This document shows, piece by piece, positions 1-64,000 of a stretch of DNA of 64,000 bases. Each line of letters starts with the position of its first letter. The first letter of the stretch is position 1. The translations under genes and the position numbers were made by a program. The stretch is taken from positions 496,001-560,000 of the forward strand of contig JACPUT010000006.1 in assembly GCA_016192145.1 (NCBI GenBank), in the 5' to 3' direction. The stretch is from Acidobacteriota bacterium (lineage in GTDB: Bacteria; Acidobacteriota; Holophagae; Holophagales; Holophagaceae). The notes beneath the pieces were generated by a model. The model was not told the DNA's origin, did not search any database, and saw nothing but the letters and a program-made list of their open reading frames with translations.

Positions 1-1
1 C

Positions 2-115
2 GGGCTCATGGCCCAAGGCGTGGCCTTCAGCCTCGTCATGGGCTTGCTGGGCGGTTTTTTGCCGGCTTGGCGGGCCAGCCGCATTCCCCTGACGGAGGCC
101 ATGAAGGGTGGGTGA
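2..115 (+). CDS. ABC transporter permease, C-terminal fragment (FtsX/MacB type)
   Basis: This is the last 37 codons of a gene that begins outside the window. The fragment reads as one hydrophobic helix with a GLLGG turn, then PAWRASRIPLTEAMKGG. That ending is typical of FtsX/MacB-family permeases, whose final transmembrane helix is followed by a P-A-x-R-A-x-x-x-P-x-E-A-(L/M) tail. Members work with a LolD/MacB-type ATPase in lipoprotein release or in efflux of peptides and drugs across the inner membrane. The substrate cannot be judged from this piece. A PadR regulator follows about 200 bp downstream, and PadR proteins often control such exporters, but the gap and that gene's own ribosome binding site leave the link open. 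Confidence 0.75.
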   Translation, partial: GLMAQGVAFSLVMGLLGGFLPAWRASRIPLTEAMKGG

Positions 116-317
116 GGGGGATTCGGGGACCATTCCAGACCCACGGTTGGCGAGGGTAAATGCTGGAATAACTCGTAAAATGGAGGGTATGGCCTGCTTT
201 GTCAGGGAATAACGGTCGTCACAACATGTGAATCTTTGTTAAATTTACCAAACCTGACAAAAGACACCCACGTATGGCGATATACATTTGTTCGGCAAGC
301 GAACGCCGGAGGACGCC

Positions 318-641
318 ATGGATCGTGAACTGTTGAAGGGAAGCACCCCCATTCTCGTGCTCTCGATGCTGACGGAGCGCCCGATGTACGGGTTCCAGAT
401 GATCGAGAAGGTGCGCGAGGCTACCGGCGGCACCTACACGCTCAAGGAAGGGGCCCTGTACCCCGCCCTCCACAAGCTCGAGGCGGCCGAATACGTGCGT
501 TCCTCCTGGATCGCCGTGGATGGCGGCCGTGAGAAGCGGGTTTACGAGATCTTGCCCGCAGGCATGGAACTGCTGGATCGGAAGAAATCCGATTGGAACC
601 GCTTCGTCGACATGGTCGAAGGTATCGTCGGCGGACGTTGA
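318..641 (+). CDS. PadR-family transcriptional regulator
   Basis: A 107-residue cytoplasmic winged-helix DNA-binding protein. The sequence shows the PadR core: a first helix reading LLKGSTPILVLSML, the MYGFQMIEKV turn, then KEGALYPALHKLE, where the GxLYPxLxxLE motif of the recognition region is clear. A short basic and acidic C-terminal helix follows. I start at ATG 318 rather than the in-frame TTG at 288, because GGAGGA at 308-313 lies 4 nt upstream and the extra residues do not match the family. PadR proteins usually repress efflux or stress genes and respond to small ligands. The genes on either side (an ABC permease end and a HAAS membrane protein) are common PadR partners. Confidence 0.85.
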   Translation: MDRELLKGSTPILVLSMLTERPMYGFQMIEKVREATGGTYTLKEGALYPALHKLEAAEYVRSSWIAVDGGREKRVYEILPAGMELLDRKKSDWNRFVDMVEGIVGGR

Positions 642-665
642 GCCGCCTTGGATCACGAGGATGGA

Positions 666-693
666 GAGGGGCCCCGCGGGGCCCCTCTTTTAT
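666..693 (+). terminator. Rho-independent terminator after the PadR gene
   Basis: Two perfect 10-nt arms (666-675 and 678-687, GAGGGGCCCC type) enclose a GC dinucleotide and are followed by TTTTATT. It separates the regulator from the downstream membrane protein gene. Confidence 0.85.
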
Positions 694-723
694 TGAGTCC
701 GCGCGCGATCCGGCCGAATCGGG

Positions 724-1485
724 ATGGGAATGGACGAAGCCGTGATGAATTACCTCCGCCAAGTGGAGCGGGAGCTTTCCCACTTGGAGCCTCCCCGCCG
801 CATCCAGGTGATGCGCGAGCTGGAGGCCCAGTTACTGGATGAGCTGGAGACCTGCGGCGGCCAGTCCTCGGTGCTGGCTCAGCGGCTGGCTCAGCGGGAG
901 GACCCCAAGCTGCTGGGGCGCGCCCTGGCCCGTTCCCACGCGGCCACGTTCCGGGCCCTGCTCGAATCTTCGCTGGGGGGGGCCTTGGTGATGAGCGTCG
1001 GAGCCGGGCTCTACTTCTTTCTGAAGGGCATCACCTCCTGGAGGGTGGCGCTCATCTTCGGCCTGGCGCAGGGAGGCGGGGTAGGGCTCCCCCTGCTTTG
1101 GTTCCGAAGCCACTGGCAGGGCTGGAAGGCCGTGTCCCGCCACCTCATGGCCATGGCGGTGGGCACGATGGCGTCCTTGCCCTGGGCGATGCTCTTCGGA
1201 CGACGGGCCCACTGGGAGATGGTGCCCTATGGCGCCTTTTTGGGCTGGCTCACCGAGCGGGTGGAGGGCGGCTTGCCCTGGTGGGGCTGGGTGCAGGACA
1301 ACCTGATCTTCACCTTGCTGATGGCGATCTGGGGGTGGGCCCTCTCTCCGGGCCAGCATCAATCCCTCTCGGATTTGCTGGGCCTTGTCGTCTTCCATGC
1401 CTTCCTCCAGGCGGGGGCCGCGGGGGCCATGGCGGTGCGGCGGCGCATGCGGGACCAGTGGGTCCTGGGCGAAAAGGAACCTTGA
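724..1485 (+). CDS. HAAS-domain (DUF1700-like) integral membrane protein
   Basis: A 253-residue protein. The first about 80 residues form an amphipathic helical domain (YLRQVERELSHLEPPRR, then ELEAQLLDELE) of the kind called HAAS/DUF1700, often encoded beside PadR regulators and thought to bind them. The rest is hydrophobic, with about five transmembrane segments (approximately residues 90-105, 110-130, 145-165, 190-210 and 220-240). This suggests membrane sequestration or sensing by the neighbouring PadR protein, although a terminator lies between the two genes. The start is uncertain: ATG 724 and ATG 730 are both possible and neither has a clear ribosome binding site. The HAAS assignment is by eye. 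The substrate or signal is unknown. Confidence 0.6.
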   Translation: MGMDEAVMNYLRQVERELSHLEPPRRIQVMRELEAQLLDELETCGGQSSVLAQRLAQREDPKLLGRALARSHAATFRALLESSLGGALVMSVGAGLYFFLKGITSWRVALIFGLAQGGGVGLPLLWFRSHWQGWKAVSRHLMAMAVGTMASLPWAMLFGRRAHWEMVPYGAFLGWLTERVEGGLPWWGWVQDNLIFTLLMAIWGWALSPGQHQSLSDLLGLVVFHAFLQAGAAGAMAVRRRMRDQWVLGEKEP

Positions 1486-1510
1486 GCCATATGGGGATTC
1501 GGGTTAAGCT
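1482..1510 (+). promoter_or_regulatory. Candidate sigma-70 promoter for rpmE
   Basis: TTGAGC (1482-1487) and TAAGCT (1505-1510) are separated by 17 nt. The start of transcription would lie near 1517, about 70 nt before the rpmE start codon. Found by inspection only. Confidence 0.35.
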
Positions 1511-1585
1511 TTCCCTCTTGCATGGACAAGCCGCGGGCCCGCACTTTCCCCTATGGGTCTCCGGTCGGTCACAAAAGGAGAGGCC

Positions 1586-1867
1586 ATGAAGCCCGATATG
1601 CACCCCCACCTCAACGAAGTGCTCGTCCACTGCCAGTGCGGCAACGAGTTCATGACCCGCAGCATCAAGACCGAGCTGCGCGTTGAAATATGCTCCAACT
1701 GCCACCCTTACTGGACTGGCAAGCAGAAGCTCATGGATACCGCCGGCCGCGTGGAGAAGTTCCAGCGCAAGTTCGCCAAGAAGGCCGAGATGGATGCCGC
1801 CAAGGCCGCTCCTGCCGCCGAGGCCGCCGCTGTCGAAGCTCCCGCCACCGAGAGCACCGAAGCCTAG
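1586..1867 (+). CDS. rpmE: 50S ribosomal protein L31 with an Ala/Glu-rich tail
   Basis: A 93-residue large-subunit protein at the central protuberance. The first about 65 residues match L31: MHPHLNEV, then a CQCG pair and a [13 protein letters not shown] block, which together give the Cys-rich zinc-binding form (C+ type). The remaining about 28 residues are almost only A, E, K and T, and are absent from the usual 66-75 residue family members. The start is ATG 1586, with AAGGAG 5 nt upstream; the in-frame ATG at 1553 has no such site. A strong terminator follows, and prfA lies further downstream, a frequent neighbour of rpmE in bacteria. The C+ form normally implies use under zinc-replete conditions. 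Confidence 0.93.
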
Positions 1868-1880
1868 ATCAATCGTTCCG

Positions 1881-1912
1881 AAGGACGGGCCGGCTTGCCG
1901 GCCCGTCCTTTT
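1881..1912 (+). terminator. Rho-independent terminator after rpmE
   Basis: A 14-bp perfect stem (1881-1894 with 1897-1910, AAGGACGGGCCGGC) with a TT loop runs into a short T tract (TTTTGCTATTTG). Confidence 0.85.
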
Positions 1913-1931
1913 GCTATTTGGCCGTAGGGTG

Positions 1932-2040
1932 CTTAGTCCTTAGTCCTTGGCAGGAATGCCTTGGGCCGTACGGTCCGGGTGGGTCGCGGTGAGCTAAGGA
2001 CTAAGGACCAAGGACCAAAGACCTAAAGACCAAAGACTCC
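1932..2040. repeat. Heptamer-arm intergenic palindrome, AAGGACY family, before prfA
   Basis: The left arm (1932-1950) is made of AGTCCTT units. The right arm (1994-2038) is a run of AAGGACT, AAGGACC, AAGGACC, AAAGACC-type heptamers complementary to it. Between them TGGGTCG occurs at 1980-1986, the core motif shared with several other elements in this window. The element ends right at the prfA ribosome binding site (GGAGG near 2040), so it probably lies in the prfA leader. Confidence 0.7.
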
Positions 2041-2051
2041 GGAGGACTCCC

Positions 2052-3125
2052 ATGCTGGATCAACTCGAAGCCGTCGAAGCCCGCTTCCAGGAAGTGGAGG
2101 CGCAGCTCCAGGATCCCGCGGTGGTCACCGATTCCAAGAAGCTGCGGGAACTCACGAAGCTGCGCTCGGAGCTGGAGCCCGTCGTCCTCGCCTACCAGGC
2201 CCAGCGCACCCGCCTTCGGCAGCTCGCCGAGGCCGAGGAAGTGCTGGCCGACAAGACCATGGACGCCGACATGCGCGAGTTGGCCGAGATGGAGATCCCC
2301 GATCTGAAGGCCGCCATCGCCGCGGGCGAGGCCGAGCTGCGCCACCTGCTGATCCCCAAGGATCCGAAGGACGCCAAGAACGTGATCCTGGAAGTGCGCG
2401 CCGGCACCGGGGGCGAGGAAGCGGCGCTCTTCGCGGGGGAGCTCTTCCGCATGTACCTCCGCTTCGCCGAGCGCCGGGGATTCAAGGTCTCCGTGCTGGA
2501 CGAGAGCGAGGCCGACGCGGGCGGGTTGAAGGAGGCCACCGCCGAGATCGCGGGGGAGGGTGCCTATAGCCTCTTCCGCTTCGAGAGCGGCGTGCACCGC
2601 GTGCAGCGCGTGCCCAAGACGGAAACGCAAGGGCGCATCCACACCTCCGCCGCCACCGTGGCCGTGATGCCCGAGGCCGAGGAGGTGGACGTGGAGATCC
2701 ACCAGAAGGACCTCCGCATCGACACCTTCTGCTCCGGTGGCAAGGGCGGGCAGAGCGTGAACACCACCTATTCGGCGGTCCGCCTCACCCACCTGCCCAC
2801 GGGCACCGTGGTGAGCTGTCAGGACGAGCGCAGCCAGATCAAGAACATGGCCAAGGCCATGACCGTGTTGCGCAGCCGCATCCTCCAGAAGGCCCAGGAT
2901 GAGGCCGACGCCACCAACGCCGCCCTGCGCAAATCCCAGGTGGGCAGCGGCGACCGCAGCGAGAAGATCCGCACCTACAACTTCCCCCAGAGCCGCATCA
3001 CGGACCACCGCATCGGCCTCACCATCCACCAGCTGGACAGCTTCATGCAGGGGCAGATCGAGCCCGTGCTGGATCCCCTGCGCAGCGCCTTCGAGGCGGA
3101 GCGGTTGAAGGAATTGGAAGGCTGA
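2052..3125 (+). CDS. prfA: Peptide chain release factor 1
   Basis: A 357-residue cytoplasmic factor that reads UAA and UAG in the ribosomal A site and triggers peptide release. The N-terminal coiled-coil domain covers about residues 1-110. The codon-reading loop is RVPKTETQGRIHTSA, so the RF1 tripeptide PxT is present as PKT instead of the common PAT or PVT. The catalytic GGQ sits in SGGKGGQSVNTT, about residue 235, followed by the conserved HLPTG and CQDERSQ segments. Length and motifs are those of an RF1 rather than an RF2, which would have SPF. GGAGG lies close upstream of ATG 2052. prmC, a common neighbour, is not adjacent. The only notable change is the lysine in PKT. Confidence 0.96.
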   Translation: MLDQLEAVEARFQEVEAQLQDPAVVTDSKKLRELTKLRSELEPVVLAYQAQRTRLRQLAEAEEVLADKTMDADMRELAEMEIPDLKAAIAAGEAELRHLLIPKDPKDAKNVILEVRAGTGGEEAALFAGELFRMYLRFAERRGFKVSVLDESEADAGGLKEATAEIAGEGAYSLFRFESGVHRVQRVPKTETQGRIHTSAATVAVMPEAEEVDVEIHQKDLRIDTFCSGGKGGQSVNTTYSAVRLTHLPTGTVVSCQDERSQIKNMAKAMTVLRSRILQKAQDEADATNAALRKSQVGSGDRSEKIRTYNFPQSRITDHRIGLTIHQLDSFMQGQIEPVLDPLRSAFEAERLKELEG

Positions 3126-3225
3126 CCGGAGACTGGAGACCGGAGGCTGGAGGCTGAAAAAGGACGGCGCCCCGTGGGGCGCCGTTTGCTTGTACCTGCA
3201 GCCTGCAGTCTCCGGTCTCCAGCCT
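3124..3225. repeat. Heptamer-arm palindrome, GRCYGGA family, enclosing a bidirectional terminator
   Basis: The left arm (3124-3156) is GACCGGA, GACTGGA, GACCGGA, GGCTGGA, GGCTGAA. The right arm (3199-3225) is the complement, built of CTCCRGYC units. It begins in the prfA stop region and its right end overlaps the stop codon of the convergent lipoprotein gene. No CGACCCA core is present here. A terminator occupies the middle instead. Confidence 0.75.
3164..3187. terminator. Bidirectional terminator between prfA and the convergent lipoprotein gene
   Basis: A 10-bp stem (ACGGCGCCCC at 3164-3173 with GGGGCGCCGT at 3176-3185) is followed by TTT on the plus strand. On the minus strand it is followed by CCTTTTT. 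It can therefore end both convergent transcripts. Confidence 0.7.
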
Positions 3226-4066
3226 AATTCTTCACGCTGATCTTTTCGGGCGCGGCCAGCTTGAAGGCCACGGGGTTGGCGGCTTCGATCTTGATCACGG
3301 TGTTGGCCGTGCCGGCCGCGAGGGCGGTGCCGGCGGCGGCGCCGAGGGCGGCACCCCCCAGGGCGTGATCGCCCTGGTGTTTCTTATCGGAGAGGAGGCC
3401 CGCGAGGGCGCCCAGGGCGGCGCCGCCGCCGATGAACTTGGCGTTGCGCTCGCCGGTGGGGGCGCCTTGCACGGCGAAGGTCTCCGTCTCGATGCCTTCA
3501 CCCGCCACTTCCGTGAGCTTCACGGCGAGGACGCCCTTGCCGCTGGCCAGGCGGCCCGCGGGCACGCTCTGGGTGATGACGCCGCGCACGAGGGCACCGG
3601 CGGGCCAGACGGTCTTGCCGGCCACGACCACGGGGGCGGCCAGGGTGGCGTCGAAGCCGTCACCGGCCTGCACCTTGTCCGTGGCCAGGTCGCCAGCGAG
3701 CTTCACGGTGAGGGAAGTGCCCGCGGGCACGTCCACCACCGTGGCCTTGGGGGCGGCGGGGGTCTTTGCGAGCTCCACGGCGGCCTTCTTCTGGTTGTCG
3801 GCGCGGCGCTTGGCATCGGAGAGCTGCCGCTCCAGGGCCTTCACCTGGCCCTTGGTGAGGTGCTCGTGGGTTTCCTTGTCGTCCGCGTCGCCGGCTTTGA
3901 GGCCCTTGGCTTCGGCGAGCTGGCGCTCGAGGGCGGCCACCTTGTCGTCGGCGGCCTTGGCGGCGGCTTCGGCCTGGATCTGGGCTTCGCTCTTGCGCTC
4001 GCAGCCGAGGGAGAGACCCGTCGCCAGGAGGGCGGCGGAGAGGAAGAGGGGGGTGGTCTTGAACAT
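3224..4066 (-). CDS. Lipoprotein with coiled-coil and glycine-zipper-like C-terminus
   Basis: A 280-residue predicted lipoprotein of unknown role. The N-terminus is a signal peptide with a lipobox (LSAALLATGLSLGC, cysteine near residue 20). It is followed by a charged, alanine-rich coiled coil to about residue 110 (KAADDKVAALERQLAEA, then LERQLSDAKRRADNQKK). A beta-rich middle domain (about 125-215, VPAGTSLTVKLAGDLATDKVQAGD) resembles the conjugation-type TrbI/OmpA-like VPxGTxxxVxL fold. Next comes a Gly/Ala-rich stretch (about 220-255, GGGAALGALAGLLSD, then GGAALGAAAGTALAAG) like membrane-associated glycine zippers. ATG 4066 is chosen over the upstream ATG 4177 because of the signal peptide and a GGAG 7 nt upstream. 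It is transcribed away from hrcA. The family name is not known to me. Confidence 0.7.
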   Translation of the reverse strand: MFKTTPLFLSAALLATGLSLGCERKSEAQIQAEAAAKAADDKVAALERQLAEAKGLKAGDADDKETHEHLTKGQVKALERQLSDAKRRADNQKKAAVELAKTPAAPKATVVDVPAGTSLTVKLAGDLATDKVQAGDGFDATLAAPVVVAGKTVWPAGALVRGVITQSVPAGRLASGKGVLAVKLTEVAGEGIETETFAVQGAPTGERNAKFIGGGAALGALAGLLSDKKHQGDHALGGAALGAAAGTALAAGTANTVIKIEAANPVAFKLAAPEKISVKN

Positions 4067-4133
4067 GGGATGACTCCGGATGGGTGGTGGCCGTGACGTA
4101 TAGTAAGGCAACACCGGAGGTCTTGTTCCCGCC

Positions 4134-5174
4134 GTGAGCCTTCCCCCCCTCAGCCCCCGCGGTGCCACGGTCCTCAAGGCCCTGATCGAGGCCTACCTGC
4201 AGGAAGGGGAACCTATTGGCTCGAGGCTCCTGGCCAAGCGCCATCCCGAGGCCCTCTCCAGCGCCACCATTCGGAACGTCCTCTCCGATTTGGAAGACGA
4301 ACAGCTGGTGAGCCAACCCCATACGAGCGCCGGCCGGATTCCCACCGAGCGGGCCTGGCGCTATTACGTGGAGCGCTGGGTCCAGGGCTCCGTCCCCACG
4401 CCGGAGCTGGCCCAGCTGCTGAGCCCCGCCCTGGAGGGGGTGGATCTGGATCCGGAGGCCTGGATCCGTCATGCCACCCGCACGCTCTCCGAGGTGATGG
4501 AGGGGGTCCTGCTGGCCCTCCCCGCCCGGTTGAGCCGGAGCCGCATGGTGCGGCTGGAATTCATCCCCCTGCCGCCCCGGCGCGTCGTGGCCATCTGGGT
4601 GGGCTCGTTGGGGGAGGTGGAGCACCGGGTGCTGGATAACCTCTGGGGCTTTGGGGAAGCCGATCTCATGGAACTGGGGAATTTCGCCACCGAGCACTAT
4701 ACGGGGCTCACCCTTCCGGAGCTCCAGGCCCAGCTTCTCTCGGCCCTGCGAAGCGGAACCGATGCCGGGGAACAGCTGCGGGCCCGGCTCGCGACGCTGG
4801 CCCACCGCATGGAGGCGGGCGAGGCGGCCGAGCCCCAGATCGTGGTGGCGGGGCTCAATCGGCTGGGGGCCTTTCCCGAGTTCGAGGATGGAACCCGGTT
4901 CAGGGCCCTCATCGCGGCCTTCGAGGAACACGGGCGCCTGGCGCGGCTGCTGAACGCGTTCGCGGAGCAGGGGGCCCAGGATGTGCGGCTGCTCCTGGGC
5001 AGCGAGAATCCGATCGTTCCGGACCTGGGGCTCAGCACGGCCGTGCGCACCGTGAACCTGGGGCACGCGGGCTTCGTGACCTTCGCCTGGGTGGGTCCCC
5101 TCAGGGCCGATTACGGACGGGTCCTGGGGGGACTGCGGTGGTGGGGGGACGAAGTCACCCGCCGCCAGGGGTGA
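4134..5174 (+). CDS. hrcA: Heat-inducible transcription repressor HrcA
   Basis: A 346-residue repressor of heat-shock operons. The N-terminal winged helix (about residues 1-75) contains the family signature: LKALIEAYLQEGEPIGSR, ATIRNVLSDLEDEQLVSQPHTSAGRIPT and AWRYYV. The remainder corresponds to the dimerisation and GAF-like domain, including GLNRLGAFPEFED. It begins with GTG 4134 and is the first gene of hrcA-grpE-dnaK-dnaJ, all on the same strand. HrcA normally binds the CIRCE inverted repeat, TTAGCACTC-N9-GAGTGCTAA, with help from GroEL. I searched the upstream regions of hrcA, grpE, dnaK and dnaJ by eye and found no CIRCE, so the targets may be elsewhere (groESL) or the operator may have diverged. 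Confidence 0.95.
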   Translation: MSLPPLSPRGATVLKALIEAYLQEGEPIGSRLLAKRHPEALSSATIRNVLSDLEDEQLVSQPHTSAGRIPTERAWRYYVERWVQGSVPTPELAQLLSPALEGVDLDPEAWIRHATRTLSEVMEGVLLALPARLSRSRMVRLEFIPLPPRRVVAIWVGSLGEVEHRVLDNLWGFGEADLMELGNFATEHYTGLTLPELQAQLLSALRSGTDAGEQLRARLATLAHRMEAGEAAEPQIVVAGLNRLGAFPEFEDGTRFRALIAAFEEHGRLARLLNAFAEQGAQDVRLLLGSENPIVPDLGLSTAVRTVNLGHAGFVTFAWVGPLRADYGRVLGGLRWWGDEVTRRQG

Positions 5175-5229
5175 TCGGAACCGGACTCGCCCTCAAGGAT
5201 CCACCCCGGTTCGCCGTAATTGGCTTACA

Positions 5230-5958
5230 GTGAATGCCATGCTTCCGGATCCAAACCACATGCCCGACTTGGTCCCTGACGAACCGCGCCTGCCCGCCCC
5301 CGGGCCCACCGTGAACCTGGACGCATCCTCCCTGGAGGGGGGCCTCGGTGACATGGCGGATCTCCTGGAGGATGGTGATGTGAGCAGCCTCACGGGGGCG
5401 GCGGATGTATCCATTTCCCTCGAGGCGGACGAGGAACCCCCGACCCAGGCCCGGCAGTCGGATCCCCAAGCGGATTTCCGGGACGTGCTGGGCCAGACGG
5501 AAAAACAGCTGGAGGAGCTGATCCAGCGGGAAGTCTCGCTCATGGACCAGCACAAGCGGTTGGCCGCGGACTTCAACAACTTCCGGAACCGATCCCAGCG
5601 GGATATCCAGCTCTCGGTGGAGCAGGCCGAGCGGAAGCTCCTCAACGAGATCCTGCCGGTGCTGGACAGTTTCGAGCGGGCCCTGGAGGCCTCCTACCCC
5701 GATCTGGATACCTTCCGCAATGGCGTGGAGCTCATCCGGAAGCAGTTCCACGACGCCCTCCGCCGGAACGGCGTGGAGCAGGTCCAGCTCAACCTGGGCG
5801 ATCCCTTCGATGCCCTCACCAGCGAGGCCCTCACCACCATGACGAACCCCGCCCTGCCGGATGGCTCGGTGGCCGCCGTGTACGAAAAGGGCTTCAAGCT
5901 GCGTGACGTGTTGCTCCGCCCGGCCCGGGTCGTGGTGAATCGGATCCCCTCGGAGTGA
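5230..5958 (+). CDS. grpE: Nucleotide exchange factor GrpE
   Basis: A 242-residue cochaperone that releases ADP from DnaK. About 85 N-terminal residues are acidic and disordered. The long helix starts near residue 90 (LGQTEKQLEELIQREVSLMDQHKRL). It leads into the conserved ADFNNFRNRSQRD region, then LLNEILPVLDSFERAL, and the beta-wing domain ending DGSVAAVYEKGFKLRDVLLRPARVVV, which matches the GrpE signature. The start is ambiguous: GTG 5230, ATG 5239 or ATG 5260, with no strong ribosome binding site. It lies 55 nt after hrcA and 119 nt before dnaK in the heat-shock operon. Confidence 0.93.
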   Translation: MNAMLPDPNHMPDLVPDEPRLPAPGPTVNLDASSLEGGLGDMADLLEDGDVSSLTGAADVSISLEADEEPPTQARQSDPQADFRDVLGQTEKQLEELIQREVSLMDQHKRLAADFNNFRNRSQRDIQLSVEQAERKLLNEILPVLDSFERALEASYPDLDTFRNGVELIRKQFHDALRRNGVEQVQLNLGDPFDALTSEALTTMTNPALPDGSVAAVYEKGFKLRDVLLRPARVVVNRIPSE

Positions 5959-6077
5959 ACCGTGACGTCCCCTTCCCATTCCGCCCCTGAGTGCCTGCCC
6001 CTTCGGGCAAGGTGACAGGGGCCTTTCCGCCCGGCTGGCCCCTCCGCTAGCATGGGATGAACCTCCGGAGACAAGGC

Positions 6078-7937
6078 ATGGCAGGCAAGCTCATCGGGAT
6101 CGATCTAGGGACCACCAATTCCTGCGTATGCGTGATGGAAGGTGGGGATGCCCGGATCATTCCCAACCGGGAAGGCAGCCGCACCACCCCCTCCGTCGTC
6201 GCCTTCACGGACAAGGGCGACGTGCTCGTGGGCCACATCGCCAAGCGCCAGGCGGTGACCAACCCTACCCGCACCCTCTTCGCCGTGAAGCGCCTCATCG
6301 GCCAGCGCTTCGCCGCGCCCCGCGTGCAGGAAGCCCTGAACCGGCTGCCCTTCCCCGTGGTGAGCGCCCCCAACGGCGACGCCTGGCTGCGGGTCGGCGA
6401 GCGCGACTACGCGCCTCCCGAAGTGAGCGCCATCGTGCTGCGCACCCTCAAGCAGGCGGCCGAGGCCTTCCTGCACGAGGAAGTCACCGACGCCGTGATC
6501 ACGGTGCCCGCCTACTTCGATGACGCCCAGCGCCAGGCCACCAAGGATGCCGGCAAGATCGCGGGCCTCAACATCCAGCGCATCATCAACGAGCCCACGG
6601 CGGCGGCCCTCGCCTACGGCTTCAACAAGGGCGGGATGCGCCAGCTGCTGGGCATCTACGACTTCGGCGGCGGCACCTTCGACTTCACGCTCATGGAAAT
6701 GAACGACGGCGTGTTCGAAGTGCTCGCCACCAGCGGTGACACCTTCCTGGGCGGCGAGGATTTCGACCTCACCATCCAGGACTACCTGGTGAAGCACTTC
6801 AAGGAGAAGGTCGGCGTGGATCCCAGCGGGGATCGCATGGCCCTCCAGCGCTTGAAGGAGGCCAGCGAAAAGGCCAAGTGCGAGCTCTCCACCCTGGACA
6901 AGGTGGACATCCGCCTCCCCTTCCTCGCCCAGGGCCCCAGCGGCCCCCTCCATCTCGAAGCCACCCTCACCCGAGGGGAGCTCGAGGAGATGGTGCGCGG
7001 CCTCGTGGAGCGCACCCTCGGCCCCATCCGGGATTCCCTGGAGCACGCGGGCAAGAAGCCCAGCGACATCGACGAGATCATCCTCGTGGGCGGCCAGACC
7101 CGCATGCCCCTCGTGCAGCAGCGGGTGAAGGACTTCTTCGGCAAGGAACCCAACCGCTCCATCAATCCCGACGAGGTGGTGGCCACGGGCGCCTCCATCC
7201 AGGGCGCCGTGCTGAAGGGCGATATCAAGGACCTCGTGCTCCTCGACGTCACGCCCCTCTCCATCGGCATCGAGACCCAGGGTGGCGGCTTCGTGAAGAT
7301 CATCCCTCGAAACGCCACCATCCCCTGCCGGGACAGCCGCACCTTCACCACGGTCACGGACAACCAGGCCCGGGTGGAGATCCACGTCCTCCAGGGCGAG
7401 CGCGAGCTGGCGGAGTTCAACAAGAGCCTGGGCCGCTTCGACCTCGTGAACCTGCCGCCCCTGCCCAAGGGCGTGCCCCAGATCGAAGTCGCCTTCGAGA
7501 TCGACTCCAACGGCATCGTGCGCGTGTCCGCCAAGGACCTCATGACGGGCCAGGAGCAGGGCATGCAGATCCGCCCGACCTCCGGCCTCTCCGAGCTGGA
7601 GATCCAGCGCATGATCCGCGAGGCCTTGGCCAACGCGGACCAGGACAAGTCGAAGCGCGACTCCCTCAAGTACCTCGCCAGCGCCGAGGGGCTCATCTAC
7701 TCCTGCGACAAGAGCTTCACCGAATGCGGCAAGTACCTCACGGAGGAGCAGCAGACCTTCGTCCGCGACGTCCTCGGCCGGGCCCGCCAGGCCGTGGCCG
7801 CCCAGGACAGTGAGGTGGTGCGGGGCATCGAGGGCCAGCTCCTGGAAGCCCAGAACCTCCTCACGGACGCCGTGCTCGCCGCCAGCGAAGCCATGATGGC
7901 CAGCCTGGAAGGCAAGGACGACGAGAACGCCAACTGA
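6078..7937 (+). CDS. dnaK: Chaperone DnaK (Hsp70)
   Basis: A 619-residue ATP-driven chaperone of the cytoplasm. The nucleotide-binding domain opens with [14 protein letters not shown], has the phosphate 2 loop [10 protein letters not shown] near residue 195 and the adenosine motif [13 protein letters not shown] near residue 335. The linker [18 protein letters not shown] is clear, followed by the substrate-binding beta domain and a helical lid ending in an acidic tail. ATG 6078 was chosen over the ATG 21 nt upstream because GGAG at about 6067-6070 precedes it and the family starts with M-(A/S)-K. Residues C15 and C17 in the first loop match many Gram-negative DnaKs. It is transcribed with grpE upstream and dnaJ downstream. 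Confidence 0.97.
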
Positions 7938-7944
7938 GGTTTTT

Positions 7945-8025
7945 AACCGCGGATGGCCCGAATTCGCGCGAATAAAGCCTGAACCGCCGGGCCTTATTCG
8001 CGCGAATTCGCGTCATTCGCGGTTT
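7945..8025. repeat. CGCGAAT-unit intergenic palindrome between dnaK and dnaJ
   Basis: The left arm (7945-7979) and right arm (7990-8024) are near-perfect complements, about 35 nt each with a few mismatches, built from CGCGAAT-containing units of about nine bases. The loop is about 10 nt. It occupies most of the dnaK-dnaJ gap and would form a strong RNA hairpin in a dnaKJ transcript, possibly lowering dnaJ expression or stabilising dnaK mRNA. No T tract follows, so I do not call it a terminator. Confidence 0.7.
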
Positions 8026-8073
8026 TCACGTTTTTTGAGACAATGAAGCTTTGGCCCTCGGCCCTGGATTCCC

Positions 8074-9234
<1,161 letters not shown>

Positions 9235-9265
9235 CCCTTCCAGGCCTGGTCCTGCGGAGGATCCC

Positions 9266-9295
9266 TTGATTCTCCCCCGCGAAAGCCGGTAGGCT
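9266..9295 (+). promoter_or_regulatory. Candidate promoter of the threonine operon
   Basis: TTGATT (9266-9271) and TAGGCT (9290-9295) are separated by 18 nt. Transcription would begin near 9302, giving a leader of about 58 nt before the leader-peptide ATG at 9360. Found by inspection only. Confidence 0.4.
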
Positions 9296-9359
9296 TCCAG
9301 CCATGTCGATTCAGGCGCGCCTCCGCATCGGGGCCCGGGTGATCCCGGGGAGCCCCGCC

Positions 9360-9425
9360 ATGCCCGCGCTGAACACGACTACGACGACCACCATTACCGG
9401 TGCCCACCGGATGGGGTCGCTCTAG
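9360..9425 (+). CDS. thrL: Threonine operon leader peptide
   Basis: A 21-residue open reading frame, MPALNTTTTTTITGAHRMGSL, containing six consecutive Thr codons, one Ile and another Thr (9375-9398). This closely parallels the E. coli threonine leader in design and length. ATG 9360 is preceded by GGGGAG with a 7-nt spacer; an in-frame ATG at 9303 would give 40 residues but has no good ribosome binding site. The stop at 9425 is 24 nt before a strong terminator, and thrB-thrC follow. The function is regulatory: ribosome stalling at the Thr codons when charged tRNA-Thr is scarce. The peptide has no role of its own. Too short for standard gene calling, so likely to be missed in annotation. Confidence 0.88.
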   Translation: MPALNTTTTTTITGAHRMGSL

Positions 9426-9480
9426 GCGCACGCACTTTCAACGCCCACGGCCCCGCACCCGCGGGGCCTTTTTCGTTTTG
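9386..9480 (+). promoter_or_regulatory. Threonine attenuator (pause hairpin, antiterminator, terminator)
   Basis: Three mutually exclusive structures can be read. (1) The pause hairpin: GACC (9386-9389) with GGTC (9415-9418), CCAT (9391-9394) with ATGG (9411-9414), and CCGGT (9397-9401) with ACCGG (9406-9410); it overlaps the Thr codons. (2) The antiterminator: GGGGTCG (9413-9419) with CGGCCCC (9448-9454), seven pairs including one G-U. (3) The terminator: GGCCCCGC (9449-9456) with GCGGGGCC (9461-9468), loop ACCC, then TTTTTCGTTTT. A ribosome stalled on the Thr codons masks the 5' side of (1), which frees 9413-9419 to form (2) and so blocks (3). This is the classical attenuation layout for threonine biosynthesis. 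Confidence 0.85.
9449..9479 (+). terminator. Intrinsic terminator of the thr attenuator
   Basis: An 8-bp GC stem (9449-9456 with 9461-9468) and TTTTTCGTTTT tail lie just ahead of the thrB ATG at 9489. Its position between the leader peptide and the first structural gene marks it as conditional. Confidence 0.9.
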
Positions 9481-9488
9481 GAGTCACC

Positions 9489-10505
9489 ATGGCCTGTCAC
9501 ACCCATCCCGCCTACCTCGGCCCCGAGCCCCGCCCCACGGACCTGCGCCCGGTGCGCGGGCTCGTGCCGCCTGCCCGGGGGCCCATCGTCCGGGCCTTCG
9601 CCCCCGCCAGTGTCGGCAACGTCATCGCAGGCTTCGACGTGCTCGGCGCCTCCTTGAGACCCCTGGAGGGTCCGCCCCTGGGGGATCTCGTGGAGGTCTC
9701 CGAAGGCGCGGGGCTCCGGCTGCGGCTGGAAGGCCCCGGGGCGCATCAGCTCACCGGTGAGCTGGAGGACAACCTCGTGCTCCACGCCGCGCGGGCCTTC
9801 GCCCGGGCCTGGGGGCGGGAGCTTCCGCAGGTGAGGTTCCGCCTTTGGAAGGGACTGCCCGTGGGCAGCGGCCTGGGGGGAAGCGCGGCTTCGGTGGCCG
9901 CCACCCTGGTGGCCTTGAACGGCCTTCTGGGCCGTCCCCTGTCCATGTCCCAGATGCTTCGGGCGGCGGGGGAAGCGGAGGCCCAGGCCAGCGGTGCGCC
10001 CCACTTGGACAATGTGGCTCCCGCCCTCTTCGGGGGCCTGCGCCTCGTGGATCCCGAGGGCCGTGCGCGGCGCCTGCCCTTCCCCGGGCAGTGGCGCTTC
10101 GTGATGGCGAGCCCCGACCTGAGCCTCAGCACCCGGGACGCCCGGGCCGCGCTGCCCCAGACCATGGCCCTGGGCCTGGCCGTGGAACACGCACGCAACC
10201 TCGCGGCCCTGATCGATCGGCTCCACCGCAAGCGGGACGTGCGCGGGCTCATGCGGGACCTCCTCGCGGAGCCGCACCGCGCCGCCCTCGTGCCGGGGTT
10301 CCGGGCGGTGCAGTCCGCCGCGCTGGAAGCGGGCGCCATCGGTTGCAGCCTCAGTGGCGCGGGACCGGCCTGCTTCGCGCTGACCGAACCCGGCGAGGCC
10401 CGGGCCGTGGGAGCGGCCATGGCCCGCGCCTGGGCGGAAGAAGGGGTGAAGTGCGTCGTCCGCGTCTGCGAGTTGGACCCCCAGGGTGCGCGGGTGGCGG
10501 CATGA
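9489..10505 (+). CDS. thrB: Homoserine kinase
   Basis: A 338-residue GHMP-family kinase that phosphorylates L-homoserine with ATP in the threonine pathway. The entry FAPASVGNVIAGFDVLG (about residue 37) is the GHMP start motif. The ATP-binding PxxxGLGSSAA loop appears as PVGSGLGGSAASVAA near residue 125, and the C-terminal GCSLSGAGPACFAL near residue 280 completes the family pattern. About 35 N-terminal residues precede the conserved start. It follows the attenuator by 10 nt, and the ThrC start codon lies 72 nt past its stop. It is expected to be expressed only when the leader terminator is bypassed. Confidence 0.95.
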   Translation: MACHTHPAYLGPEPRPTDLRPVRGLVPPARGPIVRAFAPASVGNVIAGFDVLGASLRPLEGPPLGDLVEVSEGAGLRLRLEGPGAHQLTGELEDNLVLHAARAFARAWGRELPQVRFRLWKGLPVGSGLGGSAASVAATLVALNGLLGRPLSMSQMLRAAGEAEAQASGAPHLDNVAPALFGGLRLVDPEGRARRLPFPGQWRFVMASPDLSLSTRDARAALPQTMALGLAVEHARNLAALIDRLHRKRDVRGLMRDLLAEPHRAALVPGFRAVQSAALEAGAIGCSLSGAGPACFALTEPGEARAVGAAMARAWAEEGVKCVVRVCELDPQGARVAA

Positions 10506-10576
10506 GGCCGGAGCAGGAGCGGAGGGCCACGGAATCGAAGGTTCCGCCGCAAGGGGCCGCCACAGGAGGTGGCGGC

Positions 10577-11851
10577 ATGAGCATGTGGATGAGCCTTCGC
10601 GATCCATCCCTTCGGGCCCCTTTCCGGGAAGCGGTGCTCAGCAACTTCGCGCCGGATGGCAACCTCTGGATGCCCGCGGAGGTGGCGCCCTGGCCCGATG
10701 TGAAGGCGCTGCTGGCGCTTCCGTGGCGGGCCCGGAACCAGGTCATCCTCGGCCGCCTGCTGGGGGAGGATCTGCCCCGGGAGTGGGCCCGGGCCCTGGA
10801 TCTCTACCTGCCCCTGGCCGCGGTGGAAAAGGGTCGCTGGGCCTTCGAGCTGTGGCACGGGCCGACCTTCGCGTTCAAGGATGTGGGGGCTCGCTTCCTG
10901 GCGGCCTGTCTCGAGTCCTACGCGGAGGGGCCCCGGATGGTGCTCACGGCCACCAGCGGGGATACGGGGGCCGCGGTGGCGGCCGCCTGCCATGGGCGTC
11001 CCGGGTTGCAGGTGGCGGTGCTCTACCCGGAGGGGCGGGTGAGTCCGCTGCAGGCCCGGCAGCTGGCCCTCGGGGGCAATGTCCGCGCCTATGCGGTCGC
11101 GGGTGATTTCGATGCCTGCCAATCGCTGGTGAAAGCCTGCTTCAGGGATGGGGAGCTGTCCTCGGAATTGGGGCTCGTGAGCGCCAACTCCATCAATCCC
11201 GCCCGCTGGCTGCCCCAGAGCCTCTACTTCTTCGAGCTGGTGCATCGGCTGCTCCGGGCGGGCGAGGCCCGACCGCCACTGATCGCCGTGCCCAGCGGCA
11301 ACTTCGGCAACCTTGCGGCGGGCCTTCTGGCCCGGCGCTGGGGCCTGCCCGTGGCGGGGTTCGTGGCCGCCACGAACGCGAACCGCACCGTGCCCGACTT
11401 CCTGTCCTCGGGGCGCTACGAAGCGCGCCCCAGCCTGCCCACCTTGAGCAGCGCCATGGACGTGGGGGATCCCAGCAACTGGCCCCGAGCGCAGGCCCTG
11501 TTGGGGCCGGGTGACCCTCCCCTGCAAGCGGGTTGGGCCTCGGAGTCGGAAACGGCGACGGAGCTTGGCCGCCTCTGGGGAGGGGGCTACGCGGCGGATC
11601 CCCATTCGGCGGTAGCCAGCGCGGTGCTGCGGCGATTCGGGGGCAGGGAGGTGCCCGCCGTCTTCCTGGCAACGGCCCACCCTGCGAAATTCCAGGAGTC
11701 CCTGGAACCGGTGCTGGGGCGGGCGATCAACCGGCCACCCCGTCTGGAGGAGGTGGCCAGGCGGCCGTTGGAGGTCCGTCCCCTGGCGGCGGATCTGGAA
11801 GTGCTCAAGGCCGAGCTTCGAAGCCTTGCGGCGCTGGCCATTGGAGCCTAG
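10577..11851 (+). CDS. thrC: Threonine synthase
   Basis: A 424-residue PLP enzyme converting O-phosphohomoserine to threonine. The PLP lysine lies in GPTFAFKDVGARF (about residue 100), and TATSGDTGAAVA and VPSGNFGNLAAG are the phosphate- and cofactor-binding loops of the E. coli-type enzyme. ALGGNVRAYAVAGDFDACQ and NSINPARWLPQ are also typical. I start at ATG 10577, with AGGAGGT 6 nt upstream. An in-frame ATG at 10502 overlapping the thrB stop would add 25 low-complexity residues. Its 3' end is 8 nt from the convergent GGDEF gene, with no visible terminator between them. Confidence 0.95.
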   Translation: MSMWMSLRDPSLRAPFREAVLSNFAPDGNLWMPAEVAPWPDVKALLALPWRARNQVILGRLLGEDLPREWARALDLYLPLAAVEKGRWAFELWHGPTFAFKDVGARFLAACLESYAEGPRMVLTATSGDTGAAVAAACHGRPGLQVAVLYPEGRVSPLQARQLALGGNVRAYAVAGDFDACQSLVKACFRDGELSSELGLVSANSINPARWLPQSLYFFELVHRLLRAGEARPPLIAVPSGNFGNLAAGLLARRWGLPVAGFVAATNANRTVPDFLSSGRYEARPSLPTLSSAMDVGDPSNWPRAQALLGPGDPPLQAGWASESETATELGRLWGGGYAADPHSAVASAVLRRFGGREVPAVFLATAHPAKFQESLEPVLGRAINRPPRLEEVARRPLEVRPLAADLEVLKAELRSLAALAIGA

Positions 11852-11858
11852 GAGCGTA

Positions 11859-13007
11859 TCAGGGGACCACCACCACGCGCCCTTTGCCAGCGCGCTTGGC
11901 CTCCAGCAGCCCCTGGTCCGCCCGGGCCAGGAGCTGTTCGGCCCCTTGGGCATGTTCGGGGTAGGCGGCGATGCCGATGCTGAGGGAGACGGGAAGGGGG
12001 CCCGCCTCGGTGGGGACGGGCCTCTCGCCGAGGATCCGGAGCAGCCGCTCCCCCAGCTTGGCGGCGCCTTGGGCGGCGGTGCCCGGCATGAGGATGCAGA
12101 ACTCGTCGCCGCCATATCGATAGATGCGATCGTGGGCGCGGATCACGCCCTGGGCGCCCTCGGCCACGGCCTGGAGGACCTTGCTGCCAGCCGGATGCCC
12201 GTGCCGGGTGTTCACCTGCTTGAGGTTGTCCACGTCGAGGAATAGGAGGGAGAGCGCCTCCCGTTTGGCGGCGCTCTCCCGCACGAGGCGGGGAAGCTCT
12301 TCTTCCAGGCAACGCCGGTTCTGGGCCACGGTGAGATCGTCCCGGAAACTGAGGGCGCGGCTCTCCTCCAGGTGCCAGGCGCTCGTGAGGAGCGGCTCCA
12401 CATCCTTCAGCCAGCCCAGCAGCGGTTCGGGTTCATTCTTGGGGTCCCTCAGGGCGAGGATGCCCACGGCCTCCATGGGGCAGAGCTCCAGGGCTTCCCC
12501 GGAGTGCAGCATGGCCCGGGCCTGGTCGCGGGTGAGGGGGGCTTCGGGCCAGCCATCTCCCTGTCGCTGGTAATAGGTGTCGTCGTGGCGGATCCAGACG
12601 GCCCCGGCGGTGGCGCGAGTGGATTTCACGGCTCGGGTGATGACCAGGCGAAGCAGCTCCGGGAGGGTGGCCAGGTGGAGCATCTGGCGCAGCCAGCCTT
12701 CGCTGCCGAGCTCCCGCCGGCGCAGGGCATCCAGGGCCTCGATGGCCAGCTCGAAGCGCTGGGACTGGCGCACCACCCAGCCCGGGCGGAGGGCGAGCAC
12801 CCGGCTGGTCTCCTCGGGCGTGGCTTCCTGGACCCACCAGAGCACTTCACTGGCATCCGGGGGGAGCAGCGAGGGATCGGGCTTGCGGGCCACGATCACG
12901 GTCGTTCCGGTGAAAGGCCCCTCCGAGAGCAGGTAGCCCTGGGCCAGGAGGGCCTCCTTGAGGTCCTCCCCGCCTGGCCCGGCCTGCACCCAGTGAATCT
13001 GCCTCAT
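11859..13007 (-). CDS. Diguanylate cyclase (GGDEF) with a GAF-like sensor
   Basis: A 382-residue protein predicted to make c-di-GMP from two GTP. The GGDEF domain (about residues 215-380) has SFRDDLTVAQNRR at its start, DVDNLKQVNTRHGHPAGSKVL and the intact active motif YGGDEFCILMPG. An RxxD inhibitory site (RAHD) is placed five residues before GGDEF, so product feedback inhibition is expected. The N-terminal about 95 residues look like a degenerate receiver-like fold, and about 100-210 like a GAF domain (TRAVKSTRATAGAVWIR). AAGAGGAG lies upstream of ATG 13007. It follows a large helical protein by 30 nt on the same strand. That pair is divergent from pilB, whose product carries a c-di-GMP-binding type domain. 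Confidence 0.88.
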   Translation of the reverse strand: MRQIHWVQAGPGGEDLKEALLAQGYLLSEGPFTGTTVIVARKPDPSLLPPDASEVLWWVQEATPEETSRVLALRPGWVVRQSQRFELAIEALDALRRRELGSEGWLRQMLHLATLPELLRLVITRAVKSTRATAGAVWIRHDDTYYQRQGDGWPEAPLTRDQARAMLHSGEALELCPMEAVGILALRDPKNEPEPLLGWLKDVEPLLTSAWHLEESRALSFRDDLTVAQNRRCLEEELPRLVRESAAKREALSLLFLDVDNLKQVNTRHGHPAGSKVLQAVAEGAQGVIRAHDRIYRYGGDEFCILMPGTAAQGAAKLGERLLRILGERPVPTEAGPLPVSLSIGIAAYPEHAQGAEQLLARADQGLLEAKRAGKGRVVVVP

Positions 13008-13037
13008 GAACTCCTCTTCGGTATCGGGGTGGACCCG

Positions 13038-14984
13038 CTAAACCAGGGCGGCTTCGAGGCGGGCGGCCAGGCGCTCCAGGTGCCGATCCATCTGCTCGAG
13101 CGGTTGAGCCACATCCTTGGTGCTGCGCTCGGCACGCACCCATCGCTTGAGGAGGGTGACGGCTTGGGGATCCCGCACCCCCAGCCGCTTGGCGGTTTGG
13201 ATGAGTTTATGCGCGAGCCGGGTGTGCTCGGGGCCCGTGGCTTCCTGCTTGAGCTGGAGCACGAGGCGCAGGGCATCCCGGGCCGTCTCGAGGTCGTGCC
13301 GGATGAGGGGGCCGCGGGCATTGATCCTGAGGAGGAACAGCTCCAGGAAGCGCATGAACTCCGTGAGGAGTTCCAGGGCCTCCCGCAGGGCCCGGGGCAC
13401 GTCCGGCGGGTTCTCCAGCAGGCGTCCGCATTGGGTGATGAGCCGATCGGCCTCCTCGCGGTCATGGCTTCGGAGGAGGGCGAATTCCGGGCCGCGCCGG
13501 AAACCCTGGAGCTGTTGGAGGGCCTGGCCCAAGGAGAGGGCGAGGCGGGCCCAATCATGGAGCTCCAGGTGCACCTGCACCTGCTCCTGGGCGGGCTGGA
13601 GGGCCTCCCACAAGCGCTGGAGGCGCTGGCGGAGGCGATCGCCTTCCTCCACGGCGCTGGGGCTTCCCGGGAAGAGCTTCTCGCGGAGGTCGGAGGAGAA
13701 CAGGCCCGCAAGATCTCCCATGACCTGCCGCTGGTGGCTGATGAGGAGGGAACGGAGGTTTTCCAGGGCCTGGGGAAGGGCATCCCCATCCGTGGAGGCG
13801 AGGGCCTGCTGGAGGAGGCTGCGGACGGTGGATTGATCCTGCCGGAGGCTGAGCACGGCTTGACGGAGGAAGGCCCTGAGCCGGCCGACATCCGGGGAGC
13901 GATCGTCGAGGAGGTCCGTGGCGTCGGGGTGGTAGGGCCCCTCGGCGAGACGGCCCAGCTCGGCCTCCACGACGAGGAAGGTGGGCACGGCGGCATAGCG
14001 GACTTCCAGCGGGGCGCCGAGGAGGCCCTCGGTGCGGTCCACGAGATCGAGCACCGCCAGGTGGCTGGCCAAGGCCCGGGCCACCACACGGAAGGCACCG
14101 GGGGATTCCTTGCGCAGGGCGGAGAGGGCCTTGCGCGCTTCAGCGCTGAGGGCCTTCCCCAGGACCTCCTCCTCGATGCGGGGCAATCGCCAGCCCAGGT
14201 GGTTCCACAACCAGTGGAGGCTGCCCCGGATCTGTTCGACGGCGGGCCAGTGGATGCCCCGATCCAAGGGGCGGACGAGGGACAGGCGGAGGTTCTCCAC
14301 CACGTGTTCCAGCAGGAGCAGGGGGGCCACCCGTTCCTGGGTGTCCTTGGGGATGGCTTCCTCCAGCGCCTCGATGAAGCGCCGGATCGCATCGGGCAGG
14401 CGCCCCTGGCCGGTCTGGATGGTCCGGTTGAGGGTCTTCATCCGGTCGCTGAGGCGGGCCACGAGAATGGCGCCGTTGGGCTGGGTCTGGAGTGCCGCGA
14501 GGATCTCCCGGATGGGCCCCTGGTACTCCATGAGGAAGCCCTGCCAATGCTCCTGGAGGGGGCCCTGGGAATCGCTGTTGAGGGCCAGGGCCATGGCCCG
14601 GAAGGAGGCGACGAGGTCCAGGAGTTTCACCACCCAGGCGGGTTCCTCGTGGACCTGCAGGAGCCGGAGGTGGGCACTCCGGGCTTCGGCGCGCAGGCGG
14701 GCCAGGGCGTGCTGGAGGACGAGCCCCATCGCCTCGCGGGCCTCTCCCAACCTGCGGGGGCTGAAGTTCTGGAGGAAGGCGAGGAAGATCCCCAGCTCCC
14801 GGCGCAGGGAGGCGAGCTCATCCCGAAGCTCGTCGGGGGCGGGTAGCGACTCACCCACGGGCACCAGGTCCTCGGCGCCTTCGGCCATGATTTCGCGCAG
14901 GAGCTTCAGGTCCTTCCGGGATAGCCCCTTCTCCCGCACCAGCTGGCGGGCCAGTAGAAGCCGCGGAGCATCCTGGGAAGACAT
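13038..14984 (-). CDS. Large helical protein of unknown function, divergent from pilB
   Basis: A 648-residue soluble protein rich in Leu, Arg, Glu and Ala. It is probably all-helical, with long amphipathic repeats (for example LRRELGIFLAFLQNFSPRRL near residue 65, and LFLLRINARGPLIRHDLETA near residue 560). I see no signal peptide, transmembrane segment, nucleotide-binding motif or metal site. ATG 14984 is preferred over the upstream in-frame ATG 15125, because that start would run through the pilB leader and encode non-conserved sequence. It is followed after 30 nt by the diguanylate cyclase gene and lies back to back with pilB (97 nt apart), so a role in pilus or surface regulation is a reasonable guess. 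I do not recognise the family. Confidence 0.6.
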   Translation of the reverse strand: MSSQDAPRLLLARQLVREKGLSRKDLKLLREIMAEGAEDLVPVGESLPAPDELRDELASLRRELGIFLAFLQNFSPRRLGEAREAMGLVLQHALARLRAEARSAHLRLLQVHEEPAWVVKLLDLVASFRAMALALNSDSQGPLQEHWQGFLMEYQGPIREILAALQTQPNGAILVARLSDRMKTLNRTIQTGQGRLPDAIRRFIEALEEAIPKDTQERVAPLLLLEHVVENLRLSLVRPLDRGIHWPAVEQIRGSLHWLWNHLGWRLPRIEEEVLGKALSAEARKALSALRKESPGAFRVVARALASHLAVLDLVDRTEGLLGAPLEVRYAAVPTFLVVEAELGRLAEGPYHPDATDLLDDRSPDVGRLRAFLRQAVLSLRQDQSTVRSLLQQALASTDGDALPQALENLRSLLISHQRQVMGDLAGLFSSDLREKLFPGSPSAVEEGDRLRQRLQRLWEALQPAQEQVQVHLELHDWARLALSLGQALQQLQGFRRGPEFALLRSHDREEADRLITQCGRLLENPPDVPRALREALELLTEFMRFLELFLLRINARGPLIRHDLETARDALRLVLQLKQEATGPEHTRLAHKLIQTAKRLGVRDPQAVTLLKRWVRAERSTKDVAQPLEQMDRHLERLAARLEAALV

Positions 14985-15081
14985 GGGGGGATGATAGCGG
15001 GAATCTCCTAACAGCACGCGACTTGTGTTGAATCTCCCGGGAGCCGAGGTGATACCATGCAGCACCCCTCCGGAGGTCCCA

Positions 15082-16914
15082 TTGGTTAGCAAGCTCGGCG
15101 AGATGCTCGTCAAAGCTGGCCTCATCAGCGAAGGTCAGCTTGATGAGGCGATCAAAATCCAGCGGCGCGAGGGCGGCAAGCTCGGCAGCATCGTGGTGCG
15201 ACATGGATTCTGTTCCGATCAGGACATCGTGAGCTTCCTGGGCATGCAGTACGGCGTGCCCGCGGCGGATCTGGATCAGTGGCCCTCCATCGAGAACGGC
15301 GTCATCGCCCTGATCCCGGCGGAGCTGGCGCAGCGCCACAAGGTGCTGCCCCTGCAGCGGACGGGCAACGTGCTCACCCTGGCCATGTCCGATCCCACGG
15401 ACATCTTCGCCATGGACGACGTCCGTTTCCACACGGGCTACAACGTGGATCCCGTCGTCTCCTCGGAGATGGGGCTCATGCGCGCCGTGGAGCGCTACTA
15501 CGGCGGCTCCTCGGGTGTGACCCTCCGGACGGATCAGGGAGGCCGAAGCGGCCAGGCCGGAACCGCCACCATGAGCGGAGGCGGGGAAACCCAGGCCGCG
15601 GCGGGCGCCTTCCAGGAAGAGGAAGGCATGCTCGATCTCGAGAGCCTCCAGCAGGAGCTGGATGCCGACGCCGAGTACGAGTCCGACGAGGAGGAGCAGG
15701 GCGACGCCATCACCATGAAGAAGATGGGCGAGGATGCGCCCGTCGTGAAGCTGGTGAACATGGTGCTCATCGACGCCATCAAACGGGGCGCCAGCGACAT
15801 CCATGTGGAGCCCTACGAGAAGACCTACCGGATCCGCTTCCGCATCGACGGCATCCTCCAGGAGGTCATGCGGCCCAAGCTCTCCCTCAAGGACCCCCTG
15901 ACGAGCCGCATCAAGATCCTGGCCAAGCTGAACATCGCCGAGCGGCGCCTGCCCCAGGACGGTCGCATCAAGCTCCGCGTGAACATGGGGGGCAAGCAGA
16001 AGGTCATCGACTACCGCGTGTCGATCCTGCCCTGCCTCTTCGGCGAGAAGATCGTGCTCCGGCTGCTGGACAGCGACAAGCTGATGCTCGACCTCACCAA
16101 GCTGGGCTTCGAGCCCGAGAGCCTGGAGCGCTGGGATCGGCAGATCTGCAAGCCCTACGGCATGGTGCTCGTGACGGGCCCCACGGGGTCCGGCAAGACC
16201 AACACCCTCTACAGCTCCATCGCCAAGCTGAACACGCCCGACGTGAACATCATGACGGCGGAGGATCCCGTCGAGTTCAACTTCCCCGGCATCAACCAGG
16301 TGCAGGTGAAGGAGCAGATCGGCCTCAACTTCGCGGCGGCCCTGCGCTCCTTCCTGCGCCAGGATCCCAACATCATCCTCGTGGGCGAGATCCGCGACTT
16401 CGAGACGGCGGAGATCGCCATCAAGGCCTCCCTCACGGGCCATCTGGTGCTCAGCACCCTGCACACGAACGACGCCCCCAGCACCATCAACCGCCTCATG
16501 AACATGGGCGTGGAACCGTTCCTCGTGGCCACCTCCGTGAACATCATCTGCGCCCAGCGCCTCACCCGCCGCCTCTGCAACGCCTGCAAGCAGCCCGAGG
16601 AGCACGCCATGCCCGCCGAGGCCCTCTTGAAAGTGGGTTTCACGGAAGCGGAGATCAAGCGGGGCTTCCAGCTCTACAAGCCCGTGGGCTGCGAAGCCTG
16701 CAACAAGCGCGGGTACAAGGGGCGCGTGGGCCTCTACGAGATCCTGGAGATGAGCGAGGGCCTGAAGGACATGATCCTCACCGGCGCCTCGGCCATCGAG
16801 CTCCGCGAACAGGCCGTCAAGGAGGGCATGATCACCCTCCGCCGCTCCGGCTGCCGGAAGGTGATCGACGGGGTCAGCACCATCGAAGAAATCTGCCGCG
16901 AAACCGTGCTCTGA
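15082..16914 (+). CDS. pilB: Type IV pilus assembly ATPase PilB with MshEN domain
   Basis: A 610-residue cytoplasmic hexameric ATPase driving pilus extension. The N-terminal MshEN domain shows two tandem motifs, KLGEMLVKAGLISEGQLDEA and KLGSIVVRHGFCSDQDI, separated by five residues, as in the c-di-GMP-binding MshEN domain. An acidic linker (about 185-220) follows. The motor carries Walker A GPTGSGKTNTLYSS, the Asp box around TAEDPVEF, Walker B IILVGEIRDFETAEIA and the His box STLHTNDA. A four-cysteine zinc site comes from CNAC and CEAC (about residues 500 and 540). The start is TTG 15082, with GGAGGT 4 nt upstream; it gives MVSKLGE, matching the family start. pilT follows after 10 nt. Confidence 0.95.
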   Translation: MVSKLGEMLVKAGLISEGQLDEAIKIQRREGGKLGSIVVRHGFCSDQDIVSFLGMQYGVPAADLDQWPSIENGVIALIPAELAQRHKVLPLQRTGNVLTLAMSDPTDIFAMDDVRFHTGYNVDPVVSSEMGLMRAVERYYGGSSGVTLRTDQGGRSGQAGTATMSGGGETQAAAGAFQEEEGMLDLESLQQELDADAEYESDEEEQGDAITMKKMGEDAPVVKLVNMVLIDAIKRGASDIHVEPYEKTYRIRFRIDGILQEVMRPKLSLKDPLTSRIKILAKLNIAERRLPQDGRIKLRVNMGGKQKVIDYRVSILPCLFGEKIVLRLLDSDKLMLDLTKLGFEPESLERWDRQICKPYGMVLVTGPTGSGKTNTLYSSIAKLNTPDVNIMTAEDPVEFNFPGINQVQVKEQIGLNFAAALRSFLRQDPNIILVGEIRDFETAEIAIKASLTGHLVLSTLHTNDAPSTINRLMNMGVEPFLVATSVNIICAQRLTRRLCNACKQPEEHAMPAEALLKVGFTEAEIKRGFQLYKPVGCEACNKRGYKGRVGLYEILEMSEGLKDMILTGASAIELREQAVKEGMITLRRSGCRKVIDGVSTIEEICRETVL

Positions 16915-16924
16915 GGATCCCCAC

Positions 16925-18118
16925 ATGAGTGACCAGGTCTCCTACCCCGTTCCCCTCCAGCAGCTGCTCCGCACCATGGTGGAGTACGGCGGCACCGACC
17001 TCCACATCACCACCGAGACCAGCCCGCAGATCCGCATCGACGGCCGCATGGTGCCCCTGAAGCTGCCCCCCCTGGACGCGGCCCAGACCCGCTTCCTCTG
17101 CTACAGCGTGATGACGGACCAGCAGAAGCACCGGCTCGAAGAGGATCTCGAGGTGGACTTCAGCTTCGGCCTGCAGGGCGTGGCCCGCTTCCGCGCCAAC
17201 GTCTTCAGCCAGCGCGGCGCCACGGCGGCCGTGTTCCGCACCATTCCCGAGAACATCCGCAGCTTCGAGCAGCTGGGGCTCCCCCCCGTGATCCAGGGCC
17301 TCTGCGACAAGCCCCGCGGCCTCGTTCTCGTCACGGGCGTCACCGGCTCCGGCAAATCCACCACCCTCGCGGCCATGGTGGACAAGATCAACGCGGAGGA
17401 ACCTCTCCACATCCTCACCATCGAGGATCCCGTGGAATACGTGCACAAGCACAAGCGCTGCCTTGTGAACCAGCGGGAGATCCACGCCGACACCCACAGC
17501 TTCAAGAAGGCCCTGCGTTCCGCCCTGCGCCAGGATCCGGACGTGGTGCTCGTGGGCGAGTTGCGCGACCTGGAGACCATCGAATCGGCCCTCACCATCG
17601 CCGAGACGGGCCACCTCACCTTCGGCACCCTGCACACCAACTCCACGGTGCAGACCATCAACCGCATCATCGACGTGTTCCCCAGCCACCAGCAGGCCCA
17701 GATCCGGGCCCAGCTCTCCCTCGTGCTGGAAGGCGTCGTCTGCCAGAGCCTCATCCCCAAGGCCAGCGGCAAGGGCCGGGCCCTGGCCCTCGAGGTCATG
17801 ATCCCCAACCCCGCCATCCGGAACCTCATCCGGGAGGACAAGATCCACCAGGTCTACGGCATGATGCAGACCGGCCAGGTCAAATTCGGCATGCAGACCT
17901 TCAACCAGAGCCTCGCGGATCTGGTGGCCAAGGGGGACATCACCACCGAGATGGCCATGTCCTACAGCTCCAACCACGATGAGCTCCGGGAGCTCATCAA
18001 CCGGGGCGGGGGCACCGTGGGATCCACTCATGGCGCCGCGGCCGCCCAGGCCGCCGCCAAACCCGGGGCGGGAAGTGGCATGCTGGGAGGCCGCAACCCC
18101 AATATCAAGTACACGTAG
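16925..18118 (+). CDS. pilT: Pilus retraction ATPase PilT
   Basis: A 397-residue ATPase that powers pilus retraction and twitching. The start MSDQVSYPVPLQQLLRTMVEYGGTDLHI aligns with PilT N-termini. Walker A is GVTGSGKSTTLAAMV, Walker B VVLVGELRDLETIE, the His box GTLHTNS, and the PilT-specific C-terminal motif AIRNLIRE is present near residue 298. It ends with a Gly/Ala-rich tail of about 35 residues (GGGTVGSTHGAAAAQAAAK) longer than in classical PilT. It is co-directional with pilB (10 nt gap) and pilC (84 nt gap). Confidence 0.96.
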   Translation: MSDQVSYPVPLQQLLRTMVEYGGTDLHITTETSPQIRIDGRMVPLKLPPLDAAQTRFLCYSVMTDQQKHRLEEDLEVDFSFGLQGVARFRANVFSQRGATAAVFRTIPENIRSFEQLGLPPVIQGLCDKPRGLVLVTGVTGSGKSTTLAAMVDKINAEEPLHILTIEDPVEYVHKHKRCLVNQREIHADTHSFKKALRSALRQDPDVVLVGELRDLETIESALTIAETGHLTFGTLHTNSTVQTINRIIDVFPSHQQAQIRAQLSLVLEGVVCQSLIPKASGKGRALALEVMIPNPAIRNLIREDKIHQVYGMMQTGQVKFGMQTFNQSLADLVAKGDITTEMAMSYSSNHDELRELINRGGGTVGSTHGAAAAQAAAKPGAGSGMLGGRNPNIKYT

Positions 18119-18202
18119 TAGGCGCCTTAGCCAATCACCCCCTTTTTTTACTACGGCGGTCGCCCTATGCTTGACCCCATCACCCAGTCCTGAGAGGTCC
18201 AG

Positions 18203-19405
18203 ATGCCCGCATACGCTTGGAAAGGCAAGAACCGGCTTGGTGAGATCCAGGAAGGGGTCCTGGTGTCCGAATCGAAGGATGCCGCCGTCCTGACCCTGAA
18301 GCGCAACGGCATCGAGGTTATGACGGTCAAGGCTCAGGAGGGAAAGAGCGGGAAGATTCTCGGGAAGGTGAAGCCAAAGGACCTTGCGATCTTCACCCGT
18401 CAGTTCAGCGTGATGATCGATGCGGGCCTCCCGCTGGTGCAATGCCTTGAAATCCTGGGCAGTCAGCAAGCGGATAAGGGATTCCAAAAGGTGATCGAGG
18501 CGGTCCGCCTAGACGTGGAAAAGGGCTCGACCCTTCAGGCATCCCTCTCCAAGCATCCCAAGGCCTTCAACGATCTGTACGTGAACATGGTTGGGGCCGG
18601 CGAGGCGGGCGGTATCCTCGACACCATCCTCCAACGCCTCTCCCAGTACATCGAAAAGGCGGTGAAGCTCAACGCCAAGGTGAAGAGCGCGATGATGTAC
18701 CCGGTGGCCGTGATCACCATCGCCGTGCTGGTAGTGACGGTGATCATGCTCAAGGTGATCCCCGTTTTCAGCGCCATGTACGAGGGGCTTGGATCCAAGC
18801 TGCCTGTACCCACGCAGATCTGCATCGCCCTCTCCAATGTCCTCATCCATTACGGATGGGCCGTGGTCGTCCTCCTGGTCGGGATCTTCTTCGGGTTGAA
18901 GCAGTACTACAAGACCCCCACGGGGCATCTTCAGATCGATGCCCTGATGCTGAAGATCCCCATCATCGGGGACCTGCTCCTCAAGGTCGGCGTGGCCCGC
19001 TTCTGCCGCACCCTGGGTACCCTGACGAGCTCCGGCGTTCCCATTCTGGAGGGGATGGATATCACCGCCCGGACCGCCGGGAACCAGGTGCTCCAGAACG
19101 CCATCCTCAAAGCCAAGGATGCGGTGGAACAGGGCCGCAACATCAGCGCCCCCCTCATGGAAACCAAGATTTTCCCACCCATGGTGGTCCAGATGGTGGG
19201 CGTGGGCGAGGCCACGGGTGCCTTGGACGCCATGTTGGGCAAAGTTGCTGACTTCTATGAGGACGAGGTGGATAACGCCGTGGCGACCCTCACCAGCCTC
19301 CTGGAACCCGTCATGATCGCCATCCTGGGCGGCATCATCGGTTTTATTGTCGTGGCCATGTACATGCCTATCTTTGGCCTGGCTGATGCATTCGATAACG
19401 GTTGA
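18203..19405 (+). CDS. pilC: Type IV pilus inner-membrane platform protein PilC
   Basis: A 400-residue GspF/PilC-family membrane protein that connects the ATPases to the pilus base. It begins PAYAWKGKNRLGEIQEG, typical of PilC. Two GspF cytoplasmic domains are seen, the first with FTRQFSVMIDAGLPLVQCL and the second with FCRTLGTLTSSGVPILEGM. Three hydrophobic segments lie at about residues 165-190, 215-235 and 370-395. GAGAGG precedes ATG 18203. The pilin gene starts 11 nt after the stop, so pilC and that pilin are probably on one transcript. Confidence 0.96.
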   Translation: MPAYAWKGKNRLGEIQEGVLVSESKDAAVLTLKRNGIEVMTVKAQEGKSGKILGKVKPKDLAIFTRQFSVMIDAGLPLVQCLEILGSQQADKGFQKVIEAVRLDVEKGSTLQASLSKHPKAFNDLYVNMVGAGEAGGILDTILQRLSQYIEKAVKLNAKVKSAMMYPVAVITIAVLVVTVIMLKVIPVFSAMYEGLGSKLPVPTQICIALSNVLIHYGWAVVVLLVGIFFGLKQYYKTPTGHLQIDALMLKIPIIGDLLLKVGVARFCRTLGTLTSSGVPILEGMDITARTAGNQVLQNAILKAKDAVEQGRNISAPLMETKIFPPMVVQMVGVGEATGALDAMLGKVADFYEDEVDNAVATLTSLLEPVMIAILGGIIGFIVVAMYMPIFGLADAFDNG

Positions 19406-19416
19406 GGAGGGACGTC

Positions 19417-19833
19417 ATGATGAAACAATGCACCTCGAACCGCGAGGGCGGATTTTCGCTGATTGAGCTATTGCTGGTCCTGACCATCATCGGGATCGTG
19501 TCCGCCATTGCCATTCCGATGTATATGGGGCAGCGGCAGAAGGCGCGGAGGATCGGAGACGCCGAGGCCAACGCCCGGATCATGGCCATGATGCTCGAAA
19601 CTCGAAAGGCTGAATCCGCCACCTATGGTCCCGTGGCGACTTACTCCTGGACGGCCAGTGGAGGCCTTCCCAGCTCCAATATCATCCCGGCATTCGCGGT
19701 GAAGGGTAGCTCTCAGATGGATTATTCCCTTGAGGTCAAAGACAATGGGCTGACCTATGTACTTACGGTTTCCGAAAAGGGAGGCTCCAAGGTTTTCCAG
19801 ACTGACCAGACCGGAGCCAAGCTTTACCCTTGA
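19417..19833 (+). CDS. Type IV pilin-like protein (first pilin)
   Basis: A 138-residue pilin precursor. A short leader ends in the prepilin peptidase site EGG|FSLIELLLVLTIIGIVSAIAIP, with Glu at position 5 of the mature protein and the usual hydrophobic helix. The globular part has no cysteine pair and contains the TYGPVATYSWTASGG segment. It would be cleaved and N-methylated by PilD and assembled by PilB/PilC. ATG 19417 has GAGGAGG 6 nt upstream; ATG 19420 is an alternative. A terminator follows. Its N-terminal helix resembles that of the pilin encoded at 22116-22592, so the two are paralogues. Whether this is the major or a minor subunit is not decided by sequence. Confidence 0.88.
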   Translation: MMKQCTSNREGGFSLIELLLVLTIIGIVSAIAIPMYMGQRQKARRIGDAEANARIMAMMLETRKAESATYGPVATYSWTASGGLPSSNIIPAFAVKGSSQMDYSLEVKDNGLTYVLTVSEKGGSKVFQTDQTGAKLYP

Positions 19834-19853
19834 TATTGAATAACCTCAATTTG

Positions 19854-19891
19854 CTGCTCGCGCTTTCCCGGTGCGAGCAGTTCTTTTTTTT
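19854..19891 (+). terminator. Rho-independent terminator after the pilC-pilin genes
   Basis: An 8-bp stem, CTGCTCGC (19854-19861) with GCGAGCAG (19873-19880), is followed by TTCTTTTTTTT. Confidence 0.88.
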
Positions 19892-20091
19892 GAAAGGATC
19901 TCGTGAGGCCAACACTTCATTGGGCCCTCCCCACGGCCGGCGCGCCTGGTGGGGGGTGGATTTGGCCTGGGGAAGTTGTCCTTGCCATATTTGAGCTTGG
20001 TCAGCTGGCCAAAGCTACGATTTGGGTGCAGGGTCAGGCCAAACTAAGGTCTGCCTCCGTCCCCCGTATGAGTTCTAAGGATGGGAGGGAT
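19892..20091. other. Non-coding gap, nothing recognised
   Basis: About 200 bp between the pilin terminator and the convergent membrane phosphatase-fold gene. The only frame of any length (about 67 codons, 19903-20106) has atypical composition and runs into the 3' end of the neighbouring gene. I see no repeat, hairpin or RNA motif. Confidence 0.5.
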
Positions 20092-22053
20092 TTATCTAAC
20101 AGCTAGCTTCGCTCCAACGCGAGATGGTCTTCCACCTTTGAACCCCGTCAATTCCCCTTCCAGGTCGGGCCGGCCCACCTCGCGGGCCTCCGCCAAGGCG
20201 TAGCCCACCCAGCGGGCCCGGGTCCATCGATCGGGAGAGGTGGGGGTAAAGGTGACCATGCCATCGCCTCGGACCAGCGCGTAGCAAAGCCTGGGAGTGA
20301 GGGGCTTCTCCGGATCCTTGAGATACCAGGTCCCATCCTTCATGAGGTAAGTGACGTTCGCCAGAGCCGTCGGGCTCATGGTTGAGGTGGCCGCACCTTC
20401 AGGAGCGGGGCCGAGAATGTGGTCGGGGCGGATGTAGGGCCATCGGATCACCCACCCGGGTTCGCCATGGGTTCGCAACAGTAAGGGATTGGAGCCTTGG
20501 ATCCACTCGGAGATCTGATCCCGCAGGTGGAACCAGGAGAATACCTCCCCGAGGGAGAGGGCGGCCTCCGTCTTCCCGAAGGGATGCAGGGGCACCTTCA
20601 CCGTGTCGGGCTCAAGGCTGAATCCATGGGTTCCCGTGAGGTGGGCGAGGAGGCCCCCCTCATGCGTCTTCAGGGCCGTGTGTTGTTCCCCGTGGTCGGC
20701 GGTCAGCACTCCCGAGAGGTTCGGATACCGCTGGCTCCAGCGGTCCAGGAAGGGACGGGTCTCGTTCAGGAGTTGGCTGGCCCGGACGGCATATTGGAGG
20801 GCTGGATCCGCCAGGGTTCCGTTTCGGGAGAAACGATCGGTCAGAGCCTGTTCCGTCGTCTGATAAGCCTCATAGGTCCGGGAAGGCCGAGCGAGCCACT
20901 TCCAGGGGTCATGGGCCTGGAGTTCCCGGGCCCTCATGAAGAAGGGCGCATGCAGCTGGCAGGTGTGGGAAGACACCCAATGGGACCCCTCCATGGCCCG
21001 TTCGATGTCGCGGAGGAAATAGCGGGGTTCAGACCAGGGATTCGTGGTTTCAACGGGCGAGATGTAGTTTTCGATCCAGGAGTAAGCAGGCCACGTGAAG
21101 CCAGCCCCGGAAGTGAAGAAGTGGCGCCAGCCGCCGTAGGGCTCCCGGACTTCTGAGAAATGGGCCGAACTGAGTCCGAAGCTGAGGGTCGTGCAGTCGT
21201 CGATCAGGAAAGTTGTACTAATATTCCGCTGCTTGGCCGCATCCAGCAGGGTGAGCGAATGATCCTGCTTCCACTCCCGCCGGTAGGGAATGACGAAGCT
21301 CTGGGTCAACATCTCGGGGTCTCCCCCCAGCAGCATGTTCCAGGCAAGCCGGGTCGCGGGGACGGCGACGATGGGGGTTGACCCCCCGGGGGCCCTCCAT
21401 TCAGGAATGGCGGCTTCCGCCACGTCCTGTCGCAGCCCATCGATGCCAAGCAGGACCAAGCGCCGTTCGGAAGCGGGCAGCGGGGGCGGGGCGGGCATGC
21501 GCTTCCTGAAAAGATCATGGGGAAGCAGGAGAAGGAGGGCCATGGCGGCGGCGCTGGCGGCCCCGCGTAACCAGATCCGGGTGGCTCCCGTGGCCGAGAT
21601 GCTCCGGAGGATGGCCATGAATCCGGTGACCAGGAATAGCACCAACACCAGGCCAATGGGGAGACGCCGGAAGCCGTGCAGGGTGGTCAGGGCCCCGGGG
21701 ACCATCGCGAAGAGGCAGCCGTGAACCCAGAAGGCGGTTCCGAGGCCCATCCACAGCCCCGATCGATACCCCAAGCCTTGGGGGGCGCCAGGGGCTTCAG
21801 GCGCATGGCCCAGCTTTGATCCGAGGAAGCCCACGAGCGCGAACACCACTCCGAGGAAGATGTAGGCCACCAACGCGCCGAGACCCCACTCTACGACGGC
21901 CCTCAGCATGATGCCCGTGATCTTCAGATCCGGGAGGAAGGGGTGCGGGTTGGCCCCGAGCATCAGATAGGCGCGGATGGCGAGGAGGAGCCAAAGCCCG
22001 GCCCATATGGAGCTCACGCCGAGAAGCCACAGGGTCCGTTTCCACTGGGTCAT
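20092..22053 (-). CDS. Membrane protein with alkaline phosphatase/sulfatase-fold domain
   Basis: A 653-residue protein with about six transmembrane helices in the first 190 residues and then a large domain. That domain has hallmarks of the alkaline phosphatase superfamily: LLGIDGLRQD (metal-binding Asp, near 200), PATRLAWNMLLGG where the Thr is a candidate nucleophile (near 230), and GVLTADHGEQH with the second metal site (near 460). Membrane-bound members transfer phosphoethanolamine or phosphoglycerol to lipids or glycans, or act as sulfatases. The actual substrate is not evident. The start at ATG 22053 is preferred; TTG 22065 would add four residues. It lies downstream of the second pilin on the same strand, separated by a terminator. 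Confidence 0.7.
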   Translation of the reverse strand: MTQWKRTLWLLGVSSIWAGLWLLLAIRAYLMLGANPHPFLPDLKITGIMLRAVVEWGLGALVAYIFLGVVFALVGFLGSKLGHAPEAPGAPQGLGYRSGLWMGLGTAFWVHGCLFAMVPGALTTLHGFRRLPIGLVLVLFLVTGFMAILRSISATGATRIWLRGAASAAAMALLLLLPHDLFRKRMPAPPPLPASERRLVLLGIDGLRQDVAEAAIPEWRAPGGSTPIVAVPATRLAWNMLLGGDPEMLTQSFVIPYRREWKQDHSLTLLDAAKQRNISTTFLIDDCTTLSFGLSSAHFSEVREPYGGWRHFFTSGAGFTWPAYSWIENYISPVETTNPWSEPRYFLRDIERAMEGSHWVSSHTCQLHAPFFMRARELQAHDPWKWLARPSRTYEAYQTTEQALTDRFSRNGTLADPALQYAVRASQLLNETRPFLDRWSQRYPNLSGVLTADHGEQHTALKTHEGGLLAHLTGTHGFSLEPDTVKVPLHPFGKTEAALSLGEVFSWFHLRDQISEWIQGSNPLLLRTHGEPGWVIRWPYIRPDHILGPAPEGAATSTMSPTALANVTYLMKDGTWYLKDPEKPLTPRLCYALVRGDGMVTFTPTSPDRWTRARWVGYALAEAREVGRPDLEGELTGFKGGRPSRVGAKLAVR

Positions 22054-22063
22054 GGGAATCCCC

Positions 22064-22092
22064 AAAAAAAGTCCCCCTCCGAAAAGGGGGAC
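22064..22092 (-). terminator. Rho-independent terminator after the second pilin
   Basis: Read on the minus strand, GTCCCCC arms (22071-22077 with 22086-22092) are followed by seven T residues. It stops pilin transcription before the phosphatase-fold gene. Confidence 0.85.
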
Positions 22093-22115
22093 CCTGAATC
22101 AATTTGGGGACGACA

Positions 22116-22592
22116 CTAGTCGATGGCGACGGCCTTGATGTAGGCGTTGCTCGCGGCCGTAACCGTGGTGTTCGTGACGGTGCTCTTGAAGATGGGGGTG
22201 ATGATGACAGCGGGGTAGGTGCGTCCCGTTGCAGGGTCGGTGTAAGAGGGGTTTGCGGTGAGGTACACGACACCAAGGGTGGACCCGGCGGCGCCTGCCG
22301 TGTAGCCCAGGCCTGCGGGGGCATAGGGGTTCTTGGCGTTCTTGAAATTGGAGAGGAGGAGAGTCTTGGTAACGACGGAGGTGGCCGTGGGCTGGGCCCC
22401 GGTCTGCTCACGGATGTCGTCGGCCACGCGGGCGAGTTCACCGGCGATGGAGGCCCCATTGTCCTGGGTGGCCTTGGCCTTGGCCTTCTCGCGCTGGCCG
22501 AGCAGGGCGGGGATGGCGATGGCGCTGATGATGCCGATGATGGCGAGCACCAACAGCAACTCGATGAGGGTGAAGCCCTTTTGATTCTTCAT
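22116..22592 (-). CDS. pilA: Type IV pilin (second pilin), sigma-54-type promoter
   Basis: A 158-residue pilin precursor with a six-residue leader and a textbook cleavage site, MKNQKG|FTLIELLLVLAIIGIISAIAIP, Glu5 included. The rest is Ala/Thr-rich, with few aromatics and no cysteine pair. ATG 22592 has AAAGGAG about 7 nt upstream. The gene stands alone with its own terminator, and a good sigma-54 promoter lies about 40-50 nt ahead of the start codon. This is the usual arrangement for a major PilA under PilR control. It is longer than the truncated pilins of Geobacter. I use the symbol pilA as the likelier major subunit, which is an inference. Confidence 0.85.
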   Translation of the reverse strand: MKNQKGFTLIELLLVLAIIGIISAIAIPALLGQREKAKAKATQDNGASIAGELARVADDIREQTGAQPTATSVVTKTLLLSNFKNAKNPYAPAGLGYTAGAAGSTLGVVYLTANPSYTDPATGRTYPAVIITPIFKSTVTNTTVTAASNAYIKAVAID

Positions 22593-22629
22593 TGCGTCTC
22601 CTTTGGGGCCGTGTAGCCACCTGGGTGTT

Positions 22630-22645
22630 ATCAAGTCCTGTGCCA
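22630..22645 (-). promoter_or_regulatory. Sigma-54 promoter for the second pilin
   Basis: On the minus strand the sequence is TGGCAC-AGGAC-TTGAT. The -24 element (22640-22645) is perfect and the -12 element TTGAT (22630-22634) is close to the consensus TTGCW, with the required 5-nt spacer. The predicted start is near 22618, 26 nt before the pilin start codon. An NtrC-type activator is encoded at 59337-60773. Confidence 0.7.
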
Positions 22646-22842
22646 AGGGGCCCAGGTTGGGAAAGGGTGAGGAAATCAAAGACTCGGGGATTGTCATCGG
22701 TTCGTCAAGGGCGGTCTTGAGGATTGGAACTGCCCCATTTGGACGGCATACTGACGCATTCCGTCAGTTTTGCTTGGATCCTCACGGCTGCGATCTTCGA
22801 GTCGAATGGGGGTCCGGGGACATCATAGGGAACGAGGGCCAC

Positions 22843-24528
22843 ATGGATGCAAGGAAAGCATGGAAATGGAGCCTCATGGGAACCCTCCTGGCCTTGGCAG
22901 CCTGGGCGGCCTACCTTTCCCAGACTCGGATCTACCAGGTGGATGAGGCCCAAAACCTGACCATGGCGAGGATCGGAGCCTTTCACCTGGAGGGTCAGTT
23001 CTTCACCAACGCCTTGATTTGGATGATGGGGCCCCTGGCCTGGATCGCGCGCCACTCCGCGGGGGCCGTGAGTCTCTTCGAAGGAGGGCGTTGGGTCTTC
23101 CTGACCGTGTTTCTGACGAATTGCGCCCTCATTGCCCTGAATACAGGAGTGAGGTTTCGATCCCCTTTGGGGTTGGTGGCCCTGGTTGGTGCGGCAACGC
23201 TGGCTCCTCTTTGGGACTACGGGTTCGAGATCCGTCACGACAACTTGATCCTCACAGGCCTCCTAACGCTTTGGTGGTTGGGCCGGAGCAGCGGGTGGGG
23301 GGCCCGGGCCTACGCGGCCATGGGGGCCCTGGCGGTAGGGTTGCTCTTCGTGGCCTTCAAATCCTTCGCCTATGTGGCACCGATGGTCCTGTCCTTCCTT
23401 GTGGCGCCACCACCCTGCCATGAGAGGAGCCGGGGTCCTTTGGTGGGGGCCTGGCTGGGGGGCGCGCTGGCGGGCGGGTGCCTGGTTGGGGCCGCCTATT
23501 CCCTAACGGGGCTCTGGCCGACCTTTTGGGCTGGAATCCAGGGGGGAGCGGCCACCAGCGGGGGGGGAGCCCGGTTCAGCTTCACCTTCTCGTTGGGCCG
23601 ACTCCCCCTCCAAGTCCCCCTGGTCTTGGGCGTGGCCATGGCCGCCCTGGGAGAATTCCTGTGGCTCCTTTGGGTGGATCGCCGAAAGGCCTTTTCCTGG
23701 GAGGGCAACGCCCCCGAGGCCCTACTGTGCTTGGGTGCTCTCATCGTCCTATGGGTGAACCCAACCCCTTTCCCGTACAACCTCGTGAACCTGGTGCCTT
23801 TCGCCTTCCTTTTGGGGTTCAGATACGCCGTACCATGGGGGGTGCGTGCCTGGGAAGCGGGCGCGCCCAGGGCGCTGCTCCTGGGCACCCTGGCCTTCAG
23901 CCATGTCGTACCCTTTCTGATGGCCACCTTTCGCCATCATGAATGGAGCAACCAACGCCAGAAGGCGCTTATGGGATGGGCAGAGGCCATGACCGATCCC
24001 GTTGCGGATCGTGTCTACGATGCAGCGGGGCTGGTGCCTACAAGGGCCTCCATTGGCTACCACTGGTACTTGCACAGTCTCAACATGGTGGCTTTCGGGC
24101 AGGGGCGGATCCCCACGGTATCCCGGATGCTCACCGAGCGGCCCGCGGCCGTAATTATTCCCAACTACCGCACCGATTGGCTGCCGGAATCGGAGCAGCG
24201 CTTCCTGGCGGAACGCTACCTCCCCATCGCAGATGACTTCTGGGTACTGGGGGGGCGCCTTCCGGAAGGAGGTGGATCCTTTGACGTGAAACATCCTGGC
24301 CGCTACGTGGTGCTTGGGATGCAGCAGGGCAGGTTGACTCCGCTTCGCGAAGGCAGCATTGGCGGGAGACAGCTCCCTGGTGGGCCAATCCAATTGCCTG
24401 TGGGGCCCATAGAGCTTAAGGTCTCCGCAAGTGTCGCCCCCTTGGTGGTCTGGGTCGGGCCGCGCTTGGGAGGCCTTCCCACCATAGGCCCGGGTGACCA
24501 CCAGTATGTGTTCGTGAACTGGTATTAA
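22843..24528 (+). CDS. GT-C-fold membrane glycosyltransferase-like protein
   Basis: A 561-residue polytopic membrane protein. After a first helix (about residues 10-30) it has YQVDEAQNLTMAR in the first external loop. The adjacent Asp-Glu pair there is the position of the catalytic acid in GT39/ArnT-type GT-C enzymes that use polyprenyl-phosphate sugars. About ten to eleven further transmembrane helices follow to about residue 390, and then a soluble periplasmic domain of about 170 residues. ATG 22843 has GAGGG upstream. It heads the glycan cluster at 22.8-29.3 kb and is divergent from pilA, so pilin, lipid or O-antigen glycosylation are all possible. Similarity is by topology and the DE motif, so the family assignment is tentative. 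Confidence 0.6.
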   Translation: MDARKAWKWSLMGTLLALAAWAAYLSQTRIYQVDEAQNLTMARIGAFHLEGQFFTNALIWMMGPLAWIARHSAGAVSLFEGGRWVFLTVFLTNCALIALNTGVRFRSPLGLVALVGAATLAPLWDYGFEIRHDNLILTGLLTLWWLGRSSGWGARAYAAMGALAVGLLFVAFKSFAYVAPMVLSFLVAPPPCHERSRGPLVGAWLGGALAGGCLVGAAYSLTGLWPTFWAGIQGGAATSGGGARFSFTFSLGRLPLQVPLVLGVAMAALGEFLWLLWVDRRKAFSWEGNAPEALLCLGALIVLWVNPTPFPYNLVNLVPFAFLLGFRYAVPWGVRAWEAGAPRALLLGTLAFSHVVPFLMATFRHHEWSNQRQKALMGWAEAMTDPVADRVYDAAGLVPTRASIGYHWYLHSLNMVAFGQGRIPTVSRMLTERPAAVIIPNYRTDWLPESEQRFLAERYLPIADDFWVLGGRLPEGGGSFDVKHPGRYVVLGMQQGRLTPLREGSIGGRQLPGGPIQLPVGPIELKVSASVAPLVVWVGPRLGGLPTIGPGDHQYVFVNWY

Positions 24529-24530
24529 TC

Positions 24531-25352
24531 ATGAACGCACCCTCCTCAAGACCTCTCGTCTCGGTTTGCATACCCGTCTACAACGGGGCTTCGTGCCTGG
24601 AGGAGGCGGTACGCTCCGTCCTCGCCCAATCCTTCCCCGATCTGGAAGTGCTCGTATTTGATGACGGCTCCACCGATGGGAGTTGGGGGATCCTCCAGGG
24701 AATCCGAGACCCTCGGCTCATCTGCCGGAGGAATACCCGGAACCTGGGGCCCCAAGGGAACTGGAACCAGGCCATCGGCGCGGCGCGGGGGAAGTACGTG
24801 AAGCTCTTCCATCAGGACGATTTGCTGGCCCCGGACTGCCTCGAACGGCAGGTGGCCACCCTGGAGGAGCATCCCGAGGTGGTGTTGGCTTTTTGCCGGC
24901 GAGAAATCATCCGGCCCGATGGTCGGAAATTGTTCAATCGCGGGGCGCCCTGGCCGGATGGGCCCGTCGTCGCACCTGAAGCTGCCCGCGCCTGCGCCCT
25001 GCGCGGAAGCAACCTTCTTGGAGAGCCCAGTGCCCTCCTCATGAGGAACACAGTGGTGCGGGTAACAGGAGGCTTCGACGCCAGCATTCCCTATCTGGTG
25101 GATTTGGATTACTGGCTCCGACTCATGGCCCATGGGCCGGCTTGGTACGACGATCGAGCCCTGGCCTCGTTCCGGGTGTCGAGGCGCCAGTGGAGCGCCC
25201 GGATCGGGATGGGCCAGGGGGCGGAGTTCGCCGCCTTCATGGACCGCCTTGCGGAGGGCCCTTTGCGTGGGCAGCCGCTGGCCCGGGCCCTTGGCCGGGC
25301 GATGGGCCACGTCCAGGGGCTCCTCCGTTTCCTTCTTTATCGGTTTATCTAA
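24531..25352 (+). CDS. Family 2 glycosyltransferase
   Basis: A 273-residue GT-A enzyme. It starts with PLVSVCIPVYNGASCLEEAV, has the nucleotide-sugar DDGSTDGS motif near residue 43 and the metal-binding HQDD near residue 97, where DXD is expected. Typical GT2 acceptor-side features follow (PYLVDLDYWLRLM near 190). A C-terminal hydrophobic stretch may associate with the membrane. It begins 2 nt after the preceding gene, suggesting translational coupling. Donor and acceptor sugars cannot be deduced. Confidence 0.85.
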   Translation: MNAPSSRPLVSVCIPVYNGASCLEEAVRSVLAQSFPDLEVLVFDDGSTDGSWGILQGIRDPRLICRRNTRNLGPQGNWNQAIGAARGKYVKLFHQDDLLAPDCLERQVATLEEHPEVVLAFCRREIIRPDGRKLFNRGAPWPDGPVVAPEAARACALRGSNLLGEPSALLMRNTVVRVTGGFDASIPYLVDLDYWLRLMAHGPAWYDDRALASFRVSRRQWSARIGMGQGAEFAAFMDRLAEGPLRGQPLARALGRAMGHVQGLLRFLLYRFI

Positions 25353-25362
25353 AGGGGTGGTG

Positions 25363-25764
25363 ATGGTCGAGCCGATCCCCGGATATCCGCGTCTAAACAG
25401 GCTGATACGGTTCGGATTCGTGGGCGGCCTGAACTCGGCTGCGGCCTACCTCACGTTCGCCCTCCTCATCCGGGCGGGGGTCCATTACGCCGCCGCGACC
25501 CTGATCGGCAGCCTCATGAGCATGCTGATGGGCTTCAAACTTCACGGGGCATTCGTCTTCCGCAACTCGGGAAACGGGAGATTCCTCCGGTTCCTGGCCA
25601 TCTTCCTGGCCATGTATGGGCTTTCAGTGGGCATCCAATCCCTCTCCCGACAATGGGTGAATGGATACCTCGCCGGAGGAGCGGCGGCTCTCGTTACCAT
25701 TCCTATCTCGTTCCTCCTTAATGGCGCCTTCGTATTCCGCCCGGACCGCAACTCGGGCACCTGA
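25363..25764 (+). CDS. GtrA-family membrane protein
   Basis: A 133-residue protein with four transmembrane helices. The GtrA signature is visible: RLIRFGFVGGLNSAAAYLTF near the start, FKLHGAFVFRN after helix two, and SFLLNGAFVFRP at the end. GtrA proteins are thought to flip or hold undecaprenyl-phosphate-linked sugars for transfer outside the inner membrane. A GT2 gene precedes it, and a GtrB-like GT2 with membrane anchors lies four genes on. ATG 25363 follows an AAAGGGG stretch. Confidence 0.85.
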   Translation: MVEPIPGYPRLNRLIRFGFVGGLNSAAAYLTFALLIRAGVHYAAATLIGSLMSMLMGFKLHGAFVFRNSGNGRFLRFLAIFLAMYGLSVGIQSLSRQWVNGYLAGGAAALVTIPISFLLNGAFVFRPDRNSGT

Positions 25765-25776
25765 GGTCAAGTTTCA

Positions 25777-26634
25777 GTGGTTTCCTTCGCCTGTCTCATC
25801 TGTGGTGGCCGGGATCTCGCGCTGGTCCTGGACCGATGCCGGGATTTCTACCTCGGGCTCCCGGTCGTCGTGGACTATGCCCGATGCGGCACCTGCGGCC
25901 TCACGCAACAAGTGCCGATACCGCGGTCTACGGAGGGCTTCTATCTCGACTACCCGATGCACGTCCCAAAGCGGAGGATTTTCTCCTTGGCGAGGAATCT
26001 CCTGATTCGGCGCGTCTACTTCGCGCCAGGCAGCGGGGACGCAGGGAAGACCCTGCTGGATTTCGGATGTGGCGATGGATCCTTCCTCGAGAGGGTGGAG
26101 GGAAAGGTGGCACGCCGATTGGGATTCGAGCCTTCGGCCTGCCAGGCCAATGCGGTGTCCGCCAGGCTCGGCATTCCCGTGGCGAGCGATCTCGCGGACT
26201 CCACCACGGTCCCTGATGGGTCCGTGGATATCGTGACCTCTCACTTCGTTCTTGAGCATCTCACGGACCTGTGGGGCACCTTCGCCTACTGGCACCGGAT
26301 CCTTAGACCCCGGGGGAGCCTGCACCTGGCGGTTCCCAACATAGATTGCTTCGAGGCTCGACTCTTCGGCAGGCGTTGGCACGGCCTGGATGCGCCCCGG
26401 CATGTCAGTTTCCCTGCGGGCAGGAGCCTTGAGTGGCTCGCAGCGAAATCTGGATTCAAGGTGATCCGAAGGGGCACGGGCGTATTCCCAAACACCTGGG
26501 GCGCGAGTCTGGTGGCGGCGGCCCTGGGCCGTCACCACCAGGCTCTCTTCATGCTCCTCATGCCCTTGGCTTTCGTGCTCGCCTTCCTCATGCCGCACTC
26601 CACCACTGTCTATGAACTGAGGAAGGAAGCCTGA
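25777..26634 (+). CDS. SAM-dependent methyltransferase with N-terminal zinc ribbon
   Basis: A 285-residue class I methyltransferase. The first about 45 residues hold two Cys pairs (CLIC and CGTC), a zinc-ribbon-like start common in methyltransferases acting on sugars. The SAM site is LLDFGCGDGSFLERVEG near residue 92, with VTSHFVLEHL as motif IV (near 155) and HRILRPRGSLHLAVPN as motif V. A hydrophobic C-terminal segment (about 245-275) may anchor it to the membrane. The start is GTG 25777. Cluster position suggests methylation of a glycan or lipid-linked sugar. Confidence 0.8.
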   Translation: MVSFACLICGGRDLALVLDRCRDFYLGLPVVVDYARCGTCGLTQQVPIPRSTEGFYLDYPMHVPKRRIFSLARNLLIRRVYFAPGSGDAGKTLLDFGCGDGSFLERVEGKVARRLGFEPSACQANAVSARLGIPVASDLADSTTVPDGSVDIVTSHFVLEHLTDLWGTFAYWHRILRPRGSLHLAVPNIDCFEARLFGRRWHGLDAPRHVSFPAGRSLEWLAAKSGFKVIRRGTGVFPNTWGASLVAAALGRHHQALFMLLMPLAFVLAFLMPHSTTVYELRKEA

Positions 26635-26635
26635 G

Positions 26636-27259
26636 ATGGGTGGTCAGCTGATGGTCTGGATCGAACGGACACTCCTGCGAATCATGCAGATGGTCCTCAC
26701 GTTCAAGAGGAACCGGATCATCCGGCGCCACCTTCCTCCGGGCGCCCGGAAGGTCGCGGACTTCGGCTGCGGGCACTTTCCCAACCGCTACGCCAGTGTC
26801 CTGGTGGATTCCCTGGACACCGAGGATATACAGCGGGGAGGGTTTCGCGTGGACCGAGGGGACCAAGGGCGCACCTTCCACGACCTGGATCTGAACGTAT
26901 TCCCCTATCCTTTCGAAGATGGGTACTTCGACTACCTCATTTGCAGCCATGTGCTCGAACACCTGGAGGATCCCTTAAGGACGTGTTCGGAGTTCTCCCG
27001 GATCGCCAAGGCGGGATACATCGAGGTCCCCTTCGGCAGCGTGGACATATTCATCCGCAACAACGACCTCATCCACCGCTGGCTCTTTGCCCAGGAGCCG
27101 GCCACCGGGACCCTATTGTTCACGGACCGCCAGGGCATGATTGATGCGTTCCCCCCCCCGGAGATTAGCCGGATGCTCAGGTTCCTCCTTCAGCTCCGGA
27201 ACCTCGCCAATGTCTGGGAAGGGAGGCTGCCCGCCAGGTACATCCCGCCACCTGTCTGA
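26636..27259 (+). CDS. Methyltransferase-like protein
   Basis: A 207-residue protein. The N-terminal helix is hydrophobic and basic. A SAM-binding type motif is seen at KVADFGCGHFPNRYASVLVD (near residue 40) and the motif IV equivalent at FDYLICSHVLEHLEDP (near residue 98), so a class I methyltransferase fold is likely. The C-terminal half departs from the usual pattern. Its ATG lies 2 nt after the stop of the previous methyltransferase, indicating coupling. Substrate unknown, presumably a surface glycan. Confidence 0.7.
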   Translation: MGGQLMVWIERTLLRIMQMVLTFKRNRIIRRHLPPGARKVADFGCGHFPNRYASVLVDSLDTEDIQRGGFRVDRGDQGRTFHDLDLNVFPYPFEDGYFDYLICSHVLEHLEDPLRTCSEFSRIAKAGYIEVPFGSVDIFIRNNDLIHRWLFAQEPATGTLLFTDRQGMIDAFPPPEISRMLRFLLQLRNLANVWEGRLPARYIPPPV

Positions 27260-27314
27260 CGAGGCACTTCCTCCGCCCCAAGTGTTCCCGGTACCTCTTT
27301 CGCAGGCTCCCAAG

Positions 27315-28313
27315 ATGAATGAACCCCACGATTCTTCCGGCACCCCTCCCTCCATCCTGGGAGTGTCCGTGGTCGTGCCCGTCTACCAGGGTGAGCGAAT
27401 CCTCGCGGGGCTTCTGGAAGAGTTGGCGGTTCTGGCGGCGGGTGCCCATACACCCGGCGGAACGCCTTTCCAGGTCGTTGAGGTGCTCCTCGTCAATGAC
27501 GGCGCCATCGACGGTTCCACGGAGGTCATGCAAGCGCTAGCCATGAAGTACTCATTCGTGCGCCCGATCTGGCTGTCCCGCAACTACGGCCAGCACCCCG
27601 CCACCTTGGCGGGGATGGCCAGCTCCACGGGCGGCTGGATTGTGACCATGGATGAGGACGGTCAGCACGATCCTGGCCACATGGGCGCGCTTCTAGACAA
27701 GGCATTTGCGGAGGGCGCCCAGCTGGTTTATGCCAATGGCGCCAACCCCGCGCCCCACGCTTTCTGGCGGAACCTCGCCAGCCAGGCGGCCCATGCCCTC
27801 GGCGGGCTTCTCATGGGCAGCAGTACTTTCCGCGATTTCTCCAGCTTTCGACTCATCAAGGGCGAAATCGCCCGTAGTCTCGCGGCCTATTGCGGTCCCG
27901 GGGTTTACCTGGACATCGCTCTCACCTGGGTGGTGGGCCACACCAGCTACTGTAAGGTGCCCTTGCGAGAGGAGCGTGGCCGCCCTTCCGGCTACTCCTT
28001 CAGCCGATTGCTGGCCCACTTCTGGCGAATGATCCTCACGGTTGGCACCCGGCCCCTTCGGATCATCGCACTTCTGGGCTGCCTCTCCATACTGGTCTCC
28101 CTCGGCATCACGGCTTACGTGATCTACGCCAAGTTCGCCCACCAGGTTCCCATCCAAGGGTGGACTTCCTTGATCATCGCTATTTCCCTTTTCTCGGGAC
28201 TGATCCTCTTCTCCCTGGGCGTGATCGCGGAGTACCTCGCCATGACTTTGACCATGGCCATGGGCAAACCCCTCTACCTCATGGTGTCCCCACCTCCGGA
28301 CAAGCGCCCGTGA
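27315..28313 (+). CDS. Polyprenyl-phosphate glycosyltransferase, GtrB/DPM1-like
   Basis: A 332-residue GT2 enzyme. The catalytic domain (about 1-235) opens with LGVSVVVPVYQGERILAGLL, and has LLVNDGAIDGS in place of the usual DDGS and MDEDGQHDP as the DXD region with the DPM1-type QHDP. Two C-terminal transmembrane helices (about 255-280 and 290-315) match GtrB/ArnC-type enzymes that load a sugar on undecaprenyl phosphate. The GtrA protein encoded upstream is a logical partner. ATG 27315 is selected by homology. Confidence 0.82.
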   Translation: MNEPHDSSGTPPSILGVSVVVPVYQGERILAGLLEELAVLAAGAHTPGGTPFQVVEVLLVNDGAIDGSTEVMQALAMKYSFVRPIWLSRNYGQHPATLAGMASSTGGWIVTMDEDGQHDPGHMGALLDKAFAEGAQLVYANGANPAPHAFWRNLASQAAHALGGLLMGSSTFRDFSSFRLIKGEIARSLAAYCGPGVYLDIALTWVVGHTSYCKVPLREERGRPSGYSFSRLLAHFWRMILTVGTRPLRIIALLGCLSILVSLGITAYVIYAKFAHQVPIQGWTSLIIAISLFSGLILFSLGVIAEYLAMTLTMAMGKPLYLMVSPPPDKRP

Positions 28314-29284
28314 GCCGGCCCCTAGCCTGGGTCCTGGGTGCGGGTGGTCTGCTGGGACGGCATGTCCTGGAGGCCATGGACCGGGATCCATCTGGGCCAA
28401 CTCCCTGGCGGCGCGGGCCCTCCGGCGTTCCGTGGGAGGATCCCGCCATGGCTGGCGCGGCCCTTGCCGAGTATGCGACGGCCTTTCTCGCGGAGGTGCG
28501 CACGCGAAGGTGCGAGTGGATGGTGCTCTGGTGCGCGGGATCGGGGATTGTGGGTACCGGGAGCGAGGCCCTTTCGCGGGAGACCGCTTACCTGCGTTGC
28601 GTGCTGGAGTCCCTTGGCCGGGACCTGCCTCCGTTGCCAGGCCGCATCCTGCTGGCAAGCTCCGCGGGCGGAGTCTATGGTGTTGGTTCCGGCCAACCGC
28701 TCACGGAGCACTCCCCTTGCCGCCCCGTCTCAGAGTATGGCCGGACCAAGTTGACGCAGGAGGCTCTGATCCAGGCCTGGGCGAAGGAGACGCCGGAAGT
28801 TTCCAGCCTCGTGGCCCGGATCTCCAACCTTTACGGTCCTGGCCAGCGGCTGGATAAGCCGCAGGGGCTCATCACCCACATCTCCCGAAGCATCTACCAT
28901 CGGGTGCCGATCCGAATCTTCGTGCCACTCGACACCTTGCGGGACTACCTCCATGCGGAGGATTGCGCGCAGATGCTCCTGGCTGGGATGCAGCGCCTGG
29001 GCAGGGACGGGCGAGAGGACGCACTCAAAATCTTCCATTCCGGCCAAGCCACCACCATCGCAAGGCTGATTGGAATTTTTTCCAGGTTGTCTCGGACACG
29101 GACCCGCATGATCTGCACATCCAGTCCCACCACGGCCCTTCAGCCCCTCAGCCTGCATTTCAGAACGGAAGTCTGGAAGGATCTTGGCCCCTACAGGCCC
29201 ATGAGCCTGTTCGAGGGCATACAACGGGTCCATGGGCACATGCTGGGGGCCTTCCAGGCGGGAGCACTTCCTCCATGTCCCTAA
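28310..29284 (+). CDS. NAD-dependent epimerase/dehydratase
   Basis: A 324-residue extended SDR protein. The Rossmann motif is WVLGAGGLLGRHVLEAM at the N-terminus. The catalytic pair appears in SEYGRTKLTQE as YxxxK, preceded by LLASSAGGVYG with the active Ser, and NLYGPGQ follows. This is the pattern of nucleotide-sugar epimerases and dehydratases. GTG 28310 overlaps the TGA of the preceding glycosyltransferase gene. At its 3' end the stop codon overlaps that of the convergent TPR gene by four bases (29281-29284). It is the last gene of the glycan cluster. Confidence 0.85.
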   Translation: MSRPLAWVLGAGGLLGRHVLEAMDRDPSGPTPWRRGPSGVPWEDPAMAGAALAEYATAFLAEVRTRRCEWMVLWCAGSGIVGTGSEALSRETAYLRCVLESLGRDLPPLPGRILLASSAGGVYGVGSGQPLTEHSPCRPVSEYGRTKLTQEALIQAWAKETPEVSSLVARISNLYGPGQRLDKPQGLITHISRSIYHRVPIRIFVPLDTLRDYLHAEDCAQMLLAGMQRLGRDGREDALKIFHSGQATTIARLIGIFSRLSRTRTRMICTSSPTTALQPLSLHFRTEVWKDLGPYRPMSLFEGIQRVHGHMLGAFQAGALPPCP

Positions 29285-30348
29285 GGGGCCAGGAGCCGCT
29301 GGGCACCCCGGTGGTTCGGATCCATGGCCAGGGCGGCCTGCGCGGCAGCCCGGGCTTCGGCGGTGCGGCCCAGGGCCTTGAGAATCTGCCCCCGTCGCCA
29401 GTGCAAGGCCGGCAGACCGCCACTGCCTCCTTCCAAGGGTTCCCGGAGTGCCCGGTCGGCGTAGGAAAGGCCCTCGTCCAGATGCAGACCCGAGCGGGCG
29501 GCCACTTTCGCCAACTGGAGTCGCAGGATGCTGGGGGCCTCCACTTCGGCGAGCCCCGCCTTGGCCACCTTCCAGGCCTCCTCGGGATTTCCGGCGTTCA
29601 GGTAGGCCTCGGAGACGGCTTCCACGCCCTTGGCTCGGCTCTGAACCATAGGGAGGAGGCGGCTGGCCTCGGTTCGGAGCCGGGCGTCCTTTCCCTCACG
29701 GCCCATGGCTTTGAGGGCCGCCTTCTCATCCAATTGTTCCAGCCATGCGGTGACGACCTCCGGATCCCACGGGGCGGCAAGGAGGGCTTTCTGGAAGAGG
29801 GCCTCGGCGTGGCCCCAGTCTCCGTCCATGCTGCGGATGATTGCTTCGAGGAGGTCCCCCTTCGGGGGCGATATCCGGCGTAGGCTCTCAGCGCATTGCA
29901 GTGCCTTGCGGGTGGACCCTCCGAAGAAGCCGGGCAATTGCTGATAGGCCAGCCCTAGGCTCATCCAGGCCCGGGTGAGCGTGGGATCGGCTGCCGTTGC
30001 GGCTCGGAGGTCATCCATGGCCTGACCCATGGCCTTGAGGCTCCCAAAGTTCCGCTGGGCCACAGCGAAGCCTGCCCGGGCGATCCCGCGGGCCAGGAGG
30101 GCATCGGCAAGGCGGGGTTGGAGGGCAACGGATCGTTCGGCGGAGGCTAGGGACTCTGGCCAGCGCAAGAGAGCCGCCAGGGCCTGAGAACGGGCCGCCC
30201 AGGCTAGGGCGTCCCCTGGTTGGGCTTTGATTCGAACGTCGGAATCCGCTAGCACCTTGAGGAAGAAACCGGCCTCCAAGTCGGCACGGGGGGTGAATCC
30301 CTGAGCCAGGGCGGGCAGGGCGAGGAGTAGGACAGGCAGGGGGTTCAT
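29281..30348 (-). CDS. Exported TPR-repeat protein
   Basis: A 355-residue protein with a signal peptide (MNPLPVLLLALPALAQG). The mature part is made of tetratricopeptide-like helical pairs, for example DALAWAARSQALAALLRWP, then PTLTRAWMSLGLAYQQLPG and HWRRGQILKALGRTAEARAA at the C-terminus. No enzymatic motif is seen, so a scaffold or binding role in the periplasm is likely. ATG 30348 is favoured over ATG 30387 because of the signal peptide. It is convergent with the epimerase and divergent from fabI. Confidence 0.75.
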   Translation of the reverse strand: MNPLPVLLLALPALAQGFTPRADLEAGFFLKVLADSDVRIKAQPGDALAWAARSQALAALLRWPESLASAERSVALQPRLADALLARGIARAGFAVAQRNFGSLKAMGQAMDDLRAATAADPTLTRAWMSLGLAYQQLPGFFGGSTRKALQCAESLRRISPPKGDLLEAIIRSMDGDWGHAEALFQKALLAAPWDPEVVTAWLEQLDEKAALKAMGREGKDARLRTEASRLLPMVQSRAKGVEAVSEAYLNAGNPEEAWKVAKAGLAEVEAPSILRLQLAKVAARSGLHLDEGLSYADRALREPLEGGSGGLPALHWRRGQILKALGRTAEARAAAQAALAMDPNHRGAQRLLAP

Positions 30349-30400
30349 ATCACCTAGAGTAGTGCTGCTACCCTGAGTCGGATTCACTTACGAGGCATTC

Positions 30401-31165
30401 ATGCTGCTCTCCGGCAAAAAGGGACTCATCGTCGGCGTCGCCAACAAGCGATCCATCGCCTGGGCCATCGCCCAGGCCTGTCAGGAGAACGGAGCCCGGC
30501 TGGCCTTCAGCTACCAGAACGAACGCCTGGGCGAGAACGTGAAGGAACTCACCGCCGAGCTGCCCGGCGCCGTCAATTTCCAGATGGACGTCACCGACGA
30601 TGGGCAGGTGAAGGCGGGCTTCGAGTATCTGGAGAAGGAGTTCGGCCAGCTGGACTTCGTGGTCCACGCCGTGGCCTATGCCCCCCGCCAGGCCCTGGAG
30701 GGCGACTTCGTCAGCACCACCCGCGAGGACTTCCGCGTGGCCCTGGACGTCTCCGCCTACAGCCTCCCCGTGCTGGCCCACGCCGCCAAGCCCCTCATGA
30801 AGGAGGGCGGCAGCATCGTGACCCTCTCCTACCTGGGCGCCGAGCGCGTGATGCCCAACTACAACGTCATGGGCGTGGCCAAGGCCGCCCTGGAGAGCAG
30901 CGTGCGCTACCTGGCCTCCGACCTGGGCCAGTTCGGCATCCGCGTGAATGCCCTCAGCGCCGGCCCCATCAAGACCCTCGCCAGCTCCGGCATCGGCGGC
31001 TTCTCCACCATCCTGGACCACCACCGCGCCAAGGCCCCCTTGCGCAAGCTGGTGGAACTGGAGGAGGTGGCCGATGGCGCCCTCTTCCTGCTCTGCCCCA
31101 TGGGCCGCGGCGTCACCGGGCAGACGATCTATGTGGATGGCGGCTACAACATCATGGCCGTCTAA
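30401..31165 (+). CDS. fabI: Enoyl-ACP reductase (NADH) FabI
   Basis: A 254-residue SDR enzyme reducing trans-2-enoyl-ACP in the last step of the fatty acid elongation cycle. The divergent cofactor motif KKGLIVGVANKRSIAWAIAQ is that of FabI, and SYLGAERVMPNYNVMGVAKAALE contains the Y-x6-K catalytic pair. LSAGPIKTLASSGI and TGQTIYVDGGYNIM complete the family pattern. It is predicted to be the target of triclosan-type inhibitors. It is monocistronic in appearance, with a membrane protein gene 54 nt downstream. Confidence 0.96.
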   Translation: MLLSGKKGLIVGVANKRSIAWAIAQACQENGARLAFSYQNERLGENVKELTAELPGAVNFQMDVTDDGQVKAGFEYLEKEFGQLDFVVHAVAYAPRQALEGDFVSTTREDFRVALDVSAYSLPVLAHAAKPLMKEGGSIVTLSYLGAERVMPNYNVMGVAKAALESSVRYLASDLGQFGIRVNALSAGPIKTLASSGIGGFSTILDHHRAKAPLRKLVELEEVADGALFLLCPMGRGVTGQTIYVDGGYNIMAV

Positions 31166-31219
31166 GGCGTTCAGCATGGGTATTGCTGGGGTCGGGTACC
31201 AAACCAATGAGGGGCCCTG

Positions 31220-33415
31220 ATGCGATACCGAGTGGCGATCTTCCTAGGCGCCTTCCTGCTGTTTGCGTTGCAACCCCTCATCGGCCGGGCCATCCTCCCC
31301 CTCTTCGGGGGAGGGGCCGGGGTCTGGCTGGCCTGCATGCTCTTCTTCCAATTGACCCTGCTGGCAGGCTACGGCTACGCCCATGGTTTGATGGCCAACA
31401 AGACACCCTCCCAAGGCGTGAAGATCCACGCCGTCCTCGTCGCTTTGGCTCTGCTCGCACTGGCGATTCCCCTCGTCCAGGGGCGGGCGCCTTGGCTACC
31501 GTCACCCCTCAGTAGTGGCGCCGGGAATCTGTTCCCTCCCCTGGCCATCGTGCTGTTATTGGCCATGCTGGCGGGCTTTCCCCTCTTGGCCCTCTCGGCG
31601 ACGTCCCCCCTGGTCCAGTCCCTCTACGCCAGGACCACCGATGCAGAGCCGTACCGGCTGTATGCGGACTCGAACTGGGGGTCCCTCATGGGGCTGCTCG
31701 CCTACCCCTTCCTCCTGGAGCCTTTCATCGGGTTGTCCCGTCAAGCCTACCTTTTGGCGCTGGTGTTCGTTGGGCATGCGGCCTTGATGCTTTACCTATT
31801 CCTGGAGGGGAGATCGGGTGACGCTCCCCGCCAAGAGGTGGAGCCACCTGAATCAGTGGAGGCCCTTTCAGAAGGGCGTTGGTACAAGTGGATGGGCCTC
31901 TCTGCCCTCGGGACGATCTGGCTCATGGCCGTCTCGAACCAGGTGTCCACCGATGTCGCATCGGTGCCCCTGATGTGGGTGCTGCCCCTCGGGATCTATC
32001 TGGCAACCTTCATCTTGGCGTTCGAAGGCCGGTGGCCCGTCACGGGGCGCGCCTGGCAACTCTCGATGGGGGGTGTGCTCCTCGTCTTCGCGGTGCTCAT
32101 GAGCACCGGGACGGTGCTTCCCAGTGTGGGGGCGCTGCTCAAACCCATCTTCCCCGGAGCCCCGCAGGGGATGGCGCACCTGCACAGCGCGATGGAACCG
32201 CGTCCGATCCTGAAGACGGCCCTGCTGCTCTTGACCCTCTTCGCGGGCGGGATCCTGGCTCACGGTCGATTGGCCCAACTGCGGCCAGAACCTCGGAGAC
32301 TGACGAGTTTTTATTTCTTCCTCTCCTTGGGTGGATGCCTCGGAGGGGCGGCCGTCAGCATCGGGGCACCACTCCTATTCAGACAAAACTACGAGCTTCC
32401 CCTGGTGACCCTTGCCGCATTCTTGGTCCTGGCCACTTCATTCCGCCAGAGGGCAGGCCACCCACGAAGGACCGCGAGCCTTGCAATGGCAGCCCTCGGG
32501 GCGGGTTTGGTCATCGTCCGCCTGAGCACGATGGCCTTGGACCGGCCGGACTTTTTCGCTCGGGATTTCTTCGGAAGTGTCGAGTTGCGGCAGCCCCATC
32601 CCGCGATCCTGAGCATGGTGCATGGTCGCACGACCCATGGATTGCAATTCGTGAAGACGCCGCTCCGGCCGGCGGCCTATTACGGCGAGGGCTCAGCAAC
32701 TGGTCGGGTGTTGCGGTTTCTCCAGAAGGATCGGCCCGCGATCAGGGTCGGAGTGGTCGGGCTGGGGGTGGGGAACATCGCCGCCTATGGGAGGCCTGGC
32801 GACGCCTTCGTGTTCTTTGAGATCAGTCCCAAGATCGTGGACCTCTCGGGACCGAAGGGGTCCGCTTTCACCATCCTCAGATCCACTCCGGCAAAGGTTG
32901 AGGTGATTCAGGGGGACGGAAGGATCACCTTGAATGAGTATCGAGGGGAACCCTTTGACCTGATCTTGATCGATGCCTTCGCAGGAGGTCATATTCCAGC
33001 CCACCTGCTGACCGTTGAAGCGATTGGAGGATATTTGCGGCCCTTGAAGGCCGATGGCTATTTGCTGCTTCACGTCAGTCATCACCTCCCCTTGCCACAG
33101 CAGGCCGGGGCGAATATTCGTGCCTCGGGGCTCTTCGGGTCACTTCTCGTTTCGGATTCCGTGCTGGGTCAAAGCAAGGATGGAAGGCAGCTCTTCGTCG
33201 AATTCAACACCCAGACGTGGGTTGTGGCACGCAAGGGCGAGCAACTGCTCACTTCCGCCCTCCTGGGCGGTAGCCTAGCCCTCGTGGTGCCGCCAAACAC
33301 TGGCAGCTCGTATTCAGCCGAAGTCAATCATCTGATTGAAGCTGGGAACACCTTCACCCATGGGCTGTCCCCTTGGACTGATGAGCGAAACAGCCTCACG
33401 ACTCTGCTCTTCTGA
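31220..33415 (+). CDS. Membrane protein fused to a spermidine-synthase-like domain
   Basis: A 731-residue protein with about twelve hydrophobic segments over the first about 450 residues (RYRVAIFLGAFLLFALQPLI at the start). A C-terminal domain of about 230 residues resembles spermidine synthase/SAM-binding folds: VGVVGLGVGNIAAYGRPGD for the nucleotide site, FFEISPKIVDLS, IQGDGRITL and LILIDAFAGGHIPAHLLT. Such fused transporter-SpeE-like proteins are widespread and poorly characterised. The GDGR and DAF motifs suggest the fold is intact, but polyamine activity is not implied. It follows fabI without a visible terminator. Confidence 0.75.
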   Translation: MRYRVAIFLGAFLLFALQPLIGRAILPLFGGGAGVWLACMLFFQLTLLAGYGYAHGLMANKTPSQGVKIHAVLVALALLALAIPLVQGRAPWLPSPLSSGAGNLFPPLAIVLLLAMLAGFPLLALSATSPLVQSLYARTTDAEPYRLYADSNWGSLMGLLAYPFLLEPFIGLSRQAYLLALVFVGHAALMLYLFLEGRSGDAPRQEVEPPESVEALSEGRWYKWMGLSALGTIWLMAVSNQVSTDVASVPLMWVLPLGIYLATFILAFEGRWPVTGRAWQLSMGGVLLVFAVLMSTGTVLPSVGALLKPIFPGAPQGMAHLHSAMEPRPILKTALLLLTLFAGGILAHGRLAQLRPEPRRLTSFYFFLSLGGCLGGAAVSIGAPLLFRQNYELPLVTLAAFLVLATSFRQRAGHPRRTASLAMAALGAGLVIVRLSTMALDRPDFFARDFFGSVELRQPHPAILSMVHGRTTHGLQFVKTPLRPAAYYGEGSATGRVLRFLQKDRPAIRVGVVGLGVGNIAAYGRPGDAFVFFEISPKIVDLSGPKGSAFTILRSTPAKVEVIQGDGRITLNEYRGEPFDLILIDAFAGGHIPAHLLTVEAIGGYLRPLKADGYLLLHVSHHLPLPQQAGANIRASGLFGSLLVSDSVLGQSKDGRQLFVEFNTQTWVVARKGEQLLTSALLGGSLALVVPPNTGSSYSAEVNHLIEAGNTFTHGLSPWTDERNSLTTLLF

Positions 33416-33451
33416 TACGGGTTGGACTTGGCGGCCTTGGAGGGGTCCGGT

Positions 33452-33919
33452 TCATTGGGCAAGTTTGGCGAGCGTCGTCAGTACTTCCACCACATGCCCC
33501 TTCACGCTCACCTTGGGCCACACGGCCCGGATGATGCCCTTGGGATCGATGAGGAAGGTGGAGCGGATGATGCCCTCCACTTCCTTGCCGTACATGATCT
33601 TCTTCCCGAAGGCGCCCAGGGGGGTGAGGAGTTCCTTCTCGGGATCGCTGAGGAGGCGGAAGGGGAGTTCCTGCTTGGCGATGAAATTCTGGTGACTCTT
33701 GAGGTTGTCGCGGGAGATGCCGTAGATCTGGGCGCCGGCCTGCTTCAGGCGGGCGAAGTTGTCGCGGAAGTCGCAGGCCTCGGTGGTGCAGCCGGGTGTG
33801 CTGTCCTTGGGGTAGGCGTAGATGACGGTCCACTTCCCCAGCAGATCCTGGTTCGTCACGGGGGTGCCCTGGTCGTCGGGCAGGGAGAAGGCGGGCAGGG
33901 GGGAACCGATCAGGGACAT
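33452..33919 (-). CDS. bcp: Thiol peroxidase of the Bcp/PrxQ type
   Basis: A 155-residue peroxiredoxin that reduces hydrogen and organic peroxides with thioredoxin. The active site is YPKDSTPGCTTEACDFRD, with the peroxidatic Cys at about residue 44 and the resolving Cys five residues later (about 49), as in alpha-2 type PrxQ/Bcp. SRDNLKSHQNFI and LLSDPEKELLTPLGAFG are also typical. ATG 33919 has GGAGG about 5 nt upstream; the longer frame to 34147 lacks homology. Confidence 0.93.
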   Translation of the reverse strand: MSLIGSPLPAFSLPDDQGTPVTNQDLLGKWTVIYAYPKDSTPGCTTEACDFRDNFARLKQAGAQIYGISRDNLKSHQNFIAKQELPFRLLSDPEKELLTPLGAFGKKIMYGKEVEGIIRSTFLIDPKGIIRAVWPKVSVKGHVVEVLTTLAKLAQ

Positions 33920-34040
33920 GGGGCCTCCAAGGGGGAAAGGGCCCCAGTGTACGGGAGGAATGGGCCAGCGGAGGGGTGGGTCGAGATGGCGCCCCCTTCT
34001 CCTGAGGGCGGGGGGCCCGTAGGCTGAGGGTGGAGGCCTC

Positions 34041-35798
34041 GTGTCCCAGTCCGTTGAAACCGTTCGTGGTCCGTGGTGGTGGCAGCTCTTCAACCCCCAC
34101 CGGAAGACGCTCGCCTTGGGCTTCCTCGCCACGGTGGTGTGCTCCACGGCAGCTTCCTTCGTGCCCTATTTCTCGGGTCGGGCCGTGCACGCCCTGGAGC
34201 TGAGCCAGTGGCACGCCTCCCGCACGATGCTGGCCTGGATGTTGGTGGCCACGGCGGTGGCGGGTGTGGGCCGCTACCTGATGCGCAACACGCTCATCGG
34301 CCTCTCCCGGGAGATCGAGCGGGAACAGCGGGAATCCCTCTACGCGCTGCTGCTCGCCAAGCCCCACGCCTTCTACGATCGCCAACGGGTGGGCGACCTC
34401 ATGGCCCGCGTGGGCGACGACGTCAGCACCGTGCGCATGGCGACGGGCCCCGGCCTCATGAGCGTGCTCCAAACGGCGAGCATCCTGCCCGTGACGCTCG
34501 CGCTCATGATCCACACCTCTCCGCCCCTCACCGTGGCGGTGATGATCCCCTTCGCGTTCCTGGGCCTGGGCTTCTACGCCATCGGGCGGGCCTCCCATCG
34601 CGTGCAGCAGAAACTGCAGCTGGCCTTCAGCGCGCTCTCCACCTTCAGCCACGAAACGATCCAGGGCGAAAAGGTCGTGCAGGCCTTCGGTTTGGAGGAG
34701 GCCCGCATCGAGGCCTTCGCCCAATTGAGCCGCCGCCACGCCCGCCTCTCCATGCGCCAGACGGTGCTGTTCAGCGCCTATGGGCCCATGGCCATGTTCA
34801 TCACCGGCCTCGCGACGCTCATCCTCATCGCCTACGGCGGCACGCTGGTGAACCGGGGGGCGCTTTCCCTGGGGGATCTCATCGCCTTCAGCGGCTTCCT
34901 CGTGGCGCTGGCCTGGCCCGTGATGAGCCTCGGGTGGTCCGTGAACCTCTTCCAGCGCGGCCTTGCCGGTCAGAAGCGCATCGACGAGGTGATGAACGCG
35001 GGGGAGGCGGATCTCCCGGCTGCGGAGCCTGTGCAACTTCCCCCCACCCCCGCCGCGATCGCGTTGGAAGGGGGCGTGCACCGCTTTGATTCCAAGCGGG
35101 GGCTCGGTCCGCTGGAGCTGCGCCTGGCCCCCGGCGAGAGCCTGGGGGTGCTCGGCGGGATCGGGAGCGGCAAGAGCGTATTGCTGCAGATGCTCGCGGG
35201 GCTGCGGGAGGTGCAGGAAGGCCGTCTGCTCCTGGACGGCGAGGCCCTGGGCCCCGAAAGGCTCCGCATGCACTGGGCGGGCCTCGGGTGGGTGCCGCAG
35301 GAGGCCTTCCTCTTCAGCGAAACGCTCCGCGGCAACCTGGCCTTCGGAAGGCCGGGGGCCACGGATGGGGAACTCTGGGAAGTGGCCCGGGTGGCCTGCC
35401 TGGACGACCTCATCCGGCGCCTGCCCGAAGGCTTGGATACCGTGGTGGGCGAGCGGGGGGTGATCCTCTCCGGCGGGGAACGCCAGCGCACCGCGTTGGC
35501 GCGCGCCCTGCTGCGGAAGCCGCGTTTGTTGCTAATGGACGATGCCCTCTCCGCGGTGGACGCCGAGACGGAGAGCCGGATCCTGGAAAACCTGAGGGGA
35601 TTTCTGGGGCGCACCACCCTGGTGCTGGCCACTCACCGCGTCTTCGTGGCGGAACTGTGCGATCGCGTGCTCGTCCTGGAGGAGGGGCGGCCCATTCAGA
35701 TGGGCGCGCCTTCGGAACTGGCGATGCAAACCGGCACCTTCGCCAGGCTCAAGCGGCTGCAGAGCTTGGAGCGCGAGCTGGGAAGCGCCCGGGCCTGA
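34041..35798 (+). CDS. ABC half-exporter (type IV fold, MdlB/MsbA-like)
   Basis: A 585-residue protein with an N-terminal six-helix membrane domain (about 20-310) and a C-terminal ATPase domain. Walker A is GGIGSGKSVLLQML, the Q loop is VPQEAF, the signature is ILSGGERQRTALARAL and the switch His lies in LATHRV. Walker B is LLLMDDALSAVD, so the catalytic Glu is replaced by Asp. This is common in one half of heterodimeric exporters of the MdlAB/TmrAB type. No partner half-transporter is adjacent, so the partner is elsewhere or the protein is a homodimer with reduced activity. GTG 34041 has TGGAGG upstream. Substrate unknown. Confidence 0.88.
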   Translation: MSQSVETVRGPWWWQLFNPHRKTLALGFLATVVCSTAASFVPYFSGRAVHALELSQWHASRTMLAWMLVATAVAGVGRYLMRNTLIGLSREIEREQRESLYALLLAKPHAFYDRQRVGDLMARVGDDVSTVRMATGPGLMSVLQTASILPVTLALMIHTSPPLTVAVMIPFAFLGLGFYAIGRASHRVQQKLQLAFSALSTFSHETIQGEKVVQAFGLEEARIEAFAQLSRRHARLSMRQTVLFSAYGPMAMFITGLATLILIAYGGTLVNRGALSLGDLIAFSGFLVALAWPVMSLGWSVNLFQRGLAGQKRIDEVMNAGEADLPAAEPVQLPPTPAAIALEGGVHRFDSKRGLGPLELRLAPGESLGVLGGIGSGKSVLLQMLAGLREVQEGRLLLDGEALGPERLRMHWAGLGWVPQEAFLFSETLRGNLAFGRPGATDGELWEVARVACLDDLIRRLPEGLDTVVGERGVILSGGERQRTALARALLRKPRLLLMDDALSAVDAETESRILENLRGFLGRTTLVLATHRVFVAELCDRVLVLEEGRPIQMGAPSELAMQTGTFARLKRLQSLERELGSARA

Positions 35799-35806
35799 TC
35801 TGCCCC

Positions 35807-37408
35807 TCAGCTGCCTTCCCGGAAGGTCACCTTGTTGATCTCGGCGAAGGTGGTGAGGCCCAGGCGCACCTTCTCCAGGGCGCTCTCGCGCAGGCTCTGC
35901 ATGCCCGAGCGGCGGGCGGCGGCCTTGATCTCGCGCAGGCCGGCCTGCGCCGTCATGAGCTCGCGCACCTCGTCGTTCATGCCGAGGAACTCGATGATGG
36001 CCTGGCGGCCCCGGAAGCCCGTGCCGTGGCAATCCACGCAGCCGCCCTTCTCGAAGAAGGTGCCCTTGTCGGCCCAGGCGGCGTCCATGCCGTTGTCCTT
36101 GAGCTCCTGCGCCGTGGGCGTGTGGGGCTTCTTGCACTTGGTGCAGAGCACCTTCACGAGGCGCTGAGCCAGCACGCAGTTCAGGGCGGAGACGAAGTTG
36201 TGCACGGGCACGCCCATGTGCTCGAAGCGGCCCAGCACGTCGAAGACGTTGTTGGCGTGGACGGTGGTGAACACCAGGTGGCCCGTGAGGGCGGACTGGA
36301 TGGCGATGGCCGCCGTCTCGGGATCGCGGATCTCACCGACGAGGATCTTGTCGGGATCGTGGCGCAGGATGGAGCGGAGGCCCAGGGCGAAGGTGAGGCC
36401 CTTCTTCTCGTTTACGGGGATCTGGGTGACGCCTTCGAGCTGGTACTCGACGGGGTCCTCGATGGTGATGATCTTGTCCTCGGGGTTCCGGATCTCGCTG
36501 AGGATGGCGTAGAGGGTCGTCGTCTTGCCGGAGCCCGTGGGGCCCGTGACGAGGAACATGCCGTAGGGTTCCTTGGCGAAGCGGCGCAGGCGGGTGAGCT
36601 CGTGCTGGCTGAAGCCGAGGATCTCCAAGCTGAGGCTCTTGAACTCTTCGGCGAGGTTCTCCTTGTCCAGGATGCGGATGACCGCGTCCTCGCCGTGGAT
36701 GGTGGGCATGATGCTTACGCGGAAGTCGATAGCCCGGCCCCGCACCTTCAGCTTGAAGCGGCCGTCCTGCGGCTTGCGCTTCTCGGAGATGTCCAGCTCG
36801 CTCATGACCTTGATGCGGCTGATGATGGGCGAGGCGAAGCGGCGGTCGATGGGCTCGGCGGCGGGGTAGAGGCTGCCGTCGATGCGGTACTTGATCTGGA
36901 AGCCGCCGGATGTGCTCTCCAGGTGGATGTCGGAAGCGCGGCGCTGGAGGGCGTTGAAGAGGGTCGTGTCCACGAGGCGGATGATGGGCGCCTCGTCCTT
37001 GTCCGTGAGGCGCTCCAGATCCAGCACCTCGTCGTCCAGATCCTCCTCCCGGAGCACCTGCACCTTGAGGGCCTCGCCAGCTTCATCCAGCACCTTCTGG
37101 CCCGATTCGGATTTCTTGAGCACTTCTTGGATCTGGGCCGCGGGGGCGGCGCAGAAGCGCAGGGGGCGCTTGAGCTGGAGGCGAAGGAGATCCTGGGCGG
37201 GCACGTCCAGGGGGTCCGCCATGGCCAAAAGGAGTTTTCCATCCTCCTCGCGCACGGGGACGAAGTGGAGCCGCAACATGAGATCCAAGGGGATCGCTTG
37301 GAAAAGAGCGAAGTCAACGGCCTCCCGGGTGAGATCCAGGGCAGGGTACAGCTCCCGTGGGGGAGTGATGAGGGTGGACTCGCCGGGGGCGGGTATCTCG
37401 GGGGACAT
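35807..37408 (-). CDS. Second GspE/PilB-type secretion ATPase
   Basis: A 533-residue ATPase of the type II secretion/type IV pilus family. The N-terminal GspE_N-like domain contains FVPVREEDGKLLLAMADPLD. The motor has GPTGSGKTTTLYAIL, TIEDPVEYQLEG, KILVGEIRDPETAAIA and TTVHANN. A zinc motif CTKCKKPH pairs with CVDCHGTGFRG near residue 450. It is distinct from the PilB encoded at 15082-16914: the spacing is GspE-like and no second MshEN motif is obvious. No other Gsp genes are next to it, apart from a pseudopilin far away at 60.8 kb. It could serve type II secretion or a second pilus. Confidence 0.88.
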   Translation of the reverse strand: MSPEIPAPGESTLITPPRELYPALDLTREAVDFALFQAIPLDLMLRLHFVPVREEDGKLLLAMADPLDVPAQDLLRLQLKRPLRFCAAPAAQIQEVLKKSESGQKVLDEAGEALKVQVLREEDLDDEVLDLERLTDKDEAPIIRLVDTTLFNALQRRASDIHLESTSGGFQIKYRIDGSLYPAAEPIDRRFASPIISRIKVMSELDISEKRKPQDGRFKLKVRGRAIDFRVSIMPTIHGEDAVIRILDKENLAEEFKSLSLEILGFSQHELTRLRRFAKEPYGMFLVTGPTGSGKTTTLYAILSEIRNPEDKIITIEDPVEYQLEGVTQIPVNEKKGLTFALGLRSILRHDPDKILVGEIRDPETAAIAIQSALTGHLVFTTVHANNVFDVLGRFEHMGVPVHNFVSALNCVLAQRLVKVLCTKCKKPHTPTAQELKDNGMDAAWADKGTFFEKGGCVDCHGTGFRGRQAIIEFLGMNDEVRELMTAQAGLREIKAAARRSGMQSLRESALEKVRLGLTTFAEINKVTFREGS

Positions 37409-37500
37409 GGCTTGATCCTAATCGATTGGAGGGCAGGTGAGGGGAAGGTTGGTCGGAATTGGACAGGCCGAATCCCGCGGGCCAAGGCCGGGATCAGGCG

Positions 37501-37530
37501 TTGACCGCGCTGTGACCGGGGTCGCAGAAT
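37501..37530 (+). promoter_or_regulatory. Candidate promoter of the nuo operon
   Basis: TTGACC (37501-37506) and CAGAAT (37525-37530) are separated by 18 nt, about 25 nt before the nuoA start codon. Found by inspection only. Confidence 0.4.
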
Positions 37531-37553
37531 GAAAGGTCGTTCCCGGAGGACCC

Positions 37554-37907
37554 ATGCAAGGGTATGCCCCGATTCTGCTTCTGGTTCTCGTGGCCATCGC
37601 CATGCCGGTGATCGTGTGGACGCTTTCGCGCCTGGTTCGCCCCAACGTGCCGAACGCCAACAAGTACATGGTCTACGAGTGCGGCATCACCCCCACCACC
37701 GATGCCCGCGAGAAGTTTTCCGTCCGCTACTACCTCATCGCCGTGATGTTCCTCGTCTTCGACGTGGAAACCGTCTTCCTCTACCCCTGGGCGGTGCAGT
37801 TCAAGGAGCTGGCGCTCTTCGGCCTGGTCGAGATGGGTATCTTCCTTTTCCTTCTGCTCTTCGGATACGGCTACATCTGGTCCAAGGGCGCCCTCACCTG
37901 GGAGTAG
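37554..37907 (+). CDS. nuoA: Complex I subunit NuoA
   Basis: A 117-residue membrane subunit of the proton-pumping quinone reductase. Three transmembrane helices are seen. The conserved loop [24 protein letters not shown] and the following [16 protein letters not shown] are hallmarks of NuoA/ND3. GGAGG precedes the ATG. It is the first gene of a same-strand run nuoA-B-C-D-H-I-J-K-L-M-N with gaps of usually under 20 nt. Confidence 0.95.
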
Positions 37908-37911
37908 TGCG

Positions 37912-38424
37912 ATGAGCGTCATGAACCAACCCAACGCCCTGGAGCACATCCTCATCACCACCAAGGTGGAGAAGGTCGTGAACTGGGCCCGCGCCTCGTC
38001 GGTGTGGCCCATGACCTTCGGCCTGGCCTGCTGCGCCATCGAGATGATGGCCGCCGGCGCCTCCAAGTTCGACTTCGACCGCTTCGGCGCTGGCATCTTC
38101 CGCGCCACGCCCCGCCAGAGCGATCTGATGATCGTGGCCGGCACCGTCACCTACAAGATGGCGCCCGTGATCAAGAAGCTCTACGACCAGATGCCCGAGC
38201 CCAAGTGGGTCATCGCCATGGGCAGCTGCGCCACCGCCGGCGGCCCCTTCGACAGCTATCACACCATCCAGGGCGTGGACAAAGTCGTCCCCGTCGATGT
38301 CTACATCCCCGGCTGCCCGCCCCGGCCCGAGTCGCTGATCTACGGCTTCCTCAAGCTGCAGGACAAGATCATGACCAGCTCCATGGCGGACAAGTACGGG
38401 GAGATCTTTGAGGCGGTGGGCTAA
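37912..38424 (+). CDS. nuoB: Complex I subunit NuoB
   Basis: A 170-residue peripheral-arm subunit holding cluster N2, the last iron-sulfur centre before quinone. The cysteines are seen in [10 protein letters not shown] (adjacent pair), GSCATAGG and [10 protein letters not shown], the complete N2 ligand set. [20 protein letters not shown] is also conserved. It starts 4 nt after nuoA and ends 2 nt before nuoC. Confidence 0.96.
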
Positions 38425-38426
38425 CC

Positions 38427-39938
38427 ATGGCGATCACCAAGGTCTGGATCGAAGAAGGTTGCATCGTCTGCAACGCCTGCGAGGCCGAGTGCCCGGACGT
38501 CTTCCACGTCACCGAGGACAGCTGCCACATCAGGGGTGAGGCCCGCGTCGATGGCGTGGAGAACGAGAACAAGGGCAAGTCCCCCCTCAAGGACGAGCTG
38601 CAGCGCAAGCTGGAGGACGCCATCGTGGCTGCCGCCGCCGGCTGCCCCGTGAGCGTCATCGTCTACGAGCAGGTGGCCAACGCCGCCGAAGCCGCGCCTG
38701 CTGCTCCCGCCCCCGTGGCAGAAGCTCCCAAGGCCCCCGAGCCCGTGGTCGCCGCTCCCGTCGTGGAAGCGCCCAAGGCCGAGGCTCCCAAGGCCGTGGC
38801 CGTGGACGCCCCCCGCATCACCAAGGTGTGGATCGAGGACGGCTGCATCGTCTGCAACGCCTGTGAGGCCGAGTGCCCCGATATCTTCCACGTCACCGCG
38901 GATAGCTGCCACATCAAGGCGGATTCCCGCGTGGATGGCAAGGAGGACGAGAACCGCGCCGCCAAGGCCCTGCTGAAGGGCGATCTGGGCCTGGAGCAGT
39001 TCAGCAAGATCGTGGCTGCCGCCGCGGGCTGCCCCGTGAACGTCATCAAGTACGACGGCACCGCCGCCGCCGTGTCCGCCGCCCCGGCGCCCGCCGCGGA
39101 AGTGCCCGCCGGCCCCACCTCCTGGGATATCCGCACCGCCCCCAACCGGCAGGTGACGGCTCCCAAGACGGCCCCCGTGCCCAGCTTCAAGACCTACCAG
39201 CTCGAAGTCGCCGAACAGTTCAAGGCGGACGAGGCCAAGTGGCAGAAGACCCAGGCCGACTACGAAGTCGCGAAGCAGAAGGCCGCGGCCGAGGGCAAGG
39301 ATGCCCCCAAGCCCCCCGTCCGCCCCGCGCCCAAGAAGGACGAGAACGATATGAAGACGCCCTTCCCCCAGGAGGCGAAGGATGCGGATCTGCTCCTCCT
39401 CGCCGAGCGCCTGGGCGACAAGGTGGAGGAAGTGTTCGAGCAGGCCGGCGAGCTCGTCTGCCAGGTGAAGAAGGAAGCGGTGATCGAGGTCCTGCGCCTC
39501 TGCCAGGACGATCCGCACCTCAAGTACGAGATGCTCACGGACGAGACGGCCACCCACTACCCCGTGGGCAAGGACTTCCAGTTCAGCGTGGTCTACCACC
39601 TGACGAGCCTCAGCCGCCGCAAGCGCCTGCGCATCCGCATCCTGATCCCCGAGGGCTTCGAGCCCGAGAGCGCCTGCGCCCTCTACCCCTCGGCCAACTG
39701 GATGGAGCGCGAGATCTTCGACATGCTCGGGATCCGTTTCCAGGACCACCCCGGCCTCACGCGCATCCTCTGCCCTGAGGGCTGGGAGGGCTACCCCTTG
39801 CGCAAGGAGTACCCCACCCTCGGCTGGGGCCAGCGCGACATCGACTTCCGCGAGGACCGCTCCGGCATGCTGAACCGCATCGCCATGGAGAAGGCCGGCA
39901 ACCTCGGGATCAACCTTTCCATCCCCAAGGCTGACTGA
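38427..39938 (+). CDS. nuoC: Tandem ferredoxin-NuoC fusion subunit of complex I
   Basis: A 503-residue protein in the nuoC position. Residues about 1-85 and 130-215 are two nearly identical ferredoxin domains. Each has a CIVCNACEAECPD cluster motif (Cys 12, 15, 18, 22 and Cys 140, 143, 146, 150) and a distal GCPV cysteine (about 73 and 200), the pattern of single [4Fe-4S] ferredoxins. Ala/Pro-rich linkers follow each. The C-terminal about 200 residues are the 30-kDa NuoC domain: ATHYPVGKDFQFSVVYHLTS, NWMEREIFDMLGIRFQDHP and LRKEYP. Ordinary NuoC is about 200 residues and has no ferredoxin. Since nuoEFG are absent from the operon, these domains may receive electrons for the complex. That role is an inference. 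Confidence 0.9.
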   Translation: MAITKVWIEEGCIVCNACEAECPDVFHVTEDSCHIRGEARVDGVENENKGKSPLKDELQRKLEDAIVAAAAGCPVSVIVYEQVANAAEAAPAAPAPVAEAPKAPEPVVAAPVVEAPKAEAPKAVAVDAPRITKVWIEDGCIVCNACEAECPDIFHVTADSCHIKADSRVDGKEDENRAAKALLKGDLGLEQFSKIVAAAAGCPVNVIKYDGTAAAVSAAPAPAAEVPAGPTSWDIRTAPNRQVTAPKTAPVPSFKTYQLEVAEQFKADEAKWQKTQADYEVAKQKAAAEGKDAPKPPVRPAPKKDENDMKTPFPQEAKDADLLLLAERLGDKVEEVFEQAGELVCQVKKEAVIEVLRLCQDDPHLKYEMLTDETATHYPVGKDFQFSVVYHLTSLSRRKRLRIRILIPEGFEPESACALYPSANWMEREIFDMLGIRFQDHPGLTRILCPEGWEGYPLRKEYPTLGWGQRDIDFREDRSGMLNRIAMEKAGNLGINLSIPKAD

Positions 39939-40207
39939 GGGTCTGTATGGAAATGAATCTGACAATTGCGAGGGGTGCCGGCCAAGCCAGGCTAGGAGGC
40001 CGACCGGCGGCGTGCTGGTTGCACGCGGAGGGAGGGCGACGACGCATGGCGACAGCCGCCACCCCTCGCCCTTCGGGTTGGTGGCTCTCCGCGCCCCCAG
40101 CTGTGTCAGCCGCCTTGTACGTAGAACCACTGCGCCCTACGGCGCCTTCCTTGCTGGGGTGCGCGGATAGCCGCCAACAATTGTCAGATTCATTTCCATA
40201 CAGACCC
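39939..40207. repeat. 269-bp element with perfect 30-bp terminal inverted repeats (MITE-like)
   Basis: The ends 39939-39968 (GGGTCTGTATGG start) and 40178-40207 are exact reverse complements over 30 nt. Inside lie two further hairpin arms: GCGAGGGGTG (39968-39977) with CACCCCTCGC (40060-40069), and a 24-25 nt imperfect pair (40078-40101 with 40153-40177). A small stem GCGTGC/GCACGC lies near 40010-40026. The whole can fold as an outer stem with two branches. It has no credible coding frame and no clear target-site duplication. It begins at the base after the nuoC stop and ends 13 bp before the nuoD start, leaving the nuoD ribosome binding site intact. Confidence 0.85.
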
Positions 40208-40220
40208 TGCGGAGTCCCCG

Positions 40221-41321
40221 GTGTTTAAAAACGAGGAAATGGAAATCAACCTGGGGCCGCAGCATCCGTCCACCCACGGCGTGCTCCGCGTGAAGCTCAG
40301 GCTCGATGGCGAGACGGTCACCCACTGCGAGCCCATCATCGGGTACCTGCACCGGGGCGTGGAGAAGATCTGCGAAGACAAGACCTTCTTCCAGGGCCAG
40401 GTGTGGACCGACCGCATGGATTACGTGGCGGCCATCAGCAACAACCTGGGCTGGGCCGAGAGCATCGAGAAGCTCTTCGGCATCGAGGTGCCCCGCCGCG
40501 CCCGCTACATCCGCACCATGCTCACGGAGCTGAACCGCATCAGCAGCCACCTCCTGTGGCTGGGCACCCACGCGCTGGACATCGGCGCCATGACGGTCTT
40601 CCTCTACGCCTTCCGCGAACGTGAACAGATCCTCGATCTCTTCGAGGCCTTCTGCGGCGCCCGCCTCACCACCACCGCCTTCCGCATCGGCGGCCTGCGC
40701 GAGGATCTGCCTCCCGGCTTCCTCAAGCAGGCCCAGGCCTTCCAGGATCGTTTCCTGGCCTGCGTGGACGAGTACGAGACGCTCCTCACGGAGAACCGCA
40801 TCTGGAAAAAGCGCACCGTCGGCGTGGCCCCCATCTCCGCCGAGGATTGCATCGCCTACGGCGTGACGGGCCCCGTGCTCCGCGCCGCCGGCGTGGCCTT
40901 CGACATCCGCAAGGCCTTCCCCTACGCGGCCTACGACGAGATGGAATTCGACGTGCCCACCGCCACCGCGGCCGACACCTACGCCCGGTACCAGGTGCGC
41001 GTGGAGGAGATGCGCCAGAGCCACCGCATCGTGCAGCAGTGCATCGACAAGCTCCCCGAAGGCCCCGTGATGGCCAAGCTTCCCAAGGTCCTGAAGTCCG
41101 AGGTGGGCGAGGTCTACCACGCCATCGAGGCCCCCAAGGGCGAGTTGGGCTACTACCTCGTGGGGGAGAAGGGCTCGGGCAATCCGTACCGCTTCCACGT
41201 CCGGGCACCGTCGTTCGTGAACCTGCAGGCCCTGCCCAAGATGACCGAGGGCAAGCTCCTCGCGGACGTGATCGCCGCCATCGGCACGCTCGATGTCGTA
41301 CTCGGCGAAGTTGATCGCTAA
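40221..41321 (+). CDS. nuoD: Complex I subunit NuoD
   Basis: A 366-residue 49-kDa-type subunit forming the quinone site with Nuo[21 protein letters not shown] near the N-terminus contains the quinone-binding His. [21 protein letters not shown] and the C-terminal [10 protein letters not shown], with the conserved Asp-Arg end, are all present. GTG 40221 is the likely start, with GCGGAG 6 nt upstream. It is separated from nuoC by the inverted-repeat element, so continuous transcription must pass through that structure. Confidence 0.95.
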
Positions 41322-41330
41322 GGATCGAAC

Positions 41331-42497
41331 ATGCCAATGACCCTGACCCAAACCGTCGTAATGGCCCTGATCCAGATCGTGGTCCTCCTGGCCGTGATCA
41401 TGGCCGTCGTGCCCATCATCACCTTCGCCGAGCGCAAGGTGATCGGCTATGTCCAGGTGCGCCTGGGTGCCACCCGCATCGCCGGCGGCCATGTGGGCAT
41501 CACGGGCCCCATCAACCGGGCCATGTGGGCCCTGGGCAGGGTGCCCGTGTTCTCCATCCTCCGCGGCCTTCCCATCTTCATGGCCGACGGCCTGAAGCTG
41601 CTGACCAAGGAGGACGTGATCCCGGAGAAGGCCGACAAGCTCGTCTTCATCCTGGCGCCCGCCATCTGCATGGTGCCCGCCTTCGCGGTGTTCGCCGCCA
41701 TCACCTTCTTCCCCGGCGCTGAAGGCCTCTTCACCTTCCCCGCGTCCTTCCCCATCGTGGGTGGCCTGAAGTTCATGGGCTTCCTCACGGACATCAACGT
41801 GGGCCTGCTCTACATCCTCGGCGTGGCCTCCGTGGGTGTGTACGGGATCGTGTTGGGTGGGTGGGCTTCCAACTCCAAGTACCCCCTCCTGGGCGGCCTC
41901 CGCAGCGCGGCCCAGATCGTGAGCTACGAAGTGCCCCTCAGCATGAGCCTCCTGGTGCCCGTGCTCCTCGTGGGCAGCCTCTCCTTCCGGGAGCTCAGCG
42001 TGAAGCTGGCCACCGAGATGCCCCTGGTGGCCGCCGTGCCCCTCTTCCTGGGTTTCTTCTTCTACCTCACCTGCGGCTTCGCGGAGACCAACCGCGTGCC
42101 CTTCGACCTGGCGGAAGCGGAAACCGAGTTGGTGAGCGGCTTCCACACCGAGTACACGGGCATGAAGATGGGATTCTTCTTCCTGGCCGAGTACGCCAAC
42201 ATGATCGTGGTTAGCGCCATCGCCGCCGCGTTCTTCCTGGGCGGGCACTACCTCCTGCCCTTCGGCCTCCAGAGCCAGCTGATCCACGCCCTGGGGGCGG
42301 GCCACGCCCTCAACCAGCCGAGCATCCTCTTCTTCGTCGGCAAGGTGGGTTTCCTGCTCTTCGTGTTCCTGTGGATCCGCGCCACGCTTCCCCGCTACCG
42401 GTACGACCAGCTCATGCACGTGGGCTGGAAGTTCCTGATCCCCGTGACCCTGGTGAACCTGTTCATCGCGGCCGCGATCAAGTTCGTGTGGATGTGA
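41331..42497 (+). CDS. nuoH: Complex I subunit NuoH
   Basis: A 388-residue membrane subunit at the junction of the arms. It shows FAERKVIGYVQVRLGATR, the acidic quinone-channel loop TCGFAETNRVPFDLAEAETELVSGFHTEYTG written across residues about 245-275, and a C-terminal LPRYRYDQLMHVGWKFLIP. About eight to nine transmembrane helices. It starts 9 nt after nuoD. Confidence 0.95.
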   Translation: MPMTLTQTVVMALIQIVVLLAVIMAVVPIITFAERKVIGYVQVRLGATRIAGGHVGITGPINRAMWALGRVPVFSILRGLPIFMADGLKLLTKEDVIPEKADKLVFILAPAICMVPAFAVFAAITFFPGAEGLFTFPASFPIVGGLKFMGFLTDINVGLLYILGVASVGVYGIVLGGWASNSKYPLLGGLRSAAQIVSYEVPLSMSLLVPVLLVGSLSFRELSVKLATEMPLVAAVPLFLGFFFYLTCGFAETNRVPFDLAEAETELVSGFHTEYTGMKMGFFFLAEYANMIVVSAIAAAFFLGGHYLLPFGLQSQLIHALGAGHALNQPSILFFVGKVGFLLFVFLWIRATLPRYRYDQLMHVGWKFLIPVTLVNLFIAAAIKFVWM

Positions 42498-42504
42498 GGT
42501 CGCG

Positions 42505-42999
42505 ATGAACTGGCTCAAGGCATTCAACCCATCTGACATCGCCGGGGGCATGAAGCTCACCGGCAAGCGGTTCAGGCAGGTGCTCTTCACCGCCAATCGC
42601 CGCAAGGTGCCCATGCACTTCGTGGCGGAATACCCGGAAGTGAAGGTCAAGCTGGCCCCCCGGTACCGCGGTCGGCTGACGATGATCAAGGACGAGCAGG
42701 GCGAGATCAAGTGCGTCTGCTGCCTCGCCTGCGAGAAGATCTGCCCCACGCAGGTCATCACGATCATCAAGGGCAAGAAGGAGGGGCGCAAGATGCCCTT
42801 CCCCACGCGCTACGACTTCGAGATGGAACGCTGCATCTTCTGCGAGTTCTGCGTGGAGAGCTGCGGTTTCGACTCCATCATCCTGAACCACCAGTTCGAG
42901 CTGGCCACCTACAACCGGGAGGACTTCAGTCTCGGCATGGAGGGCTCGGAAAACATGTTCGAGAACTCCGCCGTCGGCAAGTTCTCCGTGGCGGAGTGA
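42505..42999 (+). CDS. nuoI: Complex I subunit NuoI
   Basis: A 164-residue subunit with clusters N6a and N6b. Two ferredoxin motifs are seen, CVCCLACEKICPTQVI and CIFCEFCVESCGFDSI. The second has Gly where the usual CP proline stands, a minor deviation. PRYRGRLTMIKDEQGEIKC is the conserved lead-in. With NuoEFG missing here, this would be the first standard iron-sulfur carrier after the ferredoxin domains fused to NuoC. Confidence 0.95.
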   Translation: MNWLKAFNPSDIAGGMKLTGKRFRQVLFTANRRKVPMHFVAEYPEVKVKLAPRYRGRLTMIKDEQGEIKCVCCLACEKICPTQVITIIKGKKEGRKMPFPTRYDFEMERCIFCEFCVESCGFDSIILNHQFELATYNREDFSLGMEGSENMFENSAVGKFSVAE

Positions 43000-43004
43000 G
43001 GAAC

Positions 43005-43550
43005 ATGGAAAACCTGCTCATCTCCCTCGCCCAGAACCTGTTCCCCATCTTCGGCCTCCTGGCCGTGGGCGGCGCCGCCCTCATGGTGGCCTCCCGCCAG
43101 GCGGTGCACAGCGTCCTCGGGTTCCTCTTCGCCATGCTCTGCGTGGCGGGCTGCTTCCTGACGTTGGAAGCCGAGTTCCTGGGCATCGCCCAGCTGCTCG
43201 TCTACGCCGGCGGCATCGTGGTGCTCTTCCTCTTCGTGGTGATGCTCGTGGAGCTCACCAAGTACAAGGAGAAGGACATCTTCCAGAAACAGACGAAGGT
43301 GGCCCTCCTGGCCGTGGCCGGGGGCCTCCTCGTGGTGGGTGGCGCCCTGCGCAACGCCCTCTTCGGCCCCGCCGCCAAGGAGGCCCTCACCCTCCGCCCC
43401 GAGATCACCAACGGGGCCGTGCTGGGCAACGCCCAGGCCGTTAGCCGCGGGCTCTTCGCAGACTTCCTGCTGCCCTTCGAGATCCTCAGCATCATCCTGC
43501 TCGTCGCCCTCGTGGGCGCGGTGGTATTGGCTAAGACGGAGCGTGTATGA
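43005..43550 (+). CDS. nuoJ: Complex I subunit NuoJ
   Basis: A 181-residue membrane subunit with five transmembrane helices. AVHSVLGFLFAMLCVAGCFLTL and AQLLVYAGGIVVLFLFVVML contain the glycine kink conserved in the third helix of NuoJ/ND6. The stop codon overlaps ATG 43547 of a small downstream frame (ATGA). The protein ends ...LAKTERV; that ending reappears in the small frame. Confidence 0.93.
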   Translation: MENLLISLAQNLFPIFGLLAVGGAALMVASRQAVHSVLGFLFAMLCVAGCFLTLEAEFLGIAQLLVYAGGIVVLFLFVVMLVELTKYKEKDIFQKQTKVALLAVAGGLLVVGGALRNALFGPAAKEALTLRPEITNGAVLGNAQAVSRGLFADFLLPFEILSIILLVALVGAVVLAKTERV

Positions 43551-43654
43551 GCCGTTTCGCCTGCATCTTCGGAATGATCCCGATGGCTGAGAACCAGCGA
43601 TTTGATGTCTCGCGTATCCGCTTCGCGGATACCGAGAAAACGGAGCGTGTGTGA
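43547..43654 (+). CDS. 35-residue ORF coupled between nuoJ and nuoK (hypothetical)
   Basis: The frame runs from an ATG that overlaps the nuoJ stop (ATGA) to a TGA that overlaps the nuoK ATG (TGATG). Both junctions are typical of translational coupling. The product, beginning MSRFACIFGMIPMAENQRF, is soluble and basic, and ends KTERV exactly as NuoJ does, so part of it may be a duplicated nuoJ end that preserved the nuoK ribosome binding site. An 8-bp hairpin (GTATCCGC at 43614-43621 with 43625-43632) lies within it. No homolog is known to me. It may be a real small subunit or a coupling device. Confidence 0.4.
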   Translation: MSRFACIFGMIPMAENQRFDVSRIRFADTEKTERV

Positions 43655-43956
43655 TGCCGAGCCCCAACGCCGTCCTCATCATCAGCTTCCTGCTCTTTTC
43701 CACGGGCGTGGCCGGGATCCTCATCCGCCGCAACGCCCTGGTGATCCTCATGTGCGCGGAGCTCATGCTCAACGCCGCGAACCTCAACTTCATCGCCTTC
43801 GCCCGGCATTCGGGCTCCGTGGGTGGTCAGGCCTTCGCCCTCATGGTGATGGGCTTCGCCGCCGCGGAAGTGGCGGTGGGCCTGGCCATCGTCGTGGCCC
43901 TGTACCGGCGCAAGGCCACGGTGCAGGTGGACGACATCAACCTGCTGAAGGGCTGA
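43654..43956 (+). CDS. nuoK: Complex I subunit NuoK
   Basis: A 100-residue antiporter-like subunit (MrpC/ND4L type) with three transmembrane helices. The conserved membrane glutamates lie in VILMCAELMLNAANLNFIAF and FAAAEVAVGLAIVVALYRR. ATG 43654 overlaps the stop of the small ORF before it; GTG 43651 is the alternative. It is followed by nuoL 7 nt later. Confidence 0.94.
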   Translation: MPSPNAVLIISFLLFSTGVAGILIRRNALVILMCAELMLNAANLNFIAFARHSGSVGGQAFALMVMGFAAAEVAVGLAIVVALYRRKATVQVDDINLLKG

Positions 43957-43963
43957 GGCAGAC

Positions 43964-46297
43964 ATGGAACACGCGATGACCGCAGCTTCGACGCACTCCA
44001 GCCTCCTCTGGCTGATCCCCTTCCTGCCCCTCTTCGGGTTCCTGGTGAACGGCCTCACGGGGCGCCGCCTGCGCAACCACAAGGTGGTGAACGCCATCGC
44101 CCTGGGTACCGTGGGCACCAGCTTCCTGCTGGCCGTCTACCACTTCATTCAGCTCCTGGGCATGCCCGAAGCTGGCCGCAGCCTCCACCAGCTCCTCTGG
44201 ACCTGGTTCGATCTGGGCGGCGCCCGGGTGAACGGCGGCCTCACCACGGCCACCATCAACTGGGCCTACAAATTCGACGTGCTCAGTGGCGCCATGACCC
44301 TGCTGGTGACGGGCGCGGGCTTCCTCATCCACCTGTTCAGCACCGGCTACATGGCCGACGAGCAGAAGGATTTCCGCTACTACCGCTTCATGGCCTACCT
44401 GAACCTCTTCGTGTTCAGCATGCTGAATCTGGTCCTGGGCGCGAACATCATGATGATGTTCCTGGGCTGGGAGGGCGTGGGCCTCTGCTCCTACCTCCTC
44501 ATCGGCTTTTACTTCGATAAGGAATACGCGGGCGACGCGGCCAAGAAGGCCTTCGTCACCAACCGCGTGGGCGACTTCGGCTTCATGATCGGCTTCTTCT
44601 TGCTGTTCATGGTCTTCGGCAGTCTGGACTACGACACGCTCATGGGCTCCGCCCGGGAGATCTCGAACCTCAAGGCGATCACCCTCTTCGGCCACACGGC
44701 GGCCCCCTCCTTCTGGTTCAACATCATCGGCTGCTGCCTCTTCGTAGGCGCCGCTGGCAAGTCGGCCCAGATCCCCCTCTACGTCTGGCTCCCGGACGCC
44801 ATGGCCGGCCCCACGCCGGTATCCGCCCTGATCCACGCGGCGACCATGGTGACGTCGGGCCTCTACATGATCACCCGCCTGAACTTCGTCTATGTCCAGG
44901 CCCCGATCGCGCTGGGCCTCGTCCTCGTCGTAGGCAGCCTCACGGCCCTCTTCGCGGCGACCATGGGCCTCGCCCAGTACGACATCAAGAAGGTGCTGGC
45001 CTACTCCACCGTCTCCCAGCTGGGCTTCATGTTCATGGGCCTCGGCGCCGGGGCGTTCACGGCCGGTATGTTCCACGTCTTCACCCACGCCGCCTTCAAG
45101 GCCTGCCTCTTCCTCGGTTCCGGCGCCGTCATCGCGGCCTGCCACCACGAGCAGGACATGCGGAACATGGGCGGCCTGCGGAAGTACATGCCCTGGACCT
45201 TCCTGAGCATGGGCCTCGCCACGCTCGCCATCAACGGCATCTTCCCCTTCAGCGGCTTCTTTTCGAAGGACGAGATCCTCTGGAAGGTGTTCGAGCAGTG
45301 GTACAACCACGGCCACTTCGATGGCCCGGTGCTCTACCTGATCTGCTGGATCATGGGCCTGCTCGGCGCCTTCTGCACGGCGTTCTACATGACCCGCCTC
45401 ATGATCATGACCTTCTACGGGAACTACCGCGGGGCGGGGGATGATCCCCATGGCCTCACGGTGCAATCCGAGGCCCACCATGGGCACGACGACCACGGCC
45501 ATGGCGACCATGGGCACGGCGATGCCGCCCACGCCCATGGCCACGCCCACGAGGATCACGCCCACGAGCTGGACAAGTCCCACGACCACACGGGGGACGA
45601 TCCCGAGGATCACGACCTCGTGCCCGGCCACGTGCCCCATGAGGTGCCCTGGAACATGTGGGTGCCCGTCTTCATCTTCGCCTGCTTCGCCGTGGTGCTC
45701 GGGTTCCTGAACCTGCCCCACAGCCTGGAGACCCTGGGCAAGGTGTTCGGCAACGACCACTTCAGCCAGTGGCTGGAGCCCATCCTCTACCAGGTGCAGG
45801 CGCCCCACGGCGGCCACCACGCCGCCCCCGCCATCGAGTACGGCCTGATGTTCTTCGCCACCCTCGTGTGGGCCCCCGGCGCCATGCTGCTGGCCATCTG
45901 GATGTACGGCATGGATCCCAGCTGGTCCAAGGCCAAGGCCTTCGTGAAGCGCTTCCCCCAGGTCTTCGAGTGGGTGAACGCCAAGTACTACGTGGACGAG
46001 TTCTACGACGCCCTCGTCATCGAGCCCATCAAGCGCCTCAGCGCCCAGTTCTGGAGCTTCGATACCTGGGTGCTGGACGGCATCATCAACGGCGCCGCCC
46101 GCTTCTCCCTCATCTGGGCGGAGGCCAGCTTCTGGTTCGACGCCAAGATCGTGGATGGCAGCGTCAACCTCGTCGCCTGGCTCACCCAGCAGGGCTCCAA
46201 CGGGTTCAAGACCCTGCAGAGCGGCCGCGTCCAAAACTATGCCTTCGTGATGTTCCTTGGTTTCCTGGCCCTCGCGGTCTGGAAGCTGATGGCTTGA
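43964..46297 (+). CDS. nuoL: Complex I subunit NuoL with a His-rich insertion
   Basis: A 777-residue proton-pumping subunit, longer than the usual 610-650. Antiporter features are present: GWEGVGLCSYLLIGFYF, the pump-site lysine region KSAQIPLYVWLPDAMAGPTPVSALIHAATMV (about 265-295) and YDIKKVLAYSTVSQLGFMF. Between about residues 500 and 545 there is a loop with more than fifteen His mixed with Asp and Gly (HGHDDHGHG and similar), predicted to be outside the membrane. The long amphipathic C-terminal helix and terminal transmembrane segment follow. The insertion is probably metal-binding or structural; its role is unknown. Confidence 0.94.
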   Translation: MEHAMTAASTHSSLLWLIPFLPLFGFLVNGLTGRRLRNHKVVNAIALGTVGTSFLLAVYHFIQLLGMPEAGRSLHQLLWTWFDLGGARVNGGLTTATINWAYKFDVLSGAMTLLVTGAGFLIHLFSTGYMADEQKDFRYYRFMAYLNLFVFSMLNLVLGANIMMMFLGWEGVGLCSYLLIGFYFDKEYAGDAAKKAFVTNRVGDFGFMIGFFLLFMVFGSLDYDTLMGSAREISNLKAITLFGHTAAPSFWFNIIGCCLFVGAAGKSAQIPLYVWLPDAMAGPTPVSALIHAATMVTSGLYMITRLNFVYVQAPIALGLVLVVGSLTALFAATMGLAQYDIKKVLAYSTVSQLGFMFMGLGAGAFTAGMFHVFTHAAFKACLFLGSGAVIAACHHEQDMRNMGGLRKYMPWTFLSMGLATLAINGIFPFSGFFSKDEILWKVFEQWYNHGHFDGPVLYLICWIMGLLGAFCTAFYMTRLMIMTFYGNYRGAGDDPHGLTVQSEAHHGHDDHGHGDHGHGDAAHAHGHAHEDHAHELDKSHDHTGDDPEDHDLVPGHVPHEVPWNMWVPVFIFACFAVVLGFLNLPHSLETLGKVFGNDHFSQWLEPILYQVQAPHGGHHAAPAIEYGLMFFATLVWAPGAMLLAIWMYGMDPSWSKAKAFVKRFPQVFEWVNAKYYVDEFYDALVIEPIKRLSAQFWSFDTWVLDGIINGAARFSLIWAEASFWFDAKIVDGSVNLVAWLTQQGSNGFKTLQSGRVQNYAFVMFLGFLALAVWKLMA

Positions 46298-46315
46298 TCT
46301 GAGTCGGGAGCCTAT

Positions 46316-47982
<1,667 letters not shown>

Positions 47983-47983
<1 letters not shown>

Positions 47984-49482
47984 TGAACGGCTTCGCCTCC
48001 GGGCTGATGGAGGCGCTCCTCCGGGACAGCGCCTTCATCCTCCCCCAACTCTTCCTGGCGGGCCTGGGCACCCTCATGCTCTGGCCGGGGGATCTCCTCT
48101 TCCACAAGGGCGAGAAGCACAAGTGGGCCCCCGTCACGGGCGCGATCCTGATCGTGGTCCTTGCGTTGGTCTTCCGCACCCCTGAGGGCACCGGCTTCTC
48201 CGGCATGTACAGGGTAGATGGGCTCACCAAGGGCTTCCAGATCCTCAGCATCCTCGGCGCCCTGGGTGCCGTGGCCCTCTCCCAGCGCCTCCTGAACGCG
48301 CTGAAGGAGCAGACGGTCGAGTACTACGCCCTGATCCTCTTCAGCCTCAGCGGCATGCTCTTCCTCTGCGGCGCGGTGGATTTCGTCAGCTTCTACTTCA
48401 GCCTCGAGCTGATGGCCATCTGCATCTACATCCTCGTGGCCTACCTGCGGAAGCAGGAGCGGGGCGTGGAAGCCGGCCTGAAGTACTTCCTCCTGGGGGC
48501 CTTCAGCAGCGGCCTCCTACTCTACGGCATCAGCCTCCTCTTCGCCGCCACGGGCGGGAAGACCACCAACTTCGCCGAGATGGGCCAGCTCCTGCCCGTC
48601 GTCAGCCAGTCCAACACCCTCCTCGTGGGCGCGGGCGTGCTGATGGTGCTGGTGGGCCTGGGCTTCAAGGTGGCGGCGGTGCCCTTCCACATGTGGAGCC
48701 CCGATGCCTACGAGGGCGCCCCCACGCCCATCACCGCCTTCATGGCGACGGCCCCCAAGGCCGCCAGCCTCGCGGCCTTCATCCGCGTCTTCCAGACGGC
48801 CTTGCCCGGCGTCGCCGATCAGTGGATGCTGCCCCTGGGCTACGTGGCCGCGGCCAGCATGATCCTGGGCAACGTCGCCGCCATCAAGCAGCAGAGCATG
48901 AAGCGCCTCCTGGCCTACAGCTCCATCGCGCACGTGGGCTACATGCTCCTGGGCGTGATGTGCGGCCCCGAGGGCGCGCAGGCCACCTGGCTCTACATGG
49001 CCACCTACCTGGTGATGAACTTCGGCGCCTTCGCCATCGTCATCCACCTCCAGGGCACGGGCGAGGGCGAGCGCATCGAGGACTTCCGCGGCCTCAAGGA
49101 TCGGCACCCCTTCCTGGCCTTCGCCATGATGGTGTTCCTCCTGAGCCTGGCGGGCATTCCGCCCCTGGTGGGCTTCTTCGGTAAGTTCTACCTCTTCCAG
49201 ATGGCCGTCACCCAAGGGCACATCACCCTGGTGACCATCGCCTTCCTGACGTCGGTGGTGAGCGCCTTCTACTACCTGGGCGTGGTCAACCAAATGTACT
49301 TCAAGGACGCCCCCGCCTTGGCCGAAGGCGCCGAGCCCGAAGCCACGGGCATGGCCACCACCGTGATCGTGACCGTGGCCTGCGTCCTCGTCCTGCTCGG
49401 TACCGGTTTCGCCAAGCCCCTCCTCGAGTGGGCCGGCGGCATCGGCTCCGAGAAGAAGGCATCACAGGTCGCCCTAAGGTAG
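47983..49482 (+). CDS. nuoN: Complex I subunit NuoN
   Basis: A 499-residue pump subunit. DFVSFYFSLELMAICIYILVAY contains the conserved Glu, GFKVAAVPFHMWSPDAYEGAPTPITAF the lysine site, and MKRLLAYSSIAHVGYML the second proton-path region. About fourteen transmembrane helices. No His-rich tail, unlike NuoL and NuoM. It is the last nuo gene; no nuoE, nuoF or nuoG follows. A heptamer palindrome lies directly downstream. Confidence 0.95.
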
Positions 49483-49488
49483 ACCTTG

Positions 49489-49575
49489 GGCTTTAGGCTC
49501 TAGGCTCTGGTTGGCCCCGACCCATCCACACACCTCCGGTGGGTCGGCGCCAGCCAGAGCCTAGAGCCTAAAGCC
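49489..49575. repeat. Heptamer-arm palindrome, AGAGCCY family, between nuoN and atpZ
   Basis: Perfect 22-nt arms (49489-49510 and 49554-49575) are built of AGGCTCT/AGAGCCT heptamers. Inside, CGACCCA (49518-49524) and TGGGTCG (49540-49546) form a second paired core. There is no T tract, so termination after nuoN is not assured. Confidence 0.85.
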
Positions 49576-49635
49576 TGAAGCGATACACTGACGCAGCGCG
49601 GGGCCAGCGGCCCCGCGCTGCCTTTGGGGGTGGAC

Positions 49636-49875
49636 ATGCCGGAGCGACCGAAGGGGCAGGGCGGGGGACCGCAGCTGGCGAGCGCCACGCACCTGGCCTA
49701 CTTCATGCCCATGGCCATCGTGGTGTGCATGATCGGCGGTCGTTGGATCGGCGGCAAGTACGGGCACTCGGAGGGAGGCCTCATCTGGGGGTTCTTCGTG
49801 GGCCTGGTGCTGGCCTTCTACGAGGCCTTCAAGGTGCAAAAGCAGATCCGGGGTGGCCGTGGACCCCAGGGTTGA
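49636..49875 (+). CDS. atpZ: AtpZ-like small membrane protein
   Basis: A 79-residue protein with two transmembrane helices (about 18-38 and 48-68) in a hairpin. A conserved GGRWIGGKYG turn lies between them, as in AtpZ/AtpI-type proteins encoded ahead of Fo genes. Such proteins assist assembly of the c-ring and may bind Mg or Ca. ATG 49636 is chosen; GTG 49630 is possible. It overlaps the next gene by about 20 nt. Confidence 0.75.
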   Translation: MPERPKGQGGGPQLASATHLAYFMPMAIVVCMIGGRWIGGKYGHSEGGLIWGFFVGLVLAFYEAFKVQKQIRGGRGPQG

Positions 49876-50221
49876 TCCGGCCCCCGAACTCCGGGATGCC
49901 TTGGCCCTGCTCTTGCTGGCAGGATTCCTGGCGTGGGGTCTGGGCCGGAGTTGGACGGCGGCCCTGATCTTCCTGGCCCAAGGCCTCGTGGCTGTGGGCT
50001 CCGTGGCCTTCACGGTCTGGCGGGTCAAACGTGGCCCCAAGGCGGCTTCCGCCTTGGTGGGCCTCGGGAATCTCGCCTTGTTGGGCTTCCTGGCCCATGC
50101 GATCATGGAACGTTTTCCCGAGGAGAACTTTCCTCTCCTCTCGGGCATGCTTCTGCACGTTCCGGCGCTCTTCTGGGCGGCCATCCGGGTCTGGTGGAAG
50201 CAGAAACGGAACCCCTCCTGA
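49853..50221 (+). CDS. AtpI-like membrane protein
   Basis: A 122-residue protein with four predicted transmembrane helices and a basic C-terminus (WKQKRNPS). Similarity to AtpI is weak and is argued from size, topology and its position between atpZ and atpB. GTG 49853 or GTG 49859 may be the start, both inside the atpZ 3' end, so translation is probably coupled. AtpI acts as an assembly factor for the c-ring. Confidence 0.55.
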   Translation: MAVDPRVDPAPELRDALALLLLAGFLAWGLGRSWTAALIFLAQGLVAVGSVAFTVWRVKRGPKAASALVGLGNLALLGFLAHAIMERFPEENFPLLSGMLLHVPALFWAAIRVWWKQKRNPS

Positions 50222-50250
50222 GGCTTTTTGGCCCCATCCCGAGGCACCCC

Positions 50251-51051
50251 ATGGAACATCACGCTTCATTCTTCGCCCAGTGGCTGACCAGCCTCCTGCA
50301 CCTGCACCAGCAGGTGTGGCCCGGCTTCGGGTCGCACCCCATGAGCGTGCTGGAGCGCTATGACCACCTCCTGAACACGGTGCTCGCGGCCCTGTTCGTC
50401 CTCGGTCTCACCTCGGCCACCCGCGCCAAGCTCAGCCTCATCCCCGGCGGCCTGCAGCAGGTGATGGAGGCCTACTTCGGCTTCATCCGCAACCTGGCCG
50501 GTTCCTCCATCCCCCGCCACTCCGAGAAGTACATCCCCTTCATCGGCACGCTGGGCCTGCTCATCTTCGTGAACAACTTCCTGGGCATGATCCCCTTCTT
50601 CGGAACGGGCAACAGCAACTGGAACGTCACCCTGGGCTGCGCGATCCTCGTGTTCCTCGTGTACAACTTCGAGGGCACCCGCGTGAACGGCCTGAGCTAC
50701 TGGAAGCACCTGGCCGGCCCCTGCAGCAACCCCTTCCTGGTGCTTTTGGGCATCGTCCTGATCTTCCCGCTGGAGTTCCTGGGCCTGTTCATCCGCATCT
50801 TCAGCCACTCGATGCGTCTCTTCCTCAACATGGCCCTGGAGCACACCATCGCCGCCGCCATCTTCGGCGTGGTGGCCCTGGCCGTGCCCACGGTGCTCAT
50901 GTTCCTGGGCTTCATCACGGTGGCCGTGCAGGCCCTCGTGTTCATCACCCTGACCGCCGTCTACATCGGTGGCGCGGTGCAGGACATGCACCACGACGAC
51001 CATGGCCATGATCACGACCATGGTCACGGCAAGTCGGCCCACGCGCACTGA
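50251..51051 (+). CDS. atpB: ATP synthase Fo subunit a
   Basis: A 266-residue membrane subunit carrying the proton half-channels. The essential Arg is in FSHSMRLFLNMALEH (about residue 190), within the S-x-R-L-F-x-N-M motif. NNFLGMIPFFGTGNSNWNVTL is the conserved helix-four region. The C-terminus ends with a His/Asp-rich tail (MHHDDHGHDHDHGHG) unlike most homologs and like the His-rich parts of NuoL and NuoM. It lies with atpZ and the atpI-like gene upstream and atpE downstream; the F1 genes and atpF are not in this window. Confidence 0.93.
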   Translation: MEHHASFFAQWLTSLLHLHQQVWPGFGSHPMSVLERYDHLLNTVLAALFVLGLTSATRAKLSLIPGGLQQVMEAYFGFIRNLAGSSIPRHSEKYIPFIGTLGLLIFVNNFLGMIPFFGTGNSNWNVTLGCAILVFLVYNFEGTRVNGLSYWKHLAGPCSNPFLVLLGIVLIFPLEFLGLFIRIFSHSMRLFLNMALEHTIAAAIFGVVALAVPTVLMFLGFITVAVQALVFITLTAVYIGGAVQDMHHDDHGHDHDHGHGKSAHAH

Positions 51052-51184
51052 GTCCTTCGACTTTGGTCCTTGGTCCTTAGCTGAGCCCGACCCACAACTT
51101 TTTCTGCACCACCTTCCTAAGGCCTTGTCATCTCGAACCCCTTGGCATTCTGGCCAAGGACAAAAGACCAGGGACTAAGGACTC
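51050..51184. repeat. Heptamer-arm palindrome, AAGGACY family, between atpB and atpE
   Basis: The left arm (51050-51080) and right arm (51154-51184) share AGTCCTT/AAGGACT heptamers with several mismatches. CGACCCA lies at 51088-51094. The outer core side, AGCT next to GGTCCTT units, is the mirror image of the element before prfA, indicating common origin. No matching TGGGTCG is visible on the right, so this copy is degenerate. Confidence 0.65.
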
Positions 51185-51245
51185 AACCAGTTCACCCTTG
51201 GCCGACGGGATTCCGAACCCCGCGGTCCCAACTCTGGAGGCGCAC

Positions 51246-51554
51246 ATGCGCAAGTTCTTCACCTTCGCCGTTCTCTTCACCGTGGCCGTGGCCGCCTTCG
51301 CCCAGGGCGCCCCCGCCGCTTCCACCGGCTCCTTCAACAGCCTGTTCGACACCACCCGCCTGGTCTACATCGCCGTCGCCGGCGCCGCGGCCGCTTGCGG
51401 TACCGCCCAGGCCAAGGTCCTCTCCTCCGCCTACGAGGCGATGGCCCGCAACCCCCAGGCCGCCGACAAGATCTCCGGCTCCCTGGTGCTGGGTCTGGCC
51501 TTCATCGAGGCCCTGGTGCTCTTCACCTTCGCCCTCGCCTTCATCGTCAAGTAA
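51246..51554 (+). CDS. atpE: ATP synthase Fo subunit c
   Basis: A 102-residue proteolipid. The first about 22 residues (MRKFFTFAVLFTVAVAAFAQ) look like a signal or extra helix, giving a longer protein than the usual 70-80. Helix one has AGAAAACGTAQAKVL in place of the Gly-rich GxGxGxG pattern, and EAMARNP is the polar loop. Helix two has LAFIEALVLFTFALAF with the ion-binding Glu. A Gln nine residues before the loop Glu is at the position used for sodium coordination, but the Ser or Thr that normally follows the helix-two Glu is absent (it is Ala). I therefore favour proton coupling. GGAGG precedes the ATG. Confidence 0.93.
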   Translation: MRKFFTFAVLFTVAVAAFAQGAPAASTGSFNSLFDTTRLVYIAVAGAAAACGTAQAKVLSSAYEAMARNPQAADKISGSLVLGLAFIEALVLFTFALAFIVK

Positions 51555-51570
51555 GAGGAAGATCGGCCGG

Positions 51571-51600
51571 ACGGGGCGCCCTCGGGCGCCCCGTTTTTTT
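51571..51600 (+). terminator. Rho-independent terminator after atpE
   Basis: A 10-bp stem (ACGGGGCGCC at 51571-51580 with 51585-51594) with a CTCG loop is followed by seven T residues. It ends the Fo transcript. Confidence 0.9.
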
Positions 51601-51667
51601 GTGCCCGAGTGTGCGATCCTTCCTACCTCAGCGGTGCCCGTTTTTTACCGTTCTTTCAGAAGTGCCG

Positions 51668-52849
51668 ATGACCCTGACAGCGATGCGTCACCACCCCCCC
51701 TTTCCCCTGCCTGCCGAGGTCACCAAGGTGATCCTGGGAGGGGGCTCGAGCATCGATCTCGAAGGGCTCCAATGCAACAGCCACGATGAGGCTTGGGACT
51801 TCGCCTTCAACTACGGCTACGACATGCGGATCCCGGCCCAGCGGCACCATGTGGTGCGGGTCTTCGAGGATGCCCTGACCTTCCTCCAGGGCGTGATCCT
51901 GGAGGGCACGGACCTCACCATGCCCGGTTTCCTGACGGAGCTGGAGGATCCCCTGGACCTCCTCGTCTGGGCCTCGGAGCGCGGCGAAGGCGGCGCCCGG
52001 CCTCCGCGGGCCATCTGGAGCTGCGCCGTGCTCCGGGTGATGCACACCCTCTTCCACATCGACCACAACGTGAACCTGCGCTTCCTGCCGGAGATCCAGA
52101 AACAGGTCTTCGAGCGCTACGACCGTTACCTGGTGCAGGAGAACGGCCAGTGGCTGCTCCGGGGGGGCTACGAGGTGCCCCTGGCGGCCGTGGAGCGCAA
52201 GGAGAACAAGGATCGCAACTCCATGCTCCTGAAGCTCCTCCACAAACCGGAGAACGTGGCAGAGACCATCTACGACCAGATCGGCATCCGCCTCGTGGCG
52301 GAGGATCAGCTGGGCGTGCTCCTGGTGATCCGCTTCCTGCTGGACCACCACGTGCTCATGAGCACCCACATCAAGCCCAGCCGCTCCCGGAACCTGCTCA
52401 TCGACCTCAAGGCCCTCGACACTTGGATGCTCAGCCTGCCGGAGCCCTTCCAGATCGGGGAATTGAGTGCCGAGGAGCGGCACAAACTCAGCCAGTCCCT
52501 GTCCCTGAAAGGCGCCGGCACGGAGGCCAATCCCTTTTCCGCCAAGGACTATTCGGCCATCCAGTTCACGGCCCGAACCCTGATCCGGTTGCCGAGCCCG
52601 GCCACCCTGGCCTTGGAAGCCGTCCTCAGGAGGATGGAAATTTCAGGTATTTCGGCCCTTGCCGATCAGATGCACATCACGGAGTTGATCCAAAAGCAGG
52701 AAGAGTTTACGTTTTTCTTCGCACATGAAGTACAAGTCATGGAACGATCAGGCTTTGAGAATGCCCAGTCCGGTCCCGCCTCCCACGCCGAATACAAACA
52801 ACGGCAACGGGATGCGGCCCGACGCCGGGTGCTCCAGGGACTTCTTTAG
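51668..52849 (+). CDS. RelA/SpoT-synthetase-like protein of uncertain activity
   Basis: A 393-residue soluble protein. About residues 175-235 (RKENKDRNSMLLKLL, then ETIYDQIGIRLVAEDQLG) resemble the R-x-K-x3-S...K and D-x-x-G-x-R motifs of RelA/SpoT ppGpp synthetases. Near residue 300 AIQFTARTLIRL resembles the E-x-Q-I-R-T region, but the Glu is Ala. A helical N-terminal half contains HTLFHIDHNVNLRFLP. The similarity is by eye. It could be a degenerate synthetase used as a sensor or an unrelated family. It has no obvious ribosome binding site at ATG 51668 and is followed 9 nt later by a STAS gene. Confidence 0.5.
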   Translation: MTLTAMRHHPPFPLPAEVTKVILGGGSSIDLEGLQCNSHDEAWDFAFNYGYDMRIPAQRHHVVRVFEDALTFLQGVILEGTDLTMPGFLTELEDPLDLLVWASERGEGGARPPRAIWSCAVLRVMHTLFHIDHNVNLRFLPEIQKQVFERYDRYLVQENGQWLLRGGYEVPLAAVERKENKDRNSMLLKLLHKPENVAETIYDQIGIRLVAEDQLGVLLVIRFLLDHHVLMSTHIKPSRSRNLLIDLKALDTWMLSLPEPFQIGELSAEERHKLSQSLSLKGAGTEANPFSAKDYSAIQFTARTLIRLPSPATLALEAVLRRMEISGISALADQMHITELIQKQEEFTFFFAHEVQVMERSGFENAQSGPASHAEYKQRQRDAARRRVLQGLL

Positions 52850-52858
52850 GGAGGACGC

Positions 52859-53197
52859 ATGCTGAACATCCAGACGCGGCAAGAGGGCAGCGCCTCGGTG
52901 GTCTCCATCCAGGGGAAGGTCAACTTTGAAGTGACCGCCCAGCTCCGGGATGTCATCCGGGATACGGTGACCACCCACCAGCCCAAGCTGCTGGTCATCA
53001 ATCTGGAGGGCGTCAGCTTCATCGACTCCTCGGGCCTCGGCCTCCTGGTGGCCGCGCGCAACAGCGTGGACAAGAGCGGCGGCAAGCTGCACCTGTGCAC
53101 CCTGCCCGCGCCGGTGAAGAAGACCTTCGACCAGACCAACCTCACCAACTACTTCTCCATCTTCGCCACAGAGCAGGATGCGCTCCGCGGGGCCTGA
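52859..53197 (+). CDS. STAS-domain anti-anti-sigma factor
   Basis: A 112-residue single-domain protein of the SpoIIAA/RsbV family. The phosphorylatable Ser is in VSFIDSSGLGLLVAARN (about residue 60) and the DSSGLG motif is complete. Phosphorylated by a partner RsbW-type kinase and dephosphorylated by a PP2C such as the product of the next gene, it controls a sigma factor or other output by partner switching. GGGAGG precedes the ATG. No RsbW-type kinase gene is beside it. Confidence 0.93.
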   Translation: MLNIQTRQEGSASVVSIQGKVNFEVTAQLRDVIRDTVTTHQPKLLVINLEGVSFIDSSGLGLLVAARNSVDKSGGKLHLCTLPAPVKKTFDQTNLTNYFSIFATEQDALRGA

Positions 53198-53209
53198 GAA
53201 ATCCTCCTC

Positions 53210-53251
53210 TCAAGAAAATTTCCGCCGCTCGCGGCGGAAATTTTCTTGAGA
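53210..53251. repeat. Perfect 20-bp hairpin between the STAS and phosphatase genes
   Basis: Arms 53210-53229 and 53232-53251 pair over 20 bp without mismatch, with a two-base gap at the centre. The outer half is A/T-rich and the inner half is CCGCCGC. The RNA form could be an mRNA processing or stabilising site. On the plus strand there is no T tract after it, so the usual terminator form is lacking. Confidence 0.85.
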
Positions 53252-53267
53252 TTCCACCGGAGGACGG

Positions 53268-54434
53268 ATGGGGAAAGGTGTTGTTTTGGTGGTGGACGAC
53301 GAGGCCCCGATCCGGGACATCCTCGGCTTCTACCTCAAGCGGGCGGGCTACCAAGTACTGATGGCGGGCAACGGGGTGCAGGCGCTGGACGAGATGTCGC
53401 GTCTGCAGCCGGACCTCATCATCAGCGATCTCCGCATGCCGGAGATGGCCGGCGATGAGCTCTGCAAACGCGTCAAGGGCGCCCCTGAGACGCAGGACAC
53501 CTACTTCATCATCGTGTCGGCCCTGGATGGCACCGCCTCCCGCATCGGCGGCCTCTCCATCGGCGCCGACGACATGATCAGCAAGCCCTTCCACGCCCAG
53601 GAAGTGCTGGCGAAGGTGGACAGCGCCTTCCGCCTCATCGGCATGCAAAAGGAGATCAAGCGGCAGAACCGCGAGCTCTCCGCCTTCCAGGGTCGCGTGG
53701 AGGCCGAGCTGGCCCTGGCCGCCCGCCTGCAGATGGGCCTCCTGCCTTCGCTGCCTGGCGAGATCCGCGGCGCCAAGTACACCCATCGCTACCTGCCCGC
53801 CGAAGGCATCGGCGGCGACATCTACACCATCGCCCCGCTGGAGGATGGCCTCATCGGCCTGATGATCGCCGACGTGAGCGGTCATGGCGTGAGCGCCGCC
53901 CTCATCAGCGCCATGGTGAAAACGAGCTTCGAGAACCACATCCGCCTCTCCAGGGATCCCCTGGCCTGGGCCCTGGGGATGAACCGGGATCTCTGCCGCA
54001 GCACCCTGGACGATCAGTTCGCGACGGCCTGGCTGGGCTGCCTCAACCCCACCACCCACGTGCTCACCCACGTCGTCGCGGGCCATCCCCCGCCGATCCG
54101 GGTGCGGCAGGGCTCCCGGGGCGGCCTCCATCAGCCGGAGCTGCTCCAGGGCAAGGGCTTCATGCTGGGCCTCGATGAGAGCCTGCCCTTCAGCCTCCAC
54201 GAGGGCCAGGTGCTGCCCGGGGATCGCCTCGTGCTCTACACCGACGGCCTGGTGGAAGTGGAGCGGGAGGATCGCTCCATGCTCGGGGACGAAGGCCTGC
54301 TGAAGCTCTGCGCCGAGCTACCCGAGACCGCCGACGAAGCCGCCGACTTCCTCGTGGGCCGCGCCCGGGAGCTGAACGCCCCGGTACCCTTCCACGACGA
54401 CGTCACGCTCGTGGTGTTCGACCGGTTCTCCTAG
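53268..54434 (+). CDS. Response regulator with PP2C (RsbU/SpoIIE) phosphatase domain
   Basis: A 388-residue protein. The receiver (about 1-125) has VDDE, the phospho-acceptor Asp in LIISDLRMP, and KPF. A short coiled coil follows (KEIKRQNRELSAFQGRVEAELALAARLQMGLLP, about residues 125-160). The PP2C domain has GGDIYTIAPLEDG, MIADVSGHGVSAALIS with the metal Asp residues, YTDGLVEVE and HDDVTLVVF. It would dephosphorylate the STAS protein encoded just upstream in response to an unknown sensor kinase. GGAGG precedes the ATG. Confidence 0.94.
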   Translation: MGKGVVLVVDDEAPIRDILGFYLKRAGYQVLMAGNGVQALDEMSRLQPDLIISDLRMPEMAGDELCKRVKGAPETQDTYFIIVSALDGTASRIGGLSIGADDMISKPFHAQEVLAKVDSAFRLIGMQKEIKRQNRELSAFQGRVEAELALAARLQMGLLPSLPGEIRGAKYTHRYLPAEGIGGDIYTIAPLEDGLIGLMIADVSGHGVSAALISAMVKTSFENHIRLSRDPLAWALGMNRDLCRSTLDDQFATAWLGCLNPTTHVLTHVVAGHPPPIRVRQGSRGGLHQPELLQGKGFMLGLDESLPFSLHEGQVLPGDRLVLYTDGLVEVEREDRSMLGDEGLLKLCAELPETADEAADFLVGRARELNAPVPFHDDVTLVVFDRFS

Positions 54435-54772
54435 GCAGAGCCGAACGGCCTTGGAACGCGAAGAGCGCGAAGGCCCCTGCGGGGCGCGAAGAGCGCGAAT
54501 TGAAGGTCGGGTGTTGCGGCTCGAACATAGCCTTCGCGGGCATCTTGAACCGGGATGGATCCATGGGCCGGGCAGCCTGGCGTGCCGAAGGGGCCTGTCG
54601 AATCGCACGTGCCCGTCCTCCCTTCCCGGAGTGTTCCCAGTGCGGCCATAGAGGGCCGCCCTGGGAACACTCCGGGAAGCTCGCCGCTCGCGGCGAGGGC
54701 CAAAGGCCGGAGGACTTCCTGGGAAGGAGCATTCGCGTGGCGCGCAGCGCCCTTCGCGTTCTTTTTTAAAGT
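54435..54772. repeat. Gene-free 338-bp stretch with nested palindromes
   Basis: Outer complementary ends GAACGCGAAG (about 54455-54465) and CTTCGCGTTC (about 54753-54763) enclose repeated GCGCGAA units. In the middle is an 18-bp perfect hairpin (54623-54640 with 54661-54678) continued by GCGGCC/GGCCGC, and next to it CTCGCCGC/GCGGCGAG (54680-54697). The right end, read on the minus strand, starts with a T-rich stretch after the stem and could serve the convergent EamA gene only weakly. No credible coding frame. Confidence 0.75.
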
Positions 54773-55693
54773 CTACGCTTCGCCCTTCCGTCCCCACATC
54801 CGCGGCCCCAGCTCCGCCACCAGCGCCGCCGCCACGATGAGGGCGCCGCCCAGCCACTGGCGGGGCACCAGGTAATCCTTCACCCCGGGGATCCACCCAC
54901 TCACGGCGAGCAGGGTGGCCACCACGGGCTCCAGGCTGAAGATGATCCCGGCCTCCGTGGCCGTGAGCCAGGGCTGGAAGCGGGCCTGCAGGTACATGGT
55001 GAGGGCCGTGCCTGCGAGGCCCAGCCAGATCAGGCCGATCCAGGTGCCCCGGAGGCTGAGGCCATGGCTGGCCTGGAAGCCCCCCTTGGGGAGGATGACC
55101 GCCAAGATCGTGCAGGCCACGGCCACCACGGCGATTTGCGTGAAGGTGAGCACCCAGGTGTCGCAGCGTCGGCTGTAGCGGCCGATGAGGACGATGTGGA
55201 AGCCGATGAGCACGGCGTTGGCCAGGGTGAGCGTGTCCCCATGGCTCCAGCCCCCGAAGGATTCCCCGGGCTTGAAGACGAGGCCCACGAGACCCAGGCA
55301 GGCCACGAGCACCGCCAGGGCGTGGGCCAGCTTGGGGCGTTCGCCGAAGCCGAAGGCCACCATGGGCGTGAAAATCACGTAGAGGCCGGTGATGAAGGCG
55401 TTCTTGGTGGTGCTCGTCGTTTCGAGACCCGCGGTCTGCAGCCAGAAGAGCGAGGCCAGCACCACGCCCGCCACGAGGCCGTCCCGGATGTCGGAGGCCT
55501 TCCAGCGGGACCCCCGGGCCAGGGTGAGCCCCAGGAGCACGATGGCGGCGATGGAGAAGCGGAGCGCCAGGAGGGCGTTCACGCCCAGCCCGGCCTCCTG
55601 CAGGTATTTCGTCGCGGGAAAGGCCGAGCCCCAGATGATGGCGGCCAAGGCCATGGCGGCCACGGCGAGGATGTGGAGACGGCGTTCAGACAT
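54773..55693 (-). CDS. EamA/DMT-family transporter
   Basis: A 306-residue inner-membrane protein with ten predicted transmembrane helices in two EamA repeats. The first starts AAMALAAIIWGSAFPATKYLQE and the second DTLTLANAVLIGFHIVLIGRYS, with GLAGTALTMYLQARFQPWLTATEAGIIFSLEPV typical near the end of the second (about 225-260). Members export metabolites or drugs; the substrate cannot be told. Downstream of it on the same strand is only the repeat region. Confidence 0.85.
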   Translation of the reverse strand: MSERRLHILAVAAMALAAIIWGSAFPATKYLQEAGLGVNALLALRFSIAAIVLLGLTLARGSRWKASDIRDGLVAGVVLASLFWLQTAGLETTSTTKNAFITGLYVIFTPMVAFGFGERPKLAHALAVLVACLGLVGLVFKPGESFGGWSHGDTLTLANAVLIGFHIVLIGRYSRRCDTWVLTFTQIAVVAVACTILAVILPKGGFQASHGLSLRGTWIGLIWLGLAGTALTMYLQARFQPWLTATEAGIIFSLEPVVATLLAVSGWIPGVKDYLVPRQWLGGALIVAAALVAELGPRMWGRKGEA

Positions 55694-55705
55694 GGTTTCA
55701 GTCTA

Positions 55706-55811
55706 GAGGCTGGAGGCTGGAGACCGGAGGAAAGCAGTGGTCGACCCACCCAGGCCACACCGCCTCGCTGGGTTGGTGAATGCTTGTCCTCCAGGCTCCA
55801 GTCTCCAGCCT
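55706..55811. repeat. Heptamer-arm palindrome, GRCYGGA family, before the EamA gene
   Basis: The left arm (55706-55731) consists of GGCTGGA, GGCTGGA, GACCGGA units. The right arm (55787-55811) consists of the complementary CTCCAGNC units. The core CGACCCA (55742-55748) faces TGGGTTG (55769-55775), one change from TGGGTCG. It lies between two minus-strand genes. Confidence 0.75.
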
Positions 55812-55815
55812 GTCC

Positions 55816-56805
55816 CTACTCCACCACCGCCGTCACGCGCACGATCAGTTCGGGCTGCTCGGGATCGTCCGTGGTGATCGTGACCTTCTCGGCGTAGCGA
55901 CCGGCCTTGGCATCCTTGGAGAGCACCAGCGTGAGGTCGTGCTGGGCCATGGCCTTGGCGCCGGAGAGGCCCTCGATGCGCAGCTCGGCGCGGGTGGAAT
56001 GGCTGCCGGTGATGCGGAAGGCCTTGCCCTCGGCCTGGCGGAGCTGGAGCTTCGCCCGCCCTTCCGTGCCCGCCTTGAGGACATCCATGCTCACGCGGTC
56101 GGGGGCCACGATGCTGGGCTTCAGCTCCCAGTTCACGGGCAGGGTGAAGGTCTGGGCGGAGGGCACGTTGGTGGTGAGGGTGACCGTCTCACGCCCGAAG
56201 CGGGGTTTCACGGGCAGCTTGGAGCCGTCGAACACGATCTCCAGGATGGCGTCCTTGCCCTCGCCCTTGGGCGTGAGGCGCAGCCAGGGGGCGCCCGGGG
56301 CCTTGGCCTCGAGGATGCGCACTTCCATGCCGGTGCCGCTCGCGTAGCGCACGTTCGTCACCTGATGGCCGGAGCGGGAGACCTGGTTGAAATAGACGGC
56401 GGCCATGGAGGGCATCACGTCCTGCACGACCTCGGCCTCGAAGGTGAGGAGGGCGTTGGGATTCTTGGCGTCGTTGCTCACCACCGTCATGCTCTTGCGC
56501 ACCAGGCCCCGCTGGCCGTGGGGGTCGAACACGGCTTCCACCTCGGAACTTTCGCCGGGCTTGAGGTTCCAATTGCCCAGCACCGTACTGGTGCAGCCGC
56601 AGCTGGGGTTCACGGCCGTGATCTGCAGGTTGGCGTTGCCTTTGTTGGTGACCTTGAAGCGCGTGCTCACCTTGCGATCGCTGTTGATCTTGCCGAAATC
56701 GTGGTGGGTGCGCTCGAAGGCGATCTCGGGAGCCTGCGCCGCGAGGGGGGCCTGGAGGGCAAGGGCGACGAGCGCGGGGGTGATCAGGAGGACGGGGCGG
56801 AACAT
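55816..56805 (-). CDS. Exported DUF1573-domain protein
   Basis: A 329-residue periplasmic or surface protein with a signal peptide (PVLLITPALVALALQAPLAAQA). Next comes a DUF1573/ASH-type domain (about 28-125): FERTHHDFGKINSDRKVSTRFKV, then NPSCGCTSTVLG with the characteristic CGC, and LKPGESSEVEAVFDP. Two more immunoglobulin-like stretches follow, the last ending TTDDPEQPELIVRVTAVVE. ATG 56805 is favoured over ATG 56832, with GAGG upstream. Function unknown. Confidence 0.8.
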   Translation of the reverse strand: MFRPVLLITPALVALALQAPLAAQAPEIAFERTHHDFGKINSDRKVSTRFKVTNKGNANLQITAVNPSCGCTSTVLGNWNLKPGESSEVEAVFDPHGQRGLVRKSMTVVSNDAKNPNALLTFEAEVVQDVMPSMAAVYFNQVSRSGHQVTNVRYASGTGMEVRILEAKAPGAPWLRLTPKGEGKDAILEIVFDGSKLPVKPRFGRETVTLTTNVPSAQTFTLPVNWELKPSIVAPDRVSMDVLKAGTEGRAKLQLRQAEGKAFRITGSHSTRAELRIEGLSGAKAMAQHDLTLVLSKDAKAGRYAEKVTITTDDPEQPELIVRVTAVVE

Positions 56806-56866
56806 GGAAGCCTCGGGAAGGGAAAGGGTCAAAGGGTTGGGCTATTCTGAATGAATGAGGTGAAGA

Positions 56867-57250
56867 ATGTCGGTCATGACCGAAGTGTCCTGGGGTGAAC
56901 TGATTGATAAGTACACCATCCTGGCCATCAAGTCCGAACGTCTGAATGATGCCGCCAAGCTCCAAAATGTGCGGACGGAAATGGCGGCGCTGGCCCCGGC
57001 CCGGCAGAAGGCCTACGACATCGCGGATATCTCATCACTTGAGGCTGAGCTGAAGGCGGTCAATGAAACCCTGTGGGTGATCGAGGACGACATCCGGGAT
57101 TGCGAGCGGGCCAAGGACTTCGGCCCCACCTTCATCGAGCTGGCCCGGGCCGTCTACCACCGCAACGACGAGCGGGCCGCCTTCAAGCGCCAGATCAATG
57201 ACCGGCTGGGCTCCCGCCTCGTGGAAGAGAAGTCCTACCGGGCCTACTGA
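56867..57250 (+). CDS. DUF6165-family protein
   Basis: A 127-residue soluble helical protein. The N-terminus SWGELIDKYTILAIKSERL matches the family found next to lipopolysaccharide or glycan genes. The middle is a coiled coil with ETLWVIEDDIRDCERAKDF, and RAVYHRNDERAAFKRQIN is the conserved end. Two GT9 heptosyltransferase genes are convergent and next to it, in line with that context. Biochemical role unknown. Confidence 0.75.
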   Translation: MSVMTEVSWGELIDKYTILAIKSERLNDAAKLQNVRTEMAALAPARQKAYDIADISSLEAELKAVNETLWVIEDDIRDCERAKDFGPTFIELARAVYHRNDERAAFKRQINDRLGSRLVEEKSYRAY

Positions 57251-57363
57251 GGCTTTGGGCTCTGGGCTCTGGGCTCTGGGCTTTAGGCTCTGGCTGACTG
57301 CAACCCACCGGGGATTTTGTTGGGTCGTGCCCAGCCAGAGCCCAGAGCCCAGAGCCTAAAGCC
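57251..57363. repeat. Heptamer-arm palindrome, AGAGCCY family, between DUF6165 and GT9 genes
   Basis: The left arm (57251-57296) has four or more GGGCTCT heptamers; the right arm (57332-57363) has AGAGCCC, AGAGCCC and AGAGCCT. The core CAACCCA (57301-57307) and TGGGTCG (57321-57327) differ from the canonical pair by one base. It lies between convergent genes and reaches within 5 bp of the GT9 stop codon. Confidence 0.85.
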
Positions 57364-57366
57364 TCG

Positions 57367-58335
57367 CTAGCTCAGCCAACCCTCGATCCGGGCCATCACC
57401 TGCTCGGGCGTGATGCCTTGAAGGCAGGGGTGGCCCTCGAGGGGGCAGTGGTCCTTGCCGCAGGGCAGGCAGGGCAGATCCCGGCGCTGCAGCACGGCCA
57501 CCTGGGGCCCATGGGGGGTGAACATCCCGGGGTCCATGGGGCCGTAGAGGGCGAGCGTGGGGGTGCCGCAGGCGGCGGCCAGGTGGCTGAGCCCGCTATC
57601 GTTGCCCACGGCGGCCAAGGATCCGCGCATCCAGGCGGCGGCCAAGGTCAGGGGATCCCCGCAGCGGTTGAGCCCATGGGCTCCGGCCACCGCCTCTCCC
57701 AGCTCCATCTCCGCCGGGCCGCCCAGGACCACCGGGAGGAGGCCCCGGGCGTGCAGGAGGTCCGCCAGGGCCCGGTAGTGGGCCACGGGCCAGGCCTTGG
57801 AGGGCACGGAAGCCCCGGGCATGAGGCAGACGTAGGGCCGATCCGGCAGGTCCGCCTGCACCGGGGGGCGGTAGTCGAGGAAGGGTACCTCGGGCAGGTC
57901 GGGCCAGCGCTTCAGGAGCACGCGCCGGTAGCGCTCCAGGCAGTGCCCGGTGGGGCCGGACCAGAAGGGCCCCGTGTGCGTGTTGAAGACGCCCGCCAGG
58001 CTTTCGTTCACGCCCATGCGCTCGGGTACCCGGGCCAGGAAGGCCGCCAGGGCGGGCCGGAGGCTCTTGGGGAAGTGGATGCTGCGCGCTGCCCGGTGGT
58101 TGCGCAGGAGCCGGGCCATGGCCCAGGGGCTGGGCTTGCCGACGTCGGGCACGGTGGCATCCGCGAGGTCGGTGCCGGCGACGAGGTTCACGGTGAGCTT
58201 GGGGCCCCACACCACGAGGGGTCCGATGCCCGCCTGCCGCAGCAGGCGCAGCAGGGCCATCTGCATGACGGCGTCGCCGATGTAGCGGGGGAAGCGGACC
58301 CAGGTGGCGCCGGTGGGAATGGCGGGGCCGGTCAA
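57367..58335 (-). CDS. GT9-family heptosyltransferase, second of a pair
   Basis: A 322-residue family 9 glycosyltransferase of the WaaC/WaaF type. VRFPRYIGDAVMQMALLRLL holds the R-x-x-x-x-G-D motif, PYVCLMPGASVPSKAWPVAHY is the sugar-nucleotide loop and GNDSGLSHLAAACGTPTLALYGP is the conserved C-terminal site. The Cys-rich end CLPCGKDHCPLEGHPCLQ is common in this family. The start TTG 58335 overlaps the stop of the preceding gene (TTGA) with GGAG upstream. It probably adds heptose or a similar sugar to lipid A core. Confidence 0.85.
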   Translation of the reverse strand: MTGPAIPTGATWVRFPRYIGDAVMQMALLRLLRQAGIGPLVVWGPKLTVNLVAGTDLADATVPDVGKPSPWAMARLLRNHRAARSIHFPKSLRPALAAFLARVPERMGVNESLAGVFNTHTGPFWSGPTGHCLERYRRVLLKRWPDLPEVPFLDYRPPVQADLPDRPYVCLMPGASVPSKAWPVAHYRALADLLHARGLLPVVLGGPAEMELGEAVAGAHGLNRCGDPLTLAAAWMRGSLAAVGNDSGLSHLAAACGTPTLALYGPMDPGMFTPHGPQVAVLQRRDLPCLPCGKDHCPLEGHPCLQGITPEQVMARIEGWLS

Positions 58336-59243
58336 CGCAGGCGCTCCAGGTGGGGCAGGAGGGCTTCGGGGTCGAGCCGATCCATGCCGCCGTTCAGATC
58401 TGCCTCGGGGCCGGGGTACTGCACCACCTGCACGCGGGAGCCCAGGGGCGCCCAGCGGTCGGGGCCGTGATGCGTCCGCTTGCCCATGAGGCAGAGGGTG
58501 GGGATGCCCAGGGCGGCGGCCAGGTGGGCGGGGCCGGTGGAGGGGGTGAGGAGGGCGTCGCAGGCCGCGATGCGGCTCATGAGGCCGCGCAGGTCCGTGG
58601 CGGGCAGGTCCCCGGCTCCGGCCGGGGCCAGCACCACGGGGGTCCACCCGGCGCTCGCGACCACGGGCAGGGCGCGATCCCACCAGGCCTGGGTGGGGAA
58701 GGCGCCGGAGCCGCTGCCCCGGAGCACCACGCCCAGGCGGGGGCGGGGCAGGGCCTCCATCTCCTCCAGGGCCTCGTTGAGTTCCGGGATCGGGAGGCGG
58801 ATGCGCGCGGGTTCGGGCCAGCCGCCCTGCCAGCCCCAGGGATGGAGGAATTCCAGCAGGTTCTGGGCCTCGTGGCGGCCCGTGCCCGTGCGGCCGGCCC
58901 AGAGCAGGTGGGTGGCGGCGAGGATCTGGTCCAGGCCCCGGGCCCGGGCCACCCGGATGGGCACCTCGGCCTCCCGGGCCGCCACGGTCACGGCCCGGTC
59001 CCGGTGCCCCAGGTTCAGCACGGCATCGGGCCTCAGCCGCTCGAAGAGGGCCCGGGGGCTGATCTCGGGCTCCCGCAGGTGCACTTCGGCCAGGCCGGGC
59101 AGTCCGCGCAGCGCGGGCGCCGTGGCGGGGGCCACGAGCAGGTGCACCTCGGCGGAGGGATACCGGGAGAGGATCCGGTTCACCACGGGCAGACTCACCA
59201 TCACGTCGCCCAGGGCATCGGTTCTCGAAATCAGGAATCGCAT
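58332..59243 (-). CDS. GT9-family heptosyltransferase, first of a pair
   Basis: A 303-residue family 9 glycosyltransferase. The N-terminus RFLISRTDALGDVMVSLPVV shows the R-x-D-x-x-G-D motif. GVVLRGSGSGAFPTQAWW is the phosphate loop and TPSTGPAHLAAALGIPTLCLMG the C-terminal motif. ATG 59243 gives the typical MRFLISR start; ATG 59258 adds five residues. Two GT9 genes in tandem suggest sequential additions to a lipopolysaccharide core. The divergent gene is the NtrC-type regulator. Confidence 0.86.
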   Translation of the reverse strand: MRFLISRTDALGDVMVSLPVVNRILSRYPSAEVHLLVAPATAPALRGLPGLAEVHLREPEISPRALFERLRPDAVLNLGHRDRAVTVAAREAEVPIRVARARGLDQILAATHLLWAGRTGTGRHEAQNLLEFLHPWGWQGGWPEPARIRLPIPELNEALEEMEALPRPRLGVVLRGSGSGAFPTQAWWDRALPVVASAGWTPVVLAPAGAGDLPATDLRGLMSRIAACDALLTPSTGPAHLAAALGIPTLCLMGKRTHHGPDRWAPLGSRVQVVQYPGPEADLNGGMDRLDPEALLPHLERLR

Positions 59244-59336
59244 TCCGCATTGTTCCATGGGGACTGCTCCGAAAGTGCCCCCCTGACCCGATGGGGCGGT
59301 GCCATAGTGAAAGGAACCTGCCCCATTACGTCACCC

Positions 59337-60773
59337 ATGACCCTCACCTCCGCCCCCCATCGCGTGCTCCTCGTCGAGGATGAAGCCGGCCTCCGGGAGG
59401 TGCTCGCCCTGACCCTGGATGGCGCTGGCTTCCGGGTGATCACGGCGGCCTCGGTGGCCGAAGCCAAGGGGGTGCTGGCCCGGGATGGCGTGGATGCCGT
59501 GCTCTCGGATCTGAAGCTGCGGGATGGCACGGGCATCCAACTGTTGGAGTGGATGAAGGCGGAATCCCTTGGCGCGCCCGTGGTGATCATGACGGCCTTC
59601 GCCACCACGGAGACCACCGTGCAGGCCTTGAACCTGGGCGCCGTGGACTTCATCACCAAGCCCTTCCGCAACGAGGACCTCATCGGCACCCTCCAGGGCC
59701 TCCTGGCCCAGGCCCATCCGGATGGGCCCGTGGAGCTGCCCGCCACCGGGGAACTCATCGGCGTGGGGGAGACCCTCCGCCGCGTGCAGGCCCTCGTGGG
59801 CAAGGTGGCTCGCGCGGATACGGGCGTCCTCCTCACGGGCGAGAGCGGCACGGGCAAGGAGGTGGTGGCCCGCCTCATCCACCGGTACAGCGAGCGCTCT
59901 CGGGGGCCCTTCATCGCCGTGAACTGCGGGGCCCTGCCCGAGAACCTGCTGGAGAGCGAACTCTTCGGCTTCGAGAAGGGAGCCTTCACGGGCGCCAACG
60001 CCCTGAAGCGGGGCCTCTTCGAGGAGGCCTCGGGCGGCATCCTCTTCCTGGACGAGATCGGCGAGATGCCGCTGCCCCTCCAGGTGAAGCTGCTCCGCGT
60101 CATCCAGGAGCGCATGGTGCGCCGGCTGGGCAGCGCCACCGAGCGCCCCGTGGACGTGCGCATCATCGCCGCCACCAACCGCAACCTCCGGGAGCGGGCC
60201 GAGAAGGGCGCCTTCCGCGAGGACCTCTACTACCGCCTCAACATCCTCCACATCGAGCTGCCCCCCCTGCGGGAGCGGCCCGAGGATCTGCCCCTTCTGG
60301 CCGAGCACTTCATCCGCCGCTTCTGCGCGAAGCTCGGCAAGCCGCCCATGACCCTCCACCCGGAGACGTTGGAATTCCTGCGCCAGCACCGCTGGCCCGG
60401 CAACGTGCGCGAGCTGGAGAACCTCATGGAGCGCTGCGTGGCCCTCAATCCGGGCGGCCCCATCACCCGGGATCTCCTGCCGGATGACCTCCTGCAGCCC
60501 GATGGCCGGGGCCGCGCCGTGGAATTGGCCATCCCCGCGGAGGGCTTCGACGTGGAGGCCTACCTCAAGGCGCTCCGGGGCTTCTTCCTCCGCCGCGCCC
60601 TCGACGAAGTGAGTGGCGTGAAGACCCGGGCCGGAAAGCGCCTCGGCATGAATTTCCGCGCCTACCGCTACTGGCTGGCGGAGCTGGGAGGCGTGGAGAC
60701 CTTGCCCACCCACTGTCCCCGCCCCGAAGACTTTCCCGCCCCCGAGGAACCCGAAGCCCCTGCCGAGGCATGA
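59337..60773 (+). CDS. NtrC-family sigma-54 response regulator (PilR-like)
   Basis: A 478-residue activator. The receiver (about 1-120) has LLVEDE, AVLSDLKLRDG with the phospho-Asp and KPFRNED. The AAA+ domain has GESGTGKEVVARLIH, ELFGFEKGAFTGAN with the sigma-54-contacting GAFTGA loop, GGILFLDEIGEM and WPGNVRELENLMERCV. The C-terminal Fis-type helix-turn-helix region lies around residues 400-450 (FFLRRALDEVSGVKTRAGKRLGM). It should drive sigma-54 promoters such as that of the second pilin. No histidine kinase is adjacent. A pseudopilin follows 34 nt downstream, which supports a pilus-related job, but the PilR name is an inference. Confidence 0.9.
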   Translation: MTLTSAPHRVLLVEDEAGLREVLALTLDGAGFRVITAASVAEAKGVLARDGVDAVLSDLKLRDGTGIQLLEWMKAESLGAPVVIMTAFATTETTVQALNLGAVDFITKPFRNEDLIGTLQGLLAQAHPDGPVELPATGELIGVGETLRRVQALVGKVARADTGVLLTGESGTGKEVVARLIHRYSERSRGPFIAVNCGALPENLLESELFGFEKGAFTGANALKRGLFEEASGGILFLDEIGEMPLPLQVKLLRVIQERMVRRLGSATERPVDVRIIAATNRNLRERAEKGAFREDLYYRLNILHIELPPLRERPEDLPLLAEHFIRRFCAKLGKPPMTLHPETLEFLRQHRWPGNVRELENLMERCVALNPGGPITRDLLPDDLLQPDGRGRAVELAIPAEGFDVEAYLKALRGFFLRRALDEVSGVKTRAGKRLGMNFRAYRYWLAELGGVETLPTHCPRPEDFPAPEEPEAPAEA

Positions 60774-60807
60774 AGGGGGCATGCGCTAGACTGGAATCGA
60801 GGTACTT

Positions 60808-61278
60808 ATGGATCGCCGGAACGAAAAGGGCTTCTCGCTGCTGGAACTGCTGGTGGCGATGATGATCATCGCCGTGCTGGGCACGCTGGGGTTCAATCAG
60901 GTTCGCAAGCGCAGCTCCCAGGCTCGTTACATCAAGGCCAAGGACGAAGTGAAGATCGTGTCCGAAGGCCTGGATCAGTACCACATGAAGCATGGCCGGT
61001 ACCCCGACTTCGGCAGCTGGGAAGCCATGGTGGATCCCAATTCTCCGCTGGTGAAGGAGGACATGATCAAGACCAACATGTCCCCCATGGATCCCTTTGG
61101 CCAGCCCTACGAGGCGAAATCCAACCGGGGCGGCTACGAGATCAAGTGCCAGGGCGTCCCTGAAGACCAGGAATCCTACGGTCCCTTCGTGAAGGTGCCG
61201 GGTCAGTGGAATGAAAACACCCCCGCCGCCACTGGAGTGGACAAGGCCAAGGCCCCCGAGCCCGGAGCCCCCAAGTGA
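60808..61278 (+). CDS. GspG-like pseudopilin
   Basis: A 156-residue protein with a prepilin signal, RNEKG|FSLLELLVAMMIIAVLGTLGF (Glu5 present). The mature part has ARYIKAKDEVKIVSEGLDQYHMKHGRYPDFGSWEAMVD and MDPFGQPYEAKSNRGGYEI, the pattern of GspG, the major type II secretion pseudopilin. The C-terminal about 20 residues are Pro/Ala-rich. The only other secretion-type gene that could partner it is the GspE-like ATPase gene at 35.8-37.4 kb. Its stop overlaps the next gene's GTG. Confidence 0.82.
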   Translation: MDRRNEKGFSLLELLVAMMIIAVLGTLGFNQVRKRSSQARYIKAKDEVKIVSEGLDQYHMKHGRYPDFGSWEAMVDPNSPLVKEDMIKTNMSPMDPFGQPYEAKSNRGGYEIKCQGVPEDQESYGPFVKVPGQWNENTPAATGVDKAKAPEPGAPK

Positions 61279-61805
61279 TCGATCTCCACGCGATTCCCGC
61301 CGAAGGCCTCCGCCTGGAGGGCAAGCTGGACCGCCTCAAGCTCGAGGGCGGTTCCGCCCTCCGTGAGATGGACTGGAAGCTCTTCCTCCTGCCCTCCAAC
61401 AGCGACCTCTTCGTGGAGGTGAAGGGCAAGGGCACCTGGGAGGGCAACTGCGCCTCCTGCAACGAGGCCATCGACCGCCCCCTGGCCGTGGAAGCCCAGT
61501 TCCTGGGTTCCAAGGATTCGGAGCTGGTGGCCCGTGGCAGCCATGCCCTGGGCAGCCAGGATTTGGACGTGGTCTTCCTCCCGGAGGATGCCCTGGATGA
61601 GGCCGACCTCGTGCGCGAGCAGTTCGAGCTGGCCTCGCCCATGCGGCCCCTCTGCAAGGCCGACTGCAAGGGGCTCTGCCCCACCTGCGGGAAGAACTGG
61701 AACAAGGGCCCCTGCACCTGCAATCCCGACCTCGCCAAACCCCCCAGCGCCCTGGCCCAGGCCCTCGCAGGCTTAAAGCTGGAATTCCCCGCAGATCCGA
61801 AGTAA
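61275..61805 (+). CDS. yceD: YceD/DUF177 family protein
   Basis: A 176-residue protein of the family encoded before rpmF and plsX, in bacteria linked to 23S rRNA maturation. NCASCNEAIDRPL and the C-terminal CKADCKGLCPTCGKNWNKGPCTC show the conserved Cys pairs; LCPTCG is the family mark. GTG 61275 overlaps the stop of the pseudopilin gene. It is followed by rpmF after 23 nt. Confidence 0.9.
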   Translation: MIDLHAIPAEGLRLEGKLDRLKLEGGSALREMDWKLFLLPSNSDLFVEVKGKGTWEGNCASCNEAIDRPLAVEAQFLGSKDSELVARGSHALGSQDLDVVFLPEDALDEADLVREQFELASPMRPLCKADCKGLCPTCGKNWNKGPCTCNPDLAKPPSALAQALAGLKLEFPADPK

Positions 61806-61828
61806 ACTATCGGGCTCAGGAGTATGTC

Positions 61829-62014
61829 ATGCCGAATCCCAAGCGCCGCCATTCCCGGGCCCGCCGCGACCGCCGCCGCACCCACGACGCCCTGGAAGTG
61901 ATGAGCCAGAGCGGTTGCGCCAACTGTGGCGCCCCCAAGCTGCCCCACCGCGTGTGCCCCTCCTGCGGCCACTACCGCGGTAAGCAGGCCGTCCGCGTCG
62001 CCTCCAACAGCTAA
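61829..62014 (+). CDS. rpmF: 50S ribosomal protein L32
   Basis: A 61-residue protein. The start MPNPKRRHSRARRDRRRTH is the L32 signature. The zinc form is shown by CANCGAPKLPHRVCPSCGHY, with two CxxC pairs. It has the standard place between yceD and plsX. Confidence 0.96.
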   Translation: MPNPKRRHSRARRDRRRTHDALEVMSQSGCANCGAPKLPHRVCPSCGHYRGKQAVRVASNS

Positions 62015-62032
62015 CCGCTGCTTGAGGAACGC

Positions 62033-63070
62033 TTGGCCGAGGCCGATGTGACTGGCGCGCGCATCGCGCTGGATGTCATGGGGGGCGATCATGCCCCCCA
62101 GGCCACGCTGGCTGGCGCCAAGGACGCCCTTCACCGATTCCCCTCGATCCGGCTCTTGCTGGTGGGGGATGAAGCCAAGATCAAGCCCCTCCTCGCCCAC
62201 CACGGCCTGGAGGGGCCCTTGGCGTCCCGGTTCGACGTGATCCACGCCCCCACGGTGGTGGACTTCCACGATGAGCCCAAGGTGATCCTGAAGGAGAAGA
62301 AGGAATCCTCCATCCGGGTCTGCGCCCAGCTCGTACGCGAGGGCAGGGCCGATGGCATGGTGAGCATGGGCCACACGGGGGCGGCCATGATGGCCTCCAC
62401 CCTCGTCATCGGCAAGCTCGACGGCGTGGAGCGGCCTGCCCTGGCGGGGCTCATGCCCAACGGGCCCGGCAAGTTCACGATCCTCACGGACGTGGGCGCC
62501 AACATCGATTCCCGGGCCGAGCACATCGCGGGCTTCGCCCTGATGGCGAGCATCTATGCCGAGCAGGTGTACGGCATCTCCCGCCCCCGCGTCGGCGTGA
62601 TGAGCGTCGGCGAAGAGGACACCAAGGGCACGGAGACCACCCTTGCCGCCTGCGCCCTCCTTCGCGAAATGGACCTGAATTTCCAGGGCAACGCCGAGGG
62701 CCGGGACCTCTGGAACGGCCGCTTCGACGTCATCGCCTGCGATGGCTTCCTGGGCAACGTCGTGCTCAAGAGCGCCGAGGGCCTGGGCCGCATGCTCAAG
62801 CACGGCATCAGTGGTGCCATCAAGGGGTCCCTGCAATCCATGCTCGGGGGGTTGCTGGTGAAGTCCTCCCTCAAGGCCTGGTTCGCCCAGCTGGATTACC
62901 GCGAATACGGTGGTCTTCCGCTCCTGGGGATCAAGGGCGTTTCCATCATCGGCCATGGCTCCAGCGATTCGCGGGCCGTCATGAACGGCATCGGCGCGGC
63001 CTTGAAGGCCATCGACCATCAGCTGGTGGCCAAGATCGCGGCGCGCATGGCGCCCGCCAAAACAGATTAA
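62033..63070 (+). CDS. plsX: Phosphate acyltransferase PlsX
   Basis: A 345-residue enzyme that makes acyl phosphate from acyl-ACP for phospholipid synthesis. IALDVMGGDHAPQATLAGA is the family start, MGHTGAAMMASTLVIGKLDGVERPALA the middle motif and DGFLGNVVLKSAEG a late one. TTG 62033 with a GAGGAA ribosome binding site is the likely start. rpmF lies 18 nt upstream and fabD downstream; fabH, often between plsX and fabD, is absent here. Confidence 0.96.
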   Translation: MAEADVTGARIALDVMGGDHAPQATLAGAKDALHRFPSIRLLLVGDEAKIKPLLAHHGLEGPLASRFDVIHAPTVVDFHDEPKVILKEKKESSIRVCAQLVREGRADGMVSMGHTGAAMMASTLVIGKLDGVERPALAGLMPNGPGKFTILTDVGANIDSRAEHIAGFALMASIYAEQVYGISRPRVGVMSVGEEDTKGTETTLAACALLREMDLNFQGNAEGRDLWNGRFDVIACDGFLGNVVLKSAEGLGRMLKHGISGAIKGSLQSMLGGLLVKSSLKAWFAQLDYREYGGLPLLGIKGVSIIGHGSSDSRAVMNGIGAALKAIDHQLVAKIAARMAPAKTD

Positions 63071-63072
63071 AG

Positions 63073-63151
63073 ATCACCCCCAAGGCACCAAGGACACCAA
63101 GAACTGAAAGAGATGGCTTTTCTTGATGGTCTTGGTGCCTTGGTGGTTCAT
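63073..63151. repeat. ACCAAGG-unit palindrome between plsX and fabD
   Basis: The left arm (63073-63103) and right arm (63120-63151) pair over about 30 nt with a few mismatches, both built of CACCAAGG-type units. The loop is about 16 nt. It resembles the heptamer elements in design but has a different unit and no CGACCCA core. Confidence 0.75.
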
Positions 63152-63171
63152 CTTCATTTCGAGGTGACCCC

Positions 63172-64000
63172 ATGAGCAAAGTCGCGTGGCTCTTCCCCGG
63201 TCAGGGTTCGCAGGCGGTGGGCATGGGCATGGCCCTCGCCGCCGCGGAGCCCGCCGCCAGCGCGGTGCTGCAGGATGCGGACATGGCCCTGGGCTTTCCC
63301 CTCTCCAAGCTCATGGCCGAGGGGCCCGAGGATCAGCTGAAGCTCACGGAGCACACCCAGCCCGCCATCCTCACGCACAGCACCATGGTGGTGCGGGCCT
63401 ACGCCCACAAGCTGCCCAAGGCCGATTTCGTGGCGGGCCACTCCCTGGGTGAGTACAGCGCCCTCGTCGCGGCGGGGGCCCTCTCCTTCTCCGATGCCGT
63501 GCGCACCGTGCGCGAGCGCGGCCGGGCCATGCAAGTGGCCGTGCCCGTGGGCGTGGGCGCCATGGCGGCCCTGCTGGGCATGAGCAAGGAGGATGTGGAA
63601 GCCGCCTGCGCCGAGGGTTCGGCCTTCACGGACAAGATCGTCGTTCCCGCCAACTTCAACGGCCCTGGCCAGATCGTCATCGCCGGCCACCTGGAGGCCG
63701 TGCAGGCCGCCATCGAGGCCGCCAAGACCCGGGGCGGGCGCAAGGCCATGCTGCTGCCCGTGAGCGCCCCCTTCCACAGTCCCCTGATGGAAGCCGCCAA
63801 GACACACATGGAGCCCCTACTCAGGGAGCTGACCTTCAAGGCCCCCTTCGCCCCCCTCGTGAACAACGTGGACGCGGCGGTGGTCAGCGATCCCGAGCAG
63901 ATCCGCGATGGCCTCGTGCGCCAGATCCCCGGCGCCGTGCGCTGGGAAGCGATCCTGGATCAGCTCTTCGAACAAGGGGTCACCACTTTTCTGGAACTGG
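63172..64000 (+). CDS. fabD: Malonyl-CoA:ACP transacylase FabD, 5' part
   Basis: The first 276 codons of a gene that continues beyond the window. VAWLFPGQGSQAVGMGM at the start, VAGHSLGEYSALVAAGALSF with the catalytic Ser of GHSLGE (about residue 92), and SAPFHSPLMEAA with the catalytic His are seen. It transfers malonyl from CoA to ACP for fatty-acid chain extension. GAGGTGACCCC precedes the ATG. It extends the yceD-rpmF-plsX lipid block. Confidence 0.95.
   Translation, partial: MSKVAWLFPGQGSQAVGMGMALAAAEPAASAVLQDADMALGFPLSKLMAEGPEDQLKLTEHTQPAILTHSTMVVRAYAHKLPKADFVAGHSLGEYSALVAAGALSFSDAVRTVRERGRAMQVAVPVGVGAMAALLGMSKEDVEAACAEGSAFTDKIVVPANFNGPGQIVIAGHLEAVQAAIEAAKTRGGRKAMLLPVSAPFHSPLMEAAKTHMEPLLRELTFKAPFAPLVNNVDAAVVSDPEQIRDGLVRQIPGAVRWEAILDQLFEQGVTTFLEL

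Follow-up and report, generated by a model that had tools for sequence, protein, structure and literature searches.

A candidate ribosome-mediated threonine attenuator ahead of thrB-thrC, conserved across a family of Acidobacteriota and undetected by the Rfam Thr_leader model

Genes and sequence elements upstream of thrB-thrC

The window, i.e. the whole stretch of 64,000 nucleotides analysed here (G000:C7:496001-560000), comes from the 3.80-Mb genome of a member of the Acidobacteriota, in which no 16S gene was found. On its plus strand, the gap between dnaJ (ending at 9234) and thrB (starting at 9489), which lie on the same strand, is occupied by a short leader ORF, an antiterminator and an intrinsic terminator, the whole putative switch spanning 9266-9488. 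The genes that would be controlled are thrB (homoserine kinase, 338 aa, 9489-10505) and thrC (threonine synthase, 424 aa, 10577-11851). The initial annotation, made from the DNA alone, had placed this pair directly behind the leader, and NCBIfam models name both genes (TIGR00191, 217.7 bits against a cut-off of 168, and TIGR00260, 225.8 bits against a cut-off of 167).

In the form conserved among relatives, the leader ORF has a predicted leaderless start at ATG 9303 and comprises 40 codons followed by TAG at 9423-9425 (MSIQARLRIGARVIPGSPAMPALNTTTTTTITGAHRMGSL, 9303-9425); an internal in-frame ATG at 9360 opens a shorter ORF of 21 codons (9360-9425). The eight control codons at 9375-9398 (ACG ACT ACG ACG ACC ACC ATT ACC) encode seven Thr and one Ile, which bears out the Thr-rich leader of the initial annotation, although not its length of 21 codons. 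Within the final leader codons lies region 2, the 5' half of the putative antiterminator (GGGGTCG, 9413-9419), while region 3, its 3' half (CGGCCCC, 9448-9454), overlaps the 5' arm of the terminator. The latter (9449-9479) consists of a stem of eight GC pairs (9449-9456 with 9461-9468), an ACCC loop and the tail TTTTTCGTTTT. Ahead of the leader we place a putative -35 element (TTGATT, 9266-9271), an 18-nt spacer and a putative -10 element (TAGGCT, 9290-9295), which ends 7 nt 5' of ATG 9303, at a position kept in relatives. Neither a T-box nor a riboswitch was matched by Rfam above the gathering score in the entire window.

In the genome as a whole, runs of five ACN codons give 25 matches in 21 places, among them the window leader, and at none of the other 20 places was a short Thr-rich ORF found together with a terminator. 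A detector for such pairs returned one match on the plus strand of the window, namely the leader locus, and one elsewhere on the minus strand. The minus-strand match (approximately 22116-22268) comprises the end of a Thr-rich 50-codon frame followed by a terminator, and is probably the end of a longer gene for a Thr-rich protein.

Conservation of the leader in the family

A ThrB search matched 107 of 120 relatives, the weak matches including other kinases. In the family to which the genome belongs (f1), 55 genomes possess a real ThrB relative, and 54 of them are readable; in the remaining one, G007, thrB lies at the very end of its contig. All 54 have a Thr-containing leader and a terminator directly ahead of the thr operon, a count that is not one of independent cases, since the rows are kin to each other. 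The leader is followed by the aspartokinase part of thrA in 50 genomes and by thrB in four (the genome studied here, G016, G023 and G029). The last 20 leader codons contain on average 5.5 Thr codons: four to eight in fifty genomes, three in G010, G064 and G005, and a single one in G018, which belongs to the same genus as G010; Ile codons are also present in some leaders. Although Thr codons are few in these four leaders, the comparison of relatives proposed in the initial annotation revealed no loss of Thr codons in the 54 upstream regions, nor any loss of the antiterminator. The upstream neighbour of the leader varies (dnaJ in the window, a tRNA in G016, a metX-like gene in G001), which ties the terminator to the thr genes. 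An RNA model (R1) trained on 49 distinct rows found two further leaders on which it had not been trained, both in genus g3 (G003 and G013) and both directly upstream of a fused aspartokinase-homoserine dehydrogenase (AK-HSD) gene. Judged by this conservation, the comparison supports threonine attenuation as an ancestral trait of the family.

Eight family genomes of genus g4 (G014, G034, G042, G046, G049, G055, G058 and G072), several of them 96-100% complete, have no real ThrB relative, and homoserine dehydrogenase was found in none of the eight. This would fit a loss of the pathway in its entirety, and these organisms are likely threonine auxotrophs. G016 (L004), where the tRNA lies just upstream of the Thr leader, keeps the order leader-thrB-thrC, and no homoserine dehydrogenase was found in its 93% complete genome.

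Leader start and promoter

Nearly all relatives share an in-frame ATG located 34-48 codons (in most cases 37-44) ahead of the leader stop, whose equivalent in the window is ATG 9303, giving 40 residues. ATG 9360, from which the leader had originally been read, is internal to this frame and its position varies in the start-codon lists of relatives; the 21-codon start is therefore probably wrong. In 48 of the 54 family rows the conserved start is preceded by an exact TTGAC, a spacer of 16-18 nt and a -10 hexamer that ends 5-8 nt before the in-frame ATG, an arrangement that 20 shuffled sets showed in 1.9 rows on average and in 4 at most. Only three of these 48 rows have a Shine-Dalgarno-like word ahead of the ATG. 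The usual distance from a -10 element to the start of transcription would place that start at or beside the conserved ATG. With the -10 hexamer so close to the ATG, the message would thus be leaderless, and in the window the leader mRNA probably starts at ATG 9303 or only a few bases away. The window itself is outside the 48 rows: its two hexamers match the consensus at only 7 of 12 positions, and a generic promoter scan that required 9 of 12 reported no promoter at this site, so that the window promoter was assigned by its position in relatives.

Terminator, antiterminator and pause hairpin

The terminator at 9449-9468, with its T tract, is retained from the initial annotation: its eight GC pairs and T-rich tail give a fold with a z-score of -3.87 (none of 200 shuffled sequences was as good), and a terminator is present in all 54 readable family rows. 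The tail is T-rich in 52 of them and poor in the near-identical G065 and G059. As the family regions were located with the pattern CCCCGC...GCGGGG, the invariance of the terminator core is partly a selection effect, and because this core is invariant it carries little covariation. In a MAFFT alignment (A1) analysed with RNAalifold the terminator alone was recovered, with two of its eight pairs changed on both sides.

The complementarity of 9413-9419 to 9448-9454, on which the antiterminator had been proposed, indeed comprises seven pairs, one of them G-U, and its support is comparative. In the window alone, the antiterminator fold (-16.2 kcal/mol, z-score -0.77) is no better than chance, and 75% of the region-2 sequences taken from other genera match or surpass its own region 2 in pairing with the region 3 of the window. 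The antiterminator can fold in all 54 family rows when the 3' arm of the terminator is withheld, an outcome that the GC-rich sequence makes easy, and the pairing of regions 2 and 3 is better than that of shuffled region 2 by a z-score below -2 in only 22 of 46 distinct rows. These single-genome statistics are too weak, and the case for the antiterminator therefore rests on the relatives. Since its register shifts between genera, regions were swapped in a permutation test instead of being compared in an alignment. In each of seven genera the mean energy of the native pairing was lower than both swapped means, and with one genome taken per genus, over 40 picks, the permutation p-value had a median of 0.0019 (range 0.0004-0.013). 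Native regions 2 and 3 thus pair better than swapped partners do, so region 2 follows the changes in region 3, and the antiterminator pairing coevolves with the terminator (p about 0.002).

The pause hairpin across the Thr codons fared differently. The 67-nt piece of the window at 9360-9426 folds on its own with a z-score of -2.03 (8 of 200 shuffled sequences as good); in 84-nt segments of the 54 genomes, the pairing of regions 1 and 2 has a mean z-score of 0.15, with values below -1.5 in only two, i.e. a stability at the level of shuffled sequences. In 41 of the 54 genomes half or more of region 2 is paired with upstream sequence, yet with no greater stability than in the shuffles, and this element of the initial annotation is probably wrong.

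Proposed mechanism and competing explanations

The locus combines a short Thr-enriched leader ORF, a terminator before the first structural gene and an antiterminator that excludes it (weak in the window alone), and very probably a ribosome-mediated, i.e. translational, threonine attenuator governs thrB-thrC. According to this model, transcription would begin at ATG 9303 or no more than a few bases from it, so that the mRNA encoding the peptide would be nearly leaderless. A shortage of charged tRNA-Thr would stall the ribosome on the Thr codons at 9375-9398; region 2 (9413-9419), left uncovered, could then pair with region 3 (9448-9454), which would block the terminator and let RNA polymerase continue into thrB-thrC. 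With ample threonine, the ribosome would reach the stop codon at 9423-9425 and cover region 2, and the terminator at 9449-9468 would form. We infer that read-through depends on threonine, and likewise any contribution of isoleucine.

The hairpin at 9449-9468 might instead be merely the terminator of dnaJ, with the Thr-rich ORF there by chance. The dnaJ gene does lie upstream on the same strand, and the sole other terminator-like site between it and the hairpin, at 9248-9263, is weak; this explanation is nevertheless hardly credible, given that the pair of leader and terminator stands before the thr genes in all 54 readable genomes, with other upstream neighbours, and is missing at all 20 other Thr runs of the genome. 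Alternatively, the leader could act chiefly at the level of translation, through coupling to thrB or reinitiation there, and not through transcription termination, a proposal to which the merely 63 nt between the leader stop and the thrB start lend some appeal. We regard it as quite unlikely, as a strong conserved terminator with a T tract intervenes and the antiterminator pairing coevolves. Attenuation by a translating ribosome remains the preferred reading of the locus.

A split operon and a SAM riboswitch

The initial annotation had also pointed out that thrB-thrC would be controlled here without thrA. This is supported, and the missing thrA appears to be the result of a secondary split: G001, a genome of the same genus, has the order SAM riboswitch, metX-like gene, Thr leader, aspartokinase, HSD, thrB and thrC (riboswitch at L077 4477-4583, minus strand). 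In the genome studied here, contig 1 carries a SAM riboswitch (RF00162) with a terminator (L163 1974-2101, minus strand; L128, G000:C1), followed by a metY-type gene, a metX-like gene, aspartokinase, HSD and asd; this aspartokinase-HSD operon has no Thr leader, and the only Thr leader found ahead of these genes precedes thrB-thrC on contig 7. The name metX-like is tentative, as none of these proteins reaches the NCBIfam cut-offs. Aspartokinase begins within the final part of the metX-like gene, and gene spacing suggests that the split-off AK-HSD genes are co-transcribed. The ancestral thrA-thrB-thrC operon is thus split here, and the shared trunk lies behind the SAM switch; with aspartokinase and HSD behind metY-metX and the riboswitch, the Thr switch would govern the threonine-only branch alone.

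The thrB gene of the window has approximately 33 extra residues (9489-9587) ahead of the conserved APAS motif, and the thrB genes of G016, G023 and G029, which also directly follow the leader, have extensions of similar length that are unrelated in sequence. Possibly, the N-terminal extension is a scar of thrA loss behind an old ribosome-binding site.

A second candidate attenuator before ilvD or ilvB

The R1 model also picked up leaders of another kind, enriched in Ile, Val and Leu codons, which share the terminator of the Thr leaders and stand ahead of ilvD or ilvB, in 12 family genomes: the one studied here (G000), G003, G005, G027, G036, G037, G039, G040, G041, G044, G045 and G047. The names of the downstream genes were tested with HMMs for G000, G003, G027 and G036, and assigned by sequence similarity in the others. 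In the genome studied here, the branched-chain leader MAFGTSTSALRADFVGRTAHGVPSAVEFLVPVAPVAISIPSLIVIIPRTRAGT is followed by a GCCCCGC terminator and by ilvD (L243, G000:C6, match 167250-167349, minus strand); its ATG lies 6 nt past TAGACT, which is preceded by TTGACT at a distance of 16 nt, and in most of the 12 genomes the leader start closely follows a promoter-like element. Rfam gave no match on the four ilvD/ilvB leader loci scanned. A leader with His codons and a terminator was found at none of the 13 loci with His-codon runs fetched in the same genome, two CAY matches at Thr-run places (L170 and L179) having been scanned for Thr only.

It seems somewhat probable that the whole family uses ribosome-mediated attenuators with leaderless leaders of approximately 40 codons in at least two pathways, those of threonine and of the branched-chain amino acids, invisible to Rfam and outside the catalogued groups, and that in the genome studied here the aspartate pathway is divided between a SAM switch (trunk and methionine) and a threonine switch (thrB-thrC).

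Leaders outside the family

The strict detector finds 32 of 50 family regions. Among 20 upstream regions of genomes that belong to other families in the phylum, it returned one leader, in G101, a number that is a minimum given that sensitivity. One more region of this kind, the 21st, from G098 (L115), was negative. The G101 leader (MSTGGATTITTTKRIMRIRKAGGGVAPVAW) has its ATG 9 nt past TATACT. Another leader (MNALGSTRTLTTTPDFSSGCGPA) was found in L032 (297-510), from a metagenome-assembled genome (MAG) titled Candidatus Eisenbacteria, with its ATG 6 nt past TACGGT and a terminator before AK-HSD-thrB. The ThrB encoded in L032 is 58% identical to that of the window, i.e. closer than most family members, either because the operon was exchanged laterally or because the bin is mislabelled. 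A Thr leader is absent from two further MAG loci, one titled Deltaproteobacteria and the other Proteobacteria.

With E<=0.001 the R1 model matched nine genomes outside the family; no Thr leader was found at the five loci read (L220-L224), a reading that left out L225, L226, L227 and L229. As R1 misses both G101 and the L032 genome, the spread beyond the family is underestimated. A phylum-wide pattern search was dropped, since its best three-codon variant recovered 17 and its best looser variant 28 of the 54 known leaders.

Transfer or convergence

Two histories may be considered for the family leader, and on the sequence comparisons available we judge them about equally likely. The thrA-thrB-thrC operon and its leader could share ancestry with proteobacterial thrLABC, the leader having drifted past detection by Rfam, and such a transfer has close to an even chance. 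The proteins point in this direction: the ThrB of the window is 38.6% identical to that of E. coli (200 bits, while the members of other families of the phylum that were compared reach at most 135), ThrC is 43% identical (301 bits, against 67 for the one other-family member aligned), and the HSD of the same genome is 51% identical (322 bits, against at most 274) and has a ThrA-type bifunctional model as its best match. Most relatives checked have one long AK-HSD frame and the same order as E. coli, leader-thrA-thrB-thrC, and a similar operon with a Thr leader occurs in the MAG labelled Candidatus Eisenbacteria. In a 32-row ThrB tree E. coli nests within the clade of the family; however, it forms a long and compositionally odd branch, and neither monophyly of the family (p-AU 0.0507) nor a clade of the family with the Eisenbacteria, Delta and Proteo MAGs but without E. 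coli (p-AU 0.0735) is rejected. The leader itself has approximately 40 codons against 21 in E. coli and a different start context, and the scans with Rfam Thr_leader found no resemblance to the E. coli sequence.

The same absence of an Rfam match would be expected if the leader arose independently in the family and again in G101, Thr codons and a terminator being easy to evolve, a course of events to which we give somewhat less than an even chance. An attenuator of the same build precedes ilvD or ilvB in the same genomes, so this lineage would seem to build such leaders readily, and G101, a member of another family of the same phylum, has a leader while its ThrB is distant from that of the window (31% identity). 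What independent origin leaves to be explained is the gene order and the similarity of the proteins to proteobacterial thrABC.

Comparison with known attenuators

In the literature searched we found no report of a threonine attenuator in Acidobacteriota or in Geothrix/Holophaga, and a prediction in Vitreschak 2004 or Lopatovskaya 2010 is possible. According to PMC3766115, attenuators of this kind originated in gammaproteobacteria and were transferred very few times, and PMC2965389 states that hardly any of the attenuators predicted in Acidobacteria have a function. Scanning with the Rfam Thr_leader family (RF00506, gathering score 55 bits), as suggested in the initial annotation, gave a negative answer: the window has no match, 9200-9560 has none even at E<=10, and none of the 77 family genomes has a match above the cut-off, the sub-threshold matches in nine of them all lying away from thr loci, while E. 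coli K-12, the positive control, scored 122.1 bits. A Thr attenuator that is family-wide and missed by Rfam implies that family-specific models undercount the mechanism. The leaders of the family provide a natural series for the study of attenuator divergence, and the genome studied here is a clean case of regulatory repartition following an operon split.

The candidate attenuator thus works, as we read it, like the thr attenuator of E. coli, but it is not a member of Rfam Thr_leader and its features are unusual. E. coli thrL likewise encodes a Thr-rich leader peptide and has alternative antiterminator and terminator structures ahead of the threonine operon (thrL-thrA-thrB-thrC). Its leader has 21 codons, however, whereas those of the family have approximately 40, another start context and a predicted leaderless start; a conserved pause hairpin is not supported in the family, and in the genome studied here only thrB-thrC would be controlled. 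A leaderless leader peptide is shared by the trpL attenuator of Sinorhizobium meliloti, whose transcript, according to PMC7298713, has the ATG of the leader peptide as its first bases, as predicted for the family leaders; that system differs in its Trp codons, its target trpE(G), its 14-aa leader and its host, a member of Alphaproteobacteria. The ilvBNC leader of Corynebacterium, as described in PMC10272879, is an example of uORF-dependent attenuation outside Proteobacteria and has branched-chain codons like the ilvD/ilvB leaders of the family, but it belongs to Actinobacteria and to another operon; that paper also cites a study on how a leader peptide is formed when no ribosome binding site is present. 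Finally, the SAM riboswitch (RF00162) on the AK-HSD operon resembles the Thr switch in exerting attenuation upstream of the same pathway, both in the genome studied here and in G001, but it is a metabolite-binding aptamer that acts independently of translation, and in the genome studied here the genes behind it are those no longer under the Thr switch.

Follow-up and report, generated by a model that had tools for sequence, protein, structure and literature searches.

Ferredoxin domains fused to NuoC in an 11-gene complex I operon of Holophagaceae: a candidate tethered electron donor

Which donor feeds a complex I whose operon encodes no NADH module, and what do two ferredoxin domains do at the N terminus of its NuoC? 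Both questions are raised by one locus of an Acidobacteriota bacterium from the family Holophagaceae, located in a window of 64,000 nucleotides (the whole stretch of DNA that was analysed). What feeds the bacterial 11-subunit complex I is still regarded as an open question, and no single conserved donor emerged from a search for one (PMC11238625 and the work cited there). In this study, we analyzed the architecture of the fusion gene and its operon, the distribution and selection of the fused domains in the family, and the cellular context in which a ferredoxin-fed complex may operate.

The fusion gene and its operon

The nuoC gene of this locus is a single open reading frame of 503 codons, the ATG of which lies 2 bp downstream of the nuoB stop codon. 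The genes of the operon and the parts of the fusion protein are listed below in window coordinates.

37554..37907, + strand: nuoA, matched by NCBIfam NuoA models
37912..38424, + strand: nuoB, keeping the four N2 ligand cysteines C40, C41, C106 and C135
38427..39938, + strand: nuoC fusion gene, 503 aa, in the order ferredoxin domain 1, linker, ferredoxin domain 2, linker, NuoC extension, NuoC core
38433..38672, + strand: ferredoxin domain 1 (residues 3-82), from Pfam Fer4_13/15, alignment and AlphaFold (pLDDT 95.8)
38673..38816, + strand: Ala/Pro-rich linker 1 (residues 83-130), 60% Ala+Pro, pLDDT about 32-40, predicted disordered
38817..39062, + strand: ferredoxin domain 2 (residues 131-212), by its likeness to ferredoxin domain 1
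39063..39446, + strand: linker 2 and NuoC N-terminal extension (residues 213-340), with a predicted helix at 254-289
39462..39818, + strand: NuoC core, Complex1_30kDa (residues 346-464), from Pfam and from Foldseek matches to complex I subunit C chains
40221..41321, + strand: nuoD, without CxxC and hence without a [NiFe] hydrogenase site
41331..42497, + strand: nuoH, profile match
42505..42999, + strand: nuoI, with two CxxCxxCxxxC motifs (N6a, N6b)
43005..43550, + strand: nuoJ, between nuoI and nuoK and homologous in relatives
43651..43956, + strand: nuoK, profile match
43964..46297, + strand: nuoL, profile match
46316..47983, + strand: nuoM, profile match
47983..49482, + strand: nuoN, profile match

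Domain searches support both halves of the fusion. Pfam places Complex1_30kDa at residues 346-464 (3.7e-37), and Fer4_13 and Fer4_15 cover residues 9-78 with scores above gathering (37.2 vs 24.5 and 35.1 vs 22.4 bits, respectively). The protein passes the NuoC family TIGR01961 (NCBIfam NuoC_fam) with 123.6 bits at a cut-off of 122.45, and at 30.7 bits falls below the equivalog cut-off of 93 for the 2-oxoglutarate oxidoreductase delta subunit OorD (PRK09626). The best 50 Foldseek matches of the full-length model were all complex I subunit C chains; in this model, the confidence of the ferredoxin domains is modest (pLDDT about 50-75). Third-position G+C ranges from 0.91 to 0.96 in both ferredoxins, the extension and the NuoC core, which is the usual coding pattern here, and is 0.79 in the Ala/Pro-rich linker. 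The original prediction of a single frame with two ferredoxin domains, an Ala/Pro-rich linker and a complete NuoC was borne out by the open reading frame and by the Pfam and NCBIfam matches. Its description of the two ferredoxins as near-identical holds for the motif stretch, which is almost the same, but not for the whole domains, where 54 of 80 residues are identical.

Profile matches and position define eleven genes in the order nuoABCDHIJKLMN. The genes nuoE, nuoF and nuoG are absent from the operon, in agreement with the gene content first read from the sequence; the operon lacks the dedicated NuoE, NuoF and NuoG of the canonical 14-subunit NADH complex I. NdhS, NdhO, NdhV or related accessory subunits were also not found among the operon genes. 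The N2 cysteines in NuoB, the motifs in NuoI and the CxxC-less NuoD denote a quinone reductase of the complex I type, not a hydrogenase. ATP synthase Fo genes (atpB-like and atpE-like by sequence) are located directly 3' of the operon, at window positions 50269-51554.

A dispersed repeat of 271 nt with a perfect 31-bp terminal inverted repeat lies between nuoC and nuoD (window 39938-40208). About 10 copies, some of them partial, are present in the genome, and no match was found in Rfam. The arms differ between copies and are complementary within each; across six copies, compensatory change on both sides is seen at 59 of the 96 predicted pairs, although this covariation may partly reflect mixed orientation or arm conversion because the repeat is nearly palindromic. 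It looks like an insertion, since the gap between nuoC and nuoD is shorter in relatives (15-30 bp in several). Weak relatives of the repeat occur in other Holophagaceae genomes (L060 9425-9613, L040 6176-6372).

Origin, distribution and maintenance of the fused ferredoxins

Each fused ferredoxin domain possesses a CxxCxxC motif and a distal CP. The cysteines of domain 1 are C12, C15, C18, C22, C33 and the distal C73, among which C12, C15, C18 and C33 are invariant in all aligned fused and stand-alone copies. The distal CP is kept in every aligned ferredoxin except one truncated row. Cys22 is variable, and missing in one second-domain lineage, which would fit a cysteine outside the set of ligands. 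Note that C33 (window 38523-38525) is a fifth cysteine, invariant in the aligned fused and free members, at a position not usual for a ligand.

The single ferredoxin domain was modelled by AlphaFold with a pLDDT of 95.8, and the model compares with solved single-cluster ferredoxins at a TM-score of about 0.5-0.8 (best Foldseek E-value 1.1e-3). The single sequence gave no match against the PDB with phmmer; the matches of a profile search of the domain against the PDB are thermophilic ferredoxins. Single-[4Fe-4S] ferredoxins of Bacillus thermoproteolyticus, Thermotoga and Pyrococcus (1iqz, 1vjw, 2z8q) share the fold class and the motif, but they are free proteins, shorter than the fused domains (59-81 residues in the solved chains), and fewer residues separate their motif from the distal CP.

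A stand-alone ferredoxin paralogue was found at one locus, thiL-Fd-yqeY-proS, in all 22 family loci checked, including those of fusion carriers, and all but three of these 22 also have a cheX-like gene there. Because the stand-alone ferredoxin keeps this conserved locus even in carriers, the fused domains would seem to be additional copies, and their sequences look like derivatives of the family stand-alone ferredoxin. In the ferredoxin trees, Planctomycetota stand-alone relatives form their own group, but the deeper branches are not separated; with 77 alignment columns, the ferredoxin-domain tree has too few to serve as arbiter between one and two fusion events.

The fusion is present in 14 of 77 Holophagaceae (Acidobacteriota) genomes, distributed in four genera and with one or two ferredoxins. 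Nine genomes (this one, G001-G003 and G055-G059) have two ferredoxins on NuoC and five (G054, G065, G066, G068 and G070) have one, and the two-ferredoxin state occurs in three of the four carrier genera. NuoC without ferredoxin was found in Geothrix and the other Holophagaceae genera read, and the N-terminal extension of NuoC is present in the operons read family-wide, whether with none, one or two ferredoxins. The operon was read in all 11 family genera of the genome collection, with no nuoE, nuoF or nuoG within it; that of genus g10 could be followed only to nuoH, at its contig end, and several further contigs are truncated as well. Beyond Holophagaceae, the search consisted of one pattern scan of the genome collection with 8-residue peptides and a class-level search, so further fusions, distant or convergent, may exist.

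A frameshift or an assembly join of two genes, the artefact that the original prediction had to allow for, was ruled out by orthologues in 13 other genomes from independent assemblies, three of which are single-contig (G065, G066 and G070). The fusions of G055 and G068 were read across contig ends. In the fusion of G057 (genus g6), an internal in-frame TAG is located in the NuoC core (L009 near position 7491), which would be either an assembly error or the sign of a decayed copy.

Between species, the fused ferredoxin domains display dN values of 0.01-0.13, with dS from 0.19 to saturated. Their dN roughly equals the value for the NuoC core in genera g2 and g9 and exceeds it in g6, and linker 1 reaches a dN of 0.26-0.47. 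These substitution rates indicate that purifying selection acts on the fused domains with a strength equal or close to that seen for NuoC, and that the ferredoxin domains are maintained while the linkers vary more freely. A tree of NuoB-D-H-I-J requires at least two changes of fusion state, compatible with two gains or with one gain and losses. The patchy distribution might suggest a near-neutral gene fusion beside nuoC without functional consequence. However, the purifying selection on the ferredoxin domains, their retention in four genera with the two-copy state in three, and the two or more changes of state on the tree make this explanation hardly credible.

The ferredoxin domains could also be structural, assembly or redox-sensing additions, which carry clusters but stand off the electron path. 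This would conform to their dispensability in most relatives, to a ferredoxin copy number ranging from 0 to 2 and to the loss of Cys22 in one second-domain lineage. However, single-cluster ferredoxins have no ligand at the position of Cys22, the residues that bind the cluster do not vary, and purifying selection on the ferredoxins is close to that on the core whereas the linkers drift. We thus consider such a role quite unlikely.

A second complex I and the sources of reduced ferredoxin

The genome (3.8 Mb, 98% complete) encodes a second complex I, with nuoABCD, nuoE and nuoF at C7:75-83 kb, nuoHIJKLMN at C7:251-259 kb, and a short NuoG (501 aa) at C1:22.5 kb. The E, F and G domains were confirmed by domain search. 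This canonical NADH complex I is spread over three distant places (L114 978-8775, L121 6086-13632 and L122 7485-8990), and flagellin-like and YceI-like frames (by sequence) lie between its nuoD and nuoE. Two NuoC and two NuoH copies were found in the genome, and single copies of nuoE, nuoF and nuoG. A nuoEFG set dedicated to the fusion operon would have told against the original prediction; the set is present elsewhere, has its own ABCD and HIJKLMN, and is not dedicated to that operon. NuoF-domain genes are found in 76 of the 77 family genomes. The fusion was also considered as a mark of lost cellular NADH oxidation, and this was rejected given the complete NADH-type complex I in three pieces.

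As nuoE, nuoF and nuoG each have one copy, the fusion complex might borrow these subunits from elsewhere, with the fused ferredoxins as side branches. Yet a second ABCD and HIJKLMN set is available to them, its ABCD is co-located with EF, and the EFG-less operon recurs across the family genera. Such borrowing is therefore very improbable.

Among the family genomes searched, no RnfC was detected above the cut-off in fusion carriers or in Geothrix, and strong RnfC matches are confined to genera g7 and g8. Genes for 2-oxoacid:ferredoxin oxidoreductases (OFORs) were found in 76 of 77 genomes. Three OFORs are encoded in this genome, of which one is a NifJ-type PFOR and one is of the KorA type; among the 1.2-Mb g2 genomes, the two larger ones have the KorA-type OFOR only. 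With Rnf not detected and OFORs present, reduced ferredoxin needs an oxidase. Complex I chemistry is reversible, and the same anatomy would serve a reverse flow, in which proton-motive force and quinol reduce the tethered ferredoxins for biosynthetic reductions. Carriers, in which no RnfC is detectable, might benefit from an additional way to reduce ferredoxin. However, genes for OFORs, which produce reduced ferredoxin, are already there, so the reverse route is unneeded in most of these genomes and appears unlikely.

The putative tethered donor and known systems

In the cyanobacterial NDH-1, which is without EFG, electrons from ferredoxin enter at N6a of NdhI (PMC7021789). This precedent, together with a cellular ferredoxin that needs an oxidase, suggests that the fused ferredoxins act as a tethered donor. 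The operon thus probably encodes an 11-subunit proton-pumping ferredoxin:quinone oxidoreductase with a [4Fe-4S] ferredoxin donor tethered to NuoC. The tethered electron entry proposed in the original prediction survives as the best reading, in view of the fused and separate states, the purifying selection, the undetected Rnf and the OFORs.

A single-[4Fe-4S] ferredoxin would have been copied onto the N terminus of NuoC, giving one copy in some lineages and two in the present one, and flexible Ala/Pro-rich linkers would allow the ferredoxin domains to swing. Low-potential electrons from the OFORs would reach the fused domains directly or via the homologous soluble ferredoxin, and would then pass from the fused ferredoxin to N6a in NuoI, to N6b, to N2 and to quinone. 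We infer the assembly of the clusters, the passage of electrons through them, its direction and the docking site. About 40 low-confidence residues separate the end of ferredoxin domain 2 from the predicted helix 254-289 in the model. By estimate rather than by model, a tether of about 40 residues is in principle enough to span the Q module, and it is therefore unlikely that the clusters are unable to approach NuoI.

The fusion is dispensable for the enzyme, as most of the family (Geothrix) lacks it, and the fused copies need not be the sole donor since the soluble ferredoxin is retained. A swinging two-cluster arm that passes electrons directly from OFOR to N6a, joined to the same end of NuoC in two separate events, is put forward tentatively; if true, the donor of this 11-subunit complex I would be part of the enzyme.

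The gene order nuoABCDHIJKLMN without the N module is shared with Desulfitobacterium hafniense (ACL21757-67), whose complex is also a predicted quinone reductase, but there soluble ferredoxins are mere donor candidates and no fused ferredoxin is described (PMC11238625). The cyanobacterial and chloroplast NDH-1 (Fd-NDH-1L) is likewise an EFG-less, ferredoxin-fed complex I (PMC7021789), as we infer for the complex here. In Fd-NDH-1L a soluble [2Fe-2S] ferredoxin is docked with the help of NdhV/NdhO, whereas in the present case the ferredoxins are of the [4Fe-4S] type and form one polypeptide with NuoC, the NdhJ homologue. The flavodoxin-fed Nuo of epsilonproteobacteria (Campylobacter) is also without a functional NADH module (PMC12361115, PMC11238625). 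In the Sulfurospirillum-type Nuo, genes are kept in the nuoE, nuoF and nuoG positions (PMC11238625), whereas the fusion operon has none of these genes and its carrier is fused. Fusions of the NuoCD and NuoBCD type were reported in an HMM survey of complex I (PMC12361115); these also involve NuoC, but join core subunit to core subunit with no electron carrier, and the passages on them do not speak of a ferredoxin fusion. No published description of a ferredoxin-NuoC fusion was found in the open-access literature.

The fusion in 14 genomes against separation in relatives, together with the soluble ferredoxin pinned to a conserved locus, provides a directly testable donor for the Holophagaceae complex. 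With ferredoxin and NuoC in one protein, the fusion also lends itself to measurements of how electrons enter a complex I without the NADH module.
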